Positions 1 to 64,000 of a DNA stretch of 64,000 bases are shown one piece after another. The DNA is taken from positions 124,001-188,000 of the forward strand of contig NZ_CANKUD010000004.1 of NCBI RefSeq assembly GCF_947486615.1, read 5' to 3'. The stretch is from an uncultured Modestobacter sp. Its GTDB lineage: Bacteria > Actinomycetota > Actinomycetes > Mycobacteriales > Geodermatophilaceae. The stretch's first letter is position 1. Each line of letters begins with the position of its first letter. Under the pieces are notes generated by a model. That model worked only from the letters and a program-made list of their open reading frames with translations. It ran no database searches and had not been told where the DNA came from. The translations under genes and the position numbers were made by a program.

Positions 1-21
1 TGGTGCGTGTCTCGGTGCTGG

Positions 22-1968
<1,947 letters not shown>

Positions 1969-1985
1969 GGGAGTGTCCTTCTCTC

Positions 1986-2705
1986 TCAGTCGATCAGGCC
2001 GAAGGCGACGGACAGCGGCACCAGCAGGAAGCCCACGGTCAGCACGGTGGCGATGACGTACGCCAGGCCGTTGACCGCGCGCTCGCGCTTCTTGTTGGTC
2101 TGCCCGAGGGTCTGGGTGGCGGCGAAGATGCCGTGCCGCAGGTGCAGCCCGAGCAGCAGCATCGAGACGACGTAGAACGCCGTGACGGGGATGTTCGAGA
2201 AGCTGGCGACCAGCCGCTCGTAGGGCGTGCTGTCGTGGCCCTCGGGGTTCACCGCACCGAGGGTGAGGTCGAGGATGTGCCAGATGATGAACAGGGCGAG
2301 GATCAGCCCGCCCCAGCGCACCGTGCGCGAGGCAAAGCTCTGCTGCACCCGCTTCTTGGTCGCGTAGGGCACCGGCCGGGCGCGCCGCGCCTGGCGCCAG
2401 AGCGAGATGGCCGCCCAGAAGTGCAGCACCACCGCGGCCAGCAGCACCAGCCGGATGATCCAGAGCGTCGTCTGGGCCGGGAGTGCCGGTTCGCCGATGG
2501 TGCGGATCCAGCCGGAGTAGGAGTTGAACTTCTCCGCGCCCTGGAACGCCTTCAGGTTCCCGATCATGTGGGCGATCAAGTAGAGGATCATGATGATCCC
2601 GCTGACCGCCATGACCGTCTTCTTGACGACCGAGTTGTTGAACCGCCCGGTCTTTGGGGCCTTGCGCTGGCCCGGTTGCGTCGTCACTGTCGCCACGGGG
2701 CTCAC
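1986..2705 (-). CDS. sdhC: Succinate dehydrogenase cytochrome b subunit (membrane anchor)
   Basis: [38 protein letters not shown]...[29 protein letters not shown]; multi-TM; directly upstream of sdhA; start chosen at GTG 2705. Confidence 0.9.
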
Positions 2706-2914
2706 GGTATGCCTCTTCACACATGACACCCAGGTGAACCCGCCGTGACTCAGCTCATGTAAGGCAGGCCTCACTCCGAGAACGGGTGCAGCAGTCGCAA
2801 CGAGGCAGGCGTCCGCGGTGTTCCCCCTGCGACGCGGACCAGGGGAGACAGCCCGCCCCGGCGTGGAGGAAGATCGCCGCTGACACCACCTGCCCTGCCC
2901 CGAGAGGACCCGAC

Positions 2915-3526
2915 GTGCCCGGACCCACCCGCGGTTTCCTCGGCCGCCGCCGTTCGGCCGGTGACCCCCGGCTGCCACCTGGCCAGTACGACGTCGGCGG
3001 TGACTGGCCGGTGCTGACCGCCGAGCCGACGCCGCGGATCACCCCGGCCGACTGGACGATCACCGTGGACGGTGAGGTGGCGACCCCGACCACCTGGACC
3101 TGGGACGAGGCGCACGCGCTGCCGGGTGCCGAGTACCGCGGCGACATCCACTGCGTGACGACGTGGTCGAAGTTCGACACCCACTTCGCCGGGATCAGCG
3201 TCGACTCGCTGCTCGACGTCGCGCAGCCCACCGCCGAGGGCCGGTTCGTGATGGCCACCTCGAAGACCGGCTACACGACCAACCTGCCGATCGAGGACGT
3301 CACCGGCGGCAAGGCCTGGCTGGTCTGGGAGTTCGACGGCAAGCCGCTGACACCCGAGCACGGCGGTCCGGTGCGGATGCTGGTGCCACACCTCTACTTC
3401 TGGAAGAGCGCCAAGTGGATCAGCCGGATCACCCTGCTCAAGCGCGACCAGCAGGGCTTCTGGGAGCAGAACGGCTACCACGACCGGGGCGACCCGTGGC
3501 GTCAGCAGCGGTACCAGGGCGACTGA
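2915..3526 (+). CDS. Molybdopterin-dependent oxidoreductase, sulfite-oxidase-like
   Basis: DWTITVDGEVATPTTWTWDEAHALPGAEYRGDIHCVTTWSKFDTHFAGISVDSLLDVA...LVWEFDGKPLTPEHGGPVRMLVPHLYFWKSAKWI; GTG start 2915. Confidence 0.88.
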   Translation: MPGPTRGFLGRRRSAGDPRLPPGQYDVGGDWPVLTAEPTPRITPADWTITVDGEVATPTTWTWDEAHALPGAEYRGDIHCVTTWSKFDTHFAGISVDSLLDVAQPTAEGRFVMATSKTGYTTNLPIEDVTGGKAWLVWEFDGKPLTPEHGGPVRMLVPHLYFWKSAKWISRITLLKRDQQGFWEQNGYHDRGDPWRQQRYQGD

Positions 3527-4308
3527 TGGTGGACCCGATCGCCGGGGCGGACTCGGGGGCCACGTCGGCGACGGCCGGCGGTCCGCCCGGTGGGGGAGCG
3601 GCCCCGACCGGCGCGTGGCGCACCGCCACCGTCGCGGGGCTGCGGCGGCCGATCGCCCGCTCGGTGGAGCTGCGCCTGGACGTGCACGACCGCATCGACC
3701 ACCTGCCCGGCCAGCACTACGTCGTCCGGCTGACCGCCGAGGACGGCTACACCGCCCAGCGGTCGTACTCGGTCGCGTCGGCGCCGGGTGACCCGCTGGT
3801 CGAGCTGTTCGTCGAGCGGCTGGACGACGGCGAGGTCTCCACCTACCTGGCCGACGTCGTCGAGCCCGGCGACGAGCTGGAGGTCCGCGGCCCGATCGGC
3901 GGCTGGTTCGTCTGGGACGGCGCCACCCCGGCGCTGCTGGTCGGCGGCGGCAGCGGAGTGGTGCCGTTGGTGGCGATGGTGCGGCACGCGCGGGCCATCG
4001 GGCGCCTCGACCTGCTGCGGGTCGCGGTCTCGGCCCGGACGCTGGATGCGTTGCCCTACGCCGAGGAGCTGGCCGAGGCCGGCGCCCTGGTCGTGCTGAC
4101 CCGGGAGGCGCACGGCATCCGGCCGGCGGCCCGGCTGACCTCGATGGACCTGCTCCCGCTGTGGGAGCCGGGGCAGACCGCGTTCGTGTGCGGGTCGGCG
4201 GGCTTCGCCGAGGCGGCCAGCCAGCTCCTGGTCGGTCTCGGGATGCCGCCGGCGTCGGTCCGGGTGGAGCGCTTCGGGCCGTCGGCGCTGGAGCAGCCGA
4301 AGCGCTGA
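3526..4308 (+). CDS. Ferredoxin reductase-like FAD/NAD(P)-binding oxidoreductase
   Basis: HYVVRLTAEDGYTAQRSYSVASAPGDPLVELFVERLDDGEVSTYL...LLVGGGSGVVPLVAMVRHA...FVCGSAGFAEAASQLL; TGATG overlap with upstream molybdoenzyme. Confidence 0.88.
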   Translation: MVDPIAGADSGATSATAGGPPGGGAAPTGAWRTATVAGLRRPIARSVELRLDVHDRIDHLPGQHYVVRLTAEDGYTAQRSYSVASAPGDPLVELFVERLDDGEVSTYLADVVEPGDELEVRGPIGGWFVWDGATPALLVGGGSGVVPLVAMVRHARAIGRLDLLRVAVSARTLDALPYAEELAEAGALVVLTREAHGIRPAARLTSMDLLPLWEPGQTAFVCGSAGFAEAASQLLVGLGMPPASVRVERFGPSALEQPKR

Positions 4309-4333
4309 GCCGGGCCCTCGGTGCGCGGCCGAC

Positions 4334-4352
4334 GAAGGCAAGGCTAACCTCT
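4334..4352. promoter_or_regulatory. Candidate IdeR/DtxR-type iron box
   Basis: GAAGGCAAGGCTAACCTCT matches 13/19 positions of TTAGGTTAGGCTAACCTAA; 33 bp upstream of a siderophore-binding lipoprotein gene. Confidence 0.6.
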
Positions 4353-4384
4353 TCTCGTCCGACGTTGATCTCGAGGAGCCTGCC

Positions 4385-5392
4385 GTGCCCCGCCGTCCTG
4401 CCCGCCGTGCCGCCGTCCTGGTCGCCGGCCTCACCGCCGTCCTCGGGCTCACCGCCTGTGGCGGATCCGACTCCGGCGACGCGCCCGCCGCCGAGGAGTC
4501 GTCCGGGTCGAGCGCGTTCCCGGTGTCCATCGAGAACAAGTTCGGCACCACCGAGATCCCCGAGGAGCCCGAGCGGGTGGTCACGGTCGGGTTCAACGAC
4601 CAGGACTTCGTGCTCGCCCTCGGCGTGACCCCGGTCGGTGTCCGGGAGAACCTCGGGGACTACGACGCGACCCAGCGGCCGTGGGCCGCCGAGCAGCTCG
4701 ACGGCGCGGAGCTGCCGACCGTCGGCGGCACCGAGATCGACGTCGAGGCCGTGGCCGCGCTCGACCCGGACCTGATCGTCGGCGTGTACTCGTACATGGA
4801 CCAGGCGGTCTACGACCAGCTGTCGGGCATCGCCCCGACCCTCGCGCAGACCGACGACCACGCCGACGGCGCGACGCCCTGGCAGGAGCAGACCCTGCTC
4901 ACAGGTGAGGCCCTGGGCCGCGAGGAGCAGGCGCAGGAGCTGGTCGACGAGGTCGAGGGCGCCTTCGACCAGGCGATCGAGGACAACCCGGGCTTCGCTG
5001 GGACGTCGATCGCGGTGGACCTGACCGGGGTCGGCTCGGGCCACTACCTGCTCGGTCAGGACGACCTGCGCACCCAGTTCTTCACCGACCTGGGCTTCAG
5101 CGTCCCCGAGGCCAGCACCGATGTCAGCCAGGAGCGCCTGGACCTGCTGGACGCCGAGGTCCTGGTGCTCAACGGCTACACCGCGGAGGACACCGCCGCC
5201 GAGCCGCTGCTGGCCGCGCTGCCCGTCGTCACCGAGGACCGGACCGTGCACCTGGGGTCCTACAGCGGTGAGGTGAGTGCCGCCCTGGGCTACGGCAGCC
5301 CGCTGTCGCTGCCCTGGCTGCTCGACCGGGTCGAGCCGGCGCTGGCCGCGGCCGCCGACGGCGACCCGGCCACCGAGGTGCCCGAGGTCTGA
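4385..5392 (+). CDS. Iron-siderophore ABC transporter substrate-binding lipoprotein
   Basis: Lipobox LGLTACGGS; FGTTEIPEEPERVVTVGFNDQDFVLALGVTPVGV; periplasmic binding protein FecB/FepB type. Confidence 0.9.
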   Translation: MPRRPARRAAVLVAGLTAVLGLTACGGSDSGDAPAAEESSGSSAFPVSIENKFGTTEIPEEPERVVTVGFNDQDFVLALGVTPVGVRENLGDYDATQRPWAAEQLDGAELPTVGGTEIDVEAVAALDPDLIVGVYSYMDQAVYDQLSGIAPTLAQTDDHADGATPWQEQTLLTGEALGREEQAQELVDEVEGAFDQAIEDNPGFAGTSIAVDLTGVGSGHYLLGQDDLRTQFFTDLGFSVPEASTDVSQERLDLLDAEVLVLNGYTAEDTAAEPLLAALPVVTEDRTVHLGSYSGEVSAALGYGSPLSLPWLLDRVEPALAAAADGDPATEVPEV

Positions 5393-5406
5393 CCCGAGGA
5401 CCGAGA

Positions 5407-5448
5407 CACGACGGGCCCGGTGCGCAGCTGCGCACCGGGCCCGTCGTG
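5407..5448. terminator. 42-bp perfect palindrome, probable bidirectional terminator
   Basis: CACGACGGGCCCGGTGCGCAG followed directly by its exact reverse complement; between convergent genes. Confidence 0.75.
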
Positions 5449-5503
5449 GCCCCTCGCGGGGGCCCGCCGCGAGCGTGCCAGCGGGGGGCGAGGGGGTCCT
5501 TCC

Positions 5504-7615
5504 TCAGGCGGCCGGGGGCACCGAGCTGGCCGTCACCAGCTCCGCGCGGTCCCACACCCGGTGCTGGGCCATCGTGGTGATCAGGTCGGCGGCGAGCGCG
5601 GCGCCGTCGTCGGCGCTGAGCACACCCGGGCCCGAGGCGTCGATGCCGGCGGCGGTGAGCACCTCGGTGCCGTCGCCCCAGGTGCCGAACGCCTTCAGCT
5701 GGCGGAAGGCCTCGTGCAGCAGCACGACCGCCTTGATGTCCTTCTCCTTCGGCGCGCCGTCGGCGACGACCACCGCGTCGAACTCGATCGACCGGGCGGT
5801 CACGTAGGTGCGCTCGACCACCTGCGCGGTCTTCCCCGAGCCGAGCTCCCCGCCGAACGGTGCCAGCACCTTCACCTGGGCGCCGGCCGCCTCGATCGCC
5901 TCGCGGAAGGCGGCGATGCCCGCCAGGTCGGCGTCGGGTCCGGCGATGACGGCCACCTGCCGACCGTCGATCGGGTAGGCCTCCCCGGTGACCTGCGCGA
6001 GCGCGGGCGAGGGATCGAGGTGGTCGACGAGATCCGGCTTCGGGGCGGGCAGGCCGAGCCCCGCGGCGACCTTTTCGCACAGCTCGGTGTCGATCTTGGC
6101 CAGCACGTCGAGCGCCCGGAGCTTGATCTCCTTCTCGTAGACCTTGCCGAGCTCGAAGGTGTACGCCTCGGTGGTGTGCACCTTCTCCGGCTCGGACAGG
6201 CTGGCGTAGAACATCGCCGGCTGGGAGAAGTGGTCCTCGAACGAGGACTGGCTCTCCCGGACGACGTCGCCCTCGACGTGCCGCGGCACGGTGACGTAAC
6301 CGCCGTGCTCCCAGTCCGCCGGCACCGGCTCGCCGCCGTCCACCCAGTTGGGCAGGTAGGGGGCGTCGCCCTCGGGGATGCCCTGCTGCATGAACCCGTC
6401 GCGGTGGTTGTCGTTCACCGGGGCGTGCGGGCGGTTGATCGGGATCTGCCGCCAGTTCGGCCCGCCGAGCCGGGTGAGCTGGGTGTCCAGGTAGGAGAAG
6501 TTGCGGCCCTGCAGCAGCGGGTCGTTGGTGAACTCGATGCCCGGGACGACGTGGCCGGTGTTGAACGCGACCTGCTCGGTCTCGGCGAAGTAGTTCGTCG
6601 GGTTGGCGTTGAGCACCAGCTTGCCGATCGGCTGGACCGGGACCATCTCCTCGGGGACGATCTTGGTCGGGTCGAGCAGGTCGATGCCCTCGTACATCTG
6701 CTCGTCGTTGTCCGGGAACACCTGGACGCCGAGCTCCCACTCGGGGAAGGCGCCGGCCTCGATGGCGTCGGCGAGGTCGCGGCGGTGGAAATCCGGGTCG
6801 GCGCCGGCCGCGATCTGCGCCTCCTCCCAGGTGAGGGAGTGCACGCCCAGCTTCGGCGTCCACTTGAACTGCACCAGCACGGTCTCCCGCGCCTCGTTGA
6901 CCAGCCGGAAGGTGTGGACGCCGAAACCTTCCATCATCCGGTAGGAGCGCGGGATGCCCCGGTCGCTCATGTTCCAGATCGTGTGGTGGGTGGCCTCGGT
7001 GTGCAGCGTGACGAAGTCCCAGAACGAGTCGTGCGCCGACTGGGCCTGCGGGATCTCCCGGCTGGGGCTGGGCTTGCCCGCGTGGATGATGTCGGGGAAC
7101 TTGATCGCGTCCTGGATGAAGAAGACCGGCATGTTGTTGCCGACCAGGTCCCAGTTCCCTTCCTTCGAGTAGAACTTCACCGCGAAACCGCGGGTGTCCC
7201 GGGCGGTGTCGGCCGAGCCGCGCGACCCGAGCACCGTGGAGAACCGGACGAAGACCGGCGTCTGCAGGTCCTTCTCGGCGAGGACGGCGGCGCGGGTGAT
7301 GTTCCCGGCCGTCCCGTAGGCGGTGAAGACGCCGTGCGCGGCCGCGCCGCGGGCGTGCACCACGCGCTCGGGGATCCGCTCGTGGTCGAACGCGTTGATC
7401 TTCTCGCGGAGGTGGAAGTCCTCCAGCAGGGTCGGGCCGCGGCGGCCGGCCTTGAGCGAGTGGTCGGTGTCCGGGATGCGGACGCCCATCGGCGACGTCA
7501 CGAACCCACCGGCCTGGGCGCGCGGGTCACGACCGTCCTCCGGGCCCTCGTAGCCGACGCCGGTGGCGCTGACGGTCTTCGGGGCGGACTGGTCGGGCTT
7601 GCGCTTCGGAGGCAC
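5504..7615 (-). CDS. katE: Catalase, large-subunit (HPII/KatE) type with C-terminal DJ-1/class I GATase-like domain
   Basis: [38 protein letters not shown]...[50 protein letters not shown]-terminal [41 protein letters not shown] start 7615. Confidence 0.95.
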
Positions 7616-7859
7616 GTGGTTCTCCCTGCTTCTCGGGATGGGGTCGGTGCCACCTACCCGGCCCGGCGGACGCAGGAAACGATCACTCCCGCTGGCCGGG
7701 ATCCCGGTGCTCCCGCCCGGCGGACTCGCTGCCCACCCGTGCCGGGTCGGCGCCGAGGGCCGGTGGGTGCGCCGACGGGGTGTGGGTCGGGCGCGACCGG
7801 GTAGGGGGCGCCGGACCGCGGCGGTAGTCCCCGTGCCGCCGAGGTGAGGAGGATCGTTC

Positions 7860-8681
7860 GTGACCGTCGACGAGGAGAGCGCCCGCGAGGAGCTCGGCGA
7901 GACGGCGGGGTCCACCGAGGACGAGCTGCAGGTGGCCTTCGACACCATCGTCAGCGAGGGTGCCCAGCGGTTGCACCGCAGCTGGCGGGAGGTGCTCACC
8001 ACCGGGTTCGCCGGTGGCCTGGAGGTCGGCACCGGCGTGCTGCTGCTGCTCGCCGTCTACGCCGAGACCGGCAGCCACCTGCTGGCCGGGATCGCCTTCT
8101 CGGTGGGCTTCATCGCGCTGCTGCTGGCCCGCAGCGAGCTGTTCACCGAGGGCTTCCTCGTCCCGGTGACCGCGGTCGTCTCCGGTCGGGCCAGCGCCGC
8201 GCAGCTGGGGAAGCTCTGGAGCGGCACCCTGCTGATGAACCTGCTCGGCGGGTGGCTGTTCATGTGGCTCGTCGTCCGGGCCTTCCCCGACCTGCGGGCC
8301 ACAGCGATCGAGAGCGCCGTGCACTTCGTGGATGCCCCGCTGGACCTGCAGTCGGCGTCGCTGGCCGTGCTGGCCGGTATCGCCATCACGCTGATGACCC
8401 GGATGCAGCACGGCACGGAGTCCGACCCGGTGAAGGTGGTGGCGGCGGTGGCGGGCGGCTTCGTGCTGGCCGGCCTGCAGCTGTTCCACTCGATCCTGGA
8501 CTCGCTGATCATCTTCGGCGCGCTGCACGCCGGTGCACCGTTCGGCTACGGCGACTGGCTGGCCTGGTTCTGGTACACCACCCTGCTGAACATGGCCGGC
8601 GGACTGCTGGTGGTCACCCTGCTGCGGCTGGTGCGCAGCAAGGAGATGATCAAGAACGAGCGGGCCCAGGCGGGGCGCTGA
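7860..8681 (+). CDS. Formate/nitrite transporter (FNT) family protein
   Basis: GLEVGTGVLLLLAVYAETGSHLLAGIAFSVGFIALLLARSELFTEGFLVPVTAV; six-TM pattern. Confidence 0.85.
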   Translation: MTVDEESAREELGETAGSTEDELQVAFDTIVSEGAQRLHRSWREVLTTGFAGGLEVGTGVLLLLAVYAETGSHLLAGIAFSVGFIALLLARSELFTEGFLVPVTAVVSGRASAAQLGKLWSGTLLMNLLGGWLFMWLVVRAFPDLRATAIESAVHFVDAPLDLQSASLAVLAGIAITLMTRMQHGTESDPVKVVAAVAGGFVLAGLQLFHSILDSLIIFGALHAGAPFGYGDWLAWFWYTTLLNMAGGLLVVTLLRLVRSKEMIKNERAQAGR

Positions 8682-8684
8682 GCC

Positions 8685-9233
8685 TCACCCGCCGCGCGCT
8701 GCCTGGCGCATCGCCGTGACGTAGCGGTCCAGTGCCAGGGTCTGCACCCGGCTGCTCACCGGCCCGCCGAGCCGGGCCAGCGGCGTGGCCAGCCGGGAGA
8801 AGGCCCGCAGCGTGTAGACGACGTCGCCGTCGGGGCGCCGGGTGACGACGAAGGACTCCTCGCCGCTCTCCGGGTGGCCGGGCAGGGTGCCGTAGCCGAA
8901 CCCGCGGCGGTCGGGCTCGTCGACGACCCAGACCACCCGGCAGGGGATGTCCAGGCCCAGGCGGCGCAGGCCGGCGGTCATCAGGACGACGGTGCCCGGC
9001 GTGCTGGCCGGGCCGTCGGCCTGGATCCGCAGCCCGGCACCGCGCTGCGCACTCCAGCGGAACACCGCTGCCGACGCGCGGTCGAACGCGGCCGCACCCG
9101 AGCCGATGACGTGCTCGCGCTCGACGTGGTGGTAGCCGGCGGGCAGGTCGCCCTCCCGGGTCGCGCCCACCTCGCGGTAGGTGAACGGGGCGTCGGCCAG
9201 CTGGGCGAGCGTCATGGCGCGGAGGAGTCCCAC
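8685..9233 (-). CDS. DUF1990 family protein
   Basis: FTYREVGATREGDLPAGYHHVEREHVIGSGAAAFDRASAAVFRW...RRGFGYGTLPGHPESGEESFVV. Confidence 0.85.
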   Translation of the reverse strand: MGLLRAMTLAQLADAPFTYREVGATREGDLPAGYHHVEREHVIGSGAAAFDRASAAVFRWSAQRGAGLRIQADGPASTPGTVVLMTAGLRRLGLDIPCRVVWVVDEPDRRGFGYGTLPGHPESGEESFVVTRRPDGDVVYTLRAFSRLATPLARLGGPVSSRVQTLALDRYVTAMRQAARGG

Positions 9234-9286
9234 GGCGTCCAGTCTCCCCGGGCGGCCCGGGCGCGGCCGGTAGGGTCCAGCGCACT

Positions 9287-10144
9287 GTGCTCGCCGCCGT
9301 CTCCGCCACCCGCTACGTCACCCCGCTGCGCGAGGGTGGCTCGCTGCCGGGGCTGATGGAGGCCGACGACCTCGGCACCTACGTGGTCAAGTGGCGGGCC
9401 GCGGGGCAGGGCGTGAAGGTGCTCGCCGCCGAGGTGGTCTGCGGTGAGCTGGCCCGCCGGCTGGCGCTGCCGGTGCCCGCGCTGGTGACGGTGGACGTCG
9501 TCCCGGAGCTGGCGGTGGGGGAGCCGGACTTCGAGGTGCAGGAGCTGCTGCGCAACTCCGCCGGGGTCAACCTCGGCATGGACTACCTGCCCGGCGCGCT
9601 GGACTTCGAGGCCGGCGCGGCCCAGGTGGAGCCGGAGCTGGCCGGGCGGGTGGTGTGGTTCGACGCGCTGATCGGCAACGTCGACCGCTCGTGGCGCAAC
9701 CCGAACATGCTGTTCTGGCACGGTCGGCTGCACCTGATCGACCACGGCGCCGCGCTCACCTTCCACCACAACTGGCCCGGCGCCGCCGCCTCGGTGACCC
9801 GGGCCTACGACGCCGCCCAGCACGCGCTGGTCGAGTGCGCCCCCGACGTGCGCGCCGCCGACGCCGCGCTGGCCCCGCGGGTCACCCGCCCCCTGCTCAC
9901 CGAGGTGCTCGCCCAGGTGCCCGACGCCTGGCTGGAGGGCCCCGACCCGGACGAGCCCGCCGACGAGGTGCGGGCCCGCTACGTCGAGCAGCTGCTGGCC
10001 CGGCTGGCCGCCCGCGACGCCTGGCTCCCCGGAGTGCTCGCCGCCGCCGCGGCCGGCGGCGCCGGCCGGGGGAGCGCCCCCCGCGGGCAGAACCGGCCCT
10101 CGTGGCTCGGCCCACCCCCGCCCGAGGGGGTGACCCAGCGATGA
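9287..10144 (+). CDS. HipA-like kinase family protein
   Basis: YVTPLREGGSLPGLMEADDLGTYVVKWRAAGQGVKVLAAEVVCGELARRLALPVP...LIGNVDRSWRNPNMLFWHGRLHLIDHGAALTFHHNW (catalytic HxxD/NxD-type region). Confidence 0.82.
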   Translation: MLAAVSATRYVTPLREGGSLPGLMEADDLGTYVVKWRAAGQGVKVLAAEVVCGELARRLALPVPALVTVDVVPELAVGEPDFEVQELLRNSAGVNLGMDYLPGALDFEAGAAQVEPELAGRVVWFDALIGNVDRSWRNPNMLFWHGRLHLIDHGAALTFHHNWPGAAASVTRAYDAAQHALVECAPDVRAADAALAPRVTRPLLTEVLAQVPDAWLEGPDPDEPADEVRARYVEQLLARLAARDAWLPGVLAAAAAGGAGRGSAPRGQNRPSWLGPPPPEGVTQR

Positions 10145-10536
10145 CCGCGTGCGAGACGTTCGAGTACGCGGTGCTCAGGGTCGTGCCCCGGGTGGAGCGG
10201 GGGGAGTCGCTGAACGCCGGGGTGCTCGTCTACTGCCGGCAGCGTGACTACCTCGGCTCCCGGGTGCACCTGGACGCCGACCGGCTGCGTGCCCTCGACC
10301 CGACGGCGGACCCGGCGGCGATCACCGCCGCGCTGCAGGCCGCCGCGGACGTCTGCTCGGCGGCGGTCGCCTCCGGGGCGGCCGGCCGGGAGGCGCTGGG
10401 CTCGCGGTTCCGCTGGCTGACCGCACCCCGCAGCACCGTCGTCCAGCCCGGCCCGGTGCACACCGGCCTGACCGCCGACCCGGACGCCGAGGCCGACCGG
10501 CTGCTGCGTCTGCTGGTCCTCCCCGTCGAGGGCTGA
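10141..10536 (+). CDS. DUF3037 domain protein
   Basis: ETFEYAVLRVVPRVERGESLNAGVLVYCRQRDYLGSRVHLD; ATGA overlap with the HipA-like kinase gene. Confidence 0.85.
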   Translation: MTACETFEYAVLRVVPRVERGESLNAGVLVYCRQRDYLGSRVHLDADRLRALDPTADPAAITAALQAAADVCSAAVASGAAGREALGSRFRWLTAPRSTVVQPGPVHTGLTADPDAEADRLLRLLVLPVEG

Positions 10537-10722
10537 ACGGGGTCGGGAACGGCCAGGGCGGCAGCTGACCCCGGCCGACGAGGCCCTGTGCCGCCCGTCG
10601 CTGTGGGCTGGCCTCGGTGCAGGGCGCCGGGCGGGCACGCACACGTCCACCCGACGGGCGTACGCCCGGTCGAGCAGACCGACGGGGCGGTTCCTGTCCG
10701 ACCTGTCCGGTAGACCATCCGC

Positions 10723-11106
10723 ATGGAGATCTCCGCGGTGGGCGTCGCCGCCACCGACCTGCGCCGGGCCGTCGCCTTCTACGAGCTGCTCGGGTTCCGC
10801 TTCCCACCGTTCGGCGACGACGAGGAGCACGTCGAGGCCGAGGCGGGCCCCGGGGCCCAGCTGATGATCGACGGCGCCGCGATGATGACCGGTCTGCTGG
10901 GTGAGCCGCCCCGTCCGGGCAACCTGGCCGTCTTCGCCACCCGGCTCACGACCCCGGCCGAGGTCGATGCGGTCGCCGGTCGGGTCAGGGCGGCCGGGCA
11001 CGCCGTCGTCACGGAGCCGTGGGACGCCCCGTGGGGACAGCGCTACGCCACGGTCGCCGATCCCGACGGCCACCGGATCGACCTGTATGCGCCGCTGGGT
11101 TCCTGA
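10723..11106 (+). CDS. VOC/glyoxalase family protein
   Basis: MEISAVGVAATDLRRAVAFYELLGFRFP...PWGQRYATVADPDGHRIDLYAPL. Confidence 0.9.
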   Translation: MEISAVGVAATDLRRAVAFYELLGFRFPPFGDDEEHVEAEAGPGAQLMIDGAAMMTGLLGEPPRPGNLAVFATRLTTPAEVDAVAGRVRAAGHAVVTEPWDAPWGQRYATVADPDGHRIDLYAPLGS

Positions 11107-11111
11107 CCGGG

Positions 11112-11405
11112 TCAGCCGGGGAACAGCGCGTCGACCCGGCGGGCGAGCTCGAGGTCCAGTTCGGTGAGGCCGCCCGCGGAGTGGGTGACCACCGCGACGC
11201 GCACCCTCGTCCAGCGCAGGTCGAGGTCGGGGTGGTGGTCCAGCAGCTCGGCGACGTCGGCGATCATGCTGATCGCCTCGACCGCGGCCCGGAAGCTGGG
11301 CAGCTCGAGCGTCCGTCCGATGCCGTCCGTGCCGCCCGACCACAGCGGCAGGCCGCCCAGTGCGGCGGCGACGTCGTCGGGGGACAAGCGCGGAGGACGC
11401 GGCAT
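11112..11405 (-). CDS. 4a-hydroxytetrahydrobiopterin dehydratase (PCD/DCoH)
   Basis: FRAAVEAISMIADVAELLDHHPDLDLRWTRVRVAVVTHSAGGLTELDLELARRVD. Confidence 0.88.
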   Translation of the reverse strand: MPRPPRLSPDDVAAALGGLPLWSGGTDGIGRTLELPSFRAAVEAISMIADVAELLDHHPDLDLRWTRVRVAVVTHSAGGLTELDLELARRVDALFPG

Positions 11406-11532
11406 GCGCCGATCATGCCCGCCGGAACGGCCCCGTCCCAGCGGCCCACGACGTGCGGATCGCGTGGCCCTGATGCAGGGGCCCGTTCTGAGCTCGCGAA
11501 GGACGGGGGGCAGCAGGGTCCTTCCACCTTCT

Positions 11533-12246
11533 TCAGGTGTGCAGCCCGCACTCGACCTTGTTCTTGCCGGCCCAGCGGCCGGCACGCGGGTCCTCGCCCG
11601 GGGCGACCGGGCGGGTGCAGGGAGCGCAGCCGATCGAGGCGTAGCCGATCTCCGACAACGGGTTCACCGGCACCTGGTGCTCGGCGATGTAGGCGTCGAC
11701 GTGCTCCTGGGTCCAGGCGGCCAGCGGGTTGACCTTCACCATGCCGCGCTTGGCATCCCAGTCGACGACCCTGGTGCCCGTGCGGGTGGCCGACTCGTCG
11801 CGACGCACGCCGGAGCCCCAGGCGGTGAAGCCGGCCAGCGCCTGCGCCAGCGGCTGCACCTTGCGCAGCGAGCAGCACAGGTCCGGGTCCCGCTCGTAGA
11901 GCTTCGCGCCGTGCGCGGCGTCCTGTTCCGCGACGGACTGCAGCGGCTGGACGTCGTGCAGCGTGATCGGCAGGACGCTGGTGATCCAGTCGCGGGTGCC
12001 GATCGTCTCGGCGAAGTGGTAGCCGGTGTTGAGGAACACCACGTTCACCCCGGGGACGGCGCGACTGGCCAGGTGCGCCAGCAGCCCGTCGGCCATCGAG
12101 GAGGTGATCGCGAACGAGTCCCCGAAGGTCTCCCCGGCCCAGGCGAGCACGGCCAGTGCCTGCTCGACCGGGTCGGCGATGCCCTCGAAGCGGGCATCGG
12201 CCTCGGCGGCCAGCTCCGGTGTCGGCTGGACGACAGCGGTGGTCAC
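11533..12246 (-). CDS. cysH: Phosphoadenylyl-sulfate/adenylyl-sulfate reductase
   Basis: SFAITSSMADGLLAHLASRAVPGVNVVFLNTGYHFAET...CCSLRKVQPL...VNPLSEIGYASIGCAPCTRPVAPGEDPRAGRWAGKNKVECGLHT (4Fe-4S CC..CxxC motifs indicate APS reductase). Confidence 0.93.
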   Translation of the reverse strand: MTTAVVQPTPELAAEADARFEGIADPVEQALAVLAWAGETFGDSFAITSSMADGLLAHLASRAVPGVNVVFLNTGYHFAETIGTRDWITSVLPITLHDVQPLQSVAEQDAAHGAKLYERDPDLCCSLRKVQPLAQALAGFTAWGSGVRRDESATRTGTRVVDWDAKRGMVKVNPLAAWTQEHVDAYIAEHQVPVNPLSEIGYASIGCAPCTRPVAPGEDPRAGRWAGKNKVECGLHT

Positions 12247-12413
12247 GGTCGGTTCACCCCAGTTCCGGTCAGGTGCACGGTGAAGGTGCGCAGGCACGAC
12301 GTGCAGTGCCAGCCCTCGTCCTCGGGGACGAGCTCCTCGTCGCCGCAGTACGGGCAGTGGAACACCGGGAGCTGCCGGGTCCTTCCCCGCCGCGGCTCGC
12401 CCTCCTCCGACAT
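12243..12413 (-). CDS. Small zinc-ribbon-like protein in the sulfur-assimilation operon
   Basis: MSEEGEPRRGRTRQLPVFHCPYCGDEELVPEDEGWHCTSCLRTFTVHLTGTGVNRP; two CxxC pairs; lies between sir and cysH. Confidence 0.8.
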   Translation of the reverse strand: MSEEGEPRRGRTRQLPVFHCPYCGDEELVPEDEGWHCTSCLRTFTVHLTGTGVNRP

Positions 12414-12415
12414 GG

Positions 12416-14095
12416 TCAGACCAGCCACTCCTCGTCGGCGCGCGCGACGTACTGGGCGAACCGCTCGCCCGGCTCGCGCCGGTCGAGATAGCCGCGCAGC
12501 ACCCGCTCGCAGTAGTCCGCCGTCTCGTCCTTGGTGATCTTGTGGCCGCGGAACTTGCGGCCGAACGAGGCCTCGACCCCGAGGTGACCGCCCAGGTGCA
12601 CCTGGAAGCCCTCGACGCTCTCGCCCTCGGCGTTGCGGACGATCATGCCCTTGAAGCCGATGTCGGCGGTCTGGAAGCGGGCGCAGCTGTTCGGGCAGCC
12701 GTTGACGTTGATCCCGATCGGCTCGTCGAACTCCGGCAGCCGCCGCTCGAGCTCGGCGTAGAGCTCCTGGGCGTGCGCCTTGGTCTCCACGATCGCCAGC
12801 TTGCAGAACTCCAGGCCGGTGCAGGCCATCGTGCCGCGGCGGAAGGCGCTCGGGCGCACCAGCAGGTCGTGCTCGGCGAGGGCGTCCACCAGCTCCTCGA
12901 CCCGGGCGTCCGGGACGTCGAGGATGACCAGCTTCTGCTGGGTGGTCGTCCGGATCCGGCCGCCCTGGGTGCCGTACTCCTCGGCGAGGTCGGCGATCCG
13001 GGTGAGCAGCGTGCCGCTGATCCGGCCGGTGCGCAGGGCGAAGCCGAGGGCGTTGTTGCCGTCCTTCTGCTTGCTGACCCCGACGTGGTCGCGCTGGTCG
13101 TGCTTCGCCGGGTCCGGAGCGGGGCCGTCGGGCAGCTCGGCGTGCAGGTACTCGTCCTGCAGCACCTGGCGGAACTTCTCCGGACCCCAGTCGGCCATCA
13201 GGAACTTGATCCGGGCGTGGTTGCGCGACCGGCGGTAGCCGTAGTCCCGGAAGATCGAGGTGCACGCCGCCCAGACGTCGGACACCTGGTCGGGCCGGAC
13301 GAAGACGCCGATCCGCTTGGCGAACATCGGGTTGGTCGACAGGCCGCCGCCGACCCACAGGTCGTAGCCGGCCTCGCCGGCCTCGTCGACCACGCCGACG
13401 AAGGAGACGTCGTCGATCTCGGGCTCGGTGCAGTGGTCGACGCAACCGGACATCGACGTCTTCCACTTGCGGGGGAGGTTGCTGAACTGCGGGTCGCCCA
13501 GGTACTTCTCCACGGTCTGGGCCAGCACCTCGGAGGCGTCGATGACCTCGTCGGCGAGGACGCCGGCGAGCGGGCAGTTCAGCATCACCCGCGGGACGTC
13601 GCCGCAGGCCTCCATCGTGCTGAGGCCGACCGACTCCAGCCGTCGCCAGATCTCCGGCACGTCCTCGATCCGGATCCAGTGGTACTGGACGTTCTGCCGG
13701 TCGGTGACGTCGGCGACGTCCCGGCCGAACTCGGTGCTGATGCCGCCGAGCACCCGGAGGGCCTCACTGGTCAGCTGCCCGCCGTCGATGCGTGCCCGCA
13801 TCATGAAGTAGGAGTCCTCGAGCTCCTCGGCCTCCAGCACGGCGGTCTTGCCGCCGGGGATGCCCTGGGCGCGCTGGGTGTAGAGGCCCATCCAGCGCAT
13901 CCGGCCGCGCAGGTCACCGGGGTCGATGCCGTCGAAGCCGGTGTGCGCGTAGATGTCCAGGATCCGCTGGCGGACGTCCAGGCCGTCGGAGTCCTTCTTC
14001 ATCCGCTCGTTCGGGTTCAGCGGCTCGCGGTAGCCCAGTGCCCACTGGCCCTGTCCGCGGACGGGGCGGTTGCTGGAGCGGGTGGGGGTCGACAC
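12416..14095 (-). CDS. Ferredoxin-dependent nitrite/sulfite reductase
   Basis: RMRWMGLYTQRAQGIPGGKTAVLEAEELEDSYFMMRARIDGGQ...TGLEFCKLAIVETK...GINVNGCPNSCARFQTADIGFKG; GTG start 14095. Confidence 0.93.
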   Translation of the reverse strand: MSTPTRSSNRPVRGQGQWALGYREPLNPNERMKKDSDGLDVRQRILDIYAHTGFDGIDPGDLRGRMRWMGLYTQRAQGIPGGKTAVLEAEELEDSYFMMRARIDGGQLTSEALRVLGGISTEFGRDVADVTDRQNVQYHWIRIEDVPEIWRRLESVGLSTMEACGDVPRVMLNCPLAGVLADEVIDASEVLAQTVEKYLGDPQFSNLPRKWKTSMSGCVDHCTEPEIDDVSFVGVVDEAGEAGYDLWVGGGLSTNPMFAKRIGVFVRPDQVSDVWAACTSIFRDYGYRRSRNHARIKFLMADWGPEKFRQVLQDEYLHAELPDGPAPDPAKHDQRDHVGVSKQKDGNNALGFALRTGRISGTLLTRIADLAEEYGTQGGRIRTTTQQKLVILDVPDARVEELVDALAEHDLLVRPSAFRRGTMACTGLEFCKLAIVETKAHAQELYAELERRLPEFDEPIGINVNGCPNSCARFQTADIGFKGMIVRNAEGESVEGFQVHLGGHLGVEASFGRKFRGHKITKDETADYCERVLRGYLDRREPGERFAQYVARADEEWLV

Positions 14096-14315
14096 GTCAG
14101 TCGTTCTCCTCTGCGCCGGCACGGGGTGCGTGCGCGACGCGGCCGGGTGCGGGTGCAGCGGGAGGCTGCGGGGAGCGGGGGCCGTGGTCAGCGCGGAGCG
14201 CGACAGGCGGCGCTGGAGACCCGCGCCAGATCGACGTGCAGGCGCGCCACGAGGAGAGCGCCGCAGTCCGTCACGGTCCGATCGTGCCACACCGGGACGC
14301 CGGAGGGGTGGGCCA

Positions 14316-14798
14316 TCAGTCGGCGGCGGGGACGCCGAAGGAGCGCCAGGCGCTCTCCAGCTCGATCATCTCCGCCACCTGGGGCGGCATCCGCCCGGCG
14401 ACCACGTCGGCCAGGGTCACGTTCTCCAGCACCCGGCGGTAGGCCTCGCGGGCAGCCACCCAGACCGACGCCAGCGGTTCCGCGGCCCCGGGATACTCGA
14501 CGTCCTCGGGGCGCTGGCCGTGCACCTCGGCGAGGAAGCCCTGCTCCACCCGCATGACCCGGGCGATCGAGACCTCCGCGGGCGGCAGGGCCAGCCGGTA
14601 CCCGCCCTCCCGGCCGCGCTGGCTGGTGACCAGCCGGGCGTGCTGCAGGTCGCCCAGGATCGCCTGCAGGAAGCGGGCCGGGATGCCCTGCGCCTGCGCG
14701 ATGCGGTCCGACGTCAGTGACGCCGGCGCCACGGCGGCCAGCTCGACGGCGGCCCGCACGGCGTAGTCGACCCGGGCGGAGATGCGCACGGAGCCCAT
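14316..14798 (-). CDS. Rrf2 family transcriptional regulator
   Basis: RISARVDYAVRAAVELAA...LTSDRIAQAQGIPARFLQAILGDLQHARLVTSQRGREGGYRLA. Confidence 0.92.
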   Translation of the reverse strand: MGSVRISARVDYAVRAAVELAAVAPASLTSDRIAQAQGIPARFLQAILGDLQHARLVTSQRGREGGYRLALPPAEVSIARVMRVEQGFLAEVHGQRPEDVEYPGAAEPLASVWVAAREAYRRVLENVTLADVVAGRMPPQVAEMIELESAWRSFGVPAAD

Positions 14799-14825
14799 CC
14801 TGCCTGGTCTGCGAAGCTGGGCCGC

Positions 14826-15587
14826 GTGTCCCAGCTGCGGTTCACCACCTTGGTGGAGGCCCCGCTGACCGTTGCGTTCGACGTCGCGCGGTCACTCGGG
14901 CGGCCCTGGCCCCGGCCGCTGCGGGAGGTCGTCTCCGAACGGCCCTGGCGCGACGTCCACGAGGCGGAGCTGAGCGGGCGGCGCCGGCTGGTGCACACCC
15001 GGGAGTTCGCCGCCACCGGCGCCGGCACGCTGGTGCACGAGCAGGTCGACTGGCAGACCGCGCTGCCGGGGCCGCTGGGTGGCCTGGTCGACCAGACGGT
15101 GCTGCGCCGCCGGCTGGTCCGGGCGATGCAGGCGCACCTGGACGCCTACGCGGCCGCCGCGGCCCGCCGGGCCGCCGACGTCACCCAGGTCGTCGGCGCC
15201 GCGCTGGTCGACGACCGCAGGCGGGTGCTGGTCGCCCAGCGCGGGGCCGGTCCGCTGGCCGGTCTCTGGGAGTTCCCCGGCGGCAAGGTCGAGCGCGGTG
15301 AGGCCGAGCTGGCCGCGCTGGTCCGGGAGTGCCGCGAGGAGCTGGCCGTCGGCATCGCCCCGCAGGCATTCCTCGGTGAGGTGCCGCTGGACGGCGTCGT
15401 CGCCGGCGGTGCCCCCGGCGCGTCGACGCTGCGGGTGTGGTGGGGCCGGATCACCGCCGGCGAGCTGGTCGCCGCCGAGCACAGCAAGCTGCGCTGGCTG
15501 CCCGCCGAGGACCTCGAGGAGCTGCCCTGGATCCCGGCGGACCGCCCGCTGCTCCCCGCCGTCCGCTCCCTCCTCGCCCGCCTCTGA
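14826..15587 (+). CDS. NUDIX hydrolase (MutT-like) with N-terminal SRPBCC/START-like domain
   Basis: GLWEFPGGKVERGEAELAALVRECREELAV (Nudix box); N-term LRFTTLVEAPLTVAFDVARSLG...EVVSERPWRDVHEAELSGRRRLVHTREFAATGAGTLVHEQVDW. Confidence 0.85.
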   Translation: MSQLRFTTLVEAPLTVAFDVARSLGRPWPRPLREVVSERPWRDVHEAELSGRRRLVHTREFAATGAGTLVHEQVDWQTALPGPLGGLVDQTVLRRRLVRAMQAHLDAYAAAAARRAADVTQVVGAALVDDRRRVLVAQRGAGPLAGLWEFPGGKVERGEAELAALVRECREELAVGIAPQAFLGEVPLDGVVAGGAPGASTLRVWWGRITAGELVAAEHSKLRWLPAEDLEELPWIPADRPLLPAVRSLLARL

Positions 15588-15599
15588 CGGTCCGGTGCC

Positions 15600-16964
15600 T
15601 CAGCCGGCGGCGTTGCCGGTGATGTTCCAGGCGGCCAGCCGCAGCGCCGGGACGGCGACCCGGTTGTAGCCCATCGGGCCCATCAGCCGGTACGGCTGCG
15701 GGTCGACCTCGGAGCCGACGACGACCGCCCCGGGGGCCAGCGCCTCCAGGTAGGACTGGGTGAACCGCAGCGTGCTCACCGGCGCGACCAGCTGCCCGTC
15801 CTCGACCAGCCAGACGCCGTTGCGGGTCAGCCCGGTCCAGACCGAGCGCCGCGCCTCGACGACCCGGGTGTACCAGAGGTCGCTGACCAGCAGCCCGCGC
15901 TCCAGCCCGGCGACCAGGTCGGTCACGCTGCCGCCGGAGCCGGGGGAGAGCACCGGGTCGCCGGCGACCGGGCCCCACGTGGTGCTGACGTCGGAGGCGT
16001 GCCCGGACGGCGCCCGGTCCAGCGCCGCGGCGGTCCGCCGATCGGTGGTCAGCCCCACCGGGACGCCGTCGCGCACCAGTTCGGTGCGGGCGGTGGGCGT
16101 GCCCTCGGTGTCGAAGGGCAGCCCGACGCCGGCGGCCGGGTCGTCGGTGAGGGTGACCGCCGGGTCGAACTGCTGCTCGCCCAGGCGCAGCCCCGAGGTC
16201 CCGTCGACGACGGCCTTGCCGTTGAACTGGCCCGACACCAGCCCGCCGACCAGGTCGGTGACCGCGGCCGGCTCCAGCACGACCGGGTAGGAGCCTGGGT
16301 CGACCGGTACGGCGTCGACGCCGGCCCGGGCCTTGGCACCGGCCCGGGCGCCCAGTGCGGCGCAGTCGAGGTCGGCGAGGCGGGCGGACATCGACCGGGC
16401 GACGCCGTCGGCGCCGGAGAGCCGGGCGATGCCGTCGCAGATCGCCGAGGTGGTCGCGCCGCGCAGGTGCCGGCCGGCGGTGTCGGCGAGCACGGTGCTG
16501 AGCGCGGCGGTCTGCACGAAGCCGGCGGTGCTCAGCCCGCCCGCGGCGGCGACGAACGCGGCGACGCCGGCGGCCCGGTCGGCGGGGGAGGCGGCCGCGG
16601 TCGCCTCGTCCGGGGAGCCGGCGGAGGTCAGCGGTGCCGGCTCGCCGAGCCCGGGCCAGCTGGGGTCGCGAGGGCGCAGCCGGGCGGCGGCGAGGGTGGC
16701 CGCGACCAGGTCGGCGACCGCGTCGGGGCGGGACCGGGTGGTGGCGGCGGTCGCCGTCCGGCCGCCGTCCACGGTCAGCTGCAGGTGCAGCGTCACCTGC
16801 TCGTCGGCGACGTTCTGGTGGATCGCGGAGTCGGCGAAGCGGGTCAGCGCCAGCGTCGAGCGCTCGGCGCGGACGGTCGCCGCGGCGTCGGCGCCGGCCT
16901 GCCGGCGCACCTCGCCGAGGACGGCACCGGCCAGGTCGTCGAGGAGGGAGTCGGGGGAGGGCAT
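15600..16964 (-). CDS. TldD/PmbA family metallopeptidase-like protein (TldE-like)
   Basis: PVVLEPAAVTDLVGGLVSGQFNGKAVVDGTSGLRLGEQ...TTWGPVAGDPVLSPGSGG; adjacent to tldD-like gene. Confidence 0.88.
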   Translation of the reverse strand: MPSPDSLLDDLAGAVLGEVRRQAGADAAATVRAERSTLALTRFADSAIHQNVADEQVTLHLQLTVDGGRTATAATTRSRPDAVADLVAATLAAARLRPRDPSWPGLGEPAPLTSAGSPDEATAAASPADRAAGVAAFVAAAGGLSTAGFVQTAALSTVLADTAGRHLRGATTSAICDGIARLSGADGVARSMSARLADLDCAALGARAGAKARAGVDAVPVDPGSYPVVLEPAAVTDLVGGLVSGQFNGKAVVDGTSGLRLGEQQFDPAVTLTDDPAAGVGLPFDTEGTPTARTELVRDGVPVGLTTDRRTAAALDRAPSGHASDVSTTWGPVAGDPVLSPGSGGSVTDLVAGLERGLLVSDLWYTRVVEARRSVWTGLTRNGVWLVEDGQLVAPVSTLRFTQSYLEALAPGAVVVGSEVDPQPYRLMGPMGYNRVAVPALRLAAWNITGNAAG

Positions 16965-18481
16965 CACCCGCGCACCCCCACCCGGACGCCGGAGAAGCGG
17001 GCCGGCGCCGCGCCGTGGCCGGTGTGGCCCACCTGCCCGGGCTGCCCCTTGCCGCAGTTGGGCGTGCCCCAGGCCCGCCACTCACCCGGCGCGCGGCCGG
17101 CGAGCATGTCCAGCGAGGACCAGAAGCGCGGCCCGATCCCGGTGTAGGAGGGGTTCTTGAGCATCCGGCCCTTCCGGCCGTTGCGCACCTCCCAGCCGAT
17201 CTCGCAGCCGAACTGGAAGTTGAGCCGGCGGTCGTCGATCGACCAGGAGCGGTTGTGCTCCATGAGCACGCCGTCGTCGGTGGCGGCGATCATCTCCTCC
17301 AGCGTGTGCGGGCCGGGCTCGAGCCCGACGTTGGTCATCCGGACCATCGGCAGGCGGGCGTACCCGTCGGCGCGCACGGAGCCGGCGTACCCCAGCCCGG
17401 CGAGGGCGGCGGAGTCACGGCCGGCCAGCACGCCCACCCAGGTGCCGTTGCGCACCGCGTCGCGGGCGGTGGCCGGGGTGCCCTCGTCGTCGTAGCCGAA
17501 GGAGCCCAGCGCGCCGGGGATGGTGGGGTCGATGGTGATGTTCATCAGCTCGGAGCCGAAGCGCAGCGAGCCGAGCTGGGAGAGGTCCAGCCAGGAGGTG
17601 CCGGCGAAGGCCGCCTCCCAGCCGAGGATGCGGTCGAGCTCGATGGCGTGCCCGACGGACTCGTGGATCTGCAGCGACATCTGCTCCCCGCCCAGCAGCA
17701 GGGTCGTCTCGCCGGCGGGGCACGCCGGCGCGGTGAGCAGCTCCTGGCACTCGGCGGCGATCCGGTCGGCGTGGCCGGGCAGGTCGAGCTCCCGCACCAG
17801 CTCCCAGCCGCGGGTGCCGTACTGGCCGCGGAAGGCCGGGTAGGAGCGGCGCTGGGTCTCCCCGTCCCCGACGGTGAGGCAGTGCATGCCGGCGCCGGTC
17901 TCCCGGACGTGCTGCCCGATCCGGGCGCCCTCGCTGGAGACGAACGCGGTGCGGGTGTCCCAGGCCTGGTGCAGCGCCTCGGCCACCGCGACCCCGGCCG
18001 CCCGCATGGTCGCGGTGACCCCGGTGAGCAGGTCGCCCTTCTCCGCCAGCGGCACGGTGAAGGGGTCCTCCAGGCACTCGCTGGCCCAGTCGGCCTGCAC
18101 GGCCGGGACGGCGACGAGCTCCATCGGCGGCCCGGGGACGGCGGCCGAGGCCTGGGCGATGGCGGTGGCCCGCGCGCCGGTGCGGCGGGCGTCGGCGTCG
18201 CCGGCCGGGTCGCCGAGGGCGGCGAAGCCCCACGAGGAGCCGACCAGCGCGCGGACGCCCAGCCCGACGGAGGTGGTCTGGGACAGCGAGCGGACGTCGC
18301 CGTCGCGGGCGGTCATCGACTCGTGCCGGCGGTCGACCAGCCGGGCGTCGGCGTACCGGGCCCCGGCCGCCAGCGCGGCCTCCACCGCAGCCGCCGCCGC
18401 CTCGAAGGCGGCCGGGTCGACCGCGGACGAAGCGCCGCCCCGACCTGCTCCACCGCGACCAGGTTCATTAGCCATGCTCAT
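16964..18481 (-). CDS. tldD: TldD family metalloprotease
   Basis: LLGGEQMSLQIHESVGHAIELDRILGWEAAFAGTSWLDLSQLGSLRFGSELMNITIDPTIPGALGSFGYDDEG (HExxxH). Confidence 0.92.
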   Translation of the reverse strand: MSMANEPGRGGAGRGGASSAVDPAAFEAAAAAVEAALAAGARYADARLVDRRHESMTARDGDVRSLSQTTSVGLGVRALVGSSWGFAALGDPAGDADARRTGARATAIAQASAAVPGPPMELVAVPAVQADWASECLEDPFTVPLAEKGDLLTGVTATMRAAGVAVAEALHQAWDTRTAFVSSEGARIGQHVRETGAGMHCLTVGDGETQRRSYPAFRGQYGTRGWELVRELDLPGHADRIAAECQELLTAPACPAGETTLLLGGEQMSLQIHESVGHAIELDRILGWEAAFAGTSWLDLSQLGSLRFGSELMNITIDPTIPGALGSFGYDDEGTPATARDAVRNGTWVGVLAGRDSAALAGLGYAGSVRADGYARLPMVRMTNVGLEPGPHTLEEMIAATDDGVLMEHNRSWSIDDRRLNFQFGCEIGWEVRNGRKGRMLKNPSYTGIGPRFWSSLDMLAGRAPGEWRAWGTPNCGKGQPGQVGHTGHGAAPARFSGVRVGVRG

Positions 18482-18874
18482 CATCGCGGACCATCCTCCG
18501 CCCCCGTCCGGCACCACACAAGGAGCGGCCGCCGCCCGTCGCGGACCGGGTGCCGGGAAGGCGGTGTCGAACGGTTGATCAATTGCTGCGGAGAGATCAT
18601 CGAAGCGTCGAAAAGTGTCCGGTCGCAACGGTTGTATTGCGTCGGTGTTTCGCGTTCTCCCAGGTGGTCGTTTGCACAGGTCACAAAATGATGACGGTCG
18701 TGGACTGCCTCTTCCGGCTCTGCCTAGGGTCTGCCCCGTCGCTCCTGTCCGTCAGCGTCCCGACAGCTGCCTGACAGCGTGCGTTCACGCACGACCCCCA
18801 GTCCGTCCGGTGATCCCGGGTCGGTCAGACCTGATCGTTCCTCCCGCTTCCGCGGGTCGAGGAGGCAATCCAAC

Positions 18875-20593
18875 GTGAAGTTGAGCAAGCGCAGTGCGAT
18901 GCTCATCGCGACCGGGCTCACCGGTGCGATGGCGCTGTCGGCCTGTGGCGGCGGCAGTGACGACGGTGGCGGCGACGGCGAGAGCGGCGCCTCGGGTCGG
19001 GTCGTCTTCGGTGAGTCCACGGACTTCCCGGAGAACCTGTACCCGAACATCGCGGCCGGCAACGCGACGTCGGTGGCCAACGTGCTGATCCGCGTCCTGC
19101 CCTCGCCGTACCACATCCAGCCCGACTTCACCGTCGAGTACAACGACGAGCTGCTGACCGAGGAGCCGACCCTCGAGACCGACGGCGGCACCCAGGTCAA
19201 CACCTACTCGATCAACGAGGAAGCGGTCTGGAGCGACGGCACCCCGATCACCGCCGACGACTTCGAGTTCACCTGGCAGGCCAACCGCAGCGGCGACCCG
19301 GCCGACGGCGGCTGCCCCGCCGTCCTGTCGACCACCGGCTACGACATCATCGAGAGCGTCGAGGGCTCGGACGACGGCAAGACCGTCACCGTCACCTACA
19401 CCACGCCGTTCGCCGACTGGCAGGGCAACTTCGAGAACCTGCTGCCGGCCCACCTCATGGCCTCCGAGGACCCGGTCGCGCTCTGCGAGACGATCACCAC
19501 CGGCTGGCCGATCTCCGAGGGCCTGCCGGAGAACATCTCCGGTGGCCCCTGGCAGGTGTCGAACATCGACGCCGGCACCCAGGTCATCGTGCTGACCCCC
19601 AACCCGGAGTGGTGGGGCGACGGCCCGAACCTCGAGCAGCTGATCATCCAGAACATCGGCAACGACCCGACGACCGCCGTCCAGGGCATCCAGTCCGGTG
19701 AGCTCGGCGTGATCTACCCGCAGCCGCAGCTGGACCTGGTCGAGCAGATCCAGGCGCTGGAGCCGAACGTCGAGAGCGAGATCAGCTTCGGTCTCTCCTT
19801 CGAGCACGTCGACCTCAACACCCAGGACCCGCACCTGGCCGACCCGAACGTCCGCACGGCCTTCGCCTACGCGCTGGACCGTGAGGAGATCGTCGACCAG
19901 ACCGTCGGCCAGTTCTCCAGCGACGCGCAGGTCCTCAACAACCGGATCTGGCTGAACACCCAGCCCGAGTACGAGGACACCGCACCGGAGGAGGTCAAGA
20001 CCCAGAGCGTCGACGCCGCCCGCGCGCTGCTCGAGCAGTCCGGCTACACCGCCGGCGCCGACGGGATCTACACCCACCCCGAGCGTGGCCCGCTGAACAT
20101 CCAGATCGACACCACGGCGAACAACCCGCTGCGGCAGACGACGATCGAGGTGATGATCCCGCAGCTGCGCGAGGCGGGCATCAACGCGACGTTCAACGCC
20201 AACCCGGACATCTTCGCCGGTGCCGAGCAGCCGACCAGCCTCGAGGCCGGCGGTTTCCAGGCCGCGCTCTTCGCCTGGGTGGGCAACCCGTTCGTCACCT
20301 CGTCGCAGTCGATCTACCAGACGCCGCAGGGCGACAACGTCCAGCAGAACTACTCCCGGATCGGGACGCCGGAGATCGACGCCCTCTTCGCGGAGCTGGG
20401 CACCACGCCGGAGCGCGAGCGGCAGGCGGAGCTGGGCAACGAGATCGACGCCCTGCTGTGGGAGCAGATGGCCACCATCCCGCTCTACCAGAAGCCGACC
20501 TTCATCGCGTACCAGTCCTCGATCGAGGGTGTGCAGGACAACCCCACCGAGGCCGGTCCGCTCTGGAACTCGCAGACCTGGACGATCGAGTGA
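18875..20593 (+). CDS. ABC transporter substrate-binding protein, family 5 (peptide/oligopeptide type)
   Basis: Lipobox ALSACGGGS; EEAVWSDGTPITADDFEFTWQANRSG...LTPNPEWWGDGPNLEQL...YALDREEIV; GTG start 18875. Confidence 0.92.
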   Translation: MKLSKRSAMLIATGLTGAMALSACGGGSDDGGGDGESGASGRVVFGESTDFPENLYPNIAAGNATSVANVLIRVLPSPYHIQPDFTVEYNDELLTEEPTLETDGGTQVNTYSINEEAVWSDGTPITADDFEFTWQANRSGDPADGGCPAVLSTTGYDIIESVEGSDDGKTVTVTYTTPFADWQGNFENLLPAHLMASEDPVALCETITTGWPISEGLPENISGGPWQVSNIDAGTQVIVLTPNPEWWGDGPNLEQLIIQNIGNDPTTAVQGIQSGELGVIYPQPQLDLVEQIQALEPNVESEISFGLSFEHVDLNTQDPHLADPNVRTAFAYALDREEIVDQTVGQFSSDAQVLNNRIWLNTQPEYEDTAPEEVKTQSVDAARALLEQSGYTAGADGIYTHPERGPLNIQIDTTANNPLRQTTIEVMIPQLREAGINATFNANPDIFAGAEQPTSLEAGGFQAALFAWVGNPFVTSSQSIYQTPQGDNVQQNYSRIGTPEIDALFAELGTTPERERQAELGNEIDALLWEQMATIPLYQKPTFIAYQSSIEGVQDNPTEAGPLWNSQTWTIE

Positions 20594-20605
20594 CCTCGGT
20601 CGCCT

Positions 20606-20663
20606 GAGCACCACCTGCACCGAGCACCACCCGCACCGAGCAACACCCGCACTGAGCACCACC
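20606..20663. repeat. 16-bp tandem repeat, about 3.6 copies
   Basis: GAGCACCACCTGCACC / GAGCACCACCCGCACC / GAGCAACACCCGCACT / GAGCACCACC. Confidence 0.9.
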
Positions 20664-20666
20664 GGA

Positions 20667-20696
20667 CCCGGCGCCGCCCCCCGCGGCGGCGCCGGG
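20667..20696. terminator. Strong GC hairpin, 12-bp perfect stem, 6-nt loop
   Basis: CCCGGCGCCGCC-CCCCGC-GGCGGCGCCGGG. Confidence 0.65.
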
Positions 20697-20703
20697 ACCC
20701 GGG

Positions 20704-20741
20704 CCCACGGCCCCCTGGGATCACTCCCGGGGGGCCGTGGG
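20704..20741. terminator. Second strong GC hairpin, 12-bp perfect stem, 14-nt loop
   Basis: CCCACGGCCCCC...GGGGGCCGTGGG. Confidence 0.65.
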
Positions 20742-20900
20742 GTGTCCGGGGTCGATGTGTCGCCGCTGTTGCGCGGCAGTGACCCCCGCATGGCGGCCCT
20801 GCCGCCCCATCGCCACCGGCCGGCCCGTCCCTCCCAGGACGCGCCGCTCACCTGGCCGTCCGACACCGGACGGCTTCCGCTCCCGGCGTAAGGTCACCGC

Positions 20901-21890
20901 ATGTTCTTCTTCACGATCCGGCGGATCATCGCGTCGGTCCTCGTGTTGCTGGTGAGCTCGTTCCTGGTCTTCGCGCTCTGCGCGGCCAGCTTCGACCCGC
21001 TGTCCCGGTACTACACGCTGAACCCCCGGCCGCCGGAGTCGTTCTTCAACAACCTGCGCGACGAGCTGGGGCTCAACGACAACTTCTTCGTCCGGTACTG
21101 GAACTGGCTCAGCGGTGCCGTGACCGGCGACTTCGGGCAGACCGTCAACGGCACCCCGGTCGCCGACCAGCTCTTCGGCCGGATCGGGGTCACCGGGCGG
21201 ATGATCATCGCCGCTGTGGTGATCGCGGTCGTCCTGGCGATCATCGTCGGTGTGATCGGCGCCGTCCGGCAGTACAAGGCCTCCGACTACGCCCTCACGT
21301 TCTTCGTCTACATCCTGATCGCACTGCCGACCTTCTGGTTCGCCGCGCTGCTCAAGGAGTTCGTGGCCGGCGGGATCAACGACCTGTTCGGCTCCCAGGT
21401 GCTCTACACCATCGGTGAGGAGACCCCCGGCCTCGCGCTGTACGCCGACGGTTGGGAGCTGTGGTCCGACCGGCTGGGGCACCTGATCCTGCCCACGATC
21501 AGCCTGGCGATGCTGTCCTTCGCCGCCTGGAGCCGCTTCCAGCGGGCCGCGATGCTCGACGTGCTCGGGTCGGACTACATGCGCCTCGCCCGGGCCAAGG
21601 GGCTCACCTATCGACGCACCATCGTCCGGCACGGCCTGCGGAACGCGCTCATCCCGCTGACCACCGTCGTGGCACTGGGCATCGGCACCCTCTTCGGTGG
21701 CGCGATCATCACTGAGACCGTCTTCGTCTGGCACGGCATGGGCGAGTACCTGATCGCCAACGGCATCGGGCAGCAGGACATCAACGTGGTGCTGGGCTGG
21801 CTGCTGGTCAGCGCGGTCTTCGTCGTCGTCTTCAACCTGATCGCCGACATCCTCTACGCGGTCCTGGACCCGCGGATCCGGCTGGCCTGA
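20901..21890 (+). CDS. ABC transporter permease (DppB/OppB-like)
   Basis: MFFFTIRRIIASVLVLLVSSFLVFALCAASFDP...SDYMRLARAKGLTYRRTIVRHGLRNALIPLTTVVALGIGTLFGGAIITETVFVWHGMG. Confidence 0.92.
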   Translation: MFFFTIRRIIASVLVLLVSSFLVFALCAASFDPLSRYYTLNPRPPESFFNNLRDELGLNDNFFVRYWNWLSGAVTGDFGQTVNGTPVADQLFGRIGVTGRMIIAAVVIAVVLAIIVGVIGAVRQYKASDYALTFFVYILIALPTFWFAALLKEFVAGGINDLFGSQVLYTIGEETPGLALYADGWELWSDRLGHLILPTISLAMLSFAAWSRFQRAAMLDVLGSDYMRLARAKGLTYRRTIVRHGLRNALIPLTTVVALGIGTLFGGAIITETVFVWHGMGEYLIANGIGQQDINVVLGWLLVSAVFVVVFNLIADILYAVLDPRIRLA

Positions 21891-21918
21891 GCCGCCTCGC
21901 GAGAGAGAAGGACACCCC

Positions 21919-22887
21919 ATGGCCACCACCCAGGCCACGCAGGACACCGCCGGCGGCGTCCTGCCCGCCACCCCTGGCGCGCCGCAGAGCGGCGGCGGGG
22001 TCGAGCGCGAGTTCACCGTCAAGGCGCGCAGCCAGCGGCAGCAGATCTTCCGGCGGTTCTTCCGCAACAAGGTCGGCATGACCGGGCTGGTCATGTTCGT
22101 GATCCTGCTGGTCTTCGGCTTCATCGGCCCCCTGGTCGACGGCAAGACCTACGACACCCAGAACTCCAGCGCCCAGTCCGTGCCCCCGGGCACCGCCGGC
22201 TACCTGCTGGGCAGCGACGCGATCGGCCGCGACCTGCTGGCCGGGCTGATGCAGGGCGTGCAGCGCTCGCTGTTCATCGTGCTGCTCTTCGTGGTCATCG
22301 CCTTCCCGCTCGGCCTGCTGGTCGGCGCGCTGGCCGGCTACTTCGGCAAGTGGGTCGACAGCCTGCTCATGCGGGTCGTCGACCTGATCCTCACCGTGCC
22401 GCTGCTGGTCGTGCTCATCGTCGTGGCCAGCAACTTCCCCAGCTCCCGGACGCCGCTGGGCGTCGGCATCATCCTGGGGTTGTTCGGCTGGCTCGACCTC
22501 GCCCGCATCGTGCGCAGCCAGTTCCTCTCGCTGCGCGAGAAGGAGTACGTGGAGGCCGCGCACGCGATGGGCGCCTCCAACAGCCGGATCATCTTCAAGC
22601 ACCTGATCCCGAACACGCTCGGCTCGCTGATCGTGTGGACGACGCTGGCCGCCGCCACCGCGATCACCCTCGAGGCCGCGCTGACCTACCTCGGGTTCGG
22701 CGTCAACGGGGCCAACCAGACCTCGCTGGGCCGCCTGGTCTCCGACGGCGTGCAGGCCGCGAGCACCCGACCCTGGCTCTTCTACTACCCGGGCATCGCG
22801 CTGCTGCTGATCGTGTTGGCGATCAACCTGATCGGTGACGGCATCCGCGACGCCTTCGACCCCAGCAACCGCCGCGTGCGGGCCTGA
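21919..22887 (+). CDS. ABC transporter permease (DppC/OppC-like)
   Basis: [28 protein letters not shown]...[25 protein letters not shown]...[24 protein letters not shown]. Confidence 0.92.
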
Positions 22888-22910
22888 CAGAACTGAAGAC
22901 GGGGAGTTCC

Positions 22911-24230
22911 ATGTCCACCCTCGGGACCAGTGGCACCGGTGCGTCCGGTGCCACCGCCGTCGGCACGTCCTCGACCGGCACCCTCAGCCAGGCCGGCAGC
23001 CGCACCACCAGCCTCGGCGGCTTCGACGCCAGCGCTCCGCTGCTGCAGGTCAGCGACCTCAACGTGCACTTCCCGACCGAGGACGGCGCCGTGCACGCCG
23101 TCCGCGGGGTCGACTACACGCTCCGCTCCGGTGAGGTGCTCGGCATCGTCGGCGAGTCCGGCTCCGGCAAGTCGGTGACCTCGCTGGCGGTCATGGGGCT
23201 GCTGCCGGGCTCGGCCCGGGTCACCGGATCGGTCCGCTACCGCGGCCAGGAGCTGCTCGGCCAGAGCGACCGGAGCATGTCCCGGGTGCGCGGCAAGGGC
23301 GTCTCGATGATCTTCCAGGACCCGATGACCTCGCTGGACCCGGTCTACCGGGTGGGGTACCAGATCGAGGAGACCCTGCGGATCCACGACAAGTCGCTGT
23401 CGTCCAAGGCCGCCGAGGCCCGGGCGGTGGAGCTGCTGGAGCTGGTCGGCATCCCGAACGCCGGCGAGCGGGTCCGCTCCTACCCGCACGAGTTCTCCGG
23501 CGGCATGCGCCAGCGGGTGGTCATCGCGATCGCGATGGCCAACCAGCCCGAGGTGATCATCGCCGACGAGCCGACCACCGCCCTCGATGTGACCGTGCAG
23601 GCGCAGATCCTCGAGGTGCTGCAGACCGCCCTGCAGGAGACCGGCGCCGCGATGGTGCTGATCACCCACGACCTCGGCGTGGTCGCCGGGTTCGCGGACC
23701 GGGTGCTGGTCATGTACGCCGGGCGCCCGGTCGAGGTCGGCAGCGTCGAGGACATCTACTACGAGCCGCGGATGCCCTACACGCTTGGGCTGCTCGGGTC
23801 GCTGCCGCGGCTGGACTCCAGCACCAAGGAGCGGCTCACCCCGATCCTCGGTGCGCCGCCCTCGCTGCTGAACATGCCGCCGGGCTGCCCCTTCGCACCC
23901 CGCTGCCCGCTGCACATCGCCGCCTGCGACGAGGCCGAGCCGCCGCTGCTCCAGGTCGGTGGCGGACACGAGGCCGCCTGCATCCGCACCGCCGAGGTGG
24001 CCAAGGCCCACGGCCACGCCGCCGACGTCTTCAGCGTCACCGGCGCGGACACCGAGCCGGCCGGCACCGCCCGGTCCGCCGACCTCACCACCACCGAGGA
24101 GAGCCGGGAGACCGGCGCCCCCGGCACCCCGCCGGGCGACCAGACCGAGCCCGGCGCCGGCACCACCACCGGCCGGACCGGCAGCGTCGTGAGCCCCGAG
24201 CCGCGCCCCACGAACGGAGACCGGGCATGA
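22911..24230 (+). CDS. ABC transporter ATP-binding protein (DppD/OppD-like)
   Basis: [21 protein letters not shown] (Walker A); [44 protein letters not shown]-term [14 protein letters not shown]. Confidence 0.93.
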
Positions 24231-25291
24231 CCGCCCCCACCACCGACCGCGCCGCCGACGGCGCGGACCCCCGCGGCGAGCCGATCCTCTCGGTCCGCGG
24301 CCTGGAGAAGCACTTCCCGATCAAGGGCGGTGGCCTGATCAAGCGCACCGTGGGTGCGGTGCGCGCCGTCGACGGCGTCGACCTGGACCTCTACCCCGGT
24401 GAGGTGCTGGGCCTGGTCGGCGAGTCCGGCTGCGGCAAGTCCACCACCGGGCGGGCGATCCTGAACCTGCAGCCGGCCACCGCCGGCTCCGTGGTCTTCC
24501 AGGGCCGGGAGATCGTCGGGCTCGGGCGCAAGGAGATGCGCCCGCTCCGCCGGGACATCCAGCTGGTCTTCCAGGACCCCTACGCCTCGCTGAACCCGCG
24601 GCTGCCGGTGTTCGACATCGTCGCCGAGCCGCTGATCATCCACGGCCTGACCAAGGACGACGACGAGTTGCGCTCCCGGGTCCGCGAACTCGTCGAGACC
24701 GTGGGCCTGAACCCCGAGCACACCAACCGGTACCCGGCCGAGTTCTCCGGCGGGCAGCGGCAGCGCATCGGCATCGCCCGGGCCCTGGCCCTGCAGCCCA
24801 AGGTGCTGGTGCTCGACGAGCCGGTGTCCGCGCTGGACGTCTCCATCCAGGCAGGCGTGATCAACCTGCTCGAGGACCTCAAGGACTCCCTCGGCCTCAG
24901 CTACCTGTTCATCGCCCACGACCTGTCGGTCGTCCGGCACATCTCCGACCGGGTCGCGGTCATGTACCTCGGCCGGATCATCGAGATCGCCGAGCAGGAA
25001 GAGCTGTTCAACCGGCCGGTGCACCCCTACACCCAGGCGCTGCTGTCGGCGATCCCGCTGCCCGACCCGCGCCGCGAGCGCGCCCGCCAGCGGATCATCA
25101 TCTCCGGCGACGTGCCCAGCCCGGCCAACCCGCCGTCCGGCTGCCGGTTCCGCACCCGCTGCCAGAAGTTCGCCAACGTGCTCACCGACGGCCAGCGGGA
25201 GCTCTGCATGACCGAGGACCCGAAGCTGGAGACCCGGGGCACCGGCCACCTCAACGCCTGCCACTACGCGGAAGCGACGGCTGTGCTGTAA
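24227..25291 (+). CDS. ABC transporter ATP-binding protein (DppF/OppF-like)
   Basis: [67 protein letters not shown] overlap with upstream CDS. Confidence 0.93.
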
Positions 25292-25302
25292 CGCGATCCT
25301 CC

Positions 25303-25521
25303 GGATCGCAACGCGGCCAGGAGCCGTGCCCGGTCTGCGCTGAGCCGCTTCGTCGATCGCCGGCAGGACCCTGCGGGCCCGTGCCGGCGATCGACAGCTC
25401 GCTCTGCTCGCGGACCGCAACGCGACCGAGGGGCTCGTGAGCTTCGTTCGGCGGCCCTGGTCCGTCCCCGGCAGGACCCTGCGGGTCCGTGCCGGGGACG
25501 GACAGCTCGCTGCGCTCGCGA
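25303..25521. repeat. Tandemly duplicated ~109-bp unit, each containing a hairpin with 13-bp stem
   Basis: Unit 1 GGATCGCAACGCGGCC...TCGATCGCCGGCA-GGACCCTGCGGGCCCG-TGCCGGCGATCGA-CAGCTCGCTCTGCTCGCG; unit 2 GGACCGCAACGCGACC...TCCGTCCCCGGCA-GGACCCTGCGGGTCCG-TGCCGGGGACGGA-CAGCTCGCTGCGCTCGCG. Confidence 0.85.
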
Positions 25522-25699
25522 CGTGCCGTGGTGGCCGGGTCGTCCCGTCTGGCTGGGGGCGGTCAGCCGTCCGGGGGACTGTCGAGGGCCGGTGCGAGGT
25601 CCGGGGGGTCTCCGCCCCGGCATCGACCGAGCGGCTCCTCGGGGTGGGGGCGGCACCTGGTCGCGGGGCGGCCCGGAGGGGCGCGGTGTAATCGTCGGC

Positions 25700-26599
25700 G
25701 TGACTGCGCCCTCTCGCCGGCTGATGCTGGTGCACGCCCACCCCGACGACGAGACGATCAACAACGGGGCGACGATGGCCCGGTACGTGGCCGAGGGCGT
25801 CGGCGTCACCCTGCTCACCTGCACCCTCGGTGAGGAGGGGGAGGTGCTGGTGCCCGAGCTGGCGCAGCTGGCCGCCGACCAGGCCGACCAGCTCGGCGGC
25901 TACCGGATCGGGGAACTGGCCGCGGCGATGGCCGCCCTCGGGGTCACCGACTGGCGCTTCCTCGGCGGTGCGGGCCACTACCGGGACTCCGGGATGATGG
26001 ACACCCCCGCCAACGACAAGCCCCGCGCCTTCTGGCGGGCCGATCTCACCGAGGCGGTGGCGCACGCGGTCGCCGTCGTCCGGGAGGTGCGGCCGCAGGT
26101 GCTGGTCACCTACGACGAGATCGGTGGCTACGGGCACCCCGACCACATCCAGGCGCACCGGGTCGCGATGGGTGCGGTGGACGCCGCCGCGGACCCCGCC
26201 TACCGGCCCGACCTGGGCGAGGCCTGGACCGTCGCCAAGGTCTACTGGAACGCGATGCCCCGCTCGGTGGTGCAGCGCGGCATCGACGCCATGGCGGCGC
26301 TGGGCGAGGAGTCGCCGTTCGCCGCGCTGGGCGACCTGGACGAGGTGCCGTTCGCCGTCGCCGACGACGTGGTCACCACCGAGGTCGACGGCCGCCCGTA
26401 CGCCGACCGCAAGGACGCCGCGATGCGGGCGCACCCGACCCAGATGACGGTCGACGGGCCGTTCTTCGCGCTGTCGAACAACCTGGGGCAGCAGGTGCTC
26501 GGTACCGAGCACTACCGGCTGGTGCGTGGGCAGCGCGGTCCGGCCGGGCCCGGGCCGCAGGGCTGGGAGGACGACCTGTTCGCCGGGCTGCCCGGATGA
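25700..26599 (+). CDS. mshB: N-acetyl-1-D-myo-inositol-2-amino-2-deoxy-alpha-D-glucopyranoside deacetylase (mycothiol biosynthesis)
   Basis: [43 protein letters not shown]...[22 protein letters not shown] start 25700. Confidence 0.93.
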
Positions 26600-27027
26600 G
26601 GGGGCTCCGGCTGGCCGGCTGGGCGGTCGTCGCGGTGCTGGTCTCGGCCTGGCTGGCGCTGGTGGAGGTCTTCTGGCTGCCGTGGCGGCTGGGCGGGGTG
26701 CCGATCCCGGTCTCCCTGCTGGCGGCGGTCTTCGGCAACGTCCTCCTGGTCGGCGCGGCTCACCGGCTCTCCGGGTCCCGGCTGGTCGCCGTGCTGCCCG
26801 CCGTCGTCTGGCTGGGCATCGCGCTGGCCGCGACGATGCAGCGCCCGGAGGGCGACCTGCTGCTGCCCGGCGGCGATGCGGTCACCGAGCTGGTCAACCT
26901 GGGCTTCCTGCTGGTCGGCGTGGTCGCCGCGGCGTTCGCCGTCGGCCGTGCGCTGGGGGGCGCGCCGCCGGCCCGCCCGCCGGTCAGCCGACCCGTCGCC
27001 GGTAGTGGTAGCGGTGGTGCTCGATGA
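26596..27027 (+). CDS. Small multi-TM membrane protein (mshB-linked)
   Basis: [59 protein letters not shown] overlap with mshB. Confidence 0.78.
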
Positions 27028-27736
27028 AGCCGGCCCGGCGGTAGAGCGCCCGCGCCGGGGCGTTCTCCGCGGTCACCTGCAGGTAGACCGAGTGGGCACC
27101 CCGGTCGGCGGCCCACTGCTGCAGGCCGGCCATCACCGCGGTGGCCAGCCCGCGGCGGCGGTGCTCCTCCGCGACGGTGACCGCCGTGACGCCCAGCCAG
27201 CCGTCGGTGAGCACGCCACGTGCGACCGCGGCCAGCGGCGCCGGCTCGCGGTCCAGCCGCACCGATGCGAAGACGACGTCCTCGCCGTGGGTCAGCACCT
27301 CGAGCGCGCCGGCCGGCAGCGGGCCGCCCCGGTACCGGTAGCCGGCCAGCCAGGCGTCGTCCGGGGTGGGGGAGAGGTCGACCGGGACGGCGGGCGGGCC
27401 GGTGGGCGCGACCGGCGCGGTGAGCACCAGCACGTCCCCGTCGGTGGCCCAGCCGGCCGCGGCGAAGGCGGCGTCCGCGCGGCGGGACTGCACGCCCGGC
27501 AGCATCGCGCACGGCTGCAGGCCGCGGTCGTCGTACCAGCGCGCCACCGCGGCCACCGCCTCCTCCGGCGGCACCCCGGGGTCACCGACGACCAGCACCG
27601 AGTTCGCCCGGCCGGTGAAGCCGTTGCCGGCACGCAGCAGCCAGTCGCCCAGCCGGTCCTCCTCCAGCGCGCGCCAGCCGCGGGCGGCCAGCAGCTCGAG
27701 CTCGACGACGCCCAGCGGTGACCGCCTCTGTCCCAT
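26984..27736 (-). CDS. GNAT family N-acetyltransferase
   Basis: [64 protein letters not shown]. Confidence 0.88.
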   Translation of the reverse strand: MGQRRSPLGVVELELLAARGWRALEEDRLGDWLLRAGNGFTGRANSVLVVGDPGVPPEEAVAAVARWYDDRGLQPCAMLPGVQSRRADAAFAAAGWATDGDVLVLTAPVAPTGPPAVPVDLSPTPDDAWLAGYRYRGGPLPAGALEVLTHGEDVVFASVRLDREPAPLAAVARGVLTDGWLGVTAVTVAEEHRRRGLATAVMAGLQQWAADRGAHSVYLQVTAENAPARALYRRAGFIEHHRYHYRRRVG

Positions 27737-27926
27737 GCCGCGATCCTGCGACGTCCACCTGGGAGGGCGTCGGGCGGGGGTCGGCGTGCGGGGTGAGCAG
27801 GTGGAGGAGGGGGTGTCGGCCCGACCCGTCGCGCTGGAGCGCGGGGCCTCGGGTGATACTGGAGTTGATCGAACGCACCCCTGGCCGGCCAGGGAACGCG
27901 CCACCCGCACGTCCCGGAGGAACCCC

Positions 27927-28253
27927 GTGACCTACGTCATCACCCAGGCCTGTGTCGACGTCCTCGACAAGGCGTGCATCGACGAGTGTCCGGTGGACTG
28001 CATCTACGAGGGCGACCGGATGCTCTACATCCACCCCGACGAGTGCGTCGACTGCGGTGCCTGCGAGCCGGTCTGCCCGGTGGAGGCCATCTACTACGAG
28101 GACGACGTCCCGGACAAGTGGAAGGACTTCTACAACGCCAACGTGGAGTTCTTCTCCGACCTGGGCAGCCCCGGTGGCGCGGCGAAGACCGGCAAGATCA
28201 ACAAGGACCACCCGCTGGTCGCCGCCCTCCCGCCGCAGGGTGAGGGGCACTGA
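27927..28253 (+). CDS. fdxC: Ferredoxin (7Fe type)
   Basis: VTYVITQACVDVLDKACIDECPVDCIYEGDRMLYIHPDECVDCGACEPVCPVEAIYYEDDVP. Confidence 0.95.
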   Translation: MTYVITQACVDVLDKACIDECPVDCIYEGDRMLYIHPDECVDCGACEPVCPVEAIYYEDDVPDKWKDFYNANVEFFSDLGSPGGAAKTGKINKDHPLVAALPPQGEGH

Positions 28254-29347
28254 GCGCGGTCCGGCTGCCGGACTTCCCCTGGGACTCCCTCGCGCAGGCG
28301 CGGTCCCGCGCCGCTGAGCACCCGGGCGGTGCCGTCGACCTGTCGATCGGCACCCCGGTCGACCCGACCCCGGCGCTGCTCGGGACGGCGCTGGCCGCCG
28401 CCGGGGACGCCCCGGGCTACCCGACGGCGCTGGGCACCGCCGAGGTCCGGCGGGCCGCCGCGGGCTGGCTGGACCGCCGGCTGGGCGTCCAGCTCGCCGA
28501 CCCGTTCGGCGCCGACCCCTCGGTGATCCCGACGGTGGGCTCCAAGGAGCTCGTCGCCCTGCTGCCCACGCTGCTCGGGCTCCGCAGCGGCACCGTGCTC
28601 ATCCCCGAGGTCGCCTACCCGACCTACGAGGTCGGCGCGGTGGTCGCCGGGCTGACCGTGCGCCGTACCGACGCCCCGCCGGCCGACCCCGGTGACGTCG
28701 TCCTGGTCTGGCTGAACTCCCCGGGCAACCCGCACGGCCGGGTGCTCACCGACGTGCAGCTGCGCGACTGGGCCGGCTGGGGGCGCGCACACGGGGTGCC
28801 CGTGGTCGCCGACGAGTGCTACGTCGAGCTCGGCTGGGACGTCCAGCCGCGGTCGTTGCTGCACCCCGACGTCGCCGGCCGCGACCACGCCGGGCTGCTC
28901 GCGGTGCACTCGCTGTCCAAGCAGTCCACCGCGGCCGGGTACCGCGCCGGGCTGCTGTCCGGTGACCCGGTGCTGGTCCGCCGGGTCTGGGAGACCCGCC
29001 GGCACCTGGGCCTGCTCGTGCCCACGCCGGTGCAGGCCGCGATGGCCGCCGCGCTCGCCGACGACGAGCACGTCGCCGCCCAGCGCGAGCGCTACCGCCG
29101 GCGCCGCGAGCGGCTCGCCGCCGCCGTCCGGGCCAGTGGCGCACGGATCGACCACTCCGAGGCGGGCCTGTACCTGTGGGTCACCCGCGACGAGGACTGC
29201 TGGACGACGATCGACTGGCTCGCCGGGCTGGGCATCGTCGCGGCACCGGGCACCTTCTACGGCCCCGCCGGCAGCCGGCACGTGCGGATGGCGCTCACCG
29301 CCACCGACGAGCGGGTCGACGCCGCGGTGGAGCGCCTCGCCGGCTGA
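28250..29347 (+). CDS. dapC: Succinyldiaminopimelate transaminase; probable CTG start
   Basis: RLPDFPWDSLAQARSRAAEHPGGAVDLSIGTPVDPTP...IPEVAYPTYEVGAVVAGL...LAVHSLSKQSTAAGYRAGLLSGD. An in-frame TGA at 28241 and no ATG/GTG/TTG before 28523 leave CTG 28250. Confidence 0.85.
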   Translation: MSAVRLPDFPWDSLAQARSRAAEHPGGAVDLSIGTPVDPTPALLGTALAAAGDAPGYPTALGTAEVRRAAAGWLDRRLGVQLADPFGADPSVIPTVGSKELVALLPTLLGLRSGTVLIPEVAYPTYEVGAVVAGLTVRRTDAPPADPGDVVLVWLNSPGNPHGRVLTDVQLRDWAGWGRAHGVPVVADECYVELGWDVQPRSLLHPDVAGRDHAGLLAVHSLSKQSTAAGYRAGLLSGDPVLVRRVWETRRHLGLLVPTPVQAAMAAALADDEHVAAQRERYRRRRERLAAAVRASGARIDHSEAGLYLWVTRDEDCWTTIDWLAGLGIVAAPGTFYGPAGSRHVRMALTATDERVDAAVERLAG

Positions 29348-29353
29348 CCGGCC

Positions 29354-30298
29354 TCAGCCGGTGGCACCCAGCCTGGCGCGGTGGGCGGCGGGGCTGACCC
29401 CGGTGGCCCGCTTGTAGGCGGCGCTCAGCGCGAAGGGGCTGGCGTAGCCGACCCGGCGGGCGATGCCGGTGAGGGTGAGCGAGGGGTCGCGGAGCAGGTC
29501 GGTGGCCAGCGCGATCCGCCAGCCGGTCAGGTAGCTCATCGGGGGCTCGCCGACCAGGTCGGTGAACCGGCGGGCCAGGGTGGCCCGGGCGACCCCGACG
29601 GCGCCGGCCAGCGAGGCGACGGTCCACGGCTCGGCCGGCCGGTCGTGCAGCAGGGCGAGCGCCGGCCCCACGACCGGGTCGCCGGCAGCGAGGTACCAGC
29701 CGGGGGCGCCGGCGTCCGGGCGGGCCGCCCACGTGCGCAACGCCGACACCAGCAGCACGTCGAGCAGCCGGTCGAGCACCGCCTCCTGCCCGGCGGCGTC
29801 CCGGTCGATCTCGGTGGCCAGCAGCTCGGTCACCGCCCGGGTGCCGGCATCGGCCCGGACGACGACCAGCTCGGGGAGCGCCCGCACCAGCCGCTCGCCC
29901 ACCGCGCCCGGCGCGGGGTACGTGCCGGTGAGCAGCACGGTCGGGCCGGCCGCGTCGTTGCCCCACGACCGCCCGCCCAGGACGGCCATCGGCTCACCGC
30001 CGGCCCCGCCGACCGGGGTGCACACCTGCCCGGGCCCGACGTGCACCTGCGGCGCGGTCGCCGGGTCGTCGGCCACCGTGTACGGCCGTGGGCCGCGCAG
30101 CAGGACGACGTCCCCGGTCGGTACCGGCACGGTCCGGCCGTCGGCGAGGACCACCCAGGCCGACCCGCGCAGCACGGTCAGCACGGTCAGCGGCGCCTCG
30201 TCGGCGATCCGCAGCGACCATGGCGGCCGCAGCAGCGAGCGGAGCAGGAAGGCACCGCGGGCGTGCGGCCCGCCGAGCAGGGCGGCGACCGGGTCCAT
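29354..30298 (-). CDS. AraC family transcriptional regulator with cupin-type N-terminal domain
   Basis: DPVAALLGGPHARGAFLLRSLLRPPWSLRIADEAPLTVLTVLRGSAWV...TLARRFTDLVGEPPMSYLTGWRIALATDLLRDPSLTLTGIARRVGYASPFALSAAYKRATGVSP. Confidence 0.92.
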   Translation of the reverse strand: MDPVAALLGGPHARGAFLLRSLLRPPWSLRIADEAPLTVLTVLRGSAWVVLADGRTVPVPTGDVVLLRGPRPYTVADDPATAPQVHVGPGQVCTPVGGAGGEPMAVLGGRSWGNDAAGPTVLLTGTYPAPGAVGERLVRALPELVVVRADAGTRAVTELLATEIDRDAAGQEAVLDRLLDVLLVSALRTWAARPDAGAPGWYLAAGDPVVGPALALLHDRPAEPWTVASLAGAVGVARATLARRFTDLVGEPPMSYLTGWRIALATDLLRDPSLTLTGIARRVGYASPFALSAAYKRATGVSPAAHRARLGATG

Positions 30299-30380
30299 AC
30301 CGCGCAGCGTAGACGCCTGCGCATGCAACAGCGCCTCTGGACCATGGATCGTCTCGCCGCGGGTCGCTGTACTGACCGGC

Positions 30381-31214
30381 ATGAGCGAACCGACGATCCT
30401 CGTGACCGGCGGCACCGGCACCACCGGCAGCCGCATCACCACCCGCCTCCGCGCCCGGGGTGTCGATCCCCGGGTGGCCTCCCGCAGCAGCGCCTGCCGG
30501 CTGGACTGGGCCGAGCCGGGCACCTGGGCACCGGCGCTGGCCGGCGCCCGGGCCGTGTACCTCGCCTACGCCCCCGACCTGGCCGTGCCCGATTCCGACG
30601 ACGTGCTCGCCGCGGTCACCCGCACCGCCGCGGCGGCCGGGGTGCGCCGGGTGGTGCTGCTGTCCGGGCGGGGCGAGCCGGGCGCCCAGCGGGCGGAGGC
30701 CGCGGTGCGGCAGGCCGCCGAGGAGGGCGGGCTGGCGTGGACGGTGCTGCGCTGCAGCTGGTTCGTGCAGAACTTCACCGAGGGGCAGTTCGCCGGTGAG
30801 CTGGCCGCCGGGGAACTGACGCTGCCGGTGCCGCACGTCCCGGAGCCGTTCCTGGACGCCGAGGACATCGCCGACGTGGCGGTCGCCGCCCTGCTGGACG
30901 ACGGGCACGCCGGGCGCACGTACGAGCTGACCGGCCCCCGGGCGCTCACCTTCGACGAGGCGGTCGCGGAGGTCGCCGCGGTGACCGGCCGGCCGGCGCG
31001 GCTGCGCCGGGTGCCGTTCGCCGCGTACGCCGCCGGGCTGACCGCCGCCGGGGTGCCGGACGACGTGGTCGCGCTGATGGCCCACCTGTTCACCGAGGTG
31101 CTCGACGGCCGGAACGCCGCCCCCACCGACGGGGTGCAGCGCGCGCTGGGGCGGCCGGCCACCGACCTCGCCGACGCGGTGCGGCGCGGCGCGCTGGCCG
31201 GGAGCGGGCGGTGA
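30381..31214 (+). CDS. NmrA-like / NAD(P)H-binding SDR protein
   Basis: MSEPTILVTGGTGTTGSRITTRLRARGV...FVQNFTEGQFAGELAAGELTLPVPHVPEPFLDAEDIADVAVAAL. Confidence 0.9.
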   Translation: MSEPTILVTGGTGTTGSRITTRLRARGVDPRVASRSSACRLDWAEPGTWAPALAGARAVYLAYAPDLAVPDSDDVLAAVTRTAAAAGVRRVVLLSGRGEPGAQRAEAAVRQAAEEGGLAWTVLRCSWFVQNFTEGQFAGELAAGELTLPVPHVPEPFLDAEDIADVAVAALLDDGHAGRTYELTGPRALTFDEAVAEVAAVTGRPARLRRVPFAAYAAGLTAAGVPDDVVALMAHLFTEVLDGRNAAPTDGVQRALGRPATDLADAVRRGALAGSGR

Positions 31215-31681
31215 CCGGGGCGCGGGCGCCGCTGCTGGTGGTCGCGTCGCTGGGGTCGGGGCTGGTCGCCGGGGCGTTCGCCGTCTTCAGCGTGCTGGTG
31301 GTGCCGGCGCTGACCGCCCTGCCCGGCGCGTCGGGGGCGGCGGCGATGCAGTCGGTGAACCGCACCGCCGTCCGGCCGGTGTTCATGACGCTGCTGTTCG
31401 GCACCGCGCTGGTCTGCCTGGTGCTCGGCGGGGCGGAGCTCGCCGGGCAGCGGCGGCCGGCGGTGCTGACCGGGGTGGCGCTGTACCTGTTCGGCGTGGT
31501 CGGGGTGACCGTGCTGGCCAACGTGCCGCTCAACGACGCGCTGGCCCGGCTGGACGCGGCCGCACCCGGGGCGGCGGAGGCGTGGCGGGAGAACGCGGCC
31601 CGCTGGACGGGGTGGAACACCGTGCGCTCGCTCGCCGCGACCGGGGCGGCGACGGCCTTCGTGCTGGTGCTGGCCGACTGA
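31211..31681 (+). CDS. DUF1772/anthrone-oxygenase-like membrane protein
   Basis: GLVAGAFAVFSVLVVPALTALPGASGAAAMQSVNRTAVRPVFMTLLFGTAL...NVPLNDALARLD...ARWTGWNTVRS. Confidence 0.8.
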   Translation: MTGARAPLLVVASLGSGLVAGAFAVFSVLVVPALTALPGASGAAAMQSVNRTAVRPVFMTLLFGTALVCLVLGGAELAGQRRPAVLTGVALYLFGVVGVTVLANVPLNDALARLDAAAPGAAEAWRENAARWTGWNTVRSLAATGAATAFVLVLAD

Positions 31682-31705
31682 CCGAGCGGACGCTCCTATG
31701 CCGCG

Positions 31706-32758
31706 TCAAGCTGCGACTGGTGATGATTCGAGGCGTCGGTAGAGCTCGCGGGCGATGTAGCGCTTGAGGCAGCGCTTGATCTCCCGGTCGGTCTTGCCCT
31801 GGGTGCGGCGGCGGTCGGCGTAGGCGCGGGTGCGCTCGTCCCGTTGCAGCCGGCTGAGGACAACGGTGTGCAGGGCACGGTTGAGCTGGCGGTCCCCGGA
31901 TCGGTTGAGCCGGTGGCGCACGGTCTTGCCCGAGGACGCCGGGATCGGTGCTGTGCCGGCGAGCATGGCGAAGGCGGCGTCGCTGCGGCAGCGGCCGGGG
32001 TGAGACCACGCGGTGAGCACGGTGGCGGCCACGATCGGACCGACCCCGGTGAGCTGGAGAAGGTCTGGTCGCCAGGACCTGACAATGGCGCGGATGGCCT
32101 TCTCGTGATCGAGAGCTTCAGCTTCGAGGAATCGGATCCGGCGGGCCAGCTCGCGCAGCACGGTCAGCGCGGTGATGGCCTCGACATCGCCGCTGGAGGC
32201 GGTCGGGCGCAGCCCGGCGGCGGTGGCGATCATGGCGCGGGTGCTTTGGCCGCGGAACCGTGAGCGCACCTGCTCCGGGCTGGTGATCACCATCGCCAGC
32301 AGCTGCCGCTGGCCGGCGGTGGCGGCCTCGACCGCGGCCCGTCGCGCGGTCAGTCGCATCTGCAGACTTGCCCGCTCAGCGCCGGTTTTGGGCTGGGCCA
32401 GCTGAACACGGGCCAGCGCATCTCGGGCGGCACGTTCGGCGTCGATCGGGTCGGACTTCGCCCCGGCCCATCGGGCCGGCCGCTTGGGCCGGTCGAGTTC
32501 GACGACCATCTCACCGCCGTCGGCCAGGTGGCGGGCCAGGCCGGCGCCGTAGCCGCCGGTGCCCTCCATCGCCCAGGCCCGCAGCCCGGCGTGCTGCTCG
32601 GCCAGGGCGAGCAGTTCGGCGTAGCCGTCCGGGTCGGCGGTGACGGTTGCGCGAGCCAGCACGCCACCGGTGCGGGCATCGAGGACCGCGGCGGTGTGAG
32701 TCTGGCTATGGGTGTCGACGCCGATGACGACCTCGACCAGTTCTGCCAGCATGGACAT
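31706..32758 (-). CDS. IS110 family transposase (DEDD/serine recombinase)
   Basis: VVIGVDTHSQTHTAAVLDARTGGVLARATVTADPDGYAELLALAEQH...DPIDAERAARDALA...LLQLTGVGPIVAATVLTAWSHPGRCRSDAAFAMLAGTAPIPASSGKTVRHRLNRSGDRQLNRALH. Confidence 0.95.
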   Translation of the reverse strand: MSMLAELVEVVIGVDTHSQTHTAAVLDARTGGVLARATVTADPDGYAELLALAEQHAGLRAWAMEGTGGYGAGLARHLADGGEMVVELDRPKRPARWAGAKSDPIDAERAARDALARVQLAQPKTGAERASLQMRLTARRAAVEAATAGQRQLLAMVITSPEQVRSRFRGQSTRAMIATAAGLRPTASSGDVEAITALTVLRELARRIRFLEAEALDHEKAIRAIVRSWRPDLLQLTGVGPIVAATVLTAWSHPGRCRSDAAFAMLAGTAPIPASSGKTVRHRLNRSGDRQLNRALHTVVLSRLQRDERTRAYADRRRTQGKTDREIKRCLKRYIARELYRRLESSPVAA

Positions 32759-32759
32759 G

Positions 32760-32970
32760 CGTTCTTCTCCTTGACCGGGGGACGCAGCAGGTCCCGGTCC
32801 GGTGCGGAGATGGCAGGACTGTGATGAGACACGTCAGCAGCCACTGGCGGTCAAGCTCCTGATCAGGCCAACGTCTCCGGCCGGGCCGGTGCCGGCAGCA
32901 GCAGACGGACAAGTCCGCTCGAAGGCACGAAGCCAGTCAGACCAAGAGTCACGCCCGCTGCTGCCGACCG
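32760..32970 (-). ncRNA. Candidate IS110 bridge/seekRNA region (non-coding end upstream of transposase)
   Basis: Position upstream of the IS110 recombinase; 10-bp perfect stem CGGCAGCAGC (32893-32902)/GCTGCTGCCG (32957-32966) enclosing the inner palindrome CGGACAAGTCCG (32906-32917). Confidence 0.45.
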
Positions 32971-33010
32971 TCAGCTCATCACCGATGAACCGACCCGGCC
33001 AGCCTCACAG

Positions 33011-33901
33011 TCAGACCAGCCGGAGCTGGAGCGGCAGCTCGAAGGCGCTGGGGGTGCTGACCCAGCCGCCGCCCGGGGTCCACGCCCAGCCGTCCATCGA
33101 CACCCGGGTGAGGCCGAACCGCTCGGCGTGGGCGACCGCCCAGGTCGCCTCCGGCCAGCCGGCGCCGGCGATGGTGACCGTGCCGTCGGCCTCCGTGGTG
33201 GGCGCGCCGGCCTCCCGTCGGGCGGTCTCGGTCAGCGCCGCCGTCCGGGCGGCCGGGTCGCCGGCGGCTCCCGGCGGGTAGCCGCAGGCCAGGGCGCCTG
33301 CCTCGGTCGCGGCGAGGGCGCCGGCCAGAGCGGAGGCCATCGGCTCCCACTGCTGGTAGGCCTCGGGGAAGCCGCTGCGCTGCACGGCCTGGGCGACCTC
33401 GGTGAGCCGGCCGGTCTCCCAGCCGGGCACCTCGACCAGCCCGTCGAAGAACTTGCCGGCGGAGTAGACCGGGTCCTGCACCTGGGCCTCGGTGCCCCAG
33501 CCCTGCGAGGGGCGCTGCTGGAACAGGCCCAGGGAGTCGCGGTCGCCGTAGTCCAGGTTGCGCAGCCGCGACTCCTGCTGGGCGGTGGCCAGCGCGATCA
33601 CCGTGGCCCGCTGCGGCAGGCCCCGGGAGCGGGCCACCGCGGCGATGGTGGCGGCGGCCGCGGCCTGCTCGGTGGTCACGGTGACGTCGGAGCGGGGCAC
33701 GGTGCACCCGGCCAGCACCGACGGCGTCACCTCGTCGTCCCGCCAGCTCAGCGCCACGGCGGCGACCAGGGCCGCGACGAGCAGCAGCGGCCACAGGCCG
33801 CGCGCCCGTGACCGGCGCCGGCGGGCTCGCGCGGGGGGCCGGCTCGCCGGACGGGTCGCCCGCGGCGGGGGCCGCCGGGCCGCGACCGAGGAGCTCACCA
33901 T
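33011..33901 (-). CDS. Membrane-anchored lysozyme/transglycosylase-like protein
   Basis: N-terminal TM; RGLPQRATVIALATAQQESRLRNLDYGDRDSLGLFQQRPSQGWGTEAQVQDPVYSAGKFFDGL. Confidence 0.72.
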   Translation of the reverse strand: MVSSSVAARRPPPRATRPASRPPARARRRRSRARGLWPLLLVAALVAAVALSWRDDEVTPSVLAGCTVPRSDVTVTTEQAAAAATIAAVARSRGLPQRATVIALATAQQESRLRNLDYGDRDSLGLFQQRPSQGWGTEAQVQDPVYSAGKFFDGLVEVPGWETGRLTEVAQAVQRSGFPEAYQQWEPMASALAGALAATEAGALACGYPPGAAGDPAARTAALTETARREAGAPTTEADGTVTIAGAGWPEATWAVAHAERFGLTRVSMDGWAWTPGGGWVSTPSAFELPLQLRLV

Positions 33902-34010
33902 CGCGCCGATGCTAGGTCGCTCCGCTGGCAGCCGGCTGTGCGCCGGTGGCCCGCGCGACGCCGGGGTCGGGTGGGGCGGACGAGCCCGATGAGCCGCCCC
34001 GCCGCCGCCG

Positions 34011-34994
34011 TCAGTTGGCGTGCAGGGCGGCGTTCAGGGCGCCCCAGTCGCCGTTGCGGGGCAGGGCCTCCAGCGCGCCGTCCAGGGAGTTGCGGCGGAA
34101 CAGCAGACCGTCGCGGCCGGACAGCTCGCCGGCCTTGGTCGTCGTCCCGTCGGGCAGCCGGACCTTGGACCCGGCGGTCACGTAGCAGCCGGCCTCGACG
34201 ACGCACCCGTCGCCGAGGGAGATGCCGATGCCCGCGTTGGCGCCCAGCAGGCAGCCGGAGCCGATCGAGATGACCTGCTTCCCGCCACCGGACAGCGTGC
34301 CCATGATCGAGGCGCCGCCGCCGATGTCGGAGTCGGCGCCGACCACCACACCGGCGCTGATCCGGCCCTCGACCATGGAGGGGCCGAGCGTGCCGGCGTT
34401 GAAGTTGACGAAGCCCTCGTGCATGACCGTGGTGCCCTCGGCCAGGTGGGCGCCGAGCCGGACCCGGTCGGCGTCGGCGATCCGCACCCCGGCGGGGACG
34501 ACGTAGTCGACCATCCGGGGGAACTTGTCCACCCCGAAGACGGTCAGCTGGCCGTGGGCGGCGCGCAGCCGGGCCCGGACGGCGTCGATCTCGGTGGCGA
34601 GCACCGGCCCGGCGCTGGTCCAGGCCACGTTGGCGAGCAGACCGAAGACGCCGTCCATGCTCATCCCGTGCGGGCGGACCAGCCGGTGCGAGAGCAGGTG
34701 CAGCCGCAGGTACACGTCGTGGGCGTCGACCGGCGGCGCCGACAGGTCGGCGATCGTGGTCGAGACGGCGATCGACTGCACCCCGCGGGTGTCGTCGCTG
34801 CGCACCAGCCCGGCGAAGTCCGGTCCGAGCAGCCCCTCCAGCTCCAGCACCCCGATCTGCTGGGTGCCGGTCTCGCCCTGGTCGGCGGTGCTCAGCGCCG
34901 GGGAGGGGAACCAGGTGTCCAGCACCGTGCCGTCAGCGGTCAGGGTGGCGATGCCGACGCCGTTGGCGCCGGTGGTCTCTGCAGCGGTCGTCAC
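34011..34994 (-). CDS. dapD: 2,3,4,5-tetrahydropyridine-2,6-dicarboxylate N-succinyltransferase
   Basis: [88 protein letters not shown] (left-handed beta-helix). Confidence 0.93.
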
Positions 34995-35171
34995 GGACGC
35001 CGAGGCTACCGAGTGCGCGGCAGTGACCTGGCCCGCACAGCGGCCACCCGGCACACCAGGACTGTTCAACCGGGCGCCGATCACCGTTCGTCCACCTGCG
35101 GCCCGGTCCCGCGACGCTGCCCTGGACTGAGCACGGGCCGCCCGGCCCGGCCGACCCGAGGGGAACGCGCA

Positions 35172-37082
35172 GTGCTGCTGCACCAGGACGTGGACCGACG
35201 GAGCTTCCTCGCGCTGGGGGCGGTGGGTACGGCGCTGCTGGCCGTCCCCAGCGTCTTCCGCGCACCGGCCGCGAAGGCCGGCGAGCCCGCGGCCGGCACC
35301 ACCCACCCGCTGCTGCCGTTCGTGGACAACTACAACACCAACACGACGGCCAACCTCAACACGGAGACGAACGCTGCCGCCGTCATCCTGTCCGGGATGG
35401 CCGACCTGTGGCGGACCGGCTCCACCTGGGACACCGGCCTGGCGGTCGACCCGGTGCTGCGGCAGAACATCACCCACGTCGTGCAGGTGAGCCGGGCCCG
35501 CACCGCGGCCGAGGCGAAGCAGTCCTTCATCTACGACCGGCAGCACCAGAGCTACGCCGTCACCGGTGGGCTCGGTCCGCTGGCCGAGCTGTACCGGACG
35601 GGGGCCAAGGCGGTCACCAGCATCACCTCGGCGCCCGACGGCACGCCGCCCACCAAGATCGACGACGCCCTGCCGGTCGGTGCGCCGGCCGGCGCGTCGC
35701 TGGGTGCGGGGTCCTCGGCCTCCGAGCTCGGCCGGGTGGTCGACCTGGTCAACACGCTGCGCGGCTCGAACACCTCCAGCAACCCGTCGAAGTTCACGTA
35801 CCAGTACCCGCGCCCGTGGCGGATGACGGTGGCGAACACCGTGGTGCCCACCGGCGCCGTCGACGAGTACGGGTTCCCGGTGTACCGGTCCGACGTCGTG
35901 GTCGCCCCGCAGCTGCTGCGCCAGCGCAGCACCACCCCGGAGAGCGACGGCGGATACGTCAGCGGGCACACGAATGCCTACTGGCTGGCCGCGCTGGCGC
36001 TGGCCTACGCCGTGCCGGAGCGCTACCAGGAGATGGTGGCGCGCGCCGCCCACCTGGCCGACTACCGGATCGTCAGCGGCATGCACTCCCCGGCCGACGT
36101 CATCGGCGGCCGCATCCTGGGCACTGCGCTCGCCGCGGCCAAGCTCTACGAGGCCGGCAACGCCCAGGTGAAGGCCGAGGCCCGGGCGCAGGCGCTGGCC
36201 TGGTTCACCGCGCGGACCGGGACGACGCCGGAGACGCTGATCGACCTCGCGCAGAACAGCGACGACCCCTACACCGACCGGGAGCCCGCCCGCCGGGCGT
36301 ACCTGCAGCGGATGACCTACAGCCTGCCCACCCGCGGGTCGACGACCGTCCCGATGGTGGTGCCCAAGGGTGCCGAGGCGCTGCTGGAGACCCGGCTGCC
36401 CTATCTGACCGCCGAGCAGCGCCGCGAGGTGCTCCGCACCACCGCGCTGCCCTCCGGCAACCCGCTGCTGGACGGCCCCGAGCTGTGGGGCCGGCTGGAC
36501 CTGTTCACCGCCGCAGACGGTTACGGCAGCCTGGCCGGCGACGTCCGGGTGGTCATGGACGCCGTCACCGGAGGGTTCTCCGCCCGTGACACCTGGCGCA
36601 ACGACGTCGGCGGCACCGGCGCCCTGGTGAAGGCCGGCTCGGGCACCCTGGAGCTGACCGGGGCGAACAGCTGGACCGGGGGCACCCGGGTGACCGAGGG
36701 GACCCTGGTCGCCCGGTCCAACAGCGCGCTCGGCCGCGGCCCGGTGCAGGTGGCGGGCGGGGCGCTGCGGCTGGGTGCCGGCGCGACCGTCGTCGCGGCC
36801 CGCGGGAACGTCACCCTGACCGGTGGCGCGCTGGCACTGACCTTCGGTGCCGGCCCGCAGCCGCCGCTGTCGGTGATCGGCACCGCCACCCTGGGGGCCG
36901 GCAGCCGGCTGGAGGTCACCGTCGAGGACGCCCGCCGCTGGGCGCACGGCGGTCCGGTGCCGGTGCTGCTGGCCCGCTCGGTGCGCGGCACCTTCGGCAC
37001 GGTGGTCGAGACGACCGGGCGGTTCGACGTCGAGCCGGTGTACCAGGCCGGCGGTGTCTCGGTCCGGCTGCGGGCGCGCTGA
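35172..37082 (+). CDS. PAP2-family phosphatase/haloperoxidase-like secreted protein with C-terminal autotransporter-associated beta-strand repeat
   Basis: Tat-like [73 protein letters not shown]-term [41 protein letters not shown]. Confidence 0.85.
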
Positions 37083-37134
37083 CCGGACCCGCGCGGGCGG
37101 CCGGTCACGGGGTGGGCCTGATTAGGCTCGGCCC

Positions 37135-38267
37135 GTGACCGGACCCGCCCCCCTGGACCTGACCGCCGACGTCCTCGCCCTGACCCGGGCGCTGGTCGAC
37201 GCGCCGTCGGTCTCGGGGTCGGAGGGGCCGTTGGCCGACGCGGTGGAGGTGGCGCTGCGCGGCCTCGGCGGGCTGGAGGTGGAGCGGATCGGCGACTCGG
37301 TGCTGGCCCGCACGAACCTCGACCGGGACACCCGGATCGTGCTCGCCGGGCACCTGGACACCGTGCCGATCGCCGGCAACCTGCCCAGCCGGCTGGAGAC
37401 GGTGGACGGCGAGCAGCGGCTCTACGGCTGCGGCACCAGCGACATGAAGGCCGGGGACGCCGTCATGCTGCGGCTGGCCGCCCGGTTCGGCGTCCCCGGC
37501 GCGCAGCCGGCCCGCGACGTGACCTTCGTGTTCTACGACAACGAGGAGGTCGAGGCGGTCCGCAACGGCCTCGGCCGGGTCGCCCGCGAGCGCCGGGGCT
37601 GGCTGTACGGCGACCTGGCGATCCTGATGGAGCCGACCGACGGGGCGGTCGAGGGCGGCTGCCAGGGCACGCTGCGGGTGGTGCTGACCGTGCCCGGCAA
37701 GCGGGCGCACAGCGCGCGCTCGTGGCTCGGGGTGAACGCGGTGCACGGCGCGGCCGGCATCCTGGCCACCCTGGCGGCGTACCCGGCGCGCGAGGTGGAG
37801 ATCGACGGGCTGACCTACCGCGAGGGGCTCAACGCCGTGGGCATCGAGGGCGGGGTGGCGGGCAACGTCGTCCCCGACGAGTGCCGGGTGACCGTCAACT
37901 TCCGGTTCGCCCCCGACCGGGACGAGGACCAGGCGCTGGCCCACGTCCGCGAGGTGTTCGCCGACGCCCTCGCCGCCGGCGCCGCCCTCGAGCTCACCGA
38001 CTCCTCCGGAGGCGCGCTGCCGGGGCTGTCCGAGCCGGCCGCCGCGGCGTTCGTCGCCGCGGTCGGGCAGCCGCCCCGGGCGAAGCTGGGCTGGACCGAC
38101 GTCGCCCGGTTCGCCGCCTTCGGCATCCCCGCGGTCAACTACGGACCGGGCGACCCGAACCAGGCACACCAGGCCGCCGAGCACGTCGTCGTCGACCGGC
38201 TCCAGCCGGCCGAGGACGCGCTGGTCGCCTACCTGACCGAGAACGACGGCGAGACGGGGAGCAACGC

Positions 38268-38271
<4 letters not shown>
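37135..38271 (+). CDS. dapE: Succinyl-diaminopimelate desuccinylase
   Basis: [49 protein letters not shown]...[20 protein letters not shown]20 peptidase family. Confidence 0.93.
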
Positions 38272-39095
<824 letters not shown>

Positions 39096-39097
39096 CC

Positions 39098-39478
39098 GTG
39101 GGCGGTCTGGTCTTCGTCATCGGCCTGCTGCTGGTCGGCGGGCTGCTGTTCCTGGGTGCCTCGCTGCTGCTCGGCCGCGGGGAGACCCAGCCCGCGGCCG
39201 ACGTCGCGCGGTCGCCGGTCGAGCTGCCGGAGGGGCGGGAGGTGGTCGGTGACGACGTCCGCGCGCTGCGCATCTCGGTCGCCGTCCGGGGGTACCGGAT
39301 GACCGAGGTCGACTGGCTGCTGGACCAGCTCGCCCAGGTGATCGACGAGCGGGACGTCGAGATCGCCGCACTGCAGGCCCAGCTGCCGCCGCGGCCGCGG
39401 GCGGTCGACGTGCACGACACCGACCCCGACGGCGTCCCCGTCCCGGGTGCGGACGACGAGAGGAGCACCGGTGCCTGA
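39098..39478 (+). CDS. DivIVA-domain-containing small membrane protein
   Basis: FVIGLLLVGGLLFLGASLLLGRGE...LRISVAVRGYRMTEVDWLLDQLAQVIDERDVEI. Confidence 0.78.
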   Translation: MGGLVFVIGLLLVGGLLFLGASLLLGRGETQPAADVARSPVELPEGREVVGDDVRALRISVAVRGYRMTEVDWLLDQLAQVIDERDVEIAALQAQLPPRPRAVDVHDTDPDGVPVPGADDERSTGA

Positions 39479-39935
39479 GCTGGTCGAGCAGGTGGACGTG
39501 GACGCCCCGCCGGAGCAGGTCTGGGCGGCGCTGGTCGACTGGGACCGGCAGGGGGAGTGGATGCTGCTCACCGACGTCCGCTCCGGGGCGCAGGACGGCC
39601 AGGGCGTGGGCGGTGAGCTGGCCGCCACGACCGGGGTGCGGCTGCCGGTGCTCGGCCGCCGGGTGGGCGTGCTGGACACCATGCTGATCACCGGCTGGGC
39701 GCCACCGCTGCGGGTCGACGTGCGGCACACCGGCCGGGTGGTGCGCGGCACCGGCACCTTCGAGGTGCGCCCGCGGGCCGGTGGGGGCTCGACCTTCGTC
39801 TGGACCGAGGGCCTGGACCTGCCGCTGGGCGTGCTCGGGCGGGCCGGCTGGCCGCTGGTGCGCCCGGTGATGGCGGCCGGCGTCCGGCTGTCGCTGCGCC
39901 GCTTCGCCGCCTACGCGCGAGCCCACCCGGCCTGA
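39471..39935 (+). CDS. SRPBCC/polyketide cyclase-like protein
   Basis: PELVEQVDVDAPPEQVWAALVDWDRQGEWMLLTDVRSGAQDGQGVGGELAATTG. Confidence 0.85.
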   Translation: MPELVEQVDVDAPPEQVWAALVDWDRQGEWMLLTDVRSGAQDGQGVGGELAATTGVRLPVLGRRVGVLDTMLITGWAPPLRVDVRHTGRVVRGTGTFEVRPRAGGGSTFVWTEGLDLPLGVLGRAGWPLVRPVMAAGVRLSLRRFAAYARAHPA

Positions 39936-39942
39936 CCGGCGC

Positions 39943-40683
39943 TCACACCGGGGCGGGCCGGGCGGCCAGTTCGGCGTCCCGGACGGCGGCCCGGCTGCGG
40001 TACCACTGCCGCCACAGCAGCGCGGCCACGAGCACGTGCACCACCGTGCCGCCGTCGTAGAGCAGCCGTGCGCCCGCCGCCGCGTTCGTCACGCCGTCCG
40101 GCGGGTGGGCGTAGAGCCACTTCGCCAGCACGTCGTGCCCGGCCATGCCGGCGCCCAGCGCCACCGCCCGGGCCACCACGCCCCGCCGGTGCGGCGACGG
40201 GTCGACCGCCAGGACGGCGGCGGTGGCCAGCCAGCCGGTCAGCAGCACGTGCACCGAGACCAGCAGGTGCCCGCCGGGGGAGTGCGCCACGGTGCCGAGC
40301 AGGCCGCTGACGTGCAGCAGCCACAGCCCGCCGACGTTGAGCGCGACCGCGACGAACGGGTCGCCCAGCACCCGGGCCGGGCCCGAGCGCAGCACCCGGC
40401 TGACCAGCCGGGCCCGGCGCACCGGCAGCGCGCGCAGCAGCAGGGTGACCGGCGCGGCCAGCACCAGCAGCACCGGCGCCACCATCCCGGTCAGCAGGTG
40501 CGCGGCCAGGTGCGCCCGCAGGTCGCCGTGCGCCGCCGCCAGCGGACCGGTCAGCCCGCCCGCCGCCACGGCGAGGCCGGCCAGCCAGCTCGCCGTCCGC
40601 AGCGGTGACCAGCGCAGGTCGACCGCGGCCAGCACGTACAGCAGCCCCGCCGAGGCGAGGATGGCGAGGACGACGCCGCTCAC
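39943..40683 (-). CDS. Cytochrome c oxidase assembly (CtaG-like) membrane protein
   Basis: AAAHGDLRAHLAAHLLTGMVAPVLLVLAAPVTLLLRALPVRRARLVSRVLRS...HVSGLLGTVAHSPGGHLLVSVHVLLTGWL; GTG start 40683. Confidence 0.8.
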   Translation of the reverse strand: MSGVVLAILASAGLLYVLAAVDLRWSPLRTASWLAGLAVAAGGLTGPLAAAHGDLRAHLAAHLLTGMVAPVLLVLAAPVTLLLRALPVRRARLVSRVLRSGPARVLGDPFVAVALNVGGLWLLHVSGLLGTVAHSPGGHLLVSVHVLLTGWLATAAVLAVDPSPHRRGVVARAVALGAGMAGHDVLAKWLYAHPPDGVTNAAAGARLLYDGGTVVHVLVAALLWRQWYRSRAAVRDAELAARPAPV

Positions 40684-40693
40684 GGGGCGGGGC

Positions 40694-41167
40694 TCACCGG
40701 TCGGCGGAGGTGGTGGTGGTGGTGGTGCGGCTGCGGGCGAGCAGCGCGAGGCCCACGGCGAGCAGGACGACGCCCGCGCCGATCCAGGCGACGTCGTAGC
40801 CCAGCAGGTCGACGCCGTAGCGCACCTGGTGAACCCGCAGCACCTTGTGGTCCACGACCCCGTCGAAGGTCTGGAACGCCCCGGCGCCGGTGAGCGCCGC
40901 GCCCCACCAGGTGCGCGGCGCGAAGCCACCCCGCCGCCGGACGTCGGCCAGCAGCGCCAGCCCGGCCACGGTCACCGACCAGGTGACCGCGTGCAGCAGG
41001 CCGTCGGAGACCAGGGCCGCGTCGCCGCCGGCCCGGTCGTAGAAGTGGTGCCAGTGCAGCAGCTGGTGGAAGACGATCTCGTCGACCGCCCCCATCGCGC
41101 CCACGCCGAACAACAGACCGGACAGCAGCAGCCGCCGGTCGGGCCGGGCGGGTCCGGGTGCGGTCAC
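40694..41167 (-). CDS. DUF2243 membrane protein
   Basis: LLSGLLFGVGAMGAVDEIVFHQLLHWHHFYDRAGGDAALVSDGLLHAVTW...TFDGVVDHKVLRVHQVRYG. Confidence 0.88.
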   Translation of the reverse strand: MTAPGPARPDRRLLLSGLLFGVGAMGAVDEIVFHQLLHWHHFYDRAGGDAALVSDGLLHAVTWSVTVAGLALLADVRRRGGFAPRTWWGAALTGAGAFQTFDGVVDHKVLRVHQVRYGVDLLGYDVAWIGAGVVLLAVGLALLARSRTTTTTTSADR

Positions 41168-41236
41168 GCGGACCTCCGTGGTCGGTGCGGGCGTGCCCGC
41201 TCGCTGCCCGCCGGACCACCCGGGGAAACCCGCCGG

Positions 41237-41282
41237 CCCGGCGTGACCACTCCGGTCAGCCCGGCGTGACCACTCCGGTCAG
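41237..41282. repeat. Exact 23-bp tandem duplication, second copy forming a hairpin with downstream sequence
   Basis: CCCGGCGTGACCACTCCGGTCAG x2 (41237-41259, 41260-41282), then GGGGTGGTCACGCC. Confidence 0.9.
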
Positions 41283-41819
41283 CCCGGGGTGGTCACGCCC
41301 GGCCCGGCGGGCCCGGCGGACGGCGACGGCGGCCCAGATCGCGGCCACCAGCCACACGGCCAGCACGATCAGCAGCAGGTTGCGGCCGTACTCCCGGGGC
41401 AGGAACGACGGGTTCGCCGGGTCGGCGCCGGGGGTGAGCAGGAACGGCAGCGTGATCAGCGTGAGCACCCCGCTGACCACGGCGGCCACCACCACCGGCG
41501 GCCGGGCCGGCCGGGGCAGCAGCCGCGCGGCCAGCCAGCCCAGCCCGATCCACAGCGGGGCGAGCACCAGGTCGTGCAGCAGCGCGGCGCCGACGAACCA
41601 GGTCGCCCACGAGCCCAGCGGGATGCGGCCGCCCGCGGAGACCAGCCCGAAGGCGCCCCAGACCAGCGCGGCGATGCCGGGCAGCAGGAACAGCCACCGC
41701 CACCAGGGCCGCAGCGCCGACGTCGCCGGCCGGTCCGGGTCGGCGGCGTACGGGTCGTCGGGCACCAGACCGGCGGCCCGCGGGTCGCGCTCCCGGCTGC
41801 GCTCGGCTTCCAGGCTCAT
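41256..41819 (-). CDS. Hypothetical multi-TM membrane protein
   Basis: ALRPWWRWLFLLPGIAALVWGAFGLVSAGGRIPLGSWATWFVGAALLHDLVLAPLWIGLGWLAARLLP. Confidence 0.72.
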   Translation of the reverse strand: MSLEAERSRERDPRAAGLVPDDPYAADPDRPATSALRPWWRWLFLLPGIAALVWGAFGLVSAGGRIPLGSWATWFVGAALLHDLVLAPLWIGLGWLAARLLPRPARPPVVVAAVVSGVLTLITLPFLLTPGADPANPSFLPREYGRNLLLIVLAVWLVAAIWAAVAVRRARRAGRDHPGLTGVVTPG

Positions 41820-41838
41820 GGCGCCGTCACCTCCAGGC

Positions 41839-43077
41839 TCATGCCGGCGCCACCGCGGTGACCCACTTGGTCTGCATGACCCCGGGCCGGTTCGGCGCGA
41901 TGAGCCGCACCGGGTAGCCGTGGTCGAGGTCCAGCGGCTCGCCCTGCAGCTGCAGCGCCAGCAGGGTCAGCGGGCTGCTGGCGTGCGGCGGCGCGACGGT
42001 GGACACCCGGTACAGCCCACCGGGCTGCAGCGACTCCACGGTCACCTCGGTGTCCCGCGCCAGCCCGGCCTCCTCGAGCAGGTCGGCCAGTCGCACCCCG
42101 GTCCAGGTGCCGCCGGCGCTCCAGCCCTCCACGCAGGTGATGGGCAGGTCGACGGTGTGCTGGCGCATCCCCTGCAGGTCGGCCAGCGTCAGCTCGAGCG
42201 GGTTGGGGCCGGCGACGGTGAGCCGGTAGGCGGGGTCGACGGCGGTCTCGGTGACCCCGGCCCGCTCCGCGGTCTGCCGCACCGGCAGGTCCTGCGGGCC
42301 CACGCTCGGGTCGCGCGGGGCCAGCAGTGAGACGTCGGCCAGCGGCGAGAAGGTCTGCCCGGCCATGGCGAGGGTGACCGCGCCGGCGCCGGCGCCGGTG
42401 GCCAGCACGAACGTCCGGCGGGACACCGCGCCGTGCTCGGCGGCGTCGTCCTCGGCGGTCAGCTCGGCCGCCTGCTCCGGTGCCAGGCCGGCGACCGCGC
42501 CGGGGGAGCCCCGGCGGGCCAGCCCGCGGCGGATCTCCGGCGCCTTCGCCCCCACGTGCACCGCGACCGCGCCGATGGCGATCCAGCCGGTCCAGTAGTG
42601 GGTGTCGGTGAAGAAGAAGCCCCACGGGTACCACTGCGCGATGTTCAGCAGGCCGGTGAACAGCTGGAAGGTGGCCGCGGCGACCAGCACGAGGATCGAC
42701 AGCCGGCTGATCAGCCGGGACGGCGACCCGGCCGGTGGCCACTCGAACAGCTTCGGGTAGACGGTCCACAGCTTGACCAGCAGCAGCGGGATCGCGGCCA
42801 GCCCGGTGACCACGTGCAGGCCCTGGGTGACCCCGTAGAGCCACACCGGCCGGGCCGGCCAGAAGAACCAGCTCGGCGCGTCCTGCACGAGGTGGCTGAT
42901 CATCCCGGTCAGGAAGCAGACGAGGAACGCCGCGCCGAGCCAGGCGCCGACCCGGGAGGCCCGGCGCTCGGAGTGCAGCGGGCTGGGGAAGGCGCCGCGC
43001 CGGAAGGGCCCGCGGCGCAGCCCGTCCGGCGGTGCCGGCAGCCGGGCGCCGAGCACCCGGTCGAGGGGGGCGGTCAC
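41839..43077 (-). CDS. Molybdopterin-dependent oxidoreductase fused to a cytochrome b561-like membrane domain
   Basis: N-term TM block with FLTGMISHLVQDAPSWFFWPARPVWLYGVTQGLHVVTGLAAIPLLLVKLW; C-term LTLADLQGMRQHTVDLPITCVEGWSAGGTWTGVRLADLLEEAG. Confidence 0.87.
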   Translation of the reverse strand: MTAPLDRVLGARLPAPPDGLRRGPFRRGAFPSPLHSERRASRVGAWLGAAFLVCFLTGMISHLVQDAPSWFFWPARPVWLYGVTQGLHVVTGLAAIPLLLVKLWTVYPKLFEWPPAGSPSRLISRLSILVLVAAATFQLFTGLLNIAQWYPWGFFFTDTHYWTGWIAIGAVAVHVGAKAPEIRRGLARRGSPGAVAGLAPEQAAELTAEDDAAEHGAVSRRTFVLATGAGAGAVTLAMAGQTFSPLADVSLLAPRDPSVGPQDLPVRQTAERAGVTETAVDPAYRLTVAGPNPLELTLADLQGMRQHTVDLPITCVEGWSAGGTWTGVRLADLLEEAGLARDTEVTVESLQPGGLYRVSTVAPPHASSPLTLLALQLQGEPLDLDHGYPVRLIAPNRPGVMQTKWVTAVAPA

Positions 43078-43730
43078 GACAGGCCTGCCGCCACCTGGTC
43101 GACGACCCGGCGGGTGCGGCTGTCCGGCGGGCACAGCGCCGCCACCGACACGGCGTCGGGGAAGTGGTCGATGTCGGTCAGCTGCGGCAGGTCGAGCACG
43201 GTCAGCCCGGCACCCTCCAGCGCGGCCCGGGTGAGCACCGCGGTGTCGTCGCGGGACATCGGGACGTCGGGCAGCACCTGCGCGCCGTCGGGGGAGTGCA
43301 GGCCCAGCGCCCACCAGCCGCCGTCGGGGGCCGTGCCGAGCACCGCCGTCCCCGGGCCGGCGGCGACCAGCCGGTCGAGGGCGTCGGTGAGCAGGGCGGG
43401 GCTGACCTGCGGGGTGTCCATCCCGATCAGCAGGGTGGGCAGTGCGCCGTCCGGGGCGGCCATCGCGTCGGCGAAGGCGCGCGCCAGCCGGGTGCCCAGG
43501 TCACCGTCCACCTGCGGGACGACGACGCAGCCGGCCAGGTCCAGGTCGCGGGGCTCGCCGTCCAGGGCCACCACCCGGCGCTGCACCGGCGTCGCCCGCA
43601 CCACGTCGAGGGTGTCGCCGACCGCAGCCGAGGCGATGGCGGCGGCCTGCTCGGGGGTGCACGGTGGGGTGAGCCGGGTCTTGCTGCGGCCGGGCACCGG
43701 AGCCTTGGTGATCACCAGCAGCTGGGTCAT
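43074..43730 (-). CDS. DUF2064/TIGR04282-like glycosyltransferase
   Basis: LLVITKAPVPGRSKTRLTPPCTPEQAAAIA...LPTLLIGMDTPQVSPALLTDAL...GTAPDGGWWALGL. Confidence 0.87.
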   Translation of the reverse strand: MTQLLVITKAPVPGRSKTRLTPPCTPEQAAAIASAAVGDTLDVVRATPVQRRVVALDGEPRDLDLAGCVVVPQVDGDLGTRLARAFADAMAAPDGALPTLLIGMDTPQVSPALLTDALDRLVAAGPGTAVLGTAPDGGWWALGLHSPDGAQVLPDVPMSRDDTAVLTRAALEGAGLTVLDLPQLTDIDHFPDAVSVAALCPPDSRTRRVVDQVAAGLS

Positions 43731-44410
43731 CGGGCCAGCACCTTCCGCATGTCGTTGATCGTCTTCACCGTGCCGAGGACCGTGCCGGTGACCTTGGACT
43801 TCGTCCCCTCGGCGCGGGGGGCGTAGTCGACGTCGACCTCGACGATCCGCCAGCCGGCGTCGGCGGCCCTGGTGACCATCTCCAGCGGGTAGCCGAACCG
43901 GCGGTCGGTGATCCCCAGGGCCAGCAGCGCCTCCCGGCGGCCGGCGCGCATCGGACCGAGGTCGTGCAGGGCCAGCCCGGTGCGCCGGCGCAGCATCACG
44001 CTCAGCGCGGTGTTGGCGACCCGGGCGTGCGGCGGCCAGGCGCTGCGGTGCGTGGGCCGGCGCCGGCCGAGCACCAGGTCGGCCTCACCGGCGAGCACCG
44101 GGTCGGCCACCCGGGGCAGGTCGGCGGGGTCCATCGAGGCGTCGGCGTCGCAGAAGCAGACGACGTCGGCGGTGGCCGCCTCCAGGCCCGCGTGCGCCGC
44201 GGCGCCGAACCCGCGCTGCGGCACGTGCACCACGGTCGCGCCGTGGTCGGTGGCGATCTGCGCCGACCCGTCGGTCGAGCCGTTGTCGGCGACGATCGCG
44301 CGGTAGCCCGCGGGCAGCCGGGTGAGCACCGCGGGCAGCGCCCCGGCTTCGTTCAGGCAGGGGAAGACGACGTCCGGCACGGTCGGACGGTAGCCGCGGT
44401 CTCCGCTCAT
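43727..44410 (-). CDS. Family 2 glycosyltransferase
   Basis: VVFPCLNEAGALPAVLTRLPAGYRAIVADNGSTDGSAQIATDHGATVVHVPQRGFGAAAHAGLEAATADVVCFCDADASMDP. Confidence 0.92.
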   Translation of the reverse strand: MSGDRGYRPTVPDVVFPCLNEAGALPAVLTRLPAGYRAIVADNGSTDGSAQIATDHGATVVHVPQRGFGAAAHAGLEAATADVVCFCDADASMDPADLPRVADPVLAGEADLVLGRRRPTHRSAWPPHARVANTALSVMLRRRTGLALHDLGPMRAGRREALLALGITDRRFGYPLEMVTRAADAGWRIVEVDVDYAPRAEGTKSKVTGTVLGTVKTINDMRKVLAR

Positions 44411-44524
44411 CGCCCGGTGTTCGCGCGCTGACACGGGTCCGGATGACCCGGACGGGGTGGTCGTGGACCCGGGGCATCCGGCGGGGCGGGGCCGGGCCGC
44501 CGGGGCCCACCTACGCTCGCGGGC

Positions 44525-45895
44525 GTGCAGACGGTCCCCGCCGAGGTCGCCCCGCCCGTGTCAGCAGGCCGGCGCGGACACCGGCCGTGGGTGCCCCCGC
44601 TGGTGGTCGCCCTCGTGGCGGTGGGCGTCGTGGTCACCGGCGTGGTCGGGTGGCGGCTGACCGAGGACGGCGTCGTCCTGCACCTCCTCGGCGGCTACGT
44701 GCTGCGCGGTGGCTTCGACGTGGTGCTCACCCCACGGGTGCTGCTGCCGGTGGTCGTCGGCCTGGCCGGGGTGCTCACCGGGCCGGCGCTGGCCGCCCGG
44801 GCGCCGTGGCGGGTGCTGCTGCCCGGGTCCGCGGTCGCCGCCGCGGCGTGGGCGGTGGCGCTGGCGCTCAGCTCCGGCTGGCACCGGCTGCCCGAGCCGC
44901 TGTCGGTCGTCTACGAGTACCCGAACGACGTGCCCCGGGTCGGCGGGATCGGGGCACTCCTGTCCGGCTTCGTCGCCTCCGTGCCGGCCGACGCCGCCGA
45001 CCCGTGGACGACGCACGTCGCCGGGCACCCGCCGGGTGCGCTGCTGGCCTTCGTGCTGCTGGACCGGCTCGGCCTGAGCGGGCTGGGCTGGGCCGCGGCG
45101 ATGTGCGTCGCCGGCGGGGCGCTGGCGGTGCCGGCGGTGCTGGTCGCCGTCCGTGCGGTGGCGGGGGAGGGGCCGGCCCGCACCATCGCCCCGTTCCTGG
45201 TGCTCGCCCCGATGGCGCTGTGGGTGGCGACCTCGGCCGACGCGCTGTTCGCCGGGGTGGCGGCCTGGGGCGTGGCGCTGCTGGCCACCGCGGCCGCCCG
45301 CGCGCCCGGCGTCGCCGCCGACCTGCGCGCCCTGGCCGGGGGGCTGCTGCTGGGGCTGGCGCTGTTCCTGTCCTTCGGGCTGACCGCGCTGGGCCTGGTC
45401 GCGCTCACCGTCGTCCTGGTGCACCGCGGGCGGCTCGGCTGGAGCGGCGTCGTCCGGGTGCTGGGGGTCGCTGCGCTCGGCGTCGCCCTGGTGGTCGCAG
45501 CGTTCGCCGTCGGTGGCTACTGGTGGGTCGACGGCTTCACCGCCGCGGGGGACCGGGTGCGCTCGGGGCCCTCCTACGCCAACCGGCCGCTGGAGTTCTT
45601 CGTCGTCGCCAACCTGGCCGCCGCCGCCCTCGCGGTCGGCCCGGCGGCCGTGGCCGGGCTCGCCTCGCTGCGCCGCGCCCGGCTCGCGCTGCTGCCGCTG
45701 GCCGCGCTCGTCGGCATCCTGGTCAGCGACCTGACCGGCCTGGTGCGCGGGGAGACCGAGCGCATCTGGCTGCCGTTCTACGTCTGGGTGCTGGTCGCCA
45801 CGGCGTTCCTGCCGCCCCGGCAGCGGCGGGGATGGCTGGCCGCCGGTGTGCTGCTCGCGATCGGCATCGAGGTCGTCGTCCGCACGGAGTGGTGA
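44525..45895 (+). CDS. Large multi-TM membrane protein, possibly GT-C-type glycosyltransferase
   Basis: About 11 hydrophobic segments; DPWTTHVAGHPPGALLAFVLLDRLGL motif and GETERIWLPFYVWVLVATAFLPPRQRR near C-terminus. Confidence 0.65.
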   Translation: MQTVPAEVAPPVSAGRRGHRPWVPPLVVALVAVGVVVTGVVGWRLTEDGVVLHLLGGYVLRGGFDVVLTPRVLLPVVVGLAGVLTGPALAARAPWRVLLPGSAVAAAAWAVALALSSGWHRLPEPLSVVYEYPNDVPRVGGIGALLSGFVASVPADAADPWTTHVAGHPPGALLAFVLLDRLGLSGLGWAAAMCVAGGALAVPAVLVAVRAVAGEGPARTIAPFLVLAPMALWVATSADALFAGVAAWGVALLATAAARAPGVAADLRALAGGLLLGLALFLSFGLTALGLVALTVVLVHRGRLGWSGVVRVLGVAALGVALVVAAFAVGGYWWVDGFTAAGDRVRSGPSYANRPLEFFVVANLAAAALAVGPAAVAGLASLRRARLALLPLAALVGILVSDLTGLVRGETERIWLPFYVWVLVATAFLPPRQRRGWLAAGVLLAIGIEVVVRTEW

Positions 45896-45990
45896 GCAGC
45901 AGACCGGGTGGTGAGGATCAGACCGGCCCGCGCCGGGCGCACCCGGGGCCTGCCCGGGCCGACCTGCGGCAGCGCCTACCTTCCCCAGGC

Positions 45991-46644
45991 GTGGCATCTC
46001 GACCCCAGAGCTCCCCGCCCGCTCCGCCGCAGCTGCCGGCCGACCTGACCGAGGAACACCTCCTGGTGGCCGATCTGACCGCGCACGTCGAGCAGCGCAG
46101 CCTGCACGGCGAGGTCGAGGACGTGCTGCTGGACGACGTCGAGGTCAGCGCCGGCCGGCTGACCCGGCTGCGGCTCATCGGCGGGCGGATCACCCGGTGC
46201 CAGTTCACCGACGTCGAGGTCGTCGACTCCGACCTGTCCGGCGTCGACGTCCCGGACAGCCGCTGGCAGCGGGTCGCGGTCCGGGACAGCCGGCTGGCCG
46301 GGGTCTCCCTGGCCGGCGGCACCTGGTCCGACGTCACGCTGACCGACGTGCGGGCCGCGCGGCTGGACCTCCGGTTCGCCACCGTCCGGCGCGCCCGCTT
46401 CACCCGCTGCGACCTCAGCGCCCTGGACCTGACCGGCGCCACGCTGGACGGCGTGGTCTTCGAGGACTGCCGGCTGGTGGAGGCGCGGTTCGCCCAGCTC
46501 ACGGTGAAGCGGGCCGAGTTCGTGGGCTGCGACGCCTCGGCGTCGATGGGGGTCGACTCGCTGCGCTCGGCGGTGGTCGACGCCACCACGCTGATGTCGC
46601 TGGCGGCCCCGATGGCCGCCACCCTGGGCCTCCGGTTGAGCTGA
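45991..46644 (+). CDS. Pentapeptide-repeat-like protein
   Basis: ITRCQFTDVEVVDSDLSGVDVPDSRWQRVAVRDSRLAGVSLAGGTWSDVTLTDVRAARLDLRFATVRRARFTRCDLSALDLTGATLDGVVFEDCRL. Confidence 0.82.
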   Translation: MASRPQSSPPAPPQLPADLTEEHLLVADLTAHVEQRSLHGEVEDVLLDDVEVSAGRLTRLRLIGGRITRCQFTDVEVVDSDLSGVDVPDSRWQRVAVRDSRLAGVSLAGGTWSDVTLTDVRAARLDLRFATVRRARFTRCDLSALDLTGATLDGVVFEDCRLVEARFAQLTVKRAEFVGCDASASMGVDSLRSAVVDATTLMSLAAPMAATLGLRLS

Positions 46645-46714
46645 ACGGACCCCCCGGGATCCCGCCGCGGGGTGAGATCTCGCCCGCGCCGACCGCCCCT
46701 CGGCCGGGACGGGT

Positions 46715-46720
46715 TAAAAT
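46715..46720 (+). promoter_or_regulatory. Candidate -10 element of the sigma factor gene
   Basis: TAAAAT inside GGTTAAAATTG, an AT-rich island in a very GC-rich region; no convincing -35. Confidence 0.4.
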
Positions 46721-46726
46721 TGCAGG

Positions 46727-46871
46727 CCGACTGCCCGAGCGGGGCCGCTGACGCGGCCCGAAGGGCGGTCGACCGTCAGCACGTGCCGGCTCCTGCCGGC
46801 ACCCAGCACCGGCCTCTCCGCCATCACCCTCGGGTGCGGCGACGCCGACGACACCGTCAGGAGAGGCGATC
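46727..46871 (+). promoter_or_regulatory. Structured 5' leader of sigA/rpoD with sequestered Shine-Dalgarno
   Basis: Nested hairpin 46729-46770; hairpin 46783-46802; hairpin 46820-46840; CCTCTCC (46813-46819) exactly complementary to the SD GGAGAGG (46860-46866). Confidence 0.65.
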
Positions 46872-47990
<1,119 letters not shown>

Positions 47991-48043
47991 GGCCGGACCC
48001 GCGCTCGGCATGATGACCGGGTGACGAGCGCGGGGCAGCAGCG

Positions 48044-48952
48044 GTGAGCAGGCGGGGCTGGGCCCTGTTCCTGGCGATGTCGGTCATCTGGGGCGTGCCC
48101 TACCTGCTGATCAAGGTCGCCGTCGGGGAGTTCTCCCCGGTGGTGGTGGTCTTCCTCCGCTGCGCGATCGGCGCCGCCCTGCTGCTGCCGTGGACGCTGG
48201 CCCGCGGCGACCTCGGCGGGGCGCTGCGCCGGCACTGGCGGGCGTTGCTGGTGTTCACCGTGCTGGAGATGACCGGCCCCTGGTTCCTGCTGTCCTGGGC
48301 CGAGCAGGAGCTGTCCTCGTCGCTGACCGGGCTGCTGGTGGCCGGCGTCCCGTTCGTCGCCGCCCTGACCGCTCGGCTCGCCGGGGACGAGGACCGCCTC
48401 TCCCCGGTCCGGGTGCTCGGCATGGTCGTCGGGGTGGTCGGCATCGCCGCCCTGCTGGGGCTGGACGTCGGCGGTGCCCAGCTCACCGCGATCGGTGCCG
48501 TGGCGCTCGTGGTGGTCGGCTACGCGACCGCGCCGATGGTGATCAGCCGCCGGCTGCCCGACGTCCCCGGGGTCACCGCCAGCGCCTTCGCCCTCTCGGT
48601 CACCGCCCTGGTCTACGCACCGTTCGCCGTGCCCCGGCTGGGTGACGCGGTGGCCGCGCCGGCGCACGCCTGGGCGTCGGTGGTGGTGCTCGGCGTCGTC
48701 TGCACCGCCGTCGCGCTGGCGCTGTTCTTCGCGCTGATCCGGGAGGTCGGGCCGCAGCGGGCGCTGGTGATCACCTTCGTCAACCCGGCGGTCGCCGTTC
48801 TGCTGGGCGTCGCGCTGCTGGACGAGCCATTCACCCTCGGCATCGCCGTCGGCCTGCCGCTGATCCTGCTCGGCTGCGTGCTGGCCACCCGCCGCAGCCC
48901 GGCGCGCACCGGACGCTCCGAGCTCACCGACCTCGACGCCGCCGTCCCCTGA
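48044..48952 (+). CDS. EamA/DMT family transporter
   Basis: LFLAMSVIWGVPYLLIKVAVGEFSPVVVVFLRCAIGAALLL...WAEQELSSSLTGLLVAGVPFVAALTARLAGDE. Confidence 0.92.
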   Translation: MSRRGWALFLAMSVIWGVPYLLIKVAVGEFSPVVVVFLRCAIGAALLLPWTLARGDLGGALRRHWRALLVFTVLEMTGPWFLLSWAEQELSSSLTGLLVAGVPFVAALTARLAGDEDRLSPVRVLGMVVGVVGIAALLGLDVGGAQLTAIGAVALVVVGYATAPMVISRRLPDVPGVTASAFALSVTALVYAPFAVPRLGDAVAAPAHAWASVVVLGVVCTAVALALFFALIREVGPQRALVITFVNPAVAVLLGVALLDEPFTLGIAVGLPLILLGCVLATRRSPARTGRSELTDLDAAVP

Positions 48953-48957
48953 CCTCC

Positions 48958-48981
48958 CGGCCATGTTCGCCAACATGGCCG
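48958..48981. terminator. Hairpin between convergent genes
   Basis: CGGCCATGTT-CGCC-AACATGGCCG, 10-bp perfect stem. Confidence 0.65.
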
Positions 48982-49009
48982 CGCGGGTCAGGCGTCAGGG
49001 AGCAGGGCG

Positions 49010-50068
49010 TCAGGGGGCGGGGCGCAGGGGGGCGGTGGCGAACTCGCGCATGCCGTCGGCGAAGGCGACCCGGGCGCGGTAGCCGAGCTCGCTCTCGGCG
49101 CGCACGGGGGAGGCGACCACGTGCCGGACGTCGCCGATCCGGTACTCGCCGGTGACCTCCGGCGCCGGGCCGCCGAACGCCTCGGCCAGCGCTGCGGCCA
49201 TGTCGCCCACGGTGTGCGGCACGCCCGAGGCGACGTTGTAGGCCCGCAGCGACGAGTCCGGGGGAGTGGCCTGCAGGGACAGCAGGTTGGCTTGCGCGAC
49301 GTCGGTGACGTGCACGAAGTCCCGCTGCTGGCCGCCGTCCTCGAACACCTTCGGCGCCCGGCCGGACTCCAGCGCGCTGCGGAAGATCGACGCCACCCCG
49401 GCGTAGGGGGTGTCCCGCGGCATGTGCGGGCCGTAGACGTTGTGGTACCTCAGCGCGATCGCGCCGCCCCCGGTCGAGCGGGCCCAGGCCGCGGCCAGGT
49501 GCTCCTGGGCGAGCTTGGTCGCGGCGTAGGTGTTGCGCGGGTCGGCCGGGGTGTCCTCGCCGACCTCGCCCCAGGTCAGCTGCCGGCCGCACACCGGGCA
49601 GGGCGGCTCGAACCGGCCGGCGTCCAGGTCGGCGCGGCGCCGCGGTGCGGCCGGGACGACGCCGTGCTCGGGGCACTCGTAGCGGCCCTCGCCGTAGACC
49701 ACCATGGAGCTGGCCAGCACCAGCCGGCCGATCTCCGCCCGGGCCATCGCGGCCAGCAGGACCGCCGTCCCGAGGTCGTTGATGCCGGCGTAGTCGGGCA
49801 TGTCCTGCACGTCGATGCCCAGGCCGACCATCGCCGCCTGGTGGCAGACCGCGTCCACGCCGTCCAGGGCGCGGTCGACGGCGTCCCGGTCGCGCACGTC
49901 GCCGACCTGCAGATCGACGCCGTCCAGGCCGGGCACGCCGTCGGCGTAGCGCGGGTGGACGGCCGGGAGCAGGGCGTCGAGCACCCGTACCTCGTGGCCG
50001 GCCTCCCGGCAGGCGGCGACGACGTGCGAGCCGATGAAGCCCGCCCCTCCGGTGATCAGGATGCGCAC
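49010..50068 (-). CDS. NAD-dependent epimerase/dehydratase with cysteine-containing insertion
   Basis: VRILITGGAGFIGSHVVAACREAGHEVRVLD...SSMVVYGEGRYECPEHGVV...PPCPVCGRQLTWGEVGEDTPADPRNTYAATKLAQEHL; GTG start 50068. Confidence 0.92.
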   Translation of the reverse strand: MRILITGGAGFIGSHVVAACREAGHEVRVLDALLPAVHPRYADGVPGLDGVDLQVGDVRDRDAVDRALDGVDAVCHQAAMVGLGIDVQDMPDYAGINDLGTAVLLAAMARAEIGRLVLASSMVVYGEGRYECPEHGVVPAAPRRRADLDAGRFEPPCPVCGRQLTWGEVGEDTPADPRNTYAATKLAQEHLAAAWARSTGGGAIALRYHNVYGPHMPRDTPYAGVASIFRSALESGRAPKVFEDGGQQRDFVHVTDVAQANLLSLQATPPDSSLRAYNVASGVPHTVGDMAAALAEAFGGPAPEVTGEYRIGDVRHVVASPVRAESELGYRARVAFADGMREFATAPLRPAP

Positions 50069-50094
50069 GACCGCAGACGCTAGCTTCGGCACCC

Positions 50095-50672
50095 GTGGAG
50101 CGCCCCCGGAACACCGACGAGCTGCCGCGCTGTGGCTGGGCGACCAGCGCGCCCGAGTACGTCCGGTACCACGACGAGGAGTGGGGGGTGCCGCTGCGCG
50201 GGGACGACGCGCTCTACGAGCGGCTCACCCTGGAGGCCTTCCAGTCCGGGCTCTCCTGGATCACCATCCTGCGCAAGCGCCCGGCCTTCCGGGCCGCGTT
50301 CGCCGGCTTCGCCATCCCCGTGGTGGCCGCGTTCACCGAGGCGGACGTCGAGCGGCTGATGGCGGATGCGGGCATCGTCCGCAACCGCGCCAAGGTGACT
50401 GCCGCGGTGCGAAACGCCCGGGCGGCGCTCGAGGTCCCGGAGGGGCTGTCGGCGCTGCTGTGGTCCTTCGCCCCGACCGCTGCGCGCCCGCGACCGCAGG
50501 GGCTCGCCGACGTCCCGGCCACCCGGAGTCGGTTGCGCTGGCCAAGGAGCTGAAGCGGCGGGGGTTCTCCTTCGTCGGACCGACCACCTCCTACGCCCTG
50601 ATGCAGGCCACCGGGATGGTCGACGACCACGTCGCCGGCTGTTTCCGGGCGGGGGAGACGCACCCGGACTGA
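50095..50672 (+). pseudogene. tag: DNA-3-methyladenine glycosylase I, single-base frameshift near 50521-50524
   Basis: Frame 1: RCGWATSAPEYVRYHDEEWGVPLRGDDALYERLTLEAFQSGLSWITILRKRPAFRAAF...LADVPAT; continues in another frame as PESVALAKELKRRGFSFVGPTTSYALMQATGMVDDHVAGCF. Confidence 0.88.
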
Positions 50673-50786
50673 GGGGTCCGGGTTGGTCGATGGCCGGGAA
50701 TACGGGATCATGGGGCGAGAGCTCTGCACGAACAGTCGCCACACCACGGCCAGCCGGTCCGTGGGTGGCCGGTGAAGGAGGCACGC

Positions 50787-50954
50787 ATGGCGGCCATGAA
50801 GCCGCGTACGGGTGAAGGTCCCCTCGAGGTCACCAAGGAGGGCCGCGGCCTGGTCATGCGCGTCCCGCTGGAGGGTGGCGGCCGGCTGGTCGTCGAGCTG
50901 TCCCCCGATGAGGCGAGCGCCCTCTCCGAGGCCCTGAAGGGCGCGACCAGCTGA
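50787..50954 (+). CDS. DUF3117 family small protein
   Basis: MAAMKPRTGEGPLEVTKEGRGLVMRVPLEGGGRLVVELSPDEASALSEAL. Confidence 0.92.
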   Translation: MAAMKPRTGEGPLEVTKEGRGLVMRVPLEGGGRLVVELSPDEASALSEALKGATS

Positions 50955-52576
50955 ACACCGACGCGAGTCTGCCTCCGGGCAGCCCCGCGATCGACGACGC
51001 GGCCCCGGCCGCCGGCAGCACGCCGGCGACCGGGGTCGCGCCGTTCCCGCGGGTCGAGGTCGTGCCGGCGCTCCCGGCCCTGGGTGAGGACGACGTCCTG
51101 GCCGTGCCGGTGGGCGCGAAGGGCGCACTGCCCGACTGGCTCACCGCGGCAGCCGAGCCGCCGGTCGACCCGGGGCTCCTCGCCGGCGCCCTGGCCGACA
51201 CCGGCAACGGGGGCAGGCCCGGCGGGATCACGAACGTGCCGATCGCCGGCCGACGGCCGCGCAGCGTGCTGGCCGTCGGGGTGGGCGACGCGACCCTGCC
51301 GCACCTGCGCTCCTACGTCGCGGTCGCCGTCCGGCGCGGGCAGACCCTCGCCGAGTCCGGCGCCCGGCGGCTGGTGCTGCCGCTGGACACCGGGGTCGCC
51401 CCGGCCGGGGCCGACGAGGTGCGCACCGCCGTGGAGACCGCGCTGCTGGCCGGCTACCGCTTCCGGGACACCTCGGCCCCGCACCCGCCCCGACTCGCCG
51501 AGGTGCTCGTGGTCGCCGCGGACGCCGACGACCCGGCGGTGACCGCCGGTGAGGTGGCCGGCCGGCTCGCCGCGGAGTCGGTGGCCTGGGCGCGCGACCT
51601 GGTCAACACCCCGAGCAGCACCAAGACCCCGGCCTGGCTGGCCGACCGCGCGGTCGAGCGGCTGGGCGGCCTCCCGCACGTGCAGGTGTCCGTGCTCGGG
51701 CCGGACGAGCTCGCCGCCGGCGGCTTCGGCGGCGTGCTGGCCGTCGGTGGGGGGTCGGCGAACCCGCCCCGGGTCGTGGTCGCCAGCTATCGGCCGCCGG
51801 GTGCCGGTACCGGGCACCCGGTGCTGGTCGGCAAGGGCATCACCTTCGACACCGGCGGCATCTCGATCAAGACCAACGCCGGCATGCGGGAGATGAAGAC
51901 CGACATGGCCGGCGCCGCCACCGTGCTCGCCGCCGTGGACGCCGCGGCCCGGCTCGAGCTGCCGGTGGCGGTGAGCGCCGTTGCCGCGCTGGCCGAGAAC
52001 GCGGTCTCCGGTGCCGCCTACCGGCCGGCCGACGTGGTGCGGCACGTCGGTGGGCGCACAACCGAGGTGCGCAACACCGACGCCGAGGGCCGGATGGTGC
52101 TCGCCGACGCGCTGGCGCACGCCCGGCTGTCGCTGGGCGCCACCGTGCTGGTCGACGTGGCGACCCTGACCGGGGCGATGAAGACCGCGCTGGGCGCCCG
52201 CACCGCCGGCCTCTACGTCACCGCCGACGGCCTGGCCGACGCGCTGGGCACCGCCGCCGGGCACGCCGGGGAGGCGGTCTGGCGGATGCCGCTGTCGGGG
52301 GAGCACGTCGGGCACCTGCGCGCCCAGCTGGACTCCGAGGTGGCCGACGCGAACAACGCGCCGGGCAACCCCGGCTCGACCACCGCGGCGCTGTTCCTGC
52401 AGCCCTTCGCCGGGGAGCTGCCGTGGGCGCACCTGGACGTCGCGGGCCCGGCGCGGTCGGGCAGCGACGAGGCGGAGGTGGTCAAGGGCGGCACCGGGTT
52501 CGGCGTCCGCACGCTGCTGCGCTGGCTGGAGGCGGGAGCGCCGGCCGACGTGCCCGGCCCGATCGTGCGCGACTGA
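50951..52576 (+). CDS. pepA: Leucyl aminopeptidase (M17); start uncertain (CTG 50951 or GTG 51062)
   Basis: GKGITFDTGGISIKTNAGMREMKTDMAGAATVLAAVDAAARL...NTDAEGRMVLADALAHARL. Confidence 0.85.
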   Translation: MNTDASLPPGSPAIDDAAPAAGSTPATGVAPFPRVEVVPALPALGEDDVLAVPVGAKGALPDWLTAAAEPPVDPGLLAGALADTGNGGRPGGITNVPIAGRRPRSVLAVGVGDATLPHLRSYVAVAVRRGQTLAESGARRLVLPLDTGVAPAGADEVRTAVETALLAGYRFRDTSAPHPPRLAEVLVVAADADDPAVTAGEVAGRLAAESVAWARDLVNTPSSTKTPAWLADRAVERLGGLPHVQVSVLGPDELAAGGFGGVLAVGGGSANPPRVVVASYRPPGAGTGHPVLVGKGITFDTGGISIKTNAGMREMKTDMAGAATVLAAVDAAARLELPVAVSAVAALAENAVSGAAYRPADVVRHVGGRTTEVRNTDAEGRMVLADALAHARLSLGATVLVDVATLTGAMKTALGARTAGLYVTADGLADALGTAAGHAGEAVWRMPLSGEHVGHLRAQLDSEVADANNAPGNPGSTTAALFLQPFAGELPWAHLDVAGPARSGSDEAEVVKGGTGFGVRTLLRWLEAGAPADVPGPIVRD

Positions 52577-52655
52577 ACGGTTGTCCCGGCCGGTCGGCGG
52601 GCACGTCCCAGGTCGAGCCGCGCCACCGGCGCGACCGGACCGAGGGGGAACAGCC

Positions 52656-52829
52656 GTGAGCATGATGGACAAGGCCAAGGGCGCGCTGAACAGCGACAAG
52701 GGCGAGCAGGCCAGCGACAAGGCCCTGGACAAGGGCGAGCAGTTCGCCGACAAGAAGAGCGGTGGCAACCACGACGCCCAGATCGACAAGGGGCGCGACG
52801 CCGCCGACGGCAAGATCGGCAACCAGTAA
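52656..52829 (+). CDS. Rv0909/MT0933-like small antitoxin family protein
   Basis: MMDKAKGALNSDKGEQASDKALDKGEQFADKKSGGNHDAQIDKGRDAADGKIGNQ; low-complexity DK-rich small protein typical of this family. Confidence 0.7.
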   Translation: MSMMDKAKGALNSDKGEQASDKALDKGEQFADKKSGGNHDAQIDKGRDAADGKIGNQ

Positions 52830-52902
52830 CCGGACGGTCCCGGCGGCTGGGGCCCTGAGCCTCAGCCGCCACCGGCCCGCCGGGTCGGGCAGGATCGGGC
52901 GG

Positions 52903-54363
52903 ATGAGTGAGGAACAGCGCGGCGTCGTCTTCCCGGCCGGCCCGGACGGCCGGCGCAGCACCGCCACGCTCGGCCGCGCGGTGATCGCCGACGCGCTGCG
53001 CCCGGTCGACCCGACCGGCGCGCGGGCGGCCGAGCAGGAGACCAACTGGCGGGCGGGCTACCTGGCCCACGTGCGCCGCACCGTGGAGGCCGGGCTCTCG
53101 TCCCGCGAGGCGGCCCTGTCGATCGCCGGTGCCGGGCTGGACTCCCTGCACGACCGGATGCGGGTGGCCGGCCCGGACGGCGAGCAGGAGCTGGCCACGC
53201 TGCGCACCGCCCCGGCGGCGCACCGGCTCGGGACCGTCGAGCTGCGCGGGGAGGCCGAGCCCGAGCGGGAGCTGTCGCTGCCCTACCGCGGCGGCCGGCT
53301 GCGCGGGGACGACCTGCACCGCCGGCTGGCCGCATGGGTCGCGGCCGGGGTGATCGAGCCGAGCTGCGCCGAGGCGGTGTACACCGTGGCCGAGCACCCC
53401 CAGTGGCTGGCGCTGCCCGACCACACGGTCGCCGTGCTGGGCGCGGGTGCGGAGATGGGGCCGCTCACCGCGCTGCTCCGCTGGGGCGCCCGGGTGGCTG
53501 CGGTCGACCTGCCCCGGCCGGCGCTGTGGCAGCGGGTGCTGGACACCGCCCGCCGCGGCGCGGGCACGCTGCTGGTGCCCACGAGCGCGGACGGCGACCT
53601 GGCGAGCACCGCGGGGGCCGACCTGATCGCCGGGGTGCCCGAGGTGGGCGACTGGCTGACCGACCTGCCGGGCGTGCCGGTGCTCGGCAACTACGTCTAC
53701 GCCGACGGGGCCACCAACGTGCGGGTGTCCACGGCGGTCGACGCACTCACCCTGCGGCTGGCCGCGGCCCGCCCGGACCTGGCGCTGGGGTTCCTGGCCA
53801 CCCCGACCGACGTCTTCGCCGTCCCCGCCGAGGCGGTCGAGTTCTCCGTCGCTGCCTACGCCCGGCGCCCCCGGACCGCGAAGCTGCTGGGCCGCCCGCT
53901 GCGCACGCTGTCCGCCGGTCGGCTGCTCACCCGCGGCTACCTGCCCGGTGCCGACCCCGGGGTCAACGACAGCCTGGTGCCGCAGCAGGGCCCGAACTAC
54001 GCGCTGGCCAAGCGGCTGCAGCGCTGGCGGGCCCAGGTCGCCCGGGCGGCGGGGAGCACGGTGTCGATGAACGTCGCCCCGCCCACCCGCACCCGCTCGG
54101 TGGTGAAGAACCGGGCGCTGGCCGCGGCCTACGCCGGGGCGCACCGGTTCGGTGTCGAGGTGTTCGAGCCGGCCACGTCGAACGTGCTGATGGCCGCGCT
54201 GCTGGTGCACGACCTGCACACCGGCGGCGGGCCGGCGCACGCCCACCCGTGGCAGGACGAGGCGTACGCGGCTGCGCACGGCGGGCTCTGGCGCAGCCCC
54301 TACGCCCCGCGCAGCGCGCTGGGGCTGGCCGCGGTGCTCGGGGTGGCCGGCGCCCGGGGCTGA
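52903..54363 (+). CDS. Conserved hypothetical protein with Rossmann-like motif
   Basis: WLALPDHTVAVLGAGAEMGPLTALLRWGARVAAVDLPRPALWQRVLD; intact 487-codon ORF. Confidence 0.75.
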   Translation: MSEEQRGVVFPAGPDGRRSTATLGRAVIADALRPVDPTGARAAEQETNWRAGYLAHVRRTVEAGLSSREAALSIAGAGLDSLHDRMRVAGPDGEQELATLRTAPAAHRLGTVELRGEAEPERELSLPYRGGRLRGDDLHRRLAAWVAAGVIEPSCAEAVYTVAEHPQWLALPDHTVAVLGAGAEMGPLTALLRWGARVAAVDLPRPALWQRVLDTARRGAGTLLVPTSADGDLASTAGADLIAGVPEVGDWLTDLPGVPVLGNYVYADGATNVRVSTAVDALTLRLAAARPDLALGFLATPTDVFAVPAEAVEFSVAAYARRPRTAKLLGRPLRTLSAGRLLTRGYLPGADPGVNDSLVPQQGPNYALAKRLQRWRAQVARAAGSTVSMNVAPPTRTRSVVKNRALAAAYAGAHRFGVEVFEPATSNVLMAALLVHDLHTGGGPAHAHPWQDEAYAAAHGGLWRSPYAPRSALGLAAVLGVAGARG

Positions 54364-54426
54364 TCCGCCCGGGGTGCGCCCCGCGCAGCGCGCCGGGGCT
54401 GGGGGTGGCCGGCGCCGGGGCTGATG
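54305..54426. repeat. Partial duplication of the 3' end of the preceding CDS
   Basis: CCCCGCGCAGCGCGC(T)GGGGCTG...GGGGTGGCCGGCGCCCGGGGCTGAT (54305-54364) and CCCCGCGCAGCGCGCCGGGGCTGGGGGTGGCCGGCGCCGGGGCTGAT (54379-54425). Confidence 0.8.
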
Positions 54427-54479
54427 CGGTCAGGCGTGTTCCGTTGCCGTCGCCGGCCGGGCACCCCTACGGTCGCGCC

Positions 54480-55187
54480 ATGTCGCCCGGAGCCGAACCG
54501 ACCACGGCGGTCCGGCCACGTCCACGGCCCTCGCCGCGGGCCCCCTGGACCGCGGTGCGGGTGGCCCTGGTCGTGCTCTGGCTGGGCATCGCGCTGGCCA
54601 CCGTCCTCACCGGCCAGCGCGCGGCGTCCCTGGCCGACCTGCGGACCGCCGTCGACAGCGGCCGGGTGGACGAGGTGCGGGTCAGCCAGGGGCTGGAGCC
54701 GGGGACCGTCGGCTCCGCCGTGCAGTCGGCGGTGTGGCGCGCGGGTCCGGTCACGCGGCGCACCGAGGTCTGGGTCGCCAGCCCCGGGGTCGCCGTCCCG
54801 CAGGACACCCGACCCCGGATCTCCGGCGACCTGGCCGACGAGCTGCGCGTGACCGCCCCGGGCTTGCGCGTCGTGCCGCTGGTGGAGCCGTTCTCCTGGT
54901 CGGAGGTGGCGGGCTGGCGGGTGCCGACCTGGGTCGGTGCGCTCCTGCTGGTCGACGGGCTGGCGGTGCTGTTGCTGCTCGGCGGTGGTCCACCGCCGGC
55001 GCGGGCCACCCGCTGGGCCTGGTTCTGGCTGAGCTGGCCGCCGGTCGGCAACCTGGCGTTCCCGCTGCTCTCCGGGCCGTTCCCGGGGCTGCCGGCGCCA
55101 CGCCCCGGTGGGCGGCGGCTCACCGGGGGCTGGGTGTTCCTGCTCTGTCTCGTGCTGGGCGTCGGCTTCTTCGGCGCCGCCCGCTGA
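54480..55187 (+). CDS. Hypothetical membrane protein
   Basis: N-term TM VRVALVVLWLGIALATVLTGQRA; C-term TM pairs; intact 236-codon ORF. Confidence 0.7.
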   Translation: MSPGAEPTTAVRPRPRPSPRAPWTAVRVALVVLWLGIALATVLTGQRAASLADLRTAVDSGRVDEVRVSQGLEPGTVGSAVQSAVWRAGPVTRRTEVWVASPGVAVPQDTRPRISGDLADELRVTAPGLRVVPLVEPFSWSEVAGWRVPTWVGALLLVDGLAVLLLLGGGPPPARATRWAWFWLSWPPVGNLAFPLLSGPFPGLPAPRPGGRRLTGGWVFLLCLVLGVGFFGAAR

Positions 55188-55203
55188 CCGGCGCCCGGGA
55201 GCT

Positions 55204-55236
55204 CCGCTCAGGGGCCGCTCAGGGGCCGCTCAGGGG
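55204..55236. repeat. 11-bp perfect tandem repeat x3
   Basis: CCGCTCAGGGG x3. Confidence 0.9.
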
Positions 55237-55354
55237 CGCAGGTCGGGGGCGGGTCAGGGTCGGTTCAGGGCGCTCCCCGATGTCCGCGGCGCGGCTCCGC
55301 CGACAGGCTCGTCGGCATGGACACCACCTCCTCCGCCCGCCCCGGGGGGACGCT

Positions 55355-56296
55355 GTGATCGTCGCCCGGGGACTCACCAAGACCTACGGACCCAAGACCG
55401 CCGTCGACGACCTGAGCTTCACCGTCGAGCCCGGCCGGGTGACCGGCTTCCTCGGCCCGAACGGGGCCGGCAAGTCCACGACGATGCGGATGCTGCTGGG
55501 CCTGGACCGCCCGACGTCCGGCAGCGCGACCGTGAACGGCCGGTCCTATGCCGCATCGCCCGCGCCGCTGCGCGAGGTCGGCGCGCTGCTGGAGGCACGG
55601 GCCCTGCACCCGGGCCGCAGCGCCCGCGACCACCTGCGCTGGCTGGCCGCCAGCAACGGCATCCCGCGCGCCCGGATCGACCAGGTGCTGGACCTGGTCG
55701 GGCTGGAGGCGGTGGCCGACCAGCGGGTGGGCCGGTTCTCCCTCGGCATGGGCCAGCGGCTGGGCATCGCGGTCGCGCTGCTCGGGGACCCACCGGTCGT
55801 CGTCCTGGACGAGCCGGTCAACGGGCTGGACCCCGAGGGCATCCGCTGGGTGCGGAACCTCGCCCGGGAGCTGGCCGGGCAGGGGCGGACGGTGCTCGTC
55901 TCCAGCCACCTGATGAGCGAGATGGCTCTCACCGCCGACCACCTGATCGTGGTCGGTCGCGGCCGGATGCTGGCCGACTGCTCGATGAGCCGGTTCATCG
56001 CCGACCACGCCGCCTCCTACGTGCGGGTGCGCAGCCCCCGGACCGCGGAGGTGGAGACCCTGCTGCGTCAGCACGGCCTGGACGTCGACCGGCAGGACGT
56101 CGACCGGCAGGACGGCGAGCTCCGGGTGCAGGGGCTGGACGCCGCCGGCATCGGCGAGCTCGTCGGCGGGGCCGGGCTGCACCTGCACGAGCTGACCCTG
56201 GTGCAGTCCTCGCTGGAGGACGCCTTCATGACCCTGACCGCCGACAGCGTCGAGTACGCCGCCCACCAGACCGAGACCGCAGGAGCCCTCCGATGA
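55355..56296 (+). CDS. ABC transporter ATP-binding protein (ABC-2 exporter type)
   Basis: LTKTYGPKTAVDDLSFTVEPGRVTGFLGPNGAGKSTTMRMLLGLDRPTSGSATVNG...FSLGMGQRLGIAVALLGDPPVVVLDEPVNGLDPEGI; GTG start 55355. Confidence 0.93.
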   Translation: MIVARGLTKTYGPKTAVDDLSFTVEPGRVTGFLGPNGAGKSTTMRMLLGLDRPTSGSATVNGRSYAASPAPLREVGALLEARALHPGRSARDHLRWLAASNGIPRARIDQVLDLVGLEAVADQRVGRFSLGMGQRLGIAVALLGDPPVVVLDEPVNGLDPEGIRWVRNLARELAGQGRTVLVSSHLMSEMALTADHLIVVGRGRMLADCSMSRFIADHAASYVRVRSPRTAEVETLLRQHGLDVDRQDVDRQDGELRVQGLDAAGIGELVGGAGLHLHELTLVQSSLEDAFMTLTADSVEYAAHQTETAGALR

Positions 56297-57162
56297 GCGC
56301 CGGCCCGACGACCAGTGCGGCCCCGCTCCCGTCTGCAGCCGGCCCGGACGTCGTCCGGTTGGACCCGGACCGGCACGTGCCCGGCCGGCGCGCCCCCGGC
56401 TTCGGCGCGGCGCTGAACGCGGAGTGGATCAAGTTCTGGACCGTGCGCTCCAGCCGCTGGTCGCTGGGGCTGCTGTTCGCGCTGGGCGCCGGCCTCACCA
56501 CGCTGATCTGCTGGGGCGCGGCCCGGGACCTCGCCGCCGGTGCCACGACGGAGGTGCCGGAGACCTTCATCACCTTCGGTCTGCTCTTCTCCCAGCTGAC
56601 CGCGGTGGCACTGGGCGCGCTGGTGGTCACCAGTGAGTACGGCACCGGCATGGTCCGGGCGACGCTGACCGCGGTGCCCCGGCGCGGCCGGGTCCTGGCG
56701 GCCAAGGCGGTCGTGCTCGCCGGCGTGCTGTTCGTCGCCGGCGTCGTCACCGCCTTCGCCGGCTACCTGGGTGGCAACTGGTTCCTCGACCGGGAGGGCT
56801 TCGGCGTCGCACTGTCCGACGACGGAGTGCTCCGCGCGCTGGTCGGCAACGGGCTCTACCTGGCGGGCCTGGGTCTGTTCGCCATGGCGCTCGGGCTGCT
56901 GGTGCGGCACACCGCCGCGGCGCTGACCGTGGGCATCGCGCTGGTGCTGGTCGTCGGCAACCTGGCCTACGCGCTGCCCGGCGCCTGGGGGGAGTGGGTG
57001 GCCAAGGTGATGCCCGGCAACGCCGGTGGCACGGTCGCCCAGGTGCTCCCCTTCAACGGCGGTGCAGTGCTGGGGCCGTGGACCGGGTTCGGGGTCTTCG
57101 CCGCCGAGACGGCGGCGCTGCTGATCGTGGCCACCCTCGTCTTCCGCCGCCGCGACGCCTGA
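56293..57162 (+). CDS. ABC transporter permease (ABC-2 type)
   Basis: GFGAALNAEWIKFWTVRSSRWSLGLLFALGAGLTTLICW...VVTSEYGTGMVRATLTAVPRRGRVLAAKAVVL; ATGA overlap with ATPase gene. Confidence 0.9.
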   Translation: MSAGPTTSAAPLPSAAGPDVVRLDPDRHVPGRRAPGFGAALNAEWIKFWTVRSSRWSLGLLFALGAGLTTLICWGAARDLAAGATTEVPETFITFGLLFSQLTAVALGALVVTSEYGTGMVRATLTAVPRRGRVLAAKAVVLAGVLFVAGVVTAFAGYLGGNWFLDREGFGVALSDDGVLRALVGNGLYLAGLGLFAMALGLLVRHTAAALTVGIALVLVVGNLAYALPGAWGEWVAKVMPGNAGGTVAQVLPFNGGAVLGPWTGFGVFAAETAALLIVATLVFRRRDA

Positions 57163-57238
57163 GGCCGACCTGCTCGGTCCCGTGCCCGGTCCGCTGCCAG
57201 CGGGCCGGGCACCGGCGCGTGCATGGCTGGGTGTGCGC

Positions 57239-57378
57239 GGACGGCGGCGTGCTCCCTCCGGACGGCGGCGTGCTCCCTCCCGACGGCAGCGTGCTCCCTC
57301 CGGACGGCAGTGTGCTCCCTCCCGACGGCGGCGTGCTCCCTCCCGACGGCAGCGTGCTCCCTCCGGACGGCGGCGTGC
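57239..57378. repeat. 21-bp minisatellite, 6 full copies plus a degenerate 7th
   Basis: SGACGGCRGYGTGCTCCCTCC period 21; variation only at unit positions 1, 8 and 10. Confidence 0.95.
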
Positions 57379-57410
57379 CCGGTACCCGGCTGCTGAGCCC
57401 GCCGACCGGC

Positions 57411-58913
57411 TCAGGCCGGGCCGATCAGCCCCGCCACGATCTCGGCCGAGAGGGTGACCAGCGGCAGCCCGCCGCCGGGGTGCGCCGAGCCGCCGACCAG
57501 GAACAGGCCGGGCACGGGAGAGGCGTTGGCCGGCCGCAGGAACGCCGCCCGGGCGCCGTTGCTGGACGTGCCGTAGATGGACCCGCCCGGGCTGGCGGTC
57601 TCCTGCTCCAGGTCCGCCGGGGTGCGCACCACCTGCCAGCGCACCCGGTCGCGGACGTCCAGGCCGCGGGCCGCCATCCGGGCGAGCACCAGGTCGGCGT
57701 AGGCACCGGCCCGGCCGTCCGCCGTCCAGTCGACGCCGCGGCCGGGCTCGTGGCGGGGGGCGTTGACCAGCACGAACCACGACTCGCTGTCGTCGTCCGG
57801 CCGGGTGGCCGGGTCGTCGGGGGCGCTGATGTAGACGGTCGGGTCGGCCACCGGCCGCTTCGGGCCCTGCCGGCCGAACAGCGCGTCGAACTCCGCGGTG
57901 TGGTCGGTCGGGAAGAGCACCGTGTGGTGGGCCAGATCCGGCGTGCGGCCGCGCAGGGCCAGCAGCAGCACGAAACCCGAGGACGACGGCGTGACCCGGC
58001 GCAGCGCGGCCCGCGGGCCGCGGGCCGGCACCCGGGCGGGCAGCAGCCGGCCGTAGAGGTGCGCGGCATCGGCATTGCAGACGACGACGTCGGCCGGCAG
58101 CACGGCGCCGTCGGCCAGCCGCACGCCGGTGGCCCGGCCACCCTCGACCAGCACCTCGGCGACGTCGGCGTCGGTGCGCACCACGGCGCCGCGTTCGACC
58201 GCCCGGTCGGCCACCGCCTCGGGCAGTCGGCGCAGGCCACCGGGCACGTACCAGGAGCCGAACGCCTGCTCGGCATAGGGCACGGTGAGCAGGGCGGCGG
58301 GTGCGCGTCGGGGGTCGGAGCCGGAGTAGGTGGCGTACCGGTCGAGCAGCATCTGCAGCCGCGGGTCGGTCAGGTGCCGGCGGCCGAGTCCGCGGAGCGT
58401 GCGGCCGGGGGCGATGGTGCGCAGGTCGGCGACGTTGCGGGCGAGCCGGGCCAGCGTGGCCGGACCGGCGAGCGGGGACCGCAGGAACGGCTGCTCGGTG
58501 GCCCGCCACATCGCCTCGGCCCGGCTCAGCAGCGCCGACCACTGGGCGCCGCTGCCGGGGCCCAGGTCGGCGTCCAGCCGGGCCGTGATCGCGTCGCGGT
58601 GGCCGGGCACCGCCGTCGTCGTCCCGTCGGCGAAGCGGTAGGCGACGGCGGGGTCCAGCCGGCGCAGCGGGAGCACCGTGGCGAGCGGGTCGCCGGTGGC
58701 GGCGAAGAGGTCCTCGAAGACCTGCGGCAGCGTGACCAGGCTGGGGCCGGTGTCGAAGCCGTGGCCGTCGCGGGCGTACCAGCCGAGCTTGCCGCCGACC
58801 TGCGGTGCCTGCTCCAGCACGGTGACCGTGTGGCCGCCCGCCGCGAGCCGCGCCGCGGCCGCCAGCCCCCCGAGCCCCGCCCCGACGACGACGACCCTGG
58901 CCACGGCGCTCAC
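57411..58913 (-). CDS. Phytoene desaturase-like FAD-dependent oxidoreductase (CrtI family)
   Basis: ARVVVVGAGLGGLAAAARLAAGGHTVTVLEQAPQVGGKLGWYARDGHGFDTGPSLVTLPQVFEDLFAATG...YSGSDPRRAPAALLTVPYAEQAFGSWYVPGGLRRLPEA...GLFLVGGSAHPGGGLPLV. Confidence 0.93.
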   Translation of the reverse strand: MSAVARVVVVGAGLGGLAAAARLAAGGHTVTVLEQAPQVGGKLGWYARDGHGFDTGPSLVTLPQVFEDLFAATGDPLATVLPLRRLDPAVAYRFADGTTTAVPGHRDAITARLDADLGPGSGAQWSALLSRAEAMWRATEQPFLRSPLAGPATLARLARNVADLRTIAPGRTLRGLGRRHLTDPRLQMLLDRYATYSGSDPRRAPAALLTVPYAEQAFGSWYVPGGLRRLPEAVADRAVERGAVVRTDADVAEVLVEGGRATGVRLADGAVLPADVVVCNADAAHLYGRLLPARVPARGPRAALRRVTPSSSGFVLLLALRGRTPDLAHHTVLFPTDHTAEFDALFGRQGPKRPVADPTVYISAPDDPATRPDDDSESWFVLVNAPRHEPGRGVDWTADGRAGAYADLVLARMAARGLDVRDRVRWQVVRTPADLEQETASPGGSIYGTSSNGARAAFLRPANASPVPGLFLVGGSAHPGGGLPLVTLSAEIVAGLIGPA

Positions 58914-58941
58914 CGTAGCCGCGTGGCCCGCCGGGCCGGGG

Positions 58942-59002
58942 CGCCGTTGGTCACGCAGTGCGGTCTCGACTGCTCCGAGACCGCACTCAGTGACCAACGG
59001 CG
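58942..59002. repeat. 61-bp near-perfect inverted repeat (25 bp paired, one 2x2 internal loop, 7-nt apex)
   Basis: CGCCGTTGGTCAC-gc-AGTGCGGTCTCG-ACTGCTC-CGAGACCGCACT-ca-GTGACCAACGGCG. Confidence 0.92.
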
Positions 59003-59003
59003 G

Positions 59004-59873
59004 TCAGAAGTCCGACTCCAGGTGGGCCAACAAGGTGGCGCCGTCCCAGGTGGGCGGCGGCATGACGCGGCGGATGGTGAGGAGTGGCTGGGCGGGGTCC
59101 TGGGTGTCGGAGAGCTGGAAGGCGGCTCGATAGCCGGCGGCGGCGACGTGCGGTAGGGCCTCCTGGTCCCACATGCCGTGCGGGTAGGCGAGCAGGTCGA
59201 CCGGCTGGCCGAGGATCTCGGTCAGGGTCTGGCGGGGCTGGTCCAGCTGCTCGGTCCACTGGTCGCCGGTCAGCTGGTCGACCCGCTGGTGGTCCCAGCT
59301 GTGCGCGCCGATGGTCATCCCGGCTGCGGCCATCTCACGCAGCTGGTCGCTGCTGAGCCAGTTCGGCTTGTCCAGCACCACGGTCATCGGGAAGAAGGTC
59401 GCAGGGAAGCCGAACTGGCGGAGCGTCGGCAGCCCGACGGTGGCGTGGGTGGCCGAGCCGTCGTCGAAGGTGAGCAGCACCGCCCGGTCGGGCAGCGCGG
59501 TGCCGAACTGGAGGTGGTCGACGAGCGCGGTACCGGACACCGGGGTGTGGCCGCCGTCGCGCAGCGCCTGGAGCTGGGCGCTGAACACCGCCGGTGGCGT
59601 GATCATCGTGCGGGCGTAGGGGCTGTCGTCGGCGGTGTGCTCCCGCAGCTGGTGGTAGCAGAGCACCGGGACGGTCGAGCGGGCCAGCACCTCGGCGGGA
59701 GTGCCCGGCGTCGGCGGTGGTGGCTCCGGAGCCGGGCTGGGAGTGGGCGTGGGCTCGGCCGAGGACGACGGTGCGGGAGACGTCGTCCGATCGGCAGTGC
59801 GCCGTTCCGTGCCGCCGCTGCAGCCGGCGAGGGCGAGTGCGGCTCCGGCGGCGAGGAAGTGGCGTCTGTGCAC
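59004..59873 (-). CDS. Polysaccharide deacetylase family lipoprotein
   Basis: MHRRHFLAAGAALALAGCSGG lipobox; VPVLCYHQLREH...RAVLLTFDDGSATHATVGLPTLRQFGFPATFF...MTIGAHSWDHQRVDQL. Confidence 0.93.
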   Translation of the reverse strand: MHRRHFLAAGAALALAGCSGGTERRTADRTTSPAPSSSAEPTPTPSPAPEPPPPTPGTPAEVLARSTVPVLCYHQLREHTADDSPYARTMITPPAVFSAQLQALRDGGHTPVSGTALVDHLQFGTALPDRAVLLTFDDGSATHATVGLPTLRQFGFPATFFPMTVVLDKPNWLSSDQLREMAAAGMTIGAHSWDHQRVDQLTGDQWTEQLDQPRQTLTEILGQPVDLLAYPHGMWDQEALPHVAAAGYRAAFQLSDTQDPAQPLLTIRRVMPPPTWDGATLLAHLESDF

Positions 59874-60032
59874 CCGCTGAGACTGCTCATCGCTGCCGGT
59901 GAGCGCAAACGTCCCGAGTACGGCGGCTCGCCCAGGGCTCGCGTTCGTCGGCCTTCATCCAGTGGTCCCGGTCGGTCGTCTGGGGACATGGCGACATGTC
60001 GACCTCTCGTGTCGATGGGCGGGCTCGGCCCG

Positions 60033-61613
60033 TCAGAAGGGCGGTGGGTCGTCGGCGGGTTGGTCCAGCAGCGGATCCGGTCCGGGCGGCACCGCCTCGG
60101 TCTGGGGCGGTCGCGAACCTGGTGGTCGGGTGGTGCGGGTGACCCCGGACGGCGTGGTGACGTGCAGGGTGCCGTCGCCGTCGAGGTGGAAGCGCCAGCC
60201 GGGGGCGAAGGTCTTGAGCCGGTGGTGGGAGCGGCACAGGCAGCAGAGGTTGGTGCAGTCGGTGACCCCGCCGCAGGCGTGGGCGGTGACGTGGTCGAGG
60301 TCGGTGAAGCCGACGCGTTGGCCGCAGTTGGGGAACCGGCAGCGCCGGTCGCGGGTGGTGACGAAGGCGCGTTGTCGGGCGGTGGGTGTGTAGCCGCTGG
60401 TCGGTGGTGGCGGGCCGAGCACCTGGCACCCGCACGGATCGGGGGCACTGGCTCGTTCGGCGCGAGCCCCGGTCGCGGCTTCGGTGTCGGCGATGTGGCG
60501 ACGGACGATCGGGCCGTTGCTGCCCTCGCTGTCGCTGTCGCTGTCGGGGTGCTGGGGGCAGCCGCGGCGAGCGAGGCGGGCCAGCTCGGCGGGGGTCACG
60601 GTGGCCAGGAGCTGCCCGTCGGGACCGGTGAGGGCGTAGGTGAGCGTGCCGCCGTCGGGGGTGGTGAGGCCGAGGGCGCCGACGCGGGCCAGGAGGTCGC
60701 GCAGGTGGGTGGCGGTGATCGGCAGGCCGTTGACCTCACCGGTGGTGCTGCTGGCGCCTTCGAGGGCGCTCAGGTCGGCGGTGATCGTCAGGTTCGCAGC
60801 GACCGATGGGAGCCCCGAGTCGGCCGGGCGGCGGATCAGGGCTGAGAGCACGTGCGCCCGCAGCACCCCGATGGGGCGGGGGTCACCGTCGGCCTTGAGC
60901 ATCGTGGCGAGCTGGTCGATCAGGTCGTGGCACTCCACGGCCTCGTCGGTGGGCAGGTCTGCCGCGAGCGTCGATCGGCCGTCGGTCGGGGAGGGGTAGA
61001 CGCGCACGTCGGCGGTCTTCTCCCCTTCCGCGCGGCGTTCCTCGGCCGCGGCGGCGTCGAGTTCGAGCATGAGTGCGGTGGCGCGTTCGCGCAGCCGGTA
61101 CACCGACAGACCGGTGGCCTCCGGGAGCAGGGCGGCCTCGACCTGCCCGGCGACCTCGGTGGTGGTGTGGGCCAGGACGTCGGCCAGGGCGTCGGCGCGG
61201 CGTTCGTCCAGGTCGCCGGACTCCAGCGCGGCCAGGGTGGCGGGGAGCTTGCGGGACCAGGTCAGCGCCCGGGCCAGCCGGTGGGAGGCGGTGCCGCGGC
61301 CGAGGTTGAGCACCGTGGACAGCTCGGCGGGGAAGAACTCGCTGATCTCTCCACCCCCGGGCTGAGCGGCCCAGGTCGAGGACGGCGCGCCGGGGCCGAC
61401 CGGGTCCAGCGCGGCCGGGCGGGCGGCGGCCAGCTGCAGGATCAGTCGCGCCTCGTGGGCGGCGTCCATCGCCCGCCGGCGCTGGATGCTCTGCAGCTCC
61501 GCGGCGACCTGCTCGGCAGACATCGCCCGGGCCCGTGATGAGTGGGAGCCGAAGGCGTACTGCAGATCGATGACGACGTCGATCGGGCCGAGGGGCATCG
61601 GTGTCGTCGTCAC
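60033..61613 (-). CDS. DUF222 / HNH endonuclease domain protein
   Basis: LPATLAALESGDLDERRADALADVLAHTTTEVAGQVEAALLPEATGLSVYRLRERATALMLELD...RDRRCRFPNCGQRVGFTDLDHVTAHACGGVTDCTNLCCLCRSHHRLKTF; GTG start 61613. Confidence 0.9.
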   Translation of the reverse strand: MTTTPMPLGPIDVVIDLQYAFGSHSSRARAMSAEQVAAELQSIQRRRAMDAAHEARLILQLAAARPAALDPVGPGAPSSTWAAQPGGGEISEFFPAELSTVLNLGRGTASHRLARALTWSRKLPATLAALESGDLDERRADALADVLAHTTTEVAGQVEAALLPEATGLSVYRLRERATALMLELDAAAAEERRAEGEKTADVRVYPSPTDGRSTLAADLPTDEAVECHDLIDQLATMLKADGDPRPIGVLRAHVLSALIRRPADSGLPSVAANLTITADLSALEGASSTTGEVNGLPITATHLRDLLARVGALGLTTPDGGTLTYALTGPDGQLLATVTPAELARLARRGCPQHPDSDSDSEGSNGPIVRRHIADTEAATGARAERASAPDPCGCQVLGPPPPTSGYTPTARQRAFVTTRDRRCRFPNCGQRVGFTDLDHVTAHACGGVTDCTNLCCLCRSHHRLKTFAPGWRFHLDGDGTLHVTTPSGVTRTTRPPGSRPPQTEAVPPGPDPLLDQPADDPPPF

Positions 61614-61711
61614 GCATCGAACATACGTTCGAGGTATGACAGTTTCGGTAGAGGCCGACCGGCCGAGGGGTCGCCGCGGTGGAGACCGCTGAGCGGGCGA
61701 CCCACCCCGGG

Positions 61712-61817
61712 CCGAGTGCAGCCCCCACCGGAGTGGAGGCTCGACGGGAGTGCAGCCCCGACCGGGAGTGCAGCCCCGAACGGAGTGCACCCTCGAGCGG
61801 GAGCGCTGCCCGGGGCG
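61712..61817. repeat. Imperfect ~18-bp tandem repeats, about 6 units
   Basis: GGGAGTGCAGCCCCGACC / GGGAGTGCAGCCCCGAAC / GGAGTGCACCCTCGAGC / degenerate flanking units. Confidence 0.75.
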
Positions 61818-61829
61818 GCCGGCCGCGGG

Positions 61830-63359
61830 TCAGCGGTAGACGACGTCCACGTTCTGGAAGGCGCCCAGCTCGTGGTCGGCGACGAAGTGCTCGTGGTCCC
61901 GGCGGACGCGGTCGGCGGCCTCCTCGGCGAAGCGCAGGACGTCGTCGACGAACAGGTCCCGGCCGCCGATCGCGTCGAGGATGGCCGGCTCGACGTCGTA
62001 GTCGACGTTGCCGTTCTCGTCGGACATCGCATGCGTGTGCGCCAGCACCCGCCCGCAGATCTCCGCGTACTCCTTCCAGTCGCCCGCCGACAGCGAGCCC
62101 AGGCTGATGTCGTCACGGAACGGTGCCCGCTCCCGCACCATGAAGCTCTGCCCCTCGATGTCGACGCTGCCGTAGAAGACGTCGCCGTCGACCAGGTGCA
62201 CCCGCTGCGCGTGCCGGATCCGGTCGCCCTGCTCGTCGGCCTCGTACCCCGACGGCGGCACGAGCCCGGCCAGCGCCGACCGGCGGGCCCGCTTGAACTC
62301 CAGCAGCAGGTCGTCGGTGCCGTCGTCCTGCATGCCGGCGATGAGCACGTAGTACCGGGTCAGCCCCAGCGACGCGGTGCCGGCGCCGCGCCGCTCGGCG
62401 ACGTCCTTCACCCGCATCTGCCCGGCCCGCTCCGGCACCCGCACCTCGTTCTCGGCGACGTACCGGTCGACGATGCCCTGGAACTCCTCGCGGCGGCTGC
62501 TCACCGGCACCAGCTCGTCGTCGGTCCGGAAGCCGCGGCGGGTCTCGTCCAGCAGGTCGCCGAGCCACTCGGCCCGGCTGGTCTCCAGCGTGCTGGAGAT
62601 CAGGTCGGCGATCAGCGGCGGCGCGTTGTCCAGCCGCAGCTGCTGGGTCTGCTCGCGGCCGTCGGCGGCGTAGGAGGCGATCCCGTCGATGTACCCGCGC
62701 ACGAAGCGGCGGGCGACGGCGAGCTGCTTCTTCCGGCTCAGGTCGCCCTTCTCGGCGGCGCCGAGCAGGAAGCCGACGGCGCCGCGCTTGAGGTCCCAGG
62801 TGAACGGCGCGTAGTAGGCGTCGTCGAAGTCGTTGACGCTGAAGATCGGCACGTTGTCCGAGCTCGGCATCACGCCGAAGTTGCCCGGGTGGACGTCGCC
62901 GAGCGCGAGCACGGTGGGCAGCCGGGAGTCCTCGCCGACGAGGTCGCGGTAGAAGAGCAGGTTGGTGCCGCGGAAGAAGTGGAAGACCGACCCGGCGAGC
63001 TTGTCGAACTTGTCGCGCGCCTCCAGGTCGCCGGTGGCGATGCGGGTCTCGTGGTCCTCGCGCACCGTCTCGCGCACGTGCACCCGGCGGTCGTTGCCGG
63101 TGAGCATCCGGGGGATCAGCACCATCTCGCCGCGGGCCCGGGCCTCGGCGAGCAGGCGGAAGGCCTCGACCCGGGAGTACACCGGACGGCGGCCGTCACC
63201 CCGCACCGTGCCGTCCCCGGGACCGTCCCCGTCGGCGGGTGAGGGGCGCAGGTGGTCGAGCAGCTGCTCCTTGCTCATCGACGAGCGTCCGGGCACGTCC
63301 TGCTCACGCGCGCGGCGCAGCAGCTCGGTACGGGTGGCGGACTCGAGGTCGGTGTCCAT
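61830..63359 (-). CDS. DUF2252 domain protein with N-terminal SAP/Rho_N-like helix-extended segment
   Basis: RDKFDKLAGSVFHFFRGTNLLFYRDLVGEDSRLPTVLALGDVHPGNFGVMPSSDNVPIFSVNDFDDAYYAPFTWDLKRGAVGFLL. Confidence 0.9.
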   Translation of the reverse strand: MDTDLESATRTELLRRAREQDVPGRSSMSKEQLLDHLRPSPADGDGPGDGTVRGDGRRPVYSRVEAFRLLAEARARGEMVLIPRMLTGNDRRVHVRETVREDHETRIATGDLEARDKFDKLAGSVFHFFRGTNLLFYRDLVGEDSRLPTVLALGDVHPGNFGVMPSSDNVPIFSVNDFDDAYYAPFTWDLKRGAVGFLLGAAEKGDLSRKKQLAVARRFVRGYIDGIASYAADGREQTQQLRLDNAPPLIADLISSTLETSRAEWLGDLLDETRRGFRTDDELVPVSSRREEFQGIVDRYVAENEVRVPERAGQMRVKDVAERRGAGTASLGLTRYYVLIAGMQDDGTDDLLLEFKRARRSALAGLVPPSGYEADEQGDRIRHAQRVHLVDGDVFYGSVDIEGQSFMVRERAPFRDDISLGSLSAGDWKEYAEICGRVLAHTHAMSDENGNVDYDVEPAILDAIGGRDLFVDDVLRFAEEAADRVRRDHEHFVADHELGAFQNVDVVYR

Positions 63360-63427
63360 GACCTGGGCCTACCCGGCACCCGCCCTGCGCCGAAACGGAT
63401 GTCATCAGGTCGTCAGATACCGGCCGC

Positions 63428-63898
63428 TCAGCGGACGAGGCGGACCTCCGCCAGCCCCTCCCACGCGTCGTCGACCTGCCGTGCGCCGTCGGGGGTGAAG
63501 CCGTTGCGCCGGTAGAACGCGATCGCCCGCGGGTTCTGCTCGGCCACCCACAGCGACGCGGGCCGGCCGGCGAGGACGGCGTCCAGCAGCGCCTGGCCCA
63601 GGCCGCTGCCGTGCTGCGCCGCACGCAGGTACAGCGTGCTCAGCTCCTCCGCCCGGACCGGGGGCTCGTCGCGGCTGGGGACGGCCTGGGCGAACCCGAC
63701 GACCTCGCCGTCCACCTCGGCGACGACCACGGACGCGGTCTCCGGGTCGGCCAGGAGGCGGCCCCAGTTGGCGGCGAACCGCTCGGGCGACCGGATGGCG
63801 AAGAAGGCGGGGGACAGCAGGCCGCCGTAGGTCTCCTGCCAGCAGGCGAGGTGACAGGGGCCGATGCCGGCGGCGTCCGCCGCGGTCGCCGGGCGCAC
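63428..63898 (-). CDS. GNAT family N-acetyltransferase
   Basis: MRPATAADAAGIGPCHLACWQETYGGLLSPAFFA...LYLRAAQHGSGLGQALLDAVLAGRPASLWVAEQNPRAIAFYRRNGFTPDG. Confidence 0.92.
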   Translation of the reverse strand: MRPATAADAAGIGPCHLACWQETYGGLLSPAFFAIRSPERFAANWGRLLADPETASVVVAEVDGEVVGFAQAVPSRDEPPVRAEELSTLYLRAAQHGSGLGQALLDAVLAGRPASLWVAEQNPRAIAFYRRNGFTPDGARQVDDAWEGLAEVRLVR

Positions 63899-63918
63899 GA
63901 CGCCCTCCCGCGCGGGGT

Positions 63919-64000
63919 TCAGTGCAGGTCCCGGCGGCTGAAGAGCACGATGCCGATCCCCAGGACGACGGCCGTCACGACCGCCACGAAGACCCCGGCC
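63919..64000 (-). CDS. C-terminal fragment of a membrane protein (ABC-2 permease-like), truncated by the window edge
   Basis: AGVFVAVVTAVVLGIGIVLFSRRDLH*. Confidence 0.5.
   Translation of the reverse strand, partial: AGVFVAVVTAVVLGIGIVLFSRRDLH

Follow-up and report, generated by a model that had tools for sequence, protein, structure and literature searches.

A conserved structured RNA leader preceding a duplicated SigA-type sigma factor gene of Geodermatophilaceae, a candidate regulator of translation

The gene considered here lies in a window of 64,000 nucleotides (the whole stretch of DNA analysed) from an uncultured Modestobacter sp. of the Geodermatophilaceae, and encodes a sigma factor of the SigA family; in the window's open frame, no start codon lies between the upstream stop and its ATG at 46872. 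The gene is preceded by a leader with three predicted hairpins, P1 to P3, and the features of the locus are as follows.

46715..46720, + strand: -10-like element TAAAAT, read from the sequence, with a transcription start presumed near 46727
46729..46770, + strand: P1, a large nested hairpin with exact stems and a weak arm-swap result in relatives
46783..46802, + strand: P2, hairpin GTGCCGGC-TCCT-GCCGGCAC (arms 46783-46790 and 46795-46802), replaced by a hairpin of different sequence at the same place in relatives (arm-swap test)
46810..46819, + strand: near-invariant block CGGCCTCTCC, made of CGGC (46810-46813) and the anti-SD strand CCTCTCC (46813-46819), from 24 aligned paralogue leaders
46820..46840, + strand: P3, hairpin GCC..CACC-CTCG-GGTG.GGC (arm-swap test)
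46839..46847, + strand: near-invariant segment GCGA(C/T)GCCG, from the same 24 aligned leaders
46860..46867, + strand: Shine-Dalgarno (SD) sequence GGAGAGG(C), with GGAGAGG at 46860-46866, 5 nt 5' of the ATG and complementary to 46812-46819; GA(G/A)AG is kept in the paralogues
46872..47990, + strand: SigA-family sigma factor paralogue of 372 aa (Pfam sigma-70 r1.2, r2, r3 and r4; NCBIfam PRK05901; member of a paralogue clade)

The strings, hairpins and coordinates given for this leader in the original prediction were each found to be exact when the sequence was re-checked. P1 is built from an outer stem pairing GACTGCCC (46729-46736) with GGGCGGTC (46763-46770), and from an inner stem pairing GGGCCGC (46742-46748) with GCGGCCC (46753-46759). 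Regarding the promoter, the hexamers TAAAAT, TAGAAT, TACCAT or TAGACT are present about 80-110 nt 5' of the anti-SD block in most of the other paralogues; no -35 match was found, and a scan for consensus promoters and terminators returned no match. Besides, within 46783-46819 of the window, the CCGGC(C)TC sequence found in P2 is repeated just 5' of the anti-SD strand, and the loop of P2, TCCT, is the complement of AGGA in the SD region; repeats resembling CCGGC(C)TC also occur in the leaders of Blastococcus and of the genus g9.

The gene itself had been taken for that of the primary sigma factor, an assignment that has to be replaced by that of a paralogue, given the longer sigA and the sigB on another contig and the position of the window gene in the trees. 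The second sigA copy of the same genome, an open frame of 447 codons, lies at 81746 of contig C9, some 10 kb from a sigB-like gene (63%), and is 87% identical to the window gene across residues 33-372. Because of its greater length, its sigB neighbour and its placement in the tree, this C9 copy would be the canonical sigA. In the trees (131 sequences, and a careful tree of 52), the window gene does not fall with canonical sigA as an ortholog: it belongs to a separate sigA-paralogue clade inside the Geodermatophilaceae (support 100/98), which groups with the canonical sigA of that family (support 99/90). A derivation of the paralogue gene from the Nocardiaceae is ruled out on the 52-sequence tree by the AU test (p 0.00035). 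A flanking-gene search using the downstream EamA neighbour as query gave no matches.

The paralogue leader was found in 28 of the 115 genomes of the family, namely ten of the same genus, seven of genus g2, nine of g9 and one each of g3 and g5. All 28 share one order of elements: a predicted GC-rich P2, CGGCC(U/C)CUCC(G/A)C, P3, GCGA(C/T)GCCG, a short segment, GA(G/A)AG and the start codon. Among the 24 aligned leaders, the anti-SD block is nearly invariant and the sequence around it diverges. The canonical sigA of the Geodermatophilaceae is preceded by a different leader, and a homologous core is found 5' of the canonical sigA of Nocardia, Rhodococcus and Rhodococcoides and, more distantly, of Hoyosella. 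The leader of Nocardia and Rhodococcus resembles that of the window in its core CC(U/G)CUCCGCC, its P3 hairpin, the sequence GACGCCGCACGAnACCGUCACGAAAGG and a P2-type hairpin upstream. It differs in that it precedes the true primary sigA, that its SD, GAAAGG, has one or two mismatches to the block, and that the CGGC partner directly 5' of the block is absent.

A covariance model of this core was searched against 115 genomes of the family, 399 of the order and 395 of the class; the scores of the sequences from which it was built are not independent, those of members found by the search only are. In the window's own genome it gives one strong match (1.3e-13), the next being at 0.067. All matches below 1e-6 precede sigA-type genes, these being the 28 paralogues and the sigA genes of 17 genomes of the Nocardia/Rhodococcus group. 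Weaker matches outside both families (E from about 5e-6 to 0.01) are treated as chance, since none of those fetched was at a sigA gene, and the model did not find the core at the mycobacterial, pseudonocardial, micromonosporal or Streptomyces loci tested. With regard to known families, the leader had been proposed as a cis-regulatory RNA of a kind not described before, to be compared with Rfam. That comparison agrees with the proposal, release 15 yielding no match at E<=5 in window positions 46000-47300 and, in seven relatives, sub-threshold chance matches only, none of them at the leader.

The reality of the hairpins was assessed by arm-swap tests, in which the 5' arm of each hairpin is joined to the 3' arms of the others and the pairing energies of own and swapped combinations are compared. 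For P3, split at its midpoint, the own arms give -250.1 against -182.7 +/- 10.6 for swapped arms (0/20000). For P2, with fixed split points and control windows, the values are -524 and about -373 +/- 17, a difference of 8.6-9.2 sd (0/5000); the control windows and most shuffled sets stayed near 0, one of five shuffled sets reaching -2.8 sd. In the same line, the P2 region has a mean z of -1.70 over 37 leaders, against +0.08 in a control window. P2 and P3 thus diverge in sequence among relatives yet remain self-complementary, and in view of the arm-swap results and the flat controls they are real RNA helices held by compensating changes. P1 gives a weak signal across relatives (-2.2 sd) and is probably not a conserved part, so that, of the hairpins initially proposed, P2 and P3 stand as conserved RNA, with little conservation of P1. 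For P3, the arm-swap test was preferred to column-based covariation, which depends on the register, because an alignment shifted by one column scored no lower (0.110 against 0.088). RNAalifold applied to the Nocardiaceae alone returned a nearly invariant and hence uninformative structure.

In the window, the complement of the SD, first noticed as a perfect match of 7 nt, is present and in fact extends to 8 nt, GCCTCTCC (46812-46819) pairing with GGAGAGGC (46860-46867). Among dinucleotide-shuffled leaders, a 7-mer complement occurs in 3.8% and an 8-mer in 1.4% of cases. The window leader folds at -93.3 kcal/mol, against a mean of -80.7 for the shuffles (z -2.9), and its MFE structure pairs the SD with CCTCTCC. 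The SD is predicted to be 98% paired (2% unpaired), and 97% paired with CCTCTCC, against 40% unpaired in shuffled leaders. High G+C could in principle account for the hairpins, and luck for the SD complement, as GC-rich leaders fold strongly anyway, the shuffles averaging -80.7, and the 7-mer taken alone has the chance frequency just given. Against such an origin stand the arm-swap tests with their flat controls and the covariance model, whose single strong match in a genome invariably falls at a sigA-type gene, so that chance is a very improbable account of the leader as a whole; as a source of P2, of P3 and of the core it is refuted, and it may still apply to P1. The leader is therefore well supported as a conserved structured RNA element, and can be put forward as a previously undescribed candidate regulator.

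The SD complementarity seen in the window persists across the paralogue clade, the invariant block being the best SD complement (rank 1 of about 141 positions) in 26 of the 28 leaders. The SD:anti-SD stem of the window is predicted to be a GC-rich 8-bp duplex of -16.6 kcal/mol, and for most paralogues the predicted cost of freeing the SD at 37 C is about 4 kcal/mol or higher. An RNA thermometer of the rpoH or ROSE type was rejected on these predictions, such a GC-rich duplex not being a weakly melting SD stem. Covariation, which had been suggested as a check of the leader, does not back the SD pairing: no compensatory change is found among the 28 paralogues, and the sole double change is that of Hoyosella (CTTTCC/GAAAG). 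Within the helix, three pairs never vary and two deviate by mismatch only. A single C.A mismatch is found in 11 of the 28 paralogues, internally in six leaders with GGAAAGG and in those of G080 and G083, and as the loss of one near-end pair in three leaders with GGAGAGA. According to energy predictions, no more than about half of the paralogues have an SD that is clearly locked by the block. SD occlusion is the weaker part of the case, drawn as it is from conservation.

In addition, the Nocardiaceae keep CC(U/G)CUCC with an SD, GAAAGG, that matches it poorly and is predicted to be mostly open, so that something other than SD pairing, for instance protein binding, may conserve the block. An RNA-binding protein, possibly autogenous or linked to the ribosome, would then land between two scaffold hairpins and read the invariant CGGCCUCUCC and GCGAyGCCG as sequence, with the SD complementarity being secondary. 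Invariant strands amid variable helices are typical of protein sites, and the block stays conserved in leaders whose SD matches it incompletely, as in the Nocardiaceae and the G091 group. However, most paralogues have GAGAGG as their SD, a better match than GAAAGG, and the rank of the block as best complement in nearly all of them also speaks for pairing, so that a protein site alone seems unlikely.

A second pairing involves the same block, as CGGC (46810-46813) is able to pair with GCCG (46844-46847). RNAalifold, applied to the 24 paralogues with no structure supplied, gives a consensus of CGGC:GCCG, CGC:GCG and P3, and in the predicted CGGC:GCCG fold the SD is left free, with CUCUC placed in an internal loop. 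This pairing is itself invariant, hence without covariation support, and would explain the invariance of both CGGC and GCCG. As nested folds, CGGC:GCCG and SD:anti-SD exclude each other; jointly, they would form an H-type pseudoknot. Since RNAalifold prefers CGGC:GCCG with a free SD, a two-state switch or a pseudoknot is possible, and bistability of the leader can be hypothesised from these models. The predicted preference shifts even among close relatives of genus g9, G079 and G085 being locked, and G084 and G078 open.

The reading favoured here, with a probability of roughly 0.5, is that of a conserved cis-acting RNA: the leader would set the translation of the duplicated SigA-type sigma factor mRNA through SD-locking versus SD-free folds. 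In the closed fold, the invariant CCUCUCC would pair with the SD and close a junction containing P3, thereby blocking ribosome loading; in the open fold, CGGC would pair with the downstream GCCG, leaving CUCUC in the internal loop and the SD free; and some factor, whether protein, small RNA, ligand or ribosome, would shift the balance between the two. We infer that both states exist, that the leader shifts from one to the other and that protein level is affected, and translational control by the leader is, on the models, plausible at about even odds. As to a small RNA, the partner pattern GCGGAGAGGCCG matches the genome exactly at five sites, including the leader itself, and its 203 matches, only moderately above the 158 of a reversed control, are uninformative. 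A more specific and rather improbable version would make the core a bistable or pseudoknotted sensor, with CGGC:GCCG and CUCUC:GAGAG arranged as a-b-a'-b' around P3 and a ligand or protein deciding on SD access. Such a core would descend from an ancestral sigA leader of the Actinobacteria and would have been refined, on the duplicate sigma factor, into a lock of the SD.

The leader might also work with no switching at all, its hairpins protecting the 5' end or positioning the ribosome as a stabilising or standby structure under constant expression. The essential sigA of the Nocardiaceae has the same hairpins with an SD predicted to be largely accessible, and long leaders also precede canonical sigA genes of related families. 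Such a role is possible though doubtful, as the strictly invariant segments outside the hairpins exceed the needs of a stability hairpin.

Regarding the origin of the leader, protein trees place the duplication in the Geodermatophilaceae while the leader resembles that of Nocardiaceae sigA. The simplest reading of these comparisons is that the paralogue would have retained an older sigA leader that was lost from the canonical copy; alternatively, the leader alone may have been transferred to the paralogue.

That the 5' leader of a sigma-factor mRNA can pair over its ribosome-binding site is known from rpoS and rpoH of enterobacteria. These leaders respond to activating sRNAs or to temperature, and their likeness to that of the window is limited to the possible pairing over the ribosome-binding site: there is no sequence relation, and here the gene encodes a SigA paralogue in Actinobacteria and the strand that would pair is an invariant block flanked by two hairpins. 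Among actinobacterial leaders, the dauA motif of Streptomyces, which precedes the gene for a STAS-domain protein, was described as a three-stem junction including the SD and proposed as an OFF switch (PMC11109978); the comparison with the window leader is by description only, and the genes are unrelated. If it works as proposed, the window leader would act like these other SD-occluding leaders. The main text of two surveys of bacterial structured RNAs (PMC6429828, PMC11109978) does not mention a sigA or rpoD motif, and no description of the Nocardia/Rhodococcus sigA leader was found in the papers searched; the novelty of the leader is provisional, the literature searched leaving out most subscription journals. 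In those papers, post-transcriptional control of actinobacterial SigA-type sigma factors is hardly described, and an RNA common to the true sigA of Nocardia and Rhodococcus and to the duplicate SigA of the Geodermatophilaceae constitutes a defined, testable element, in which the poorly matched SD of the Nocardiaceae can naturally be compared with the matched SD of the paralogues.

Finally, other sigA leaders show features of their own. The canonical sigA of the Geodermatophilaceae has a long leader of about 190 nt, running from GTCGTTACAATGG to CACGGGAAGGAACCTGAGTG with recurring motifs such as GCGGTCAAACACCGC, which is seen in the window's genome at about 81.1-81.5 kb of C9 (upstream of sigA in L002) and at L126, L132, L171 and L100, and which may be another structured RNA. 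In the sigA leaders of Nocardia (L033, L049, L222, L223), near-repeats of a CCGGCG..GCCGG hairpin lie 5' of the conserved core. In some Pseudonocardiaceae and in Actinopolyspora (L037, L038 and L046; absent in L025 and L041), a hairpin loop (U)UUCGCG is complementary to CGCGAA(A) of the SD region, which could possibly form a pseudoknot over the SD.
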